A model generated the notes under the pieces. The model was not told where the DNA came from. It searched no databases and worked only from the letters and a program-made list of their open reading frames with translations. Below, in pieces: positions 1-33,384 of a stretch of DNA of 33,384 bases (position 1 is the stretch's first letter; the number at the start of each line of letters is the position of its first letter). The DNA lies in NCBI GenBank assembly GCA_028693815.1, contig JAQUUP010000011.1, forward strand, positions 8,141-41,524, read 5' to 3'. Made by a program: the position numbers and the translations under genes. The stretch is from Candidatus Omnitrophota bacterium. GTDB lineage: Bacteria; Omnitrophota; Gorgyraeia; Zapsychrales; Aceulaceae.

Positions 1-1
1 A

Positions 2-1948
2 GATGTTAATGATCTTTACGCACTTAATTTCACGAATGGAATTCGCGTTACAGATATTTTAGGTGATCTTAATGTTGTTAACGTCAACAATTCAACAGCA
101 GGTGATATCAAAATTACATCTGATGGCAATATGAATTTAGGACAGGTTATGGCCAACACTTCTAATGGTCCAAATGAGATTTTTTTGACATCAAACCAGG
201 GAAGCATTCTTGATGGCAATGGAAGTATTATTAATTTGACAGCTGACACCGTTAAGCTTGTTGCTAAGAATGGCATCGGGACAAATTCAGATTCATTAGA
301 AATTAGACCTTATGCGATTAATGGAATTTTAAATTTAATTGCTAGCAATTGGAATGACGGAGGGATTCACTTGTCTCAAACTGCAGGGGATCTTAATGTC
401 ATGATTGCCAATGCAAACTTAGGAGACATTATCTTGGATGCATACGGAGATATTCTTCTAGGGAAAGATACGAATCCTGCTGTGTCAGGTTTAACAGCGC
501 ACAATGGTCTTGTTTCATTGATTTCAAATAATGGAGAGATCGTTGATTTTAATGGAGATAATTGGAATATCGATTCAGATTCGATTTTTCTTAGCGCAAT
601 AAACGGAATTGGTTCAGGTGACACGATCGAAGTGCATACGCATAATCTTTCAGCTTATAATTCAACTTCGGGTAACATCCAAGTTAGAGATATAAATGGA
701 GATTTTTATGTTGACTCTGTGATTAATGACGCATCAAACGGATCTGTTTACCTAACAGCATCTGGCTTAAACAATGCAACTCCAGGATGGGACAATAAAG
801 AAATGTATCTTGGAACAGTTAAAAGTAAAAACGGTGTTTATCTTGAAGCGACTAATGGCGCTATCGCTGATAACAACGGATCTGCTTTAAATATTGATTC
901 ATTATATACAAGTTTATTAGCCTATAGAGGCATAGGAACAGCCTCAGATGCAATTGAAACAAAGGTTGATGCAATTGATTTTGCGAATATTGCTCTAGGA
1001 GACGTTAATATTGAAAATAGTGTCAATACAGTAAGTACGCTTACTCTTGGCAACGCAAATGCTTGGAACACTGGGACTGGAAATATTTTTGTCCGAGAGT
1101 TGGTTGGTAATATGATCGCCGGAGGAAGCTGGACAGGTATTATTGCAAGTGGCGGAGCAGTTGACCTTTATAGTCAAGGAGACATGTTTTTAAATTATGT
1201 AAAAGCTGATGGAACAATTGACATCGAGACATTAACCGGTGATTTGATTTTTGGTACACCAGGAGCTCTTTACGCTGTTGTTGAATCTTATAATAGCGGT
1301 GTTAATCTTTTAGCGAATAATGGATCGGTAGCTGTAAATTCTTTACAAACAACACCGCATATTATCGCTAATGGTGATTCTTCGATTCTTACACCTCATG
1401 GAAAAATTACGCCAACAGGAACACCGTTGGATGTTGATATTACAGGAACGCTGTCTGTTGATTTAACGAACTATCAAATTTCAAATATTGTTAATGCCGT
1501 TATTCCTCCTCCAATGGATGTTTTTGGAAATATGACAGGAACAATAACTGGCGGAATAATGATTCCACTCTTAACGGGAACGTTGAATCCAGCACCGTTA
1601 AATCCTCCAGGATATGTTTATTATAATGGTGTTCAAATTTGGCCACCTAAGATGTTCGGTCCTTCAGGGGCGGGTTCTGATAAAATTTTAGCTTCAGCCG
1701 AAAAGATTGATAAAGCGTATTGGGAAATTTTAGAACCATATCGCTATGCATCTTTTTCTCAAGCAACACCAGTTTTTTATCTTTATCACCCTCTAAATGA
1801 AACAGATGAAGAGGCTTTTGAAGATATTAATCTAGATGCTGATGCGTATGAATTTATTGAGGAAAACATTAACCTAAAGAAGGAAAGAGAGTTAGATCCT
1901 TATTTCGGTTGGCTTGATGATCAGGACACTAATCAAGACCTCATATAA
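2..1948 (+). CDS. Filamentous-haemagglutinin-like giant surface/secreted protein, C-terminal part (5' truncated by window)
   Basis: The reading frame is open from the first bases of the window, so the first in-frame ATG at 131 is internal and the real start lies upstream. About 650 residues are visible. They form degenerate repeats rich in Asn, Gly, Asp, Ser and Thr, with recurring phrases such as GNIQVRDINGD, LTASG, GDILLG and NNGSVAVNS, the usual look of the right-handed beta-helix of two-partner-secretion exoproteins. The last ~130 residues lose this pattern, passing through a Pro-rich stretch (NPAPLNPPG) to an acidic Asp/Glu-rich tail. Almost no Cys is present, as expected for a secreted adhesin. 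Many N-x-S/T sequons occur, which may matter because an STT3-type enzyme is encoded in this window. It is the last gene of its transcript, since a strong terminator follows within 30 bases. The exact ligand or role cannot be read from the sequence. Confidence 0.75.
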   Translation, partial: DVNDLYALNFTNGIRVTDILGDLNVVNVNNSTAGDIKITSDGNMNLGQVMANTSNGPNEIFLTSNQGSILDGNGSIINLTADTVKLVAKNGIGTNSDSLEIRPYAINGILNLIASNWNDGGIHLSQTAGDLNVMIANANLGDIILDAYGDILLGKDTNPAVSGLTAHNGLVSLISNNGEIVDFNGDNWNIDSDSIFLSAINGIGSGDTIEVHTHNLSAYNSTSGNIQVRDINGDFYVDSVINDASNGSVYLTASGLNNATPGWDNKEMYLGTVKSKNGVYLEATNGAIADNNGSALNIDSLYTSLLAYRGIGTASDAIETKVDAIDFANIALGDVNIENSVNTVSTLTLGNANAWNTGTGNIFVRELVGNMIAGGSWTGIIASGGAVDLYSQGDMFLNYVKADGTIDIETLTGDLIFGTPGALYAVVESYNSGVNLLANNGSVAVNSLQTTPHIIANGDSSILTPHGKITPTGTPLDVDITGTLSVDLTNYQISNIVNAVIPPPMDVFGNMTGTITGGIMIPLLTGTLNPAPLNPPGYVYYNGVQIWPPKMFGPSGAGSDKILASAEKIDKAYWEILEPYRYASFSQATPVFYLYHPLNETDEEAFEDINLDADAYEFIEENINLKKERELDPYFGWLDDQDTNQDLI

Positions 1949-1973
1949 TTTGAGAGGATAGTTTTATAGAAAG

Positions 1974-2003
1974 CGGGAAATTTATAAAATTTCCCGTTTT
2001 TTT
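1974..2003 (+). terminator. Rho-independent terminator after the haemagglutinin-like gene
   Basis: A perfect 9-bp stem (CGGGAAATT / AATTTCCCG, 1974-1982 with 1988-1996) encloses the 5-base loop TATAA and is followed at once by seven T residues. It sits 25 bases past the stop codon and isolates this gene from the next operon. Confidence 0.9.
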
Positions 2004-2076
2004 ATTTTTAGGTTGAAATAACCCCATATTACAGTAAGATAATAAATATATTAATAAATTAAGAAAGGATAAAGTT

Positions 2077-2649
2077 ATGAAGAGAATGTTTGCGCTAATT
2101 ATTGTTGCTTTGCTTATTGTTGGATGTGGAAAATCTGACGATGGATCGAAGATTGCAGTTAAGATTGATAAAATGAGTTTTACAAAAGATGAGTACAACA
2201 AGGCGTTTGAGAATTCTTTGTTTGTGCAAGTGCCACAAGGAGGGAAGCAAGCGTTTTTGGATGTCTTTATTGCAAGAAAATTAATGTTAAAACAAGCTGA
2301 AGATATGAATCTAGATAAAGATCAAAAATTCTTAGATGACATTCAGCTTTTTTGGGAGCAGTCGCTTCTTAAAAGCATTATAGCTAAAAAAGGCGCTGAA
2401 CCATCATTTCAGCCGCAGGTCAGCGAAGAAGAGATGAAGACTTTGTACGAAGCTCATAAAGATAAAGAGTTTAAGGACAAAACATTTGACGAGGTTAAAG
2501 ATCAGCTGCATAAACTTTTATTTAGAAGTAAGCAGCAAAGATTGATTGAGCAGTGGATTGATGCTCTTTCTAAAAAAAGCTCTATCGATATTGATTATGA
2601 ACTTCTTGAAATTAATGGCCCAATAGTAGGAGAGAGCGATGGAAAATAA
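2077..2649 (+). CDS. SurA-N-like lipoprotein (periplasmic chaperone-like, no PPIase domain)
   Basis: The 190-residue product starts with a lipoprotein signal: Lys/Arg, a hydrophobic stretch, and the lipobox LLIVGC with the lipid-bearing Cys near residue 17. The mature part resembles the N-terminal chaperone region of SurA/PrsA-like proteins: a short beta segment (IAVKIDKMSFTKDEY), then helices including FIARKLMLKQAEDM and a long C-terminal helix pair. No parvulin domain is present, so catalysis of prolyl isomerisation is not expected. The start is supported by AAGAAAGGA about 8 bases upstream. The stop overlaps the next gene by 11 bases, so the two are translationally coupled. It probably works at the inner face of the outer membrane or in the periplasm, perhaps helping exported proteins such as the upstream adhesin. 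The role is inferred from fold resemblance only. Confidence 0.65.
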   Translation: MKRMFALIIVALLIVGCGKSDDGSKIAVKIDKMSFTKDEYNKAFENSLFVQVPQGGKQAFLDVFIARKLMLKQAEDMNLDKDQKFLDDIQLFWEQSLLKSIIAKKGAEPSFQPQVSEEEMKTLYEAHKDKEFKDKTFDEVKDQLHKLLFRSKQQRLIEQWIDALSKKSSIDIDYELLEINGPIVGESDGK

Positions 2650-3211
2650 TTATAAGCGAAGAAATTATTTTATTGATAAGAAGTTTCAAACAAATTTTAT
2701 TTTAGCATTTTGCGTTATTGTTGTTGTTTCATCTTTATTGATATTGATGCTCCTTTTATTCTTATCTCGTCATTCAAATACAGTTATGATCGAGAATACG
2801 CGCGTGATTGCAAAAACAACAGCAGACTTTATGTTCCCGTTGGCCATGCAAACACTTTTCACTGTTTTCCTTTTTTCTGGCATTTCTGTGGGAGTCTTAA
2901 CTCTTTTCGTTTCTCATAAAATCTCAGGACCTTTATTCAGATTAGCTAAAGAAGTTGAAGAGGTTAAGTCTGGAGATCTGACTCGTTCATTTCGAATTCG
3001 TGATCATGATCAGTTGCAGTCGCTTCCTGAGCATTTAAAGACGATGACGGCATTTCTTAATCAGGAGATTAAAGATATGAAAAATGAGGTATCTTCTTTA
3101 AAAACTTTTTTGAGTGACGCTAAGATGAAAATATCTGAAGATGAGAAAGCAAAGATAGACGCTTCCTTGAAGTCTTTAGATGACAAACTTAATAAATTTA
3201 AAACATCTTAA
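2639..3211 (+). CDS. Small two-helix membrane protein with HAMP domain
   Basis: The 190-residue protein has a Lys/Arg-rich N-terminus (about 1-16, including YFIDKKFQTNF), TM1 around 19-43, a short periplasmic loop, TM2 around 67-91 and a HAMP domain around 92-143 (SHKISGPLFRLAKEVEEVKSGDL, then a second amphipathic helix). A ~45-residue charged coiled-coil tail follows. No kinase, cyclase or methyl-accepting output domain is attached, so any signal must pass to a partner protein. It overlaps the upstream lipoprotein gene by 11 bases, with its Shine-Dalgarno (AGGAGAG) inside that gene. I recall similar short HAMP-only proteins from environmental Omnitrophota and deltaproteobacterial genomes; their function is not established. 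Confidence 0.75.
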   Translation: MENNYKRRNYFIDKKFQTNFILAFCVIVVVSSLLILMLLLFLSRHSNTVMIENTRVIAKTTADFMFPLAMQTLFTVFLFSGISVGVLTLFVSHKISGPLFRLAKEVEEVKSGDLTRSFRIRDHDQLQSLPEHLKTMTAFLNQEIKDMKNEVSSLKTFLSDAKMKISEDEKAKIDASLKSLDDKLNKFKTS

Positions 3212-3217
3212 AAATAC

Positions 3218-3805
3218 ATGCCTAAAAAATCTATAGGGTTTATCACCTTAGTTTTTCTTGTCGGGTTTTTAAGTTTAGTTTTTGTGTCTCAATCTGAGGC
3301 GCAAGAACAATCCTTGACTAAGATTGCAGACAGTAAATACTTTGAGATTTATGCTTTTTCGCAATCTGATGTTTATGAGATCTTAAAAAAGATTGATTTC
3401 TTTTCTTTGCAACCAGAGCAGATTTTAGATCCACAATCAGATAATGTGAATCGTTCATTGTCGAATGTTATTGATGCGGTTTATCTTGAGACATCTGATA
3501 TCTTAGATATTCATAGTTATAATTTTCGAGGGAAGATCAAGTTTTTGCCAAATGCTCAATCTGTTGAAAGTATTTTTTCAAAATACTCAGGGTATCGTAT
3601 GCATGAAAGATCATTTTATTTCTTTGACAAGAATACAATCTATATTTCTCTAGAAGATACAACTTTAGGAATGCTAGGTCATGAAATTGCGCATGCTATT
3701 ATTTCTCATTATTTTGTTGTTCCACCTTCCACAAAAGTTCAAGAGGTTTTGTGTGGTTATGTTGATTATAATTTAAAAAAAAGCAGTGGCCGCTTATCAA
3801 AATAA
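3218..3805 (+). CDS. Secreted protein with HEIAH zinc-metallopeptidase-like motif
   Basis: The 195-residue product carries a Sec signal peptide (KK, then a hydrophobic run to about residue 24, likely cleavage after SEAQ). The body contains a GHEIAHAI sequence with HExxH at residues 155-159. Glu176, 17 residues after the second His, could be the third zinc ligand as in gluzincin-type peptidases. The rest does not match a family I can name. It begins 6 bases after the HAMP gene, so it is the third gene of the same operon, but no good Shine-Dalgarno precedes the ATG, suggesting coupling or reinitiation. It could be a true peptidase or a protein that uses the fold for binding; the motif is seen directly, activity is inference. 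Confidence 0.6.
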   Translation: MPKKSIGFITLVFLVGFLSLVFVSQSEAQEQSLTKIADSKYFEIYAFSQSDVYEILKKIDFFSLQPEQILDPQSDNVNRSLSNVIDAVYLETSDILDIHSYNFRGKIKFLPNAQSVESIFSKYSGYRMHERSFYFFDKNTIYISLEDTTLGMLGHEIAHAIISHYFVVPPSTKVQEVLCGYVDYNLKKSSGRLSK

Positions 3806-3895
3806 AGCATAGATTGAATAGTCGCGCATTGTTTGAATTCTTGGAATGTATGCTTGGCGTATCTTGAAATATATAAAATTAGGGAAAAATAAAAA

Positions 3896-4390
3896 ATGAA
3901 ATCATTGGTTGTTTTTTATTCTTTTGAAGGAAATACACGATTTGTAGCTGAAAACGTAGCTCGTGAAATTGGTGGCGATCTTTTAGAGCTTAAGCCCAAA
4001 AGCGATGTAAAGTCGAAAGGTTTTATGAAATATTTTTGGGGTGGAAGGCAAGTTGTGATGTGCAAAACTCCAGAGCTTGAGGCTTTTGATAAAAACCCTG
4101 AAGATTATGATGCTTTAGTTATTGGAACACCGGTTTGGTCTTTTAGCTATGCGCCTGCGATTAGAAGTTTTTTTAGAAATGTTAATTTAAAGAACAAGAA
4201 GATCGCGATTTTTTGTTGTTTTCAAGGTGTTCAAGCGAACACTTTAGATAAGATGAAATTAGCTCTCAAAGATAATGAAATCATCGAACAAAAAGGTTTT
4301 ATTAATCCTCTTTCTGATAAGGATCAGACACTTGATCAAATAATTTGTTGGACGAAAATTTTGCGTGACCAGATCGGCGAGACGTCCTAA
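3896..4390 (+). CDS. Flavodoxin-family protein
   Basis: The 164-residue protein has a flavodoxin-like fold. Strand VVFYSF is followed by the FMN-phosphate loop SFEGNTRFVAE (residues 9-19), and later VIGTPVWSFSYAPAIRSF gives the aromatic flavin-stacking loop around residues 96-113. The length fits a single-domain flavodoxin with no attached ferredoxin or hydrolase domain. It probably acts as a cytoplasmic electron carrier or NAD(P)H:quinone-type oxidoreductase. Start support is the AGGGA about 10 bases upstream. The gene ends tail-to-tail with the minus-strand PilX-like gene, the two overlapping by 4 bases, and no terminator lies between them. Confidence 0.85.
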   Translation: MKSLVVFYSFEGNTRFVAENVAREIGGDLLELKPKSDVKSKGFMKYFWGGRQVVMCKTPELEAFDKNPEDYDALVIGTPVWSFSYAPAIRSFFRNVNLKNKKIAIFCCFQGVQANTLDKMKLALKDNEIIEQKGFINPLSDKDQTLDQIICWTKILRDQIGETS

Positions 4391-5604
4391 AGTTCCTGCC
4401 ATGTTGCAATTGTATATCCAGAAGAAGACCCTGAGGAAATAGAAGCTAAATCTTCATCGTAGTGCACGCCAGCATTGTTTTTGAGGGTGACGGTATCTCC
4501 TACAAGAGCACCATAAGTAACGGCATTATTTCGAAGCTCGACGTCTGTGTCTGGAGCGTATACGGCTCCATAAAGTTCTCCGTTATTGTTAAAAAGAATG
4601 CCGTCATCTCCCGAAAAAGTGCTGTAAACAATAAAATTGGCAGGAATTTGTGTCATGTTGTTTACTGTTGAGTTATTGTTGATTTGAAATGTTCCATCTG
4701 TGTAATATGTTAGACTTGATCCAGGCGTCACTGTAATATCGGCATTATTTTTAACGTTAAAATCTCCAGAAACATAAATAGTTACGTCTCCGCTAACTGT
4801 CATATCAACATTGTTTTTTAATGTGATTGAGTCGTATCGGTAGGTTCCAGATGTTAGAATCCAGGAGCCATTATTCCCAACTGTTTTGTCGCCTTGCGAA
4901 GTTAATTCGGTTAGGACTGATGGGATAACAACAGATTCGAGAATTCTATCATTTTCATCAGAAATTGTTCCACTGATAGTTGCATTGTTTCCAATGTCTA
5001 CTGTTCCTTCTGGGCCTGTACTGACATCGCCTGCGATATATGCATTATTATTAATGTCAATGATATCGGTTGATGTTCCGCTGGTGCCGATATCTCCATT
5101 GGCAGCAATGTTTCCGCTGACATTGTAAGAACCAATTGAGGAATCATAGCTATCAACAATAACATTATTTTGAATTTGAATTTCATTGTTTGCATATGCG
5201 GCATGTGTAAAAATGGGATTTGAGCCACCAGAAAGACTGATTTCAATTGTTTTTGAGCCTAACATTTCTGAAGTGCGCGATGGAACGGATCCTATAGAAG
5301 AGAGGGTATTGTTAGTAAGATCAATCACAACATCATAATCGCCAACGCCTGGAATTGTTCCTGCTAGGCATTGATTTAATCCGCATGCTTGACAATTACT
5401 GCAGCCATTGCTGTTAAGCTCCCAAAGGGTTTGTTCGACACCACCTTCGGCGATCCAAAAAGCTTGTGTTGATTTTGCGTAATGTTCTGCAGTTCTTTTT
5501 TCAGAGACGCTTTGAGCCAAAAAAGCTGTACTCATAATTGTAAGAGCAAAAATAATAAAATATGATGTTATAAGAGCAATGCCTTTTTTATTTTTTACAT
5601 TCAT
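4387..5604 (-). CDS. PilX-like type IV pilus/secretion protein with Asn-Asn beta-repeat domain
   Basis: The 405-residue protein begins with a basic tip and a hydrophobic helix (about 8-32), then the PilX-type phrase WIAEGGVEQTLWEL (50-63). A Cys cluster follows, C68-x2-C71-x2-C74-x4-C79. From about residue 130 to the end there are regularly spaced short units centred on Asn-Asn (QNNVIVDS, NNAYIAG, NNATISG, KNNVDMTVSG, NNNSTV, RNNAVTYG, KNNAGVHY), suggesting a stacked beta-solenoid of the kind grouped in DUF7305-type domains. It lies 84 bases downstream of two pseudopilins on the same strand with its own good Shine-Dalgarno (AAGGATC), and is probably a minor pilus or pseudopilus tip component. 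A canonical Gly-Phe-Thr-Leu-x-Glu peptidase site is absent, as usual for PilX relatives. Confidence 0.75.
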   Translation of the reverse strand: MNVKNKKGIALITSYFIIFALTIMSTAFLAQSVSEKRTAEHYAKSTQAFWIAEGGVEQTLWELNSNGCSNCQACGLNQCLAGTIPGVGDYDVVIDLTNNTLSSIGSVPSRTSEMLGSKTIEISLSGGSNPIFTHAAYANNEIQIQNNVIVDSYDSSIGSYNVSGNIAANGDIGTSGTSTDIIDINNNAYIAGDVSTGPEGTVDIGNNATISGTISDENDRILESVVIPSVLTELTSQGDKTVGNNGSWILTSGTYRYDSITLKNNVDMTVSGDVTIYVSGDFNVKNNADITVTPGSSLTYYTDGTFQINNNSTVNNMTQIPANFIVYSTFSGDDGILFNNNGELYGAVYAPDTDVELRNNAVTYGALVGDTVTLKNNAGVHYDEDLASISSGSSSGYTIATWQEL

Positions 5605-5688
5605 TTTTAGATCCTTTTTTACATCTTTCTCCCTACCTTAAGTATGATACATAAAACGAAAGATTTCCATTTTTTTAAAAGATCTCAT

Positions 5689-6156
5689 TTAGTTACGTAA
5701 TGTGACTTTTTCTATTAATTGAATTGAGAGAGGTCTTTTAAGGGCGGTCGCTGAGCAGACAAGAGTAATTTTTAGTGTATTTACTGAAAGAATAAAGTCG
5801 AGAGTTGAAATATTATTGGCAATAGCTCGAGTTGTTCCTACTGGATATTCTCGGATAAGTTGTCCAGCTGTGACGTAGTATTGAATATTTGTTCCAAAAG
5901 GAGTATCAAACGTAACAACGTCAAGACCTGGACCACCATAAGATATTGAGATGCTTCCGGTGGAGCTTGCACGCAAATCTTTTACAAGCCAGTTCATGGC
6001 TTGACGGGCTTGTTGTTGAATGTTCACGGAAGCCGTGTCTATTTGGTACAAAGAACCTGCAATGGTAAACGCACCATAAACTCCGGATAAAATAATGGTA
6101 AAAATTAAAAGGACGACCATTAATTCAATGAGTGTGAATGCTTTTTTATTTATCAT
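5689..6156 (-). CDS. Type IV pilin-like / pseudopilin (GspJ/PilW-like)
   Basis: The 155-residue protein has the class III signal NKKA-FTLIELMVVLLIFTII with the conserved Glu+5. Prepilin peptidase would cut before Phe; the -1 residue is Ala instead of the usual Gly. Downstream, GSLYQIDTASVNIQQQARQAMNWLVKDLRAS is typical of GspJ/PilW minor pseudopilins. The ATG overlaps the stop of the upstream pseudopilin gene in an ATGA arrangement, so they are co-translated. Its likely role is as a minor subunit of a type II secretion or type IV pilus filament. Which of the two machines cannot be decided because no ATPase, platform or secretin gene is in the window. Confidence 0.85.
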   Translation of the reverse strand: MINKKAFTLIELMVVLLIFTIILSGVYGAFTIAGSLYQIDTASVNIQQQARQAMNWLVKDLRASSTGSISISYGGPGLDVVTFDTPFGTNIQYYVTAGQLIREYPVGTTRAIANNISTLDFILSVNTLKITLVCSATALKRPLSIQLIEKVTLRN

Positions 6157-6563
6157 TGTGTAAAGATTGAGCTTAATGTGTAGTTTCGATTGCGCCCATT
6201 TTTATCTGTCCAATAAATTGTTGTTGTGACTGTTGTTGGATTTGTGCCTGTGCGCTGTGTTATTGTTGTTTCGTTGTCTAATGGTGAGAATCCTTTTGAT
6301 GCTATTGTCGCACTATCCCAGTTCCAGTATCCATTATTGACATCTTGCTGCATTTGAGTAAAATTCTTATTTTTAATTTCTTCCATGATATATTGGGCGT
6401 GCATCGCACTTTGGCTGAGATTTCGATTTGCTTCGTTTAGATATCCGCATCGAATAAAAAGCAAAAGGATGCTTGAAATTGAAAAAGCTAAAATAAAAAC
6501 CGCTAAGAGCAATTCGGGAAGGCTTAACGCTTTGCGATTAAATATTCGGAACTTAATTTTCAT
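6153..6563 (-). CDS. Pseudopilin-like protein (GspI/PilV-like)
   Basis: The 136-residue protein starts with basic MKIKFRIFNRKA followed by LSLPELLLAVFILAFSISSILLLF, a prepilin helix with Glu at +5 and again Ala rather than Gly at the cut site. The segment AMHAQYIMEEIKNKNF and a closing beta-rich part containing TTTIYWTDKNGRNRNY match the GspI/PilV style. It is the first gene of the minus-strand pilin cluster. No Shine-Dalgarno precedes the ATG, and a TATAAT box ends just 6 bases upstream of it, so translation may be leaderless (see promoter entry). Confidence 0.8.
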   Translation of the reverse strand: MKIKFRIFNRKALSLPELLLAVFILAFSISSILLLFIRCGYLNEANRNLSQSAMHAQYIMEEIKNKNFTQMQQDVNNGYWNWDSATIASKGFSPLDNETTITQRTGTNPTTVTTTIYWTDKNGRNRNYTLSSIFTQ

Positions 6564-6569
6564 TATTAT

Positions 6570-6598
6570 ATTATAGTAACTTCATTAGTTTTCGTAAA
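6570..6598 (-). promoter_or_regulatory. Putative sigma70-type promoter of the pseudopilin operon, leaderless
   Basis: Read on the minus strand, TTTACG (6598-6593), a 17-base spacer and TATAAT (6575-6570) precede the ATG at 6563. A start site about 7 bases past the -10 box would fall on the A of the ATG itself, and the gene has no Shine-Dalgarno. The match is seen in sequence; leaderless use is inferred. Confidence 0.5.
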
Positions 6599-6684
6599 GA
6601 GAGAGTTGTATTCTTTGATTATCGTTTTAGATTATTAAAAATGAAGTTTTTAAGAATCCTCTAGCATGTCGTATAAATTCCTAA

Positions 6685-6690
6685 TATAAT
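6685..6690 (+). promoter_or_regulatory. Putative -10 box (TATAAT) for the response-regulator/serS transcript
   Basis: A perfect TATAAT lies 43 bases upstream of the response-regulator ATG in the divergent intergenic region. The matching -35 is weak (CTAGCA with an 18-base spacer), so this is a low-confidence call. Confidence 0.3.
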
Positions 6691-6733
6691 AAAAATGCTC
6701 ATTTGAAAATAAAGTTTCAAAAGAGGAGGGAGC

Positions 6734-7162
6734 ATGTGTTTATTTAAGAAAATTTGCAATTTTTTCGGTAAAAAAGAGAAATGTGCTGAGAAAAAGGGAA
6801 AGAATATCTTGGTTGTTGAAGATGAACCGGGACAGCGCTTGACAATTCAAAAGATTTTAGAGAAGCAAGGGTATGATTTGCTTTTGGCCGAAAATGGTTC
6901 ACAAGGATTAGCGCAAGCTAGATCGCGTAAGCCAGATTTGATTCTTTTGGATGTGGTGATGCCGGAGATTGATGGTCGAGAGGTTTGTCGACAGCTTAAA
7001 GCAGACGAGAGCACTAAAGATATTCCGATCATTTTTTTAACAGCATCAGATACGGCTAATGATATCATTGATCATTTTGATTTAGGGGCAGATATGCATT
7101 TGACTAAGCCGATTGATGCTAAAGAGCTAATTGCTCAGATTGAAATTACGTTTGGAAATTAA
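6734..7162 (+). CDS. Single-domain response regulator (CheY-like receiver)
   Basis: The 142-residue protein has a Cys/Lys-rich 23-residue N-terminal extension (C2, C8, C17) and then one receiver domain. The receiver site is complete: acidic pair E29/D30, phosphoacceptor D73 (ILLDVVMPEIDG), T103 and K125 (LTKPI). No DNA-binding or enzymatic output domain follows, so it acts through protein contacts. GAGGAGGGAG gives a very strong Shine-Dalgarno. It is the first gene of a run with serS, only 14 bases apart, an unusual partner for a housekeeping synthetase. No kinase lies next to it; the nearest is at 25009-27660. Confidence 0.9.
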   Translation: MCLFKKICNFFGKKEKCAEKKGKNILVVEDEPGQRLTIQKILEKQGYDLLLAENGSQGLAQARSRKPDLILLDVVMPEIDGREVCRQLKADESTKDIPIIFLTASDTANDIIDHFDLGADMHLTKPIDAKELIAQIEITFGN

Positions 7163-7176
7163 ATAAAGGGAGTATT

Positions 7177-8451
7177 ATGCTTGATTTAAAATTTGTGCGC
7201 AGCAATGACAAGGTTGTTCGATCTGCTCTTATAGCGCGTGGTGGATATAAAATAGATTTGGATTCTTTGATTGCGTTAGATGAAAATCGTCGAAAAGTTT
7301 CAGTGAAGTTGGATGGCTTAAGAGAGCAGAAAAATAAGGCCAACGACGAGATTGCAATTATTCTAAAGGAAAAAAAAGATCCTAAGGAAAAGATTGAAGT
7401 GATGAAAGAAATTTCTCAGCAGATAAGCTGTCTTGAGCCTGAGATTAAAGATCTTGATGAGAAACTTCAGGTGCTTGTTATGGGAATTCCAAATATTCCT
7501 CATGTTTCTGTTCCTGTGGGTGGCCCGGATAAAAACGAAGAAATAAAAACATGGGGTGAAAAAGTAAAGCTTAGTTTTGCGCCAAAGACGCATCTCGAAA
7601 TTGCTGAATCGCTTAATATTATTGATTTTAAAAGGGCCTCAAAAATCTCAGGATCGAATTTTATTGTTTACAAAGGCCAGGGTGCTCGACTTGAGCGTGC
7701 GCTTTTTAATTTTATGATTGATGTCCATGTGAGAGAGCACGGGTTTACAGAAATTTTTGCACCCTTTCTAGTTAATCGCGCATCAATGACTGGCACAGGA
7801 CAGCTTCCTAAAATGGAAGATGATATGTACAAGGTTGAAGGTGAAGATTTGTTTTTGATTCCAACAGCAGAAGTTCCGATTACTAATTTGCATCGAGATG
7901 AGATTTTAGGAGAAGACGAGTTGCCGATTTATTATACAGGGTATACGGCATGTTTTAGAAAAGAGGCTGGATCGTATGGTAAAGATACGAAGGGACTGAT
8001 GCGTGTGCATCAGTTTGATAAAGTTGAGCTGGTTAAGTTTGTTAAACCAGAAAATTCTTATAATGAGCTTGAAAAACTTCTCGGAAACGCAGAGAAAATT
8101 TTGCAGCTTTTAGAACTTCCGTATCGCGTGCTGATATTAGCAACGGGAGATTTAAGCTTTGCGGCTGCTAAGTGTTATGATATTGAAGCGTATGCGGCTG
8201 GTTTAGACAAATGGCTTGAGGTATCAAGTTGTTCAAACTTTGAGGATTTTCAGGCGAGACGTGCTAATATTCGTTTTAAGGATAAAGAAACTAAAAAAAC
8301 AATTTTTGTTCATACGCTCAACGGATCGGGTGTTGCACTTGCTCGGACCATGGTTGCGATTTTAGAGAATTATCAGACGCAAGACGGAGAAGTTGTTATT
8401 CCAAAAGTTTTAAGACCGTATATGGGAGGACAAGAGAAAATTGGGCGCTAA
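7177..8451 (+). CDS. serS: Seryl-tRNA synthetase
   Basis: The 424-residue length is normal for bacterial SerRS. The N-terminal part (about 1-110) is the antiparallel coiled-coil arm that grips the long variable arm of tRNA-Ser. The class II core follows with PTAEVPITNLHRDEIL, motif 2 (YTACFRKEAGSYGKDTKGL, an unmistakable SerRS signature) and motif 3 (NGSGVALARTMVAILENYQ) near the C-terminus. It charges tRNA-Ser with serine; a tRNA-Ser(UGA) gene lies further downstream at 19617. The start is supported by AAAGGGAG. The stop overlaps the next gene by 11 bases. No T-box or attenuator is visible upstream, because the response-regulator gene is only 14 bases away. Confidence 0.97.
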   Translation: MLDLKFVRSNDKVVRSALIARGGYKIDLDSLIALDENRRKVSVKLDGLREQKNKANDEIAIILKEKKDPKEKIEVMKEISQQISCLEPEIKDLDEKLQVLVMGIPNIPHVSVPVGGPDKNEEIKTWGEKVKLSFAPKTHLEIAESLNIIDFKRASKISGSNFIVYKGQGARLERALFNFMIDVHVREHGFTEIFAPFLVNRASMTGTGQLPKMEDDMYKVEGEDLFLIPTAEVPITNLHRDEILGEDELPIYYTGYTACFRKEAGSYGKDTKGLMRVHQFDKVELVKFVKPENSYNELEKLLGNAEKILQLLELPYRVLILATGDLSFAAAKCYDIEAYAAGLDKWLEVSSCSNFEDFQARRANIRFKDKETKKTIFVHTLNGSGVALARTMVAILENYQTQDGEVVIPKVLRPYMGGQEKIGR

Positions 8452-9043
8452 GCTTATCCAGGCAATAAAATTTTTGTTTTTTTTGGTTTTTATTCCATTA
8501 ATTGTTGGAATGACGGTTGCTTTTATTCGGCAGATTGCAGGGTTGACTGAAGGGCAATATTTATATTTTATTTGGGGCATGGTGGCATATTTGATTTTTC
8601 ATTTTTTTATTTATGAGCCAGGACCAGTATATCAGTATGGTAAAAGGCTTGTTGCCGATGTGTTTCGGTTTTTGACGCCACTTGTGGAAGTCGCCCCTCT
8701 AGTTCTTCCAATTTATTCAATTGTTTTTCTTGTCCTTTTTTATTTTACTTCATTTTTCTTTAAAGAGCTTGATTTGTCTCATTATTATTTATTTTTGATT
8801 AGTTTTACTTTTGCAATGCATATGATCTTCACAGCTCGCGATTTGCGTTCGCAAGACCAGGTGGCATTTAAGCCAGATTATTTCTTTTCAATTGTATTGG
8901 TGTATACGATTAGTGTGGTTATTATTGCGTTAATGCTCAATCTTATTTTTCCGACATTTTCTTTTGTGGAGTTTTTTAAGAAGACTTCCCAGGTTTCAAG
9001 CTCGATATATACCTCAGCCTTTAATCAGCTGTTTGTGCCTTAG
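8441..9043 (+). CDS. Conserved-looking five-helix membrane protein of unknown function
   Basis: The 200-residue protein probably starts at a TTG at 8441, supported by GGGAGGA 10 bases upstream inside the serS gene. Five hydrophobic helices are visible, near residues 9-30, 39-60, 81-108, 114-132 and 147-171, separated by short aromatic loops. There is no recognisable catalytic motif. The 11-base overlap with serS implies translational coupling, and the gene ends 44 bases before the cyclic glucan synthase. That location makes a role in assembly or export of the glucan possible, but this is only inference from position. I do not recognise the family. Confidence 0.65.
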   Translation: MGAKLIQAIKFLFFLVFIPLIVGMTVAFIRQIAGLTEGQYLYFIWGMVAYLIFHFFIYEPGPVYQYGKRLVADVFRFLTPLVEVAPLVLPIYSIVFLVLFYFTSFFFKELDLSHYYLFLISFTFAMHMIFTARDLRSQDQVAFKPDYFFSIVLVYTISVVIIALMLNLIFPTFSFVEFFKKTSQVSSSIYTSAFNQLFVP

Positions 9044-9087
9044 TTGTGATTTTCAGATTTTTCTAAAAGTTTAATCTTCCGAATGTT

Positions 9088-12000
9088 TTGCTTATTAAAA
9101 AAGAATTGGAGCGCGTATTGTCTTTGAGATCTTTTCAGGATTATTGTTTGTCTCTTAAGATGCGTTTTAGTCTTTTTCTGAGGCGGAATAGGATTGTTGA
9201 AGAGCAGCCTTTTCGTGCCGAACTCTTTAGTGTTGATCAGTTTGTAAAATACGCGAAGAAGTTGGCGAAAAAGCAGCAGGTCAGCTACAAGCCGGGTCAG
9301 AATAAGCTTTTGTTTCGGTTGAAAGAAAATGAAAAGGTTCTTGCAGAGACCCATGAATTGCTCAATGAGGCGGGTCAATCCAAGCGAAGGATTTCGCCGG
9401 CAGGAGAATGGCTTCTTGACAATTATTATCTTATCAAAGAACAGATAAAGCTTACCCAGAAACACCTTCCGGAAAACTATATTCGAAAACTACCTCATCT
9501 TCTTCGGGGGCCGGTGGCTGGTTATCCGCGCGTTTATGATTTGGCTTTGGAGCTGGTTTCTCACGGCGATGGACGCTTGGACAATCAGGGGCTCTTAGAA
9601 TTTGTTAATGCGTATCAGACAGTTTCTCCTTTAAAGCTAGGCGAACTGTGGGCCATTCCTATCATGCTAAGGTTGGCGCTCATTGAGAATTTGAGACGCA
9701 TATCCTCTCGTTTGATTGCATCACAAATACAACGAGATCAAGCAGATTATTGGACTGCGCGGATTTTGAAGGTTTCGTCTGAAGATCCCGATGGAGTGAT
9801 CATTGAAATTGCGGCGATGTCTAAGAATGTTGTTCCTTTATCCAATGTATTTGTCGCAGAATTTACGCGGCGGCTGTATGGTCAAAAGCAGGTCCTCGAT
9901 CTTCCTTTTGCTTGGCTGGAAAAGAAGGTTGCTGAGCAGGGAGAAACTCTTGATAGAATCATCCGCGCGACAAGTCAAAAACATGCTGAGGATCAGGTTT
10001 CCATCGCAAACACGATTGGGAGTTTACGTTTTTTAGAAGTCGCCGATTGGCATGATTTCGTTGAAGAATTAAGTATTGTTGAAAAGATTTTAGCTCAGGA
10101 CCCATCGAAAGATTATCTAAGAATGTCTTTTGAAACTCGTGATCGTTACCGGCATGTGATTGAGAATTTGTCTAAGCGAAGCAAGCTTGAGGAGCAAGAA
10201 GTTGCCGAGCGTGTAATTCAGATTGCTCAAATAGCTGAAGAGGCCAACGGTTCTGATCATATTACAGCGCATATTGGATATTATTTAATCGATAAGGGGT
10301 TGGATTCTTTTTGTCATGAGTTAGGCCTTCGGATTTCTTTTGGCCAATATTTGCAGGCAAAGAAAATTTTGTGGTCATCTGTTTTTTATTTTGGTTCTAT
10401 TCTTTGCGTGACGTTGGCTGCAACTGCAGGTGTTTTGTTTTGGATGCAATCTGTCAGGGCTTTAAATTTGTCATGGTTTATTTTTTTGGGAGCGGCGCTT
10501 TTTTTCACGATAAGTCAGACAGCGGTTTCTCTGGTGAACTGGCTTTCGATGATACTTGTGTCCCCGCAGAATCTTCCCCGGATGGATTTTTCCGAAGGGA
10601 TTCCCGCCTATGCGCATACACTGACTGTTGTTCCTTGTATGCTAGACAACAAGAGAACGATCGAATTACTTTTGGAGGGTCTGGAGGTTCGTTATCTTGC
10701 TAATATTGACGCGAATGTTGATTTTGCGTTGTTGACAGATTTTTGTGATGCTTCGCAGGAAACTATGCCTGAGGATGCCGCATTGCTGACGCAAGTTAAA
10801 GATGGGATTGAGCAGCTTAATCATAAATATCGACGGCAGAAAGATCAGGTTTTTTGGCTTTTTCATAGGCCGCGTCGATGGAATGAGCGAGAAAAAATAT
10901 GGATGGGATATGAGCGTAAGCGAGGTAAACTTGCAGATTTAAATGCGCTTCTTCGCGCGAGAGGAGAAGGTAGGTTTCAGCTGATCCTTGGTGATTTTGC
11001 GAGGCTTCAAAGTGTGAAATATGTTATTACACTTGATTCTGATACTCGGATGCCTCGAAATGCAGCGCGAGACCTTGTAGGCGTTATTGAGCATCCTTTG
11101 AATCGTCCAGTTTATGATGAAAGAAAACAGCGAATCGTTTCTGGGTATGGGATCCTTCAGCCTAGGGTTGAGCCGAGTTATCCAGGAGAAAATTCGTCTT
11201 TGTTCGTGAAAATTTTTGGAGGAGATTTCGGGATTGATCCTTATACCAGGGCGGTATCTGATGTTTATCAGGATCTTTTCTTCGAAGGGTCTTTTATCGG
11301 AAAAGGGCTTTACGATGTTGACGCTTTTGAAAAGTCTATGGAAGGCCGTTTTCCGGAAAATCTGATATTAAGCCACGATCTTTTAGAGGGGTGTTACGCC
11401 CGGTCAGCGCTTGTGACGGATGTTCAATTTTATGAGAAATTTCCGTCGGCGCTTTTAAAAGATTCAAGTCGGAGACATCGCTGGATTCGTGGGGATTGGC
11501 AGATTCTTTCTTGGGTGTTTTCTTTTGTGCGCGGACCTGGCGGTGCAAGAGTAAGGAATCCAGTTTCTTTTTTATCGCAATGGAAGATTGCGGACAATTT
11601 AAGACGCAGTCTTGTTCCTTGCACAACCGTTTTTTTATTTCTTTCGGGATGGTTGCTTATTGAGCCTTCTTGGGTATGGTCGGTTTTGATGATTGCTCTT
11701 TTGGGATTTCCTCTTGTTCCTATGATTTTCATAGAGGCTGTTAGAAAACCTGGCGAGATGACTTTTTGGGCTCACGTAAGAAAAGTTTTTTCGTTGATCA
11801 AAAAGAACATAATCCGTTTTTTATTTTCTTTTGTTTTTTTGCTGCATGAGGCGTTTATCTGTCTAGATGCGATTGTGCGGACGCTGTGGAGAATGTTTGT
11901 GTCGGGTAAACGTTTGACAGAATGGACGACTTTCCTTGAGTCGCAGGCTTCCTTGCCGAATAATATTTCAGGCTGTTTGAGAAGCATGGCTGTTGAATTA

Positions 12001-15000
12001 ATCGTCGCATTCTTTTTACTGGTCGTTTTTTTGGTGGGATCTCCGAGTTTTAATGGATTTGCTTTGATTTTGTTTGGTTTATGGTTTTTTTCTCCCGTTT
12101 TTGTTTACGGAATTAGTCGCCCTTCTTCTTCAAAGAAAATTTTTCTTTCTGATGATAAGATTGTTTTTTTAAGGAGCCTTGCTCGGAGGACTTGGGAATT
12201 TTTTGAAAATTTTGTAACGGAAAAGGACCATTGGCTTCCGCCGGATAATTTTCAGGAAGAGCCTGTTGTTTCGGTGGCGCATAGGACATCTCCTACAAAT
12301 ATTGGATTGTCATTTTTATCGAATTTGTCGGCTTATGATTTTGGGTATATTTCTATGGGGAGAATGTTTAATAGGACAGAAAAAACTTTTGAAACTTTAA
12401 ATCTTATGGATAAGTTTAAGGGGCATTTTTATAATTGGTATGACACCGAGACACTTAAGCCCTTGATGCCTCTTTATGTTTCTTCAGTGGATAGTGGGAA
12501 TTTGGTTGGCCATTTGATGGTCTTACGTTCTGGGCTCATGGAAATGATTGAGCACAAGATTGTTTCTCAGAAAATGTTTGATGGGTTTATGGATACTCTT
12601 AATATTCTAAAAAAAAGCGTTGAAGACATAGAGAAGGGCCATAAGAGTGGCGTTATTAATGTCTTTAAAGAAACTTCGCAGAGGATCGAACAGTTTCAAC
12701 AAAAGATTAAATCTTCTCGTGCGTATCTTTCAGAGACCCATATTCTTTTACGTCAGCTTTCTATGGATGTATCTAAGATTTTTTCTCAACCAGGTTTAAA
12801 AAAACATAAGAATGTTGATAAATGGGTTCGCGCTTTTGAGCGGCAGTGTTACGATTTTCTTGAAGATATGTCTTTTATTGCGCCATGGATTTTACTTCCT
12901 CCGGGAATGCCGGGATTATGGGATGGGGGTTCAGAGGCCCAGCAAGGACGGCTTTCCAAGCTTCGGGAGGCTTTAGGGCATTTGGATGAGATTCCTTCTT
13001 TAAGCGAAGTCGCTAGGCTTGAGCAAGAATTGATGCCTCTTATCGACGAGATCATCGGGGCAATAACTCTCACTGATGGGGAATCTCAAAAGGCTCGTGA
13101 ATGGTTTTTAAAGCTTCAAGATACGATCAAAGAGGCCGGCACACGGTCTGCTGAAAGGATCAAAGCGATTGAGTATATTATCCTTCGTTGCAACGAACTC
13201 TCAGGGGTCGAATATGAGTTTCTTTATGATAAGAAATCCCATCTTCTTTCAATCGGATATAACGTTAGTGATCATAAATTGGATTGTGGTTGTTATGATC
13301 TTCTTGCTTCGGAAGCTCGCCTTTGCAGTTTTGTTGCGATTGCTCAAGGGCGAATGCCTCAGAAGCACTGGTTTACGCTCGGCCGCTTGATCGCAAAGGC
13401 GGAAGGAGATCCTGTTCTCGTTTCTTGGGGAGGATCGATGTTTGAATATCTTATGCCGCTTTTGGTAATGCCGACTTATGATGGAAGTTTGCTGGATAGG
13501 ACTTATAAGGCTGCGGTTAACGGCCAGATTAGGTATGCGGCTAAGAATAATATCCCTTGGGGGATTTCGGAATCTGGCTATAACAAGCTTGATGCGAATA
13601 GGGTCTATCAGTACCATTCTTTTGGTATTCCGGATATGGGTTTCAAAAGGGGCCTTTCTGAGGATTTTGTCGTAGCTCCGTATGCTTCGATGTTAGCTTT
13701 GATGATAGAGCCCGAGAAGGCTTGCGAGAATCTCGAGCGGTTATCGAGAGAGGGACTTCTTGGGAGCTTTGGCCTTTATGAAGCGGTTGATTATACGCCT
13801 GCTCGTCTTGCTGTGGATAAGACTCGAGCGGTCGTTAAATCTTATATGGCGCATCATCAGGGTATGAGTTTGTTGTCTCTGGCCTATACGTTATTGGATC
13901 GTCCTATGCAAAGACGGTTTCTTGCAGAGCCAATGTTTAAGGCAACGGAACTTCTTCTTCAGGAACGAGTTCCTACCGTCGAGCCGTTTCTTTATGATTT
14001 TGAAGTGACCGGGATGTTGCGTAACACTGAAGACAGGGAAACGCTCTTAAGAGTATTTAAGACTCCTCAAACGCCTGTTCCGGAAGTTCATTCCTTGTCC
14101 AATGGCCGGTATCACGTGATGGTTACAAACGCCGGTGGAGGCTATAGCCGGTGGAAGAATTTTGCGGTGACAAGGTGGAGTGAGGATTCCGCCTTGGACA
14201 ATGATGGAACATTTATTTATATTCGGGATGTTGAGTCTGGTGAGTATTGGTCTGCGGCGCATCAGCCGACTCAAAAAAAGACTAAGAATTACGAAGCTTT
14301 GTTTTCCCAAGCCCGGGTTGAATTTAAACGGCGGGATTATCAGATTATGACGCATACAGAGATCGCGGTTTCTCCGGAAGATGACATAGAATTGCGCCGG
14401 GTAACGATCACCAATCGGTCGCGCGACAAGCGTGTCATTGAAGTAACGAGCTATGCGGAAGTTGTTCTCAACAACCCCGCAAACGACCAGGCTCATCGGG
14501 CGTTTAGCAATCTTTTTGTTGAGACTGAGATTATTAAATCTCATCAAGCAATCCTTTGTCATCGTCGCCCTCGTTCTGAATCGGAAAAGTTTCCATGGAT
14601 GCTACATCTTATGGCGGTTCACGGAGGGAAGGCCTTAGGGGCTTCGTATGAAACGGACCGTAGTCGCTTTCTTGGGCGAAGGCGTACGGTTGTTAATCCT
14701 GTGGTGATGGAAGAACAAGGTAGTCTAGCAGATAGCGAGGGGTCTGTTCTTGATCCGATTGTTTCGATACGTAACCAGATTGAATTAGCTCCTGACGAAT
14801 CAGTGGTGATTGATTACGTGACGGGTGTATGCGCAGACCGAGAAGGCGCGCAGCCTCTTATGGAAAAATATAGAGACCGGAATCTAGCTGATCGTGTTTT
14901 TAATTTATCTTGGACTCATGGGCATGTTGCTTTGCAACAGATCAATGCGACTGAAGAGGATGCTCAGCTTTATGGTCGTCTTGCTAGCGCTATTTTGTAT

Positions 15001-17907
15001 GCCAATCCTGCATGGAGAGCAAGCCCAAGTATTTTGGGTCGGAATAATAGGGGTCAGCCAGATCTTTGGGGGTATAGCATTTCAGGTGATCTTCCGATTG
15101 TTCTGGTGCGTATTGAAAATCAGGATAATATCGATCTGATCGGGCAAATGTTACAAGCTCATGCTTATTGGCGCATGAAAGGACTTCAGGTTGATTTGGT
15201 GATATGGAATGAAGATAGTTCTATCTATCGTGATAATTTGGGGGTAATGATTAATGGCTTGATCGCAGCGAATGCGGAAAAAATAGTCAATCAAAAAGGT
15301 GGCGTTTTTTTACGGCGTGCGGATCAGATGTCCGAAGAAGATCGGATCCTTATTCAAACAGTAGCCAGGATCATTATTTCTGATCGGGCAGGCACTCTGG
15401 CCGAGCAACTGAAAGCCATGACACAGCCTGCGGTCAATGTTTTACCGTTTACGCCTGTTCGGGAAGAAAACTCTAGGCAAGAGGAGAAAGGGCCGGCAAG
15501 GCGGCCTGATTTGGTTTATTTTAATGGGGTAGGTGGTTTTACTGCTGATGGGCGGGAATATGTTGTAACGACATCACGATCGAGGGCGACTCCTGCTCCG
15601 TGGGTTAATGTTTTGGCGAATAAAAATTTTGGCACTGTTGTTTCGGAAAGTGGGAGTGCTTACACTTGGAGTGAGAATGCACATGAATTCCGTTTGACGC
15701 CTTGGCAGAACGATCCTGTTTCAGATGCTACGGGTGAGGCGCTTTATATTCGTGATGAGGAGAGTGGGCGATTTTGGTCTCCGACCTCGCTTCCTGCGAT
15801 GGGAAAAACGAATTATACTGTTCGCCATGGATTCGGCTATAGCATTTTTGAGCATGTTGAGAATGGGATTGTTTCAGAGCTAACAGTGTTTGTTTCTCTT
15901 GAGAATGCAATTAAGTTCTCGATTTTGAAGATTAGAAATGATTCTGGACGTCGCAGAAAGCTTTCCTCGATGGCGTATTGCGAACTCGTAATGGGGACTG
16001 CCCGAGATAAATATCATACGCATATTGTGACTGAAATTGATCCTAAAAGCGGAGCTCTTTTTGCCAGGAATCCTTATAATAAAGAATTTTTAGGTAGAAC
16101 TGTTTTCTTAGATGTCAGTGAGCCGACGCGGTTTGTTAGCGGAGACCGGATCGAGGTTATCGGAAGAAATGGGACAATGGCATCGCCGCTAGTAATGCAC
16201 AAAGAGAGGCTTTCAGGAAAAGTAGGCGCAGGGATGGACCCTTGTCTTTCTACGCAAGTCAAGATGGATCTTGAAGATGGTCAGGAGAAAGAGATTCTTT
16301 TTATTTTTGGTTCCGGTCAAACGGCAGATGACGCGCGGGAACTCGTTCGGCGTTTTAGAAATATTGATGCGGCGCATCAGGAGCTTGAAAATGTTTGGGA
16401 ATATTGGAAACGTACTTTGGGCGCTGTGTATGTGGAAACACCTGATGCTTCGATAAATTTTCTTGTGAATGGATGGCTTCAGTATCAGGTTATTAGTTGT
16501 CGTCTTTTGGGTCGTAGTGGCTATTATCAATCTGGCGGGGCTTTTGGTTTCAGGGACCAGCTTCAGGATGTTATGGCGCTTGTTCATTCAAAGCCAGAAA
16601 TGATTCGGGAAAAACTCTTGGCTTTTGCCGCGCACCAGTATGTGGAGGGAGATGTTCAGCATTGGTGGCATCCGCCTTCTGGTCGCGGGGTTCGCAGCCA
16701 ATGCTCGGATGATTATTTATGGCTTGCGCTTGTGACCTGCTTGTATGTTGAGGAGCTTGGAGATATGGGAGTACTCAATGAAACGATTAGTTTTCTGGAA
16801 GGGCCTTTGGTAAAGCTTGAGGAAGAATCTTATTATGACATGCCGAGAGTTTCTGATCGATCGGGGACGCTTTATGAGCATTGTGTTTTAAGCGTTAAAA
16901 GGGCGTTGAAATTTGGAGTTCATGGACTTCCTTTTATGGGAAGAGGGGACTGGAATGATGGAATGAATCTTGTTGGGCTTGAAGGAAAAGGCGAAAGCGT
17001 TTGGCTTGCTTTTTTCCTTTTTGATATTCTTAAGTCAATGGCGGCTTTGGCAGCAAAGGTTAATGATAAGGTTTTTTCGGAGTTCTGCACCGAGGAGGCA
17101 GGAAAGCTCGCCATAAATATTGAAAAGCATGGTTGGGATGGTGAGTGGTATCGTCGGGCCTATTTTGACAACGGAGATCCTTTGGGTTCTTCTTTGAATA
17201 GTGAATGCCGGATCGATTCGATCCCACAATCCTGGGCGGTTCTTTCAGGTGCGGCTAAGAGGGAACGGGCTCAAGGGGCCATGGATCAGGTGGATCGACA
17301 GCTTGTTGATAGGGAGCATGCGATTGTGAAATTATTTACTCCGCCTTTTGATGTGTCTTTTCTTAATCCAGGATATATCAAAGGCTATGTCCCTGGTGTG
17401 AGGGAAAATGGAGGCCAGTATACTCATGCTGCGGTTTGGTCGGCAATTGCGTTTGCGATGTTAAAGGATAAAAAGAGAGCCTGGGAGTTGTTTGATATGA
17501 TCAACCCCGTACATCATTCTGATACTGCGGATAAGTGCGCTGTTTATAAGGTTGAGCCGTTTGTGATGGCCGCAGATGTTTATGCTTCGCCTGGTCTTGC
17601 TGGCCGAGGGGGATGGACCTGGTACACTGGATCTGCAGCTTGGATGTATCAGCTTGTCGTTAAGCATTTGTTGGGGATTCGCTTGAAAGTGGACAGACTT
17701 TTATTTGATCCGTGCCTTCCTGCCGATTGGCCCTCTTGGAAGTTGCATTACCGATACAGAGAGACCTTCTATCATATTATTTTTACGTGTTCAGGCTCTT
17801 CAGATCGCGTGACGTCTATTTCAGTTGATGGTGTCGCTCAGAAGGAAATGGAAATACGTCTCATAGATGATCGAGTAGAGCATTCCGTGGAAGTAAGGAT
17901 CGGATGA
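9088..17907 (+). CDS. ndvB: Cyclic beta-1,2-glucan synthase (GT84 + glycoamylase-like + GH94), NdvB/ChvB type
   Basis: The 2939-residue membrane enzyme polymerises UDP-glucose into beta-1,2-glucan, controls chain length and cyclises it. Order of parts: N-terminal region to ~420; TM helices ~430-490; GT84 glycosyltransferase ~500-830 with TLDSDTRMP (D650/D652), SHDLLEG (D764) and RRHRWIRGDW (795-804); further TM helices ~843-1010; glycoamylase-like domain ~1036-1620 (WGISESGYN near 1492, MAHHQGMS near 1587); two GH94 N-terminal-type beta domains starting near 1665 and 2140; C-terminal GH94 catalytic domain with GRGDWNDGM (D2621/D2624). The length matches Brucella/Rhizobium Cgs proteins, so the gene is intact. 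The start is uncertain: TTG at 9088 has no clear Shine-Dalgarno. TTG at 9118, with GGAG 6 bases upstream, or the ATG of MRFSLFL are alternatives, and recognisable homology begins near EQPFRAELFS. G+C content rises in the second half relative to neighbouring genes. Confidence 0.93.
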   Translation: MLIKKELERVLSLRSFQDYCLSLKMRFSLFLRRNRIVEEQPFRAELFSVDQFVKYAKKLAKKQQVSYKPGQNKLLFRLKENEKVLAETHELLNEAGQSKRRISPAGEWLLDNYYLIKEQIKLTQKHLPENYIRKLPHLLRGPVAGYPRVYDLALELVSHGDGRLDNQGLLEFVNAYQTVSPLKLGELWAIPIMLRLALIENLRRISSRLIASQIQRDQADYWTARILKVSSEDPDGVIIEIAAMSKNVVPLSNVFVAEFTRRLYGQKQVLDLPFAWLEKKVAEQGETLDRIIRATSQKHAEDQVSIANTIGSLRFLEVADWHDFVEELSIVEKILAQDPSKDYLRMSFETRDRYRHVIENLSKRSKLEEQEVAERVIQIAQIAEEANGSDHITAHIGYYLIDKGLDSFCHELGLRISFGQYLQAKKILWSSVFYFGSILCVTLAATAGVLFWMQSVRALNLSWFIFLGAALFFTISQTAVSLVNWLSMILVSPQNLPRMDFSEGIPAYAHTLTVVPCMLDNKRTIELLLEGLEVRYLANIDANVDFALLTDFCDASQETMPEDAALLTQVKDGIEQLNHKYRRQKDQVFWLFHRPRRWNEREKIWMGYERKRGKLADLNALLRARGEGRFQLILGDFARLQSVKYVITLDSDTRMPRNAARDLVGVIEHPLNRPVYDERKQRIVSGYGILQPRVEPSYPGENSSLFVKIFGGDFGIDPYTRAVSDVYQDLFFEGSFIGKGLYDVDAFEKSMEGRFPENLILSHDLLEGCYARSALVTDVQFYEKFPSALLKDSSRRHRWIRGDWQILSWVFSFVRGPGGARVRNPVSFLSQWKIADNLRRSLVPCTTVFLFLSGWLLIEPSWVWSVLMIALLGFPLVPMIFIEAVRKPGEMTFWAHVRKVFSLIKKNIIRFLFSFVFLLHEAFICLDAIVRTLWRMFVSGKRLTEWTTFLESQASLPNNISGCLRSMAVELIVAFFLLVVFLVGSPSFNGFALILFGLWFFSPVFVYGISRPSSSKKIFLSDDKIVFLRSLARRTWEFFENFVTEKDHWLPPDNFQEEPVVSVAHRTSPTNIGLSFLSNLSAYDFGYISMGRMFNRTEKTFETLNLMDKFKGHFYNWYDTETLKPLMPLYVSSVDSGNLVGHLMVLRSGLMEMIEHKIVSQKMFDGFMDTLNILKKSVEDIEKGHKSGVINVFKETSQRIEQFQQKIKSSRAYLSETHILLRQLSMDVSKIFSQPGLKKHKNVDKWVRAFERQCYDFLEDMSFIAPWILLPPGMPGLWDGGSEAQQGRLSKLREALGHLDEIPSLSEVARLEQELMPLIDEIIGAITLTDGESQKAREWFLKLQDTIKEAGTRSAERIKAIEYIILRCNELSGVEYEFLYDKKSHLLSIGYNVSDHKLDCGCYDLLASEARLCSFVAIAQGRMPQKHWFTLGRLIAKAEGDPVLVSWGGSMFEYLMPLLVMPTYDGSLLDRTYKAAVNGQIRYAAKNNIPWGISESGYNKLDANRVYQYHSFGIPDMGFKRGLSEDFVVAPYASMLALMIEPEKACENLERLSREGLLGSFGLYEAVDYTPARLAVDKTRAVVKSYMAHHQGMSLLSLAYTLLDRPMQRRFLAEPMFKATELLLQERVPTVEPFLYDFEVTGMLRNTEDRETLLRVFKTPQTPVPEVHSLSNGRYHVMVTNAGGGYSRWKNFAVTRWSEDSALDNDGTFIYIRDVESGEYWSAAHQPTQKKTKNYEALFSQARVEFKRRDYQIMTHTEIAVSPEDDIELRRVTITNRSRDKRVIEVTSYAEVVLNNPANDQAHRAFSNLFVETEIIKSHQAILCHRRPRSESEKFPWMLHLMAVHGGKALGASYETDRSRFLGRRRTVVNPVVMEEQGSLADSEGSVLDPIVSIRNQIELAPDESVVIDYVTGVCADREGAQPLMEKYRDRNLADRVFNLSWTHGHVALQQINATEEDAQLYGRLASAILYANPAWRASPSILGRNNRGQPDLWGYSISGDLPIVLVRIENQDNIDLIGQMLQAHAYWRMKGLQVDLVIWNEDSSIYRDNLGVMINGLIAANAEKIVNQKGGVFLRRADQMSEEDRILIQTVARIIISDRAGTLAEQLKAMTQPAVNVLPFTPVREENSRQEEKGPARRPDLVYFNGVGGFTADGREYVVTTSRSRATPAPWVNVLANKNFGTVVSESGSAYTWSENAHEFRLTPWQNDPVSDATGEALYIRDEESGRFWSPTSLPAMGKTNYTVRHGFGYSIFEHVENGIVSELTVFVSLENAIKFSILKIRNDSGRRRKLSSMAYCELVMGTARDKYHTHIVTEIDPKSGALFARNPYNKEFLGRTVFLDVSEPTRFVSGDRIEVIGRNGTMASPLVMHKERLSGKVGAGMDPCLSTQVKMDLEDGQEKEILFIFGSGQTADDARELVRRFRNIDAAHQELENVWEYWKRTLGAVYVETPDASINFLVNGWLQYQVISCRLLGRSGYYQSGGAFGFRDQLQDVMALVHSKPEMIREKLLAFAAHQYVEGDVQHWWHPPSGRGVRSQCSDDYLWLALVTCLYVEELGDMGVLNETISFLEGPLVKLEEESYYDMPRVSDRSGTLYEHCVLSVKRALKFGVHGLPFMGRGDWNDGMNLVGLEGKGESVWLAFFLFDILKSMAALAAKVNDKVFSEFCTEEAGKLAINIEKHGWDGEWYRRAYFDNGDPLGSSLNSECRIDSIPQSWAVLSGAAKRERAQGAMDQVDRQLVDREHAIVKLFTPPFDVSFLNPGYIKGYVPGVRENGGQYTHAAVWSAIAFAMLKDKKRAWELFDMINPVHHSDTADKCAVYKVEPFVMAADVYASPGLAGRGGWTWYTGSAAWMYQLVVKHLLGIRLKVDRLLFDPCLPADWPSWKLHYRYRETFYHIIFTCSGSSDRVTSISVDGVAQKEMEIRLIDDRVEHSVEVRIG

Positions 17908-18062
17908 TCGTTGGTTTGTGCGATTAAGCGTGCAGACCAAAAGGTTAATTGTTTAGAAGTGGTTCGAAGGATTTGGCGTCGTTTTATAAAAGCTGAGAAG
18001 GTTGGTAAGCAGCATGTTGTTACTAGGAGAAGAATTGAGAAGAATTTAAAAGGAGGAGTATT

Positions 18063-18362
18063 ATGAATTGTGAGCTTTTAACTGAAAAAGAAAATAAACA
18101 ACTAAATGCTTTCCCTAGAGTGTTATTATTTCTTCGAATCTCTATTCTTTTTGGCATTGCGATTATAGTTTTTTTCGCTATTTTGCCCATAATTACAGCT
18201 CTTCTATTCAAAAGACCAGATATAATAGTTCCAAGTTTTAAACCTTTGTTTTGTAACCCAGGAATGTTTTTAATATTTTTTGCCGTATTGGTTCTGAGTG
18301 CTCTTTATAGGATTATTAATTCCTTTCTGACTATTATCAATAAATTGATAAGAAAAGATTAA
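18063..18362 (+). CDS. Small two-helix membrane protein, unknown
   Basis: The 99-residue product has a hydrophilic start (about 1-18), a long hydrophobic segment around 19-50, a short loop with PSFKPLFCNP, a second helix around 68-92 and a basic end (IRKD). A very strong Shine-Dalgarno (AAAGGAGGAG) just upstream of the ATG supports expression. No family is recognised. It sits between the glucan synthase and the integrase remnants, and could be cargo of the eroded integrated element or a leftover of the chromosome. Confidence 0.6.
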   Translation: MNCELLTEKENKQLNAFPRVLLFLRISILFGIAIIVFFAILPIITALLFKRPDIIVPSFKPLFCNPGMFLIFFAVLVLSALYRIINSFLTIINKLIRKD

Positions 18363-18382
18363 ATAGCCTGGCAGTCTTTTAA

Positions 18383-18460
18383 AAAAATAATGAATATTGG
18401 ATAGATTACTATGTTAATGGAAGACGTAGGCGAGAAAAGGTCGGTGCGTTTAAAGTTTAG
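18383..18460 (+). pseudogene. N-terminal arm-domain fragment of a tyrosine integrase
   Basis: One frame from 18383 to the stop at 18458-18460 reads KNNE followed by YWIDYYVNGRRRREKVG and AFKV. This closely matches the N-terminal DNA-binding arm of phage-type integrases, where W-x-x-Y/F-Y-x-x-G-x-R-x-R-x-x-x-G is typical. An in-frame stop (18380-18382) precedes it, no start codon is present, and it ends after only 25 codons. It is therefore a remnant. The complementary catalytic remnant lies at 19182-19319 on the same strand. Confidence 0.65.
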
Positions 18461-18514
18461 TGGAGAATGTTTTTCATAATCGTGAACTTGAGAAAAGTTA
18501 AAGGTAGGCAAGTG

Positions 18515-19192
18515 ATGGACAAAAGAGAGAATCTTATCAAGTTTATTATCTTACCTCTTGCGATAAGCGTTTTGTGGGGCATTTTAATGATACTGCTTTT
18601 AGCAAAAGGTCCTGTTTTCTTATCTATAGTGTTTAATTCTTTTGTTCCTGGTCTTGCTTTTATGATTTCCCCGTTTTTGGTTTTAATTCTTTTTGGAGTT
18701 TCTATTGGAGATCTATGGGTAAAATATGTTAGAAAGAGAAGAATTGGAACTCCTAAATTTTTTTATTTATTTTTTATTTGTATTTTTCTTTATTATGCCA
18801 CATCATTTCTTTCTTTTCATGTGCAGGCCCAGTATCTTAAGATTACAGACCAAAAGGCTTTTGAGTCAGCAAAGCATGTTGCAGAATATTATATTGAGAA
18901 TGAAGCTTTGCCTAAGAAGGTTCCCGATTGGAAGGGCGAGTCAGAAGAAATTAATTTCTTAGGAATAGAGTCAACATTGACTTATGAACCAGATCTTGAT
19001 ACTAATAATTTTATAGTTGAAGTTTTTTTAAGAATTAATCCGGGGCCTAGGCTTTGGCAGAGGGATGTCAAAGGTGAGTGCTTGAAAGACAAGTGTATCA
19101 TTCAAAGGTATCGTGAGGACCCAGAACAAGACGGAATGATAGAGGAAGAAATTAAAATAGAAAGAGATAGAATATTGCGGAATGAATCTTGA
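18515..19192 (+). CDS. Membrane protein of unknown function lying between two integrase fragments
   Basis: A start at 18515 (225 residues) is preferred over the in-frame ATG at 18467, because the latter has GGAG only one base away whereas 18515 has AAGGTAGG at a usable distance. Three TM helices are visible (roughly 7-30, 35-66 and 80-98), followed by a ~125-residue soluble C-terminal part with a helix, beta segments and a Cys pair (CLKDKC). No family is recognised. The gene fills the space where the central part of the flanking integrase should be, and its stop overlaps the second integrase fragment by 11 bases. It may be cargo inserted into, or recombined with, the integrase gene. Confidence 0.55.
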   Translation: MDKRENLIKFIILPLAISVLWGILMILLLAKGPVFLSIVFNSFVPGLAFMISPFLVLILFGVSIGDLWVKYVRKRRIGTPKFFYLFFICIFLYYATSFLSFHVQAQYLKITDQKAFESAKHVAEYYIENEALPKKVPDWKGESEEINFLGIESTLTYEPDLDTNNFIVEVFLRINPGPRLWQRDVKGECLKDKCIIQRYREDPEQDGMIEEEIKIERDRILRNES

Positions 19193-19319
19193 GTTTCGCG
19201 GAGAGCCTTATAAAGATATTAGAGCTTCTTTCTTTACAGCTAAAGAGAAATCTGGTATAGTTAATTTTCGTTTCCACGATTTGAGGCATATTTTTGCTTC
19301 TCATCTAATAGATTTATAG
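19182..19319 (+). pseudogene. C-terminal catalytic fragment of a tyrosine recombinase/integrase
   Basis: A 45-codon frame beginning ATG at 19182 reads GEPYKDIRASFFTA, then RFHDLRHIFASHLIDL and a stop at 19317-19319. HDLRH holds the conserved His and Arg of the recombinase active site (HxxR box), and the upstream phrase matches the usual linker of phage integrases. The segment after the HxxR box, including the second His box and the nucleophilic Tyr, is missing, as is everything before. It is a remnant and cannot be active. Confidence 0.8.
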
Positions 19320-19451
19320 ATTTTGGAGAAATGGCAGGCTGATTTATCTTGGAATGAGATAAATGAAATCAGCACGCGCATTTCAATAAATTTTTGGAGA
19401 AATGGCAGGCAAAAATTTCCTTTAGTTATTCTGATTTCTTAAGAGAAATTT

Positions 19452-19497
19452 GCACGCACATTTTACCTTAGTGTAAGAATTTAGGGAGAAATGGCAG
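19452..19497 (+). repeat. 46-bp direct repeat (copy 1) of the tRNA-Ser upstream region
   Basis: This segment is identical to 19584-19629. It runs from GCACGCACATTTTACC through GTGTAAGAATTTAGG to the tRNA bases GGAGAAATGGCAG. Copy 2 continues into the real tRNA; copy 1 diverges after the 13th tRNA base. The promoter-proximal region and tRNA start were thus duplicated together. Confidence 0.9.
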
Positions 19498-19586
19498 GCC
19501 AATTTTCTAAAGTATTTATTTAATATTTAGCAGAAATGGCAGGCCAATTTTCTAAAGTATTTATTTAATATTTAGCAGAAATGGCA
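19487..19586 (+). repeat. 45-bp perfect tandem repeat, 2.2 copies
   Basis: The stretch repeats exactly with a 45-base period over 100 bases. Each unit contains AAATGGCAGGCCAATTTTCT and ATTTATTTAATATTTAGCAG. Absence of divergence points to recent duplication, for example by replication slippage or recombination. Confidence 0.9.
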
Positions 19587-19616
19587 CGCACATTTTACCT
19601 TAGTGTAAGAATTTAG

Positions 19617-19704
19617 GGAGAAATGGCAGAGTGGTTGAATGCGGCGGTCTTGAAAACCGTTGAGGTTAACGCCTCCGAGGGTTCGAATCCTTCTTTCTCC
19701 GCCA
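19617..19704 (+). tRNA. tRNA-Ser (anticodon UGA)
   Basis: The 88-base gene folds as a class II tRNA: acceptor stem GGAGAAA/TTTCTCC with discriminator G and encoded CCA; D-arm with GAGTGGTTGAATG; anticodon stem GCGGT/ACCGT with loop CTTGAAA (anticodon TGA at 19651-19653); a long variable arm (GAGGTTAACGCCTC); and a T-loop TTCGAAT. It reads UCA and, by wobble, other UCN serine codons. An identifiable terminator follows. Confidence 0.97.
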
Positions 19705-19714
19705 TTTACATCAA

Positions 19715-19755
19715 AAATAGACTTCGTTCCCTTTGGGCGAAGTCTATTTCTTTTT
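19715..19755 (+). terminator. Rho-independent terminator after tRNA-Ser
   Basis: A 12-bp perfect stem (AAATAGACTTCG 19715-19726 / CGAAGTCTATTT 19738-19749) with an 11-base loop is followed by CTTTTT. Its right half, CTTTGxGCGAAGTCTATTTC, recurs at about 19836-19855, and its general form resembles the hairpins of the downstream repeat family. Confidence 0.9.
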
Positions 19756-19768
19756 AGAAAGAAATGAA

Positions 19769-20071
19769 GGAGCATGCTTTTAAGCCTCCGTGCTTAAAAG
19801 TACTCCGCCAATAAAGTATTAATGAACTCTGAACCCTTTGAGCGAAGTCTATTTCTTTTTAAGGAGCTTCGACACGCTTTGCGTGCGAAGTAAATTCGCG
19901 CAGCAACTTGCGAGCATTGCATTTCACAAGATGCGCGCTCATTTAAGCCTCCGTGCTTAAAAGTACTCCGCCAATAAAGTATTAATAAAACTCCGAAACT
20001 CTTTGCGTGCGGAGTAAATTCGCATAAGGTAACTTATGAGCACTTTGTTATATAAGATTGCGTGCTCATTT
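19769..20071 (+). repeat. Downstream cluster of covarying hairpin repeats
   Basis: This non-coding stretch holds a 45-base exact direct repeat (19779-19823 and 19942-19986, starting TTTAAGCCTCCGTGC) and two 84-base structured units (about 19861-19944 and 19988-20071). Each unit has hairpin 1 (CTTCG...CGAAG at 19867-19890; CTCCG...CGGAG at 19991-20014), hairpin 2 (CGCA...TGCG; CATAAG-GTAA-CTTATG at 20023-20038) and hairpin 3 (GAGC...GCTC at 19912-19940; GAGCAC...GTGCTC at 20038-20067), ending in (G/T)GCG(C/T)GCTCATTT. Paired positions differ in both arms together, so base-pairing seems to be selected. Another hairpin, GGAG...CTCC, lies at 19769-19806. Nothing coding is seen from 19705 to 20128. 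Confidence 0.75.
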
Positions 20072-20090
20072 ATGTTAAATTCTAATAACT

Positions 20091-20120
20091 TTAGAATTTG
20101 CTTTTGTGGTGTGGTAAAAT
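20091..20120 (+). promoter_or_regulatory. Putative extended -10 promoter of the rsmB-like gene
   Basis: TGGTAAAAT (20112-20120) is an extended -10 element with a weak TTAGAA 18 bases upstream. The start codon is only 8 bases past the -10 box and lacks a Shine-Dalgarno, so the transcript may be leaderless. Confidence 0.4.
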
Positions 20121-20128
20121 GAGTTTCA

Positions 20129-21427
20129 ATGAAATCTCAAGAACACAATCATTCAAAACATAATTATGCTCGAGCATTGAGTTATTCGAATGCTATTTCC
20201 GAAATTTTTTATGCGGTGATGCGTAAGAGATATCCTTTGGATCGAGAAATAAAGAATTATTTTAGAAAACATAAAGAGTGTGGATCTAAAGATCGTTTTT
20301 TGATTACGGAATCGTTGTTTAGTTTATTTCGCTGGTATGGATGGGTGAAAGGGAAGCTGCCAAATAATCAGCCTGAAAATCCTTTAAAGTCAAAAAAGTT
20401 TTGTGTAGGCTTATCAGCGGTTTTATGGTTGGATAATCAGCCGTTTGTTCAATTTATGGAAATATTGTATGATGCCGCGGGAATTGATGCTACGTGGCTT
20501 AAAAGTTCACCAGATTTAATTGAGGATAAAATAAAGGGTTTAAGTCATTTTTTTAAGATTAGAAAATGCGATGTTCTTGATTTGGTTCCTGAGTGGTTTA
20601 GAAAAGAAATTAAAGACGATGATTTAAGGAGTATGATTGAGCCATTCCAAAAGCGTCCGCCTATTTGGATACGGGTGCAGAATAACGCAGAAGAAATAGT
20701 ATTCAAAGAATTGAAGAATCTAGGGATTGATTTGGCTCAGCATGAAGGAATTTCAAATGCTTTTAAGTTGTCGACGAGTAAACTTAATCTTAAAGATATT
20801 GAATCATATCAAAATGGTTTATTTGAAATTCAAGATTTAGCAAGTCAATGTTTGGGGCTTGCCTGTGGAGTTTCTGCAGATCAATCTTGGTGGGATGTTT
20901 GTGCTGGTGCAGGAGGAAAGAGCCTTTTGTTGGCAGATCAAATGAAAGGGCAGGGTAAAATTGTTGCGACAGGTAATCGCGAAGAGATAAAAAAGCGAGC
21001 AACGAGAGCTAATTTTAAGAATATTTGTATTACAGATTTAGATAAAATTGTTTTGAGTCAGCATAGTTTTGATGGCGTGCTTGTTGATGCGCCGTGTTCT
21101 TGCACAGGGACTTGGCGTCGAAATCCTGATTTACGATGGACTTCTTTACGCAATGTTTGCGAGCAATCGGCTTGTGTTCAGAAGGAAATTTTGGAATTTG
21201 CTTTTAAAAAAGTAAAGCCTGGGGGTGTTTTGGTTTATGCGACATGTAGTCTAAGTGTTCAGGAAAATGAAGACATTGTCAGTCATTTCTTAAAGACGTC
21301 TCCTGAGTTTGCATTGGAAGATTTTTTTCATCCTCTTACAGGAAAGCCCACAGGCGGCATGATGCACGTTAAGTTTGATTTGGATGACTGTGACGCAACA
21401 TTTGCCGCACGTTTCCGTAGAAAATAG
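20129..21427 (+). CDS. rsmB: RsmB/Sun/NOP2-family RNA (cytosine-5) methyltransferase
   Basis: The 432-residue protein, near the usual RsmB length, has an N-terminal helical NusB-like region (~15-150) and a C-terminal Rossmann methyltransferase. Visible motifs: SAM site DVCAGAGGKS (256-265), motif IV DAPCSCTGTWRRNPDLRW with Cys323 (release of product) and motif VI YATCSLSVQENE with the nucleophilic Cys373. By homology it methylates 16S rRNA at C967; the substrate is inferred, and other family members target different cytosines. The sugar-contact region of motif II looks degenerate (VATGNREEIKKRA instead of an acidic residue), which is odd but not disabling. It is the first of three genes running in the same direction. 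Confidence 0.88.
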   Translation: MKSQEHNHSKHNYARALSYSNAISEIFYAVMRKRYPLDREIKNYFRKHKECGSKDRFLITESLFSLFRWYGWVKGKLPNNQPENPLKSKKFCVGLSAVLWLDNQPFVQFMEILYDAAGIDATWLKSSPDLIEDKIKGLSHFFKIRKCDVLDLVPEWFRKEIKDDDLRSMIEPFQKRPPIWIRVQNNAEEIVFKELKNLGIDLAQHEGISNAFKLSTSKLNLKDIESYQNGLFEIQDLASQCLGLACGVSADQSWWDVCAGAGGKSLLLADQMKGQGKIVATGNREEIKKRATRANFKNICITDLDKIVLSQHSFDGVLVDAPCSCTGTWRRNPDLRWTSLRNVCEQSACVQKEILEFAFKKVKPGGVLVYATCSLSVQENEDIVSHFLKTSPEFALEDFFHPLTGKPTGGMMHVKFDLDDCDATFAARFRRK

Positions 21428-21483
21428 CAAAAGTCTTCTCCTTGTAGAAGAGAAGCATTTGTGCAATAATTGATGATAAAAAT

Positions 21484-22257
21484 ATGATGAATCTTAAAGA
21501 AATTACGAGTTTAAAGAATACAAAAATCAAGTGGTTGAAAAAATTGTCGCAAAAGAAGCATCGTCGGCAAAACAATCAATTTATTGTTGAGAACTTGACG
21601 ATTATTTATGATGCATTAAAAAGCGGCTATGATTTTCAAGATTTGTTTGTAACAAAAGATTTTGTCGATAGACATCAGGAAAAATTTGAATATTTGCAAG
21701 AAAAATCGAAAGTGCCAGAGTATTATTTAATTGATGAAGAGTTGAATAAATATTATTCACAGCTAGATACTCCTTCGGGCATTACAGCGGTTTATGAACC
21801 TAAGCCGTCTTCTTTGGATCAGGCTAAGTCGGTTGTTTATTTAAATGGCATTAAAGACCCCGGTAACATGGGAACGATTATGCGCAGTGCGTTGGCTTTT
21901 GGTGTCTCTAACGTTGTGTTAGATGCGACCTGTGTTGATATTTATAATCCTAAAGTTATCAATGCGGCAAAGGATGCAATTTTTAAATTAAATATTATTG
22001 AAGATTCTCTTGGGGTTTGGCTTAAAAAAAACAAGGGTGTTTTGCCCATTTATGTGGCCAATTCTAGCGATGGAATTAGTTTGTCAGAGGTTAAGTCGGG
22101 CAAAAGATTTTGTTTGGTTTTGGGATCCGAAAGCCACGGAGTTAGTGAAGAAATCGTACAATTAGCAGATAAGAATATTCGCATAGAGATAACAGGCGAC
22201 ATTGAGTCTTTAAACGTATCTTCAGCAGCTGCAATTTTACTTTATGGATTGAAATGA
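21484..22257 (+). CDS. SpoU/TrmH-family RNA 2'-O-methyltransferase
   Basis: The 257-residue protein has an N-terminal substrate-binding domain (1-105, starting with the typical ITSLKNTKIKWLKKL) and a SPOUT knot domain. Knot motifs are clear: motif 1 NGIKDPGNMGTIMRSA (121-136), motif 2 LGSESHGVS (213-221) and motif 3 ESLNVSSAAAILLYG (241-255). It transfers methyl from SAM to a ribose 2'-OH of rRNA or tRNA; the particular nucleotide cannot be told. The start may be 21484 or the adjacent ATG at 21487. No strong Shine-Dalgarno is present. Its stop overlaps the next ATG (ATGA), coupling it to the FAD dehydrogenase. Confidence 0.92.
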   Translation: MMNLKEITSLKNTKIKWLKKLSQKKHRRQNNQFIVENLTIIYDALKSGYDFQDLFVTKDFVDRHQEKFEYLQEKSKVPEYYLIDEELNKYYSQLDTPSGITAVYEPKPSSLDQAKSVVYLNGIKDPGNMGTIMRSALAFGVSNVVLDATCVDIYNPKVINAAKDAIFKLNIIEDSLGVWLKKNKGVLPIYVANSSDGISLSEVKSGKRFCLVLGSESHGVSEEIVQLADKNIRIEITGDIESLNVSSAAAILLYGLK

Positions 22258-23903
22258 ATAAAAATTTAGAAAATAGTCTTATTAGAATTGATGAGATTCT
22301 CCTGGCTCTTGATGAGAAAGAAAGTCTTTTGGGAGATAAAATTTCGAAGATTTTAGGAATCAACGAAAAGGAGATTCTTCGCTATTCTCTTGTCAGACGT
22401 GCTGTTGATTCGCGCAAGAAGGAAAATATTTCTTTTGTTTATTCTGTTGATGTAGAGATCAAAAATCCTCAAAATTATTTATCTCGCCAAAAGCGGTTGT
22501 CGTCTACATTAAGAAAGAAAGCTCTTCGCCATAAAGTGCGATGGCACAAGCCGTATGATTATAAAATTAAAAAAGTTGCATTAGATGGTTCTTCCCGTCC
22601 GATTGTTGTGGGTGCTGGGCCAAGCGGATTGTTTTGTGCTTTAGTTCTTGCTCAGGCAGGTTTGAAGCCTCTGGTTGTTGAGCGTGGGGCAGATGTAGAT
22701 GTACGCGTTAAAGACGTGAGCACATTTTTTTCGAAAGGAAAACTTGATTTGAATTCTAATGTGCAGTTTGGAGAGGGTGGGGCAGGTACTTTTTCAGATG
22801 GTAAATTGTATACGAATATCAAGGATTCGCGGACAAAATATATCTTTGATCATCTGGTTGAGGCAGGTGCTCCAAAACGGATTGCTATAGATGCTCATCC
22901 GTATATTGGAACTGATAAGCTATGCATTGTTGTAAAAAATTTGCGTAAGAAGATTATGGAGCTTGGCGGTGAGGTAAAATTTAATACATGTTTCACAGAT
23001 GTTGAGGTCGATAACAAGAAAGTTGCTGCGATTATTCTTAACAAACAGGAGAAGGTTTTGGTTGATCATCTTGTTGTTGCTATCGGACATTCTGCACGAG
23101 ATACATATCAAATGCTTTATGAAAAGAATTTAGCAATGAAGGCCAAGTCGTTTTCTGTTGGCTTAAGGATTGAGCATCCTGCTGAATTAATTAATAAATC
23201 TCAATACGGGAAGTATTATAATCATCCAAAGCTCCAGACGGCAAGATATAAGCTTGTTGCGCATCTTGAAGGTAAGCGTTCAGTTTATACTTTTTGTATG
23301 TGTCCTGGAGGTTCAGTTGTTGCGGCTTCTTCGGAGAAGGGAATGGTTGTTGTTAACGGGATGAGTGCTTATGCGCAGAGTGGAAAGAATTCTAATAGTG
23401 CTCTTATGGTTAACGTGACTCCTGAGGATTTTGGCTCAGATCATCCTTTGGCAGGAATTGAGTTTCAGCGTACTTGGGAGCGCGCAGCATTTATCCTTGG
23501 AGGAAAAGATTATTGTGCGCCAGCACAGCTTGTTGGTGATTTCTTAAAAGGTTTGCCGTCCGAAGAAATCGGGAGCGTTGACTCAACGTATAAACCTGGA
23601 GTTGTGATGACGTCTTTGACAGGGTGTTTGCCGGATTATGTTATTGAAAGCATTAAATTGGCATTACCGATTTTAGACCGAAAAATCAAGGGGTTTGCTC
23701 AAGAAGATGCTTTGCTTGTTGGCGTTGAAACGCGAAGTTCCGCTCCAGTAAGATTTATGCGCAATGAAAGTCTACAGTCTAACATTGCAGGAATTTATCC
23801 TGCTGGGGAAGGTTCTGGATATGCGGGAGGAATTGTTTCATCTGCTGTTGATGGAATCAAAGCTGCTGAAAGTATTATCGGTAAATTTTGCACTCGAAAT
23901 TAA
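22254..23903 (+). CDS. FAD-dependent dehydrogenase (COG2509-type)
   Basis: The 549-residue protein carries an N-terminal ~100-residue domain (with VVRR-like SLVRRAVDSRKK and YSVDVE) typical of this family, and then the FAD-binding Rossmann signature VVGAGPSGLFCALVLAQAG (118-136) with E143 for the ribose. Next come NVQFGEGGAGTFSDGKLYT, characteristic of COG2509/HI0933-like flavoproteins, and a C-terminal FAD motif YPAGEGSGYAGGIVSSAVDG. It is an intact cytosolic oxidoreductase whose substrate is unknown in the family. The ATGA overlap with the methyltransferase gene indicates one operon. Confidence 0.9.
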   Translation: MNKNLENSLIRIDEILLALDEKESLLGDKISKILGINEKEILRYSLVRRAVDSRKKENISFVYSVDVEIKNPQNYLSRQKRLSSTLRKKALRHKVRWHKPYDYKIKKVALDGSSRPIVVGAGPSGLFCALVLAQAGLKPLVVERGADVDVRVKDVSTFFSKGKLDLNSNVQFGEGGAGTFSDGKLYTNIKDSRTKYIFDHLVEAGAPKRIAIDAHPYIGTDKLCIVVKNLRKKIMELGGEVKFNTCFTDVEVDNKKVAAIILNKQEKVLVDHLVVAIGHSARDTYQMLYEKNLAMKAKSFSVGLRIEHPAELINKSQYGKYYNHPKLQTARYKLVAHLEGKRSVYTFCMCPGGSVVAASSEKGMVVVNGMSAYAQSGKNSNSALMVNVTPEDFGSDHPLAGIEFQRTWERAAFILGGKDYCAPAQLVGDFLKGLPSEEIGSVDSTYKPGVVMTSLTGCLPDYVIESIKLALPILDRKIKGFAQEDALLVGVETRSSAPVRFMRNESLQSNIAGIYPAGEGSGYAGGIVSSAVDGIKAAESIIGKFCTRN

Positions 23904-23923
23904 ATCGCCTGATTTATTTACTT

Positions 23924-23955
23924 TTAAAGAGAGTTGACAAGCGAACACTCTTTAA
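23924..23955 (+). promoter_or_regulatory. Inverted repeat overlapping a TTGACA -35 box (operator or terminator)
   Basis: TTAAAGAGAGTT (23924-23935) pairs with AACACTCTTTAA (23944-23955) across an 8-base centre with one mismatch. The sequence lies 20 bases after the FAD dehydrogenase. No T-tract follows, so it is a poor terminator. TTGACA (23934-23939) lies inside it, with TAAGCT 17 bases downstream as a possible -10. An operator controlling the CheX-like/receiver/kinase genes is plausible. Confidence 0.4.
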
Positions 23956-24006
23956 TTAAGCTATTAATATATTAATTTATTGATTTCTTACTAAGGAGAA
24001 ATATTT

Positions 24007-24570
24007 ATGTTTTTATTTGGGAAAAAAGACGATGAAGGTATCTCCGGACAGCTTGAGATTGATTTGATCATGTCTGCTCGTAAAGCTATTGAAAGAACAG
24101 CAGAAAAAAAGATTAATGTGAAGCTTGTTGACAAACCAAAGATTCTGCAAAAACCTGTTGTTATGTGGCAAAATAAGATGAAAGTTTGTCGTCCGACAGA
24201 TTGTGTTTATGTTTCTGCCATTGTTATTGAAACAGGTGATCCAAAGAACAAGGGTATCGCAATCTTGTTTATTCCAGAGGAGGTTGCTGAGTTTATTGCA
24301 ACAGCTTCTGGGGTTCCTTTCTCTGAAGGGTATGATGGTGTTATGCGGGCTTGTGGAGAGTTTTTAAATGATGTTCTAGAACGGTTTAAGGGGTATCTTC
24401 AAAAGCTTGGATATCAAGAATTAAATTTCTCGCAACCTCAAAATTTTTCATCGCGTGTTGATCAGCTTTTTGATTACAATAGATTATCAAAATTTGAGAT
24501 GACTTTTTTTAGAAATAAGTCAAAATTTGTTCAGCTTGAGCTTGGGATCGGATCGCTTAAAAAGAAATAA
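24007..24570 (+). CDS. CheX-like (CheC/CheX/FliY class) phosphatase-domain protein
   Basis: The 187-residue protein starts after a strong Shine-Dalgarno (AAGGAG). In its middle, ACGEFLNDVLERFKGYLQ holds E118-x-x-N121, the ExxN pair that CheC/CheX/FliY phosphatases insert into the receiver active site. The surrounding pattern (helix with ExxN, then a loop NFSQPQNF and a beta strand) agrees with CheX. The remaining halves are diverged, and only one ExxN site is visible, as in CheX. It is followed 25 bases later by a stand-alone receiver, its most likely substrate. No CheA, CheW or flagellar gene is nearby, so this is probably not classical chemotaxis. Confidence 0.6.
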   Translation: MFLFGKKDDEGISGQLEIDLIMSARKAIERTAEKKINVKLVDKPKILQKPVVMWQNKMKVCRPTDCVYVSAIVIETGDPKNKGIAILFIPEEVAEFIATASGVPFSEGYDGVMRACGEFLNDVLERFKGYLQKLGYQELNFSQPQNFSSRVDQLFDYNRLSKFEMTFFRNKSKFVQLELGIGSLKKK

Positions 24571-24595
24571 ATAAAGTTTAACTTAAGGAGGATAT

Positions 24596-24985
24596 ATGTG
24601 GAAAGTTTTAGTTGTTGATGATAATAAAAATAATTGTGATTTGCTTGTCTCAACATTAGATGGTCTTGCGGCATGTGATGTTTGTCAAAATGGCGAAGAT
24701 GCATTATCTGCCTATAAGAAATCTGTTGATGAAAAAAGCCCTTATCAAGCGATTCTGCTAGATGTTGCTATGCCTGGAATTGATGGTATTGATGTTTTAA
24801 AGTCGATTCGAAATAAGGAAGAAGAAAGAGGTGTTTCGGAAGGCAAGGGCGTGCCTATTTTTATGGTTACAGCCCATAAAGAACATTTTATGGATGCATT
24901 TAATATTGGCTGCACAGAATATATTTTGAAACCGATTGAGCCGGATAAGGTTATTTTTAAACTTAAAGAGAAGCTCGGCGAATAA
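24596..24985 (+). CDS. Single-domain response regulator
   Basis: The 129-residue protein is a bare receiver domain: acidic pair D8/D9, phosphoacceptor D56 (ILLDVAMPGIDG), T92 and K112 (LKPIEPDK). All key residues are present, so it should accept phosphate. An insertion around residues 73-85 (Glu/Arg/Gly-rich) slightly lengthens the loop before beta-4. The start is supported by AAGGAGG. It lies between the CheX-like gene and the kinase gene, with 23 bases to the latter, and most probably shuttles phosphate in this module. Confidence 0.92.
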   Translation: MWKVLVVDDNKNNCDLLVSTLDGLAACDVCQNGEDALSAYKKSVDEKSPYQAILLDVAMPGIDGIDVLKSIRNKEEERGVSEGKGVPIFMVTAHKEHFMDAFNIGCTEYILKPIEPDKVIFKLKEKLGE

Positions 24986-25008
24986 AGTATTGTTTGCTTA
25001 AACGTTAA

Positions 25009-27660
25009 ATGCGGATACATAAAGATAGCACAGTTAAGAAAGTTTTTGTTACAATTTTAGAAGGCCTATGCGTGATTTTTTGCATGGGCCTTTTTTATTG
25101 GACGTCTAAGTTTTTTATTTCCGCTCGTTTTAATGAATTTGTTTCGGACTCTATTTCAATCATTTTTCTTGCCATTTTTGTTTTTGCTTATTTTCGTTAC
25201 CGCATTTCAAGAAAGAAAAAGAAAGTTTTTGAACTTTCAGATGAACAACAACAGATTTTGCAATCTGTTTTGCCTATAGGTATTTTTACTGTTGATTTAA
25301 ATAAACGTATTACAAGTTGGAATTCTGCAGCCCAAGAAATTACTGGCTATGCTTCTGAAGATGTTTTTGGTAAAGAATGCAAACTTTTTACACAGCATCC
25401 TTGTCGCGAGCATTGTGGATTATATGATGACGCGATCTCAAAACCAATAAAAAATGTCGAGTGCTTGATTGAAACAAAAGATGGGTCTATCCGAACGATC
25501 TTAAAGAGAGCTGATTTTATTAAGGATCATCTAGGGCAGGTTGTTGGCGGCGTTGAATGTTTTGAAGATATTACAGATCGTCGGGCTGCTGAAAAGAAAT
25601 TAAAAGATTCAGAGGAGCGATTTCGTACTGTTTTTGAGAATTCTGCTGTTGCGATTACCGTAACAGATAAAGAGGAAAGAATTGTTTCTTGGAATAGTTA
25701 TGCAGAAAAAATTTTAGGACGGAATCGCAAGGAGCTACATTTAAAACTTATTAGTTCTCTTTATCCTGAGGCAGAGTGGAAAAGGATTCGTTCTTTAAAC
25801 ATTCGAAAGTCTGGATATCGTGACCATCTTGAAACAGTGATGATTCGAGGAGATGGGAGTTTTGTTGATGTTGATATTTCGATTAGTATATTAAAAGATG
25901 CGGATGATAATGTTATTGGATCGATTGGTGTTTTGAGAGATATTACTGATCGAAAGAAAACTGAAAAACAACTGGTTGAGTCTGAAAAAAGATTTCGTAC
26001 TATTTTTGAGAATTCTGCTGTTGCGATTACATTGACAGATAGAGAGGAAAGGATTGTTTCGTGGAATCATTATGCGGAGGAAATGCTTAAGAAAACTTAT
26101 GATGATCTACACTTAAAGCCAATTAGTAGCTTGTATGAGCCAGAAGAATGGAAGCGTATTCGTTCTTTAGGGTTAAGAAACAAAGGACCTCAGCATCATT
26201 TCGAGAGTAAAATGTTAAAGAAAGATGGAAGCTTAGTTGATGTGGATATTTCAGTTACAATTTTAAAAGAAGACGATGGAAGCATCGCTGGGTCTTTAGG
26301 TGTAATTCGTGATATTACAAGTATCAAGAAGGTTGAAAGTGATTTGCGTCTTGCGAATCAAGATTTGCGTGCCAATGAACAAGCGCTCCGAGCTATTTTG
26401 GAAGATTTAAATAAAACACATGTGGAATTAAAAGATGCGCAAAAAGAGCTTCTTGAGCGTCAAAAACAGCTTGTGGAGGAGCACAAAAAACAAGTTATGC
26501 TAACAGAGCAAGCTGAGGCGTCAACAAAGGCAAAGACCGATTTTTTGTCGAATATGAGCCATGAGGTAAGAACACCCTTAAACTCTATTATCGGGTTTTC
26601 TCAACTTCTCCGAAAAAATGTTCAGGATGAAAAACAGAAGAAGTTTGTTGATATCATTGAGTCAAGCAGTCAGCATCTTTTAACACTGATTAACAATATT
26701 CTAGATTATGAAAAGTCTATTGCAGGTCAAATTATTTTAGACGATACGCGTATTGATATTCGCTTGCTTTCTCACGATGTATTTCGTGTACTTGGAGGCA
26801 GTATTAGTGATCGGCCAATTGAGATTGGTTTTGAAGTTAACGCAGAAGTGCCTAAGGAGGTCTTTGGTGACGAGTTAAAGCTCAAGCAAGTTTTGATGAA
26901 TTTATTATCAAATGCGCTAAAATTTACGAAACAGGGTTCTGTTCAGCTAAAAGTAAGTGTTGAGGAAATTTGCCAGGAAGAGGGCGCGCATCGGTATTAT
27001 TTAAGATTTTCAATGGAAGATACGGGTATCGGTATTGCGACTGATATAAAAGATAAAATTTTTGAACAATTTACACAAGCGGATAGTTCGATAACCCGTC
27101 ATTTTGGTGGCACGGGGTTAGGACTTTCTATTTGCAAATCATATGTTGAACTGATGGGTGGAAAGATTTGGATTGAATCTGAAGAAGGCAAAGGGAGCAA
27201 GTTTATTTTTGTGGCACCATTTTATGATCATTCTAAAAGAGAAATTGTTCAGTCTGTGTTTAATGAAGATAGTAAGAATGATTTAAATGGAATGCGTGTT
27301 CTTTTAGCAGAGAATCATCGAGTTTATCAAGAAGAATTTAAACGTTTTTTTAATGAGCTTAAATGCCATATGGACATTGTTGTTGATGGCGATGCGCTTA
27401 TTAATCAAATTCAAAAAGAAATGTATGACATTTGTTTTGTTAATGTGCAGCTGCCAAACTTTAGCGGGGTTGCCGCAGTTAAAAAGATTCGGGAAGAAAT
27501 TAATGAAACAATTCCAATTATTGCTATTGCAACAGCAACATTCTTTGAAGACAAAGGTCATTGTCGAGAGGTTGGAATGGAAGATTTTGTTTCAACGCCT
27601 CTTTCCATTGACGATCTTAAAGAGAAATTGATTGTTTACATAAAAAAGAAACCTGCCTAA
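25009..27660 (+). CDS. Hybrid sensor histidine kinase: 2 TM, 3 PAS, HisKA, HATPase_c, degenerate receiver
   Basis: The 883-residue kinase has TM helices at about 11-36 and 46-66; PAS1 (~81-195) with a Cys motif CKLFTQHPCREHCGL; two very similar PAS domains (~200-323 and ~324-447); a Gln/Glu/Lys-rich coiled coil to ~505; HisKA with phospho-acceptor H518 (MSHEVRTPLNS); HATPase with N-box NLLSNALKF, DTGIGIA and GGTGLGLSI; and a C-terminal receiver (~760-880). The receiver is broken: the phosphoacceptor position reads FVNVQLPNFSG with N812 in place of Asp, the acidic pair is LLAEN, and the usual Lys-Pro is STP. It would autophosphorylate and likely pass phosphate to the stand-alone receiver upstream. 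It ends 9 bases from the convergent STT3 gene with no terminator seen. Confidence 0.93.
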   Translation: MRIHKDSTVKKVFVTILEGLCVIFCMGLFYWTSKFFISARFNEFVSDSISIIFLAIFVFAYFRYRISRKKKKVFELSDEQQQILQSVLPIGIFTVDLNKRITSWNSAAQEITGYASEDVFGKECKLFTQHPCREHCGLYDDAISKPIKNVECLIETKDGSIRTILKRADFIKDHLGQVVGGVECFEDITDRRAAEKKLKDSEERFRTVFENSAVAITVTDKEERIVSWNSYAEKILGRNRKELHLKLISSLYPEAEWKRIRSLNIRKSGYRDHLETVMIRGDGSFVDVDISISILKDADDNVIGSIGVLRDITDRKKTEKQLVESEKRFRTIFENSAVAITLTDREERIVSWNHYAEEMLKKTYDDLHLKPISSLYEPEEWKRIRSLGLRNKGPQHHFESKMLKKDGSLVDVDISVTILKEDDGSIAGSLGVIRDITSIKKVESDLRLANQDLRANEQALRAILEDLNKTHVELKDAQKELLERQKQLVEEHKKQVMLTEQAEASTKAKTDFLSNMSHEVRTPLNSIIGFSQLLRKNVQDEKQKKFVDIIESSSQHLLTLINNILDYEKSIAGQIILDDTRIDIRLLSHDVFRVLGGSISDRPIEIGFEVNAEVPKEVFGDELKLKQVLMNLLSNALKFTKQGSVQLKVSVEEICQEEGAHRYYLRFSMEDTGIGIATDIKDKIFEQFTQADSSITRHFGGTGLGLSICKSYVELMGGKIWIESEEGKGSKFIFVAPFYDHSKREIVQSVFNEDSKNDLNGMRVLLAENHRVYQEEFKRFFNELKCHMDIVVDGDALINQIQKEMYDICFVNVQLPNFSGVAAVKKIREEINETIPIIAIATATFFEDKGHCREVGMEDFVSTPLSIDDLKEKLIVYIKKKPA

Positions 27661-27669
27661 AAGATATTT

Positions 27670-30222
27670 CTAATTTTCTTTGCCGTTTAAATCTTTCATA
27701 AAGCTTTCCCAATTAATTTTATAGACACAAATTTCGGTTTTGTTTTCGCGGCTTTGTTCTTTTAGGAATGGAACAAAATATCGAAGGCCTGTCCCGTCAA
27801 GGTAGTATAATTTTATGGCTAATGAATGGGCTAAGAATTCATCCATCAAAATGCATTCAAATTTTCCATAGTCGTTTTTGACAAAAATGACACAATAGGA
27901 GAGATTTGCGTTAGGAAATTTCTTTTCAACAATCTGATCACCCTTTTTATAAATAATGCTTTTAGGGATTCCTACGCCAAATTCTTTTGATAGGATTTCA
28001 CAATCCATATTGTCTTGTTTTACGCGGATTCCTTGGCTAAAATAAACATAAGCATCATCTTTTTGGGCTTCTATTAGCGGTTGGCTTATTCGAGGGATGC
28101 CTCCTTGAAGAGTCCACATGAAATCGATATATTGTCGCAATCCATTTCCTTTTACTTCTTTAACACGGTTTGGATTTTTATTAATTTCTTCAATTTTTTC
28201 AATATCCCAGCGACCAACAAAAGCAACGCCAATAATGCTTTCGATTAAATCATTATAAAGAAATAGGTAGGAGGGATCTGGTGTTGAATGTGTTAGATTA
28301 AGAAGTTCTTCAGATTGAGTTGAGTTTAGATTTCTTTTTAAATATTCTTTTGCTTTATCTCGTGGAAGGGTTGTTATTTTATTTAGTATTTTAATGGAAT
28401 CTGATTTTTTTAAGCCAATAGTTTCGAGATATTCTGTTGCTTGATTTCCGCTTGCATTAAGCATGCGTAAAAGCCCGAGAGCTTTTGTTTCATCTGAGTT
28501 TAGAAGAATATTTCCCATCCAATAAGCTTGAGGAACATTGATTGTGGCTCCATCAAAAGTAACACGTCTTTCGGCGACAGATTTAATAAAATGTCCGGGT
28601 GACCACCATGTATTAATGATGCTATTTTCTGGAGTTTCGTTTTTTATCTTTGTTAAAGCTCGATCCCATGTTTCATTAAATATAGGACGCAAGCGGGAGG
28701 CCCAGTTATCTGCTTTTTTAAGGGAAGGCATAACGATTACGGCTCCTACAATAAGAATAAGCGCTATAAAAATCGAATTCAATATGATTGGATTCGTGCA
28801 CTTTTTTGCGAGGAATTTTCGCATAACTTTGTATCCGAAATCAAGCGAAACCGCTGAAAGAATGCTTAAAGGGACTAAGAGAAGCAAGACAAAGCGTTCA
28901 GCTTTGATCGACATGATGAGGGAAGAAAAGAAAAAAAGTATAAAGAAGACGGTTTTGTGCCATGTTTCAAAATTTTTATTTTTAATGGAGCTAAATCCAA
29001 GAAGTAGGATCCCTAGAATTGAGAATATGAAGAATATTGCACCTCCTGAAAGGGATAGGAGTTCGCTGAACGAGGCGCGGTGTAGCTCTCCAACGCTTAG
29101 ATAAACATCTGGCCAAACACTTAGCTTGCTTGAGAAGAATTCCCCTAAAACTTTAAATCCTTCTTGAAAAAGAAAAAAGAATTCTTTTGGACCAAAGGAG
29201 AGAAGAATTCCAAGAAATGTTCCGCCGAAAATAGAAGCAAAGTATATTAATAGATTTTTTGTTCGAGAGGGTTCTGTAAGGAGAAAATGATTTAGGGGCA
29301 AAATGATGCATCCTGATAGAAATAAAATACTAAATAGATATACCCATCCTTGCCAGAAGAAGGCATAAAGACTTAAAGCGACAGCACATAAAATCCCAAA
29401 AATAATTGAGTTTCGGGTGTTGAGCTTTTTTTTAAGACCCAGTAAGAAAATAAAAGTAATTAAAAGCGGAAATAGGATATTGTAAGGATCGCTATCGTAC
29501 CAGCCAAAAAAACTTCTTCGTAAGAAAATAGGAGCAAGAAATAAGAGGGTTGCGCTTATAAAGGAAGCCCAGACTTGTAATCTTAGCTTATAGCAGATAA
29601 GAAAGAAAACGATACAAGACAGAAGCATTAGAAAAAGAGGTGTAAAGCTTAAGGCAAACATTAGCGAGGCGTCGGGTACAATTTTTGATACTATTTTATA
29701 AATACCGTATCCGACAAAAGGATGCAAGCTGATTGCTTCCCAGTATCCGATAGGGCTAAGCATTTTTTCATTGAAATATTTTGCTCCATTTCTTTTGGCC
29801 ATAATCTTGTTGCCTTTGACAAGTTCTTTGGTAAGACCGTAGAAATAATATGGATCTGAAGCCGTAAGGTACATTTCAGGAGCTTTTTCCCCTGAATTCT
29901 TCTCTAAATTTCTTTTATAAAGCTCTTGAGAAAATTGATAAATTGCTTTTCTGGCTTCTTCTGGATTGCCCGCAATTGCTTGAGCAAATTTTTCTTGTGC
30001 CATCATTTGTTTTTTCTCTTCTGGCAGACCGGGATACAATTCGTTAATTTTCTTAAGATTAGAAAGTTGCATTTGACTTGTGATAAACATCGCAGCTTTT
30101 GCGTCTGTTTCTGATGAGGTTTTAAACATGACTGGGTAGAGTCTAAAATAAAGACCTATGCATGCGACGATGGCAAACGCTAAGAAATACAGAATAATTC
30201 TTTTTTTTCTTTGAGTAATCAT
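27670..30222 (-). CDS. STT3/PglB/AglB-type oligosaccharyltransferase
   Basis: The 850-residue membrane protein belongs to GT66. Its N-terminal part has about a dozen TM helices; the C-terminal ~330 residues are extracytoplasmic. Catalytic landmarks align with PglB: SDPYYFYG (D123; PglB DGYYWA), WYDSDPYN (D243/D245; PglB DxE/D loop), SVGE (E379; TIxE loop) and WWSPGH at 539-544 in the WWDYG position, followed by the family-like ERRVTFDGATIN. The WWD Asp that contacts the +2 Ser/Thr of the sequon is replaced by Ser. An unusually long loop (~43-118, rich in Lys, Glu and Gln) follows TM1. The predicted role is transfer of a lipid-linked glycan to Asn of exported proteins. It starts 2 bases after the protease gene, so they form an operon. 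No pgl glycan-synthesis genes are in the window. Confidence 0.85.
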   Translation of the reverse strand: MITQRKKRIILYFLAFAIVACIGLYFRLYPVMFKTSSETDAKAAMFITSQMQLSNLKKINELYPGLPEEKKQMMAQEKFAQAIAGNPEEARKAIYQFSQELYKRNLEKNSGEKAPEMYLTASDPYYFYGLTKELVKGNKIMAKRNGAKYFNEKMLSPIGYWEAISLHPFVGYGIYKIVSKIVPDASLMFALSFTPLFLMLLSCIVFFLICYKLRLQVWASFISATLLFLAPIFLRRSFFGWYDSDPYNILFPLLITFIFLLGLKKKLNTRNSIIFGILCAVALSLYAFFWQGWVYLFSILFLSGCIILPLNHFLLTEPSRTKNLLIYFASIFGGTFLGILLSFGPKEFFFLFQEGFKVLGEFFSSKLSVWPDVYLSVGELHRASFSELLSLSGGAIFFIFSILGILLLGFSSIKNKNFETWHKTVFFILFFFSSLIMSIKAERFVLLLLVPLSILSAVSLDFGYKVMRKFLAKKCTNPIILNSIFIALILIVGAVIVMPSLKKADNWASRLRPIFNETWDRALTKIKNETPENSIINTWWSPGHFIKSVAERRVTFDGATINVPQAYWMGNILLNSDETKALGLLRMLNASGNQATEYLETIGLKKSDSIKILNKITTLPRDKAKEYLKRNLNSTQSEELLNLTHSTPDPSYLFLYNDLIESIIGVAFVGRWDIEKIEEINKNPNRVKEVKGNGLRQYIDFMWTLQGGIPRISQPLIEAQKDDAYVYFSQGIRVKQDNMDCEILSKEFGVGIPKSIIYKKGDQIVEKKFPNANLSYCVIFVKNDYGKFECILMDEFLAHSLAIKLYYLDGTGLRYFVPFLKEQSRENKTEICVYKINWESFMKDLNGKEN

Positions 30223-30224
30223 TT

Positions 30225-30989
30225 TTAGTTAGCCTCTTTTTTTGATTGTAAATATTTTAGATAAAACTGTAGAATTCTATTTGATGGAATTGAAAAGCTT
30301 GATCGATCAGATTGCATTTGTCCTGCCACCATAAGTCCTAGCAGTTGGCCTTTAAGATTAAAGAGAGGACCCCCGCTATCACCATGATAAATATTAAAAT
30401 TTACATGAAGAAAATCTGGTTCATTTGATTTTTGAGGGTTGCCTTTTTTAGCAAATCCGATAATGCGGCCGGCAGACATTGTTTTTTTAAGAAAAGGAGA
30501 GCTGCCAACCGTGATGACTTCATCTCCGATACTGGCAGTACCTGAGTTGGCAAAATCAATGCGAGTCATAGGATAAGGAGGATTAATTTTGATAAAAGCA
30601 ATGTCTTCTTGATCGATGACTAAAAGAGGGGAGGCTGATATAATTTTTCCATCAAAAAGACGCACAGCGATTTTGCTGGCGCCAGAGACAATGTGGGCAT
30701 TGGTTGCGATGACGCCGATTGGATCAATAATAACACCAGATCCACTTCTTGTATATTCAGCGGCTTTAATTCCCTTAAGGTGAACAAGCTGTCCTGTTTC
30801 TTTGTCTATTGCCATTGATTCAGGACCCTTAAACATCATAGTGTTTTGCGCGGTAATTTCGACAATAGAAGGAAGGGCAAGATGGATTTCTTGAATAACA
30901 GATTCTTGCGCAATTGCTTTTATCGGATAAAAGAAAATTCCGATCGTAAAAAATGTAATTAATATGCGTAGGTTTCTTTTGAGTTTCAT
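30225..30989 (-). CDS. Trypsin-like serine protease (DegP/HtrA-type, no PDZ)
   Basis: A start at 30989 (254 residues) gives AGGAAA at a proper distance and a classic signal peptide (KLKR, then ITFFTIGIFFYPIKAIAQ). An upstream in-frame TTG at 31043 would add 18 residues without a better ribosome site. The catalytic triad is complete: H99 (ATNAHIVSG), D129 (DQEDIAFIK) and S205 (YHGDSGGPLF). The family normally has one or two C-terminal PDZ domains; none is present, so substrate choice must come from elsewhere. It is probably periplasmic. Its stop codon is 2 bases before the STT3 ATG, an unusual pairing that links proteolysis with protein glycosylation or quality control. The start choice is moderately certain. 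Confidence 0.85.
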   Translation of the reverse strand: MKLKRNLRILITFFTIGIFFYPIKAIAQESVIQEIHLALPSIVEITAQNTMMFKGPESMAIDKETGQLVHLKGIKAAEYTRSGSGVIIDPIGVIATNAHIVSGASKIAVRLFDGKIISASPLLVIDQEDIAFIKINPPYPMTRIDFANSGTASIGDEVITVGSSPFLKKTMSAGRIIGFAKKGNPQKSNEPDFLHVNFNIYHGDSGGPLFNLKGQLLGLMVAGQMQSDRSSFSIPSNRILQFYLKYLQSKKEAN

Positions 30990-31085
30990 TTTTTGTTTCC
31001 TAATTTTGCTTACCATTCTACCTTTGAATAGAGGTAAATTCAAGGGTGAAACAAGAAATAGAAGATAGATATTCTTTTTGTTCGA

Positions 31086-31094
31086 TGGTATAAT
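31086..31094 (+). promoter_or_regulatory. Extended -10 promoter for the CBS gene
   Basis: TGGTATAAT is a perfect -10 box with the TGn extension. It lies in the divergent gap between the protease and the CBS gene; no good -35 is seen, which extended -10 promoters tolerate. It predicts a leader of about 105 bases. Confidence 0.5.
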
Positions 31095-31207
31095 ATTTTA
31101 ATATTTAAATTATTTAAGGCAGCGGCGAATTTCTTTATTTTAGTTGTCAATATTATCAAAAATATCAAAATCCGGTTTATTTAGTAGGAGGAGCCAAATC
31201 ATAGATT

Positions 31208-31642
31208 ATGCATCTTGAAAGAATCTTAATTAAAAATATTATGGTAACAAATGTGATTACAATCGGCATTGATGAGCCGTTTAGTCATGTCTGGGATGTT
31301 CTAAAGCCTAGCAAAATTCGCCATCTTCCAGTTGTTGATACTCAGGGGAAATTAAAGGGAATCATCACTTTAAGAGATTTGTACCGCATTGTTTCTCCAA
31401 GAAAAGAAGTTGAGGAAGAGGGACTCTTTTACCTAAAAGAAGATCTCGAAAAATTTATTTTAAGTAACGTTATGACTGAGAATGTTTTAACGCTTTCAGC
31501 CGATCAAACACTTGGCCAGGCTTTGGATTTAATGGTTAAGAAGAAATTTGGCTGTATTCCAATCGTTGATGAAGAAGGGGTGCTGATAGGCATCCTGACT
31601 CAGATCGATGTTCTTCGAGCAATCGCGAAATATTTTATCTAA
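31208..31642 (+). CDS. CBS-domain pair protein
   Basis: The 144-residue protein consists almost only of two CBS motifs: residues ~10-66 (IMVTNVITIGIDEPF... RHLPVVDTQGKLKGIITLRDLYRI) and ~87-143 (VMTENVLTLSADQTL... GCIPIVDEEGVLIGILTQIDVLRAI). Such Bateman modules bind adenosine nucleotides and usually regulate a partner. With no effector domain attached, it must act in trans. Its Shine-Dalgarno AGGAGGAG is 14 bases before the ATG, longer than ideal; an in-frame stop at 31202-31204 rules out a much earlier start. The gene is monocistronic by appearance. Confidence 0.93.
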   Translation: MHLERILIKNIMVTNVITIGIDEPFSHVWDVLKPSKIRHLPVVDTQGKLKGIITLRDLYRIVSPRKEVEEEGLFYLKEDLEKFILSNVMTENVLTLSADQTLGQALDLMVKKKFGCIPIVDEEGVLIGILTQIDVLRAIAKYFI

Positions 31643-31686
31643 TTTCCTGAAAACTTAAAAATTTATCAAATATCTCGGATAACGCG

Positions 31687-31722
31687 ACTATGTCTTTTTG
31701 CGCTTAATGGGCAAGGCATAGT
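31687..31722 (+). other. Imperfect hairpin between the CBS and DUF134 genes
   Basis: ACTATG (31687-31692) and CATAGT (31717-31722) form the base; an inner TTGC/GCAA pairing extends it. No T-tract follows, so it is at best a weak terminator. It may instead be an RNA element. Confidence 0.3.
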
Positions 31723-31782
31723 TTGGGGTAGAGGATAAATTAATGACTTTATCATTTACACAGACTAACTTGCATATTATAA

Positions 31783-31796
31783 TGAGCATGTGCTCA
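31783..31796 (+). promoter_or_regulatory. Palindromic operator-like site 1 (TGAGCA-TG-TGCTCA)
   Basis: A 6-bp inverted repeat with a 2-base centre, part of a 25-base direct repeat (31783-31807) that recurs at 31817-31841. The site is centred about 100 bases upstream of the predicted transcription start of the DUF134 gene. Confidence 0.6.
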
Positions 31797-31816
31797 TAAT
31801 AAAGGTGATGTTATTC

Positions 31817-31830
31817 TGAGCATATGCTCA
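31817..31830 (+). promoter_or_regulatory. Palindromic operator-like site 2 (TGAGCA-TA-TGCTCA)
   Basis: A perfect 14-base palindrome, second copy of the motif, 34 bases from the first (close to three helical turns) and followed by the same TAATAAAGGTG. It lies upstream of the -35 region, a position suiting an activator or a cooperative regulator. The DUF134 protein encoded downstream, a predicted helix-turn-helix protein, is the obvious candidate binder. Confidence 0.6.
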
Positions 31831-31858
31831 TAATAAAGGTGTGTTTAAGTTGTCCAAT

Positions 31859-31885
31859 TTGACGGTTCTTGAGGGATGCTATAAT
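31859..31885 (+). promoter_or_regulatory. Extended -10 promoter of the DUF134 gene
   Basis: TTGACG (31859-31864), a 15-base spacer and TGC-TATAAT (31877-31885). The -10 hexamer is perfect and carries the TGn extension; the spacer is short. A Shine-Dalgarno AAAAAGGA follows before the ATG at 31906. Confidence 0.6.
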
Positions 31886-31905
31886 TTCTAAAAAAGGATT
31901 TTAAA

Positions 31906-32298
31906 ATGATAAAACGAGGTCGCCCAAAAAAAGTTCGATATATCCAAAGAATGCCTACGGTTACTCTGTTTAGCCCAAGAGGAAAACCTGGCAGACCTGA
32001 TGAAATAAGTCTTACGATAGATCAATTTGAGGCATTAAAATTAGCTGATTATCAAGGGTTTGATCAATCACAAGGCGCGATTGTCATGAAGGTTTCTAGG
32101 CCTAGTTTTGGCCGAATTTTACGAAGTGCTAGAAAAAATGTGGCTAATGCTTTGGTTAACGGAAAGATTATAAAAATAGGCATTGGTGACATGCAAGTTG
32201 GAGTTCGCTCTAAAGAATTTATTTCAATGCGTGAGATTGGTGTTTTGAAAGAGCGCCGTGCAAACGATCGCCGCTCAGGTGATCGCAGAGCCGAGTAA
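31906..32298 (+). CDS. DUF134 (UPF0251) family predicted DNA-binding protein
   Basis: The 130-residue protein matches the DUF134 pattern: start with RGRPKKVRYI, then RMPTVTLFSPRGKPG, a sigma70-region-4-like helix-turn-helix (LTIDQFEALKLADYQGFDQSQGAIVMKVSRPSFGRIL, ~36-72) and SARKNVANALVNGKIIKIG. The end has a short Arg-rich tail (KERRANDRRSGDRR) beyond the family core. Its function is unproven in the family; a transcriptional regulator role is likely. In other genomes it is often found near NifX-like dinitrogenase-cofactor proteins and Mrp ATPases (recollection, not checked); none is present here. It has its own promoter preceded by two palindromes, suggesting autoregulation. Confidence 0.9.
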   Translation: MIKRGRPKKVRYIQRMPTVTLFSPRGKPGRPDEISLTIDQFEALKLADYQGFDQSQGAIVMKVSRPSFGRILRSARKNVANALVNGKIIKIGIGDMQVGVRSKEFISMREIGVLKERRANDRRSGDRRAE

Positions 32299-32662
32299 AC
32301 ATTATTATGCCCAGTAAAAACATGTTTTTTGTTTCATTTCTTTTTGCATCATCTACTTCCTATAATATATGTTATGTTAACTATATCATATATGAATATG
32401 TGTCATAAAGCGTTATTCTGCATGCATTTAATGCATGTTCAGAATTACCTGTTGAAAACCTATTCCAAACTTACCGGGATTATAATCTATTCTTTAAAGT
32501 TAACAGATGTTAGGCAGATTTAAACAGATATTATATGCAGGATTGATGTGGCAATCTTTTGTATTGTTTTGATTAATATTTAGACAATTCTTAATTATTA
32601 ATGTAATTATTTACTATTTCTAAACATCTGCTAGCGCCTCCTCCCTTTTGAGTTTTATCTAG
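32299..32662. other. AT-rich intergenic region without genes
   Basis: No convincing coding frame. It contains an AT-rich dyad-rich patch (about 32353-32400) and an inverted repeat at 32416-32444 (TTCTG-CATGCAT-TTA-ATGCATG-TT-CAGAA). Nothing else can be assigned. Confidence 0.6.
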
Positions 32663-32699
32663 AAAGAAGCCCTTTTATAATCAATAAAAGGGCTTCTTT
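32663..32699 (-). terminator. Strong terminator of the minus-strand secreted-protein gene
   Basis: A perfect 16-bp stem (32663-32678 with 32684-32699, AAAGAAGCCCTTTTAT and its complement) with a 5-base loop. On the minus strand the descending arm ends in CTTCTTT, a short U-rich run. It lies 27 bases past the stop of the 32727 gene and could also stop rightward transcription. Confidence 0.85.
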
Positions 32700-32726
32700 G
32701 GTTTCTAAAAGGTACTTTATTTTTTG

Positions 32727-33384
32727 CTATTTTATGTTTAAGCTTCCTCCTTTGGACAAAGTAATCATATAGGCTTTACCTTTTTGGAATGTTCCGATGG
32801 TGTTAGTCCATTGACCATTTTCTTTTCCTATATACGAACCATTGCTGGAATCATACACAATAGTTAAGGCGTCAGTATCAATTAATCCTTGAACTGTTTC
32901 CATTGCTGGTTTATTAGCTAGGAATCCAATATAATGAGTTCCAGAGTTTAGACTAATATTTCCGTTTCCTGGGATTGGATCTCCTGGAACAATCAAGGTT
33001 TGAGGAGAATTAACTTTTATTTTAAGGCCATATGATGGATTTAAAGACTGGCTAATGTTATTAATGCCTTGTGATGGCCAATAGGCTTTACCCTTTGAAT
33101 CATGTGCAAAAACAAGATTTTCCCCAAGATCTGAAAGCAAATCTTCAACTTTCATGCTTGAAGCCTGAACTGTTGGTGCAAAGTAGTTCCATCCGGCTTT
33201 GAGCTGAACGACTTGGTCGTTTGGATTTGCAACATTGTTTACTGTAATGATTACCGTATCAGGTTGAGAATTATACTCGCCATCATTAACCACTAAGCTA
33301 ATAACATAATCTGTAGCGCTATCAACTTCAGGGGCTGTAAATGTTGGATTAACAGCCTGCGGATTCGATAACGTGATTCCTTCA
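32727..33384 (-). CDS. Large secreted protein, C-terminal end with PKD/Ig-like segment (5' truncated by window)
   Basis: The frame is open to the window edge, so the start lies outside; about 219 residues are visible. They begin with the end of a PKD/cadherin-like beta domain (VNPTFTAPEVDSATDYVISL, VVNDGEYNSQPDTVIITVNN). A ~170-residue C-terminal domain follows, starting LKAGWNYFAPTVQ and containing YWPSQGINNISQSLNPSYGLKI and KGKAYMITLSKGG. The GWN start and GKAYxI end resemble terminal domains repeatedly seen at the end of secreted proteins in environmental bacteria. It has no Cys, fitting an exported protein. Function unknown. Confidence 0.7.
   Translation of the reverse strand, partial: EGITLSNPQAVNPTFTAPEVDSATDYVISLVVNDGEYNSQPDTVIITVNNVANPNDQVVQLKAGWNYFAPTVQASSMKVEDLLSDLGENLVFAHDSKGKAYWPSQGINNISQSLNPSYGLKIKVNSPQTLIVPGDPIPGNGNISLNSGTHYIGFLANKPAMETVQGLIDTDALTIVYDSSNGSYIGKENGQWTNTIGTFQKGKAYMITLSKGGSLNIK

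Follow-up and report, generated by a model that had tools for sequence, protein, structure and literature searches.

A dispersed family of DNA-type hairpins in Candidatus Aceula and other Omnitrophota

Downstream of a tRNA-Ser gene of Candidatus Aceula, within the 33,384-nt stretch of DNA analysed here (the window), two similar hairpin-forming units stand in tandem, and where they differ, their paired positions differ together. The initial annotation read this either as a structured RNA or as a DNA hairpin recognised by a mobile-element enzyme, and the locus therefore raises the question of which nucleic acid the pairing serves and what, if anything, moves it.

The tandem units and their surroundings

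The two units are real and homologous, with a spacing of 124 bases, but their inner pairing and their boundaries, first placed at about 19861-19944 and 19988-20071, needed correction, the boundaries to 19867-19945 and 19991-20072 (Table 1). Each consists of a 24-nt hairpin (hairpin I) immediately followed by a core hairpin of 55 nt in unit A or 58 nt in unit B. The compensatory changes described for hairpin I (CTTCG/CGAAG in A versus CTCCG/CGGAG in B) are present, whereas the two inner hairpins proposed for the remainder (CGCA/TGCG versus CATAAG/CTTATG, and GAGCAT/GCGCTC versus GAGCAC/GTGCTC) give way, when pairing is considered across the family, to one long stem. The inner hairpins are alternatives of local extent, most evident in copy B, which scores lower than copy A (48.5 bits versus 58.3). 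The 426-nt region folds much better than its dinucleotide shuffles (z = -5.8 as DNA and -6.9 as RNA). At the gathering score the sole Rfam match was tRNA-Ser, and the units had no meaningful match even at E ≤ 10.

Table 1. Coordinates of the units, their flanks and their neighbours in the window
Feature	Position	Strand	Basis
tRNA-Ser (TGA), upstream neighbour	19617..19704	+	ARAGORN; Rfam tRNA
Flank repeat copy 1, 48 nt, preceding a unit	19779..19826	+	repeat D2
Third hairpin I, probable remnant (CTCTGAACCCTTTGAGCGAAG), fused to terminator-like sequence	19827..19847	+	inferred from repeat D5 and sequence
Unit A hairpin I, CTTCG-A-CACGC-TTT-GCGTG-CGAAG, contiguous with the core	19867..19890	+	sequence; repeat D6
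Unit A core hairpin, TAAATTCG...CTCATTTA	19891..19945	+	covariance model R1, 58.3 bits, E 2.9e-8
Flank repeat copy 2, 98% identity, separating units A and B	19942..19989	+	repeat D2
Unit B hairpin I, CTCCG...CGGAG	19991..20014	+	sequence; repeat D6
Unit B core hairpin, weaker member	20015..20072	+	covariance model R1, 48.5 bits, E 1.7e-6
ORF, 432 aa, downstream neighbour	20129..21427	+	ORF listing

The direct repeat said to precede each unit as 45 exact bases does exist, but is better described as 48 nt at 98% identity. Its first part, through ...GTACTCCG, occurs in Candidatus Aceula lacicola too, and the 48-nt repeat is thus a duplicated host flank. Neither window unit is present in Ca. A. 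lacicola, which has a different copy of the element directly before the ATG of the orthologue of the downstream gene, a putative RsmB-like rRNA methyltransferase gene. That copy is absent from the window and from Ca. A. meridiana, in which the downstream gene lies in another context.

The region upstream is also rich in repeats. A remnant of a tyrosine recombinase C-terminus (RFHDLRHIFASHLIDL*) lies at 19267-19320, upstream of tRNA-Ser, which suggests that an element targeting the tRNA was integrated here long ago. Over 19320-19630, several copies of the tRNA-Ser 5' end (GGAGAAATGGCAG) alternate with another hairpin-like repeat (GGCAGGC...GCACGC), and 19487-19576 holds a perfect tandem repeat of 45 bp.

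A dispersed family and the covariation of its stems

Two copies cannot by themselves prove selection on base pairing, as had been proposed from the units alone, and the argument rests instead on the family to which they belong. The exact pattern TAAATTCG-N-CTCATTTA has 46 matches in the genome that contains the window, compared with one for the reversed control pattern, and a covariance model finds at least 69 copies there (E ≤ 0.001). With the covariance model, at least one copy was found in 24 of 35 relatives, among them Ca. A. meridiana (29 copies) and Ca. A. lacicola (35), and at least 243 of 384 Omnitrophota genomes were positive in a scan that used stricter filters and scored a capped number of candidates, such that the counts are lower bounds. 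Dozens of copies per genome are present in many Omnitrophota.

A scan of named genomes gave mostly Omnitrophota, together with some genomes labelled Deltaproteobacteria, Nitrospirae/Thermodesulfovibrionia, Bacteroidetes and Patescibacteria; outside Omnitrophota, several matches have good scores and can fold, others being weak or perhaps due to chance, and isolated cases may be MAG contamination. At three loci labelled Deltaproteobacteria (L195, L234 and L236), the element is reversed and lies just after a gene ending ...EVYDKAHPR; at L195 this position is occupied by an xerC-like gene, followed by hslV, and the stop codon of the xerC-like gene overlaps the element end. Viral contigs contained no exact match to CGGGATAAATTCG-N25..50-CTCATTTA.

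The pattern matches in the window's own genome all share a core of the form TAAAT-TC-G(variable stem)C-TC-ATTTA, preceded by the short hairpin I, which in most copies ends exactly at the core junction. From the outside inwards, the core comprises TAAAT/ATTTA, a 2x2 TC/TC internal loop, GNNN/NNNC, a 5' bulge of 2-4 nt and a stem of ~10 bp; in terms of helices, P1 is NNAAT/ATTNN, P2 has 4 bp, and P3, of ~10 bp, contains a nearly invariant TT/AA. The single form is the commoner one, and there is also an inverted-pair form in which TAAATGAG...CGAATTTA and TAAATTCG...CTCATTTA are separated by a hairpin-I-like stem. Among 36 sequences from the window's own genome, pairing is maintained in 95% of cells, compared with only 24-46% for control structures slid along the alignment, and two-sided changes occur at 11 of 19 pairs (114 cells), the outer base pairs among those that covary. 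The covarying homologues whose absence would have spoken against the original proposal are therefore present, and the covariation is that of a dispersed family.

In an RNA helix, G-U pairs on the transcribed strand are tolerated and A-C mismatches are not, while a DNA helix favours neither. In 207 distinct copies, the cells included 3746 Watson-Crick pairs, 42 G-U and 67 A-C, and the own-genome set similarly held 9 G-U versus 20 A-C. The stems of tRNAs from the same loci, used as a control, gave 1273 Watson-Crick pairs, 70 G-U and no A-C; the ARAGORN stem drawing may under-report A-C in this control, which leaves the element's missing G-U excess unaffected. As G-U is no commoner than A-C in the element, its structure is apparently kept folded as DNA rather than as RNA. 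Of the two readings first offered, the comparison thus does not support a structured RNA, which may still be a secondary role, since many copies occupy 5' leaders.

Stems that are nearly all Watson-Crick, one-sided intermediates being few, would also be expected if template switching during replication kept the arms complementary by mutation only, with neither an enzyme nor a function, and the tandem duplications of a unit with its flank, seen in the window and at locus L080, would be in keeping with such a process. We nevertheless regard it as improbable, because the TC/TC mismatch and 5' bulge have escaped correction throughout the phylum, conservation of the ends NNAATTCG/CTCATTNN extends to nearly every copy examined, and template switching gives no moves to new sites.

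Placement, turnover and copies inside genes

Most copies in the window's own genome lie directly before a ribosome site or start codon and point the same way as the gene. Among 219 copies, the ending ATTT-ATG occurs in 26. A Shine-Dalgarno-like motif occurs in the last stem bases of 8 of these 26 copies versus 7 of the other 193 (p = 5e-5), an enrichment from which we infer that some copies have probably been adjusted by selection to the translation of their site. Such placement is what a cis-regulatory RNA leader would show, in which hairpins at the 5' end of an mRNA control translation and sometimes hide the Shine-Dalgarno sequence in the core stem. We consider this explanation unlikely: the G-U excess seen in tRNAs is missing, the genes downstream of the copies are unrelated to each other, the element is missing before most of the same genes in sister species, and phylum-wide, 108 of 154 callable copies are co-oriented with the downstream gene but 46 face the other way, with some copies inside coding genes.

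Over 400 kb of the largest contig of Ca. A. meridiana (C32, L115-L134), one strand holds 329 of 353 ORFs, and the same stretch has a GC skew near -0.15, an extreme replication-strand bias of genes. Because nearly all A. meridiana genes follow one replication strand, a strand preference of insertion is inseparable from a gene-related one.

To follow individual sites, copies of the window's own genome were compared with ~0.8 Mb of Ca. A. meridiana and a large part of Ca. A. lacicola, absence being called by a pattern match in the aligned gap, with inspection by eye for some sites. By this criterion the orthologous site is called empty for 20 of 24 testable copies in Ca. A. lacicola; in Ca. A. 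meridiana the figure is 13 of 19. At the cleanest empty sites (L044, L083 and L050), hairpin I and core have been gained or lost between colinear flanks. Other sites are common to sister species (the rubrerythrin locus L080, L053 and L079); these could reflect long retention, and we count them against mobility. Flanking repeats of 17-18 bp are found at L044 and L080 only, and target-site duplication overall is little above control; that there is no consistent duplication across copies likewise counts against mobility. The median nearest-neighbour identity of copies is 0.85 within one genome versus 0.84 across genera, in pools of unequal size, a similarity unlike that of a recent transposon burst and a further, not decisive, point on the same side.

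About 2% of copies lie inside ORFs. Three in the window's own genome are in frame inside coding genes (L048, L076 and L057), as is L228. L048 and L076 lie in a single pair of paralogous genes, and the relatives of this pair are without the insert. The L057 insert is common to Ca. A. lacicola, whose counterpart contains a further hairpin-I module, 51 nt long, precisely where hairpin I meets the core. We also note that in-frame inserts (L048, L057, L076, L228 and L348) fall in a paralogous protein family (...FIVDSGDTGLKGTALKNESEKLIKYFLAALTIPEDNLWVNLSP...) that is expanded in Aceula.

The putative mover and related systems

Dispersal, presence or absence in sister species, copies inside genes, inverted pairs and the missing G-U excess all accord with the other reading first offered, a DNA hairpin for a mobile-element enzyme. 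We think it likely that the window units are tandem copies of a non-autonomous mobile DNA hairpin of REP/RPE/MITE-like kind, moved by a putative structure-recognising recombinase. The element would be ~80-110 bp long, a variable hairpin I followed by a core hairpin with conserved ends (NNAAT-TC-...-TC-ATTNN) and an asymmetric bulge. Single-stranded DNA, for example during replication, would fold, and a structure-specific recombinase, supplied in trans, would probably act on the core. Copies are placed mainly between genes, immediately ahead of a Shine-Dalgarno sequence or start codon and in the direction of the gene, and now and then they lie within a gene, in frame; sister species have gained or lost them, and a copy can be duplicated in tandem together with its flank, as the window shows.

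Folded single strands that contain a mismatch and a bulge are recognised by IS200/IS605-type transposases and by integron integrases. The folded strand, mismatch and bulge of the element fit an enzyme of this type, yet neither kind tracks the family. REP elements mobilised by a RAYT (Y1, IS200/IS605-type) transposase would account for small imperfect hairpins of this form, and single and inverted-pair forms with no consistent target duplication also fit single-strand transposition. Among relatives, however, Y1 genes show no correlation with copy number: Ca. A. meridiana and Ca. A. lacicola have no Y1 matches despite their 29 and 35 copies, a relative (G018) has 12 Y1 matches and no copies, and no element lies within ~1.5 kb of the 31 Y1 loci examined. 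The family lacks the GTAG tag of REP elements: GTAG stands in 10 of 218 flanks on the left and in 8 of 218 on the right. We thus judge REP/RAYT mobilisation very unlikely, and a resident RAYT is strongly disfavoured as the mover. The resident gene (L085, C5:8000-12000; 224 aa, Y1/RAYT-like) sits instead among a distinct repeat, GAATTCAACCTACGAGGTTGAACGCGG, present in at least five places, which is a separate REP family.

Other candidates fared no better. Integron integrase (TIGR02249) does not track the family, being above cut-off only in a relative without element copies (G033:C45:3695 and G033:C26:43325), nor does reverse transcriptase (RVT_1), which is absent from all three Aceula genomes; the only recurrent genes beside copies are housekeeping genes. 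No recombinase was found that tracks the family, which counts against mobility; the enzyme may have been lost, may act from elsewhere or may be of another type.

The closest described kinds of element are RPE, REP and MITE, none of which is clearly matched in all of the defining features tested. Rickettsia palindromic elements are small dispersed palindromes, found between genes and in frame within them, with no dedicated transposase known (PMC10969869, PMC3733652). The present family resembles them in dispersal and in both locations, but its sequence and structure are different, its core structure is conserved over the phylum and beyond, the fraction inside ORFs compares with nearly half in RPE, and the RPE CGTC end tag is found in 14 of 218 left flanks and no right flank. 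REP/REPIN sequences are likewise imperfect, extragenic, non-autonomous DNA hairpins that occur singly or as inverted pairs, but the element here is longer, a two-hairpin unit, with no Y1 gene association. MITEs (Correia, RUP, BOX) share the short, non-autonomous character, the proximity to genes and inverted-pair forms with complementary ends (TAAATGAG...CTCATTTA); most copies here are nevertheless single-ended, without terminal inverted repeats in this commoner form, and have covarying outer base pairs and no fixed target duplication. Integron attC sites would work in a similar way, with a variable stem, conserved boxes and bases that are extra-helical or unpaired at the centre, in DNA apparently recognised in its folded state, but there are no cassette arrays here, and the attC boxes RYYYAAC/GTTRRRY occur in 0 of 218 copies.

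A literature search, with most subscription papers outside its reach, found no description of this repeat, and the hairpin family is apparently undescribed in Rfam and in the literature searched. More tentatively, and with more doubt than belief, we raise the possibility of phylum-wide, structure-recognised mobile DNA hairpins driven by a type of recombinase not previously connected with repeats of this sort and repeatedly co-opted at start codons or as in-frame peptides; at start codons, the core stem would supply the Shine-Dalgarno sequence and the element end the ATG.

In the Omnitrophota, for which a 2023 survey (PMC10066038) reported no cultured member, the family represents a widely conserved element, present in multiple copies, that shapes the starts of genes and in some cases the sequence of proteins. 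The comparison of G-U with A-C offers a cheap general test that separates DNA hairpins from RNA structures. DNA-type covariation combined with rapid gain and loss and no recognisable transposase makes the identity of the mover a testable question, namely which enzyme moves these hairpins in cells without a Y1 transposase, an integron integrase or a reverse transcriptase.
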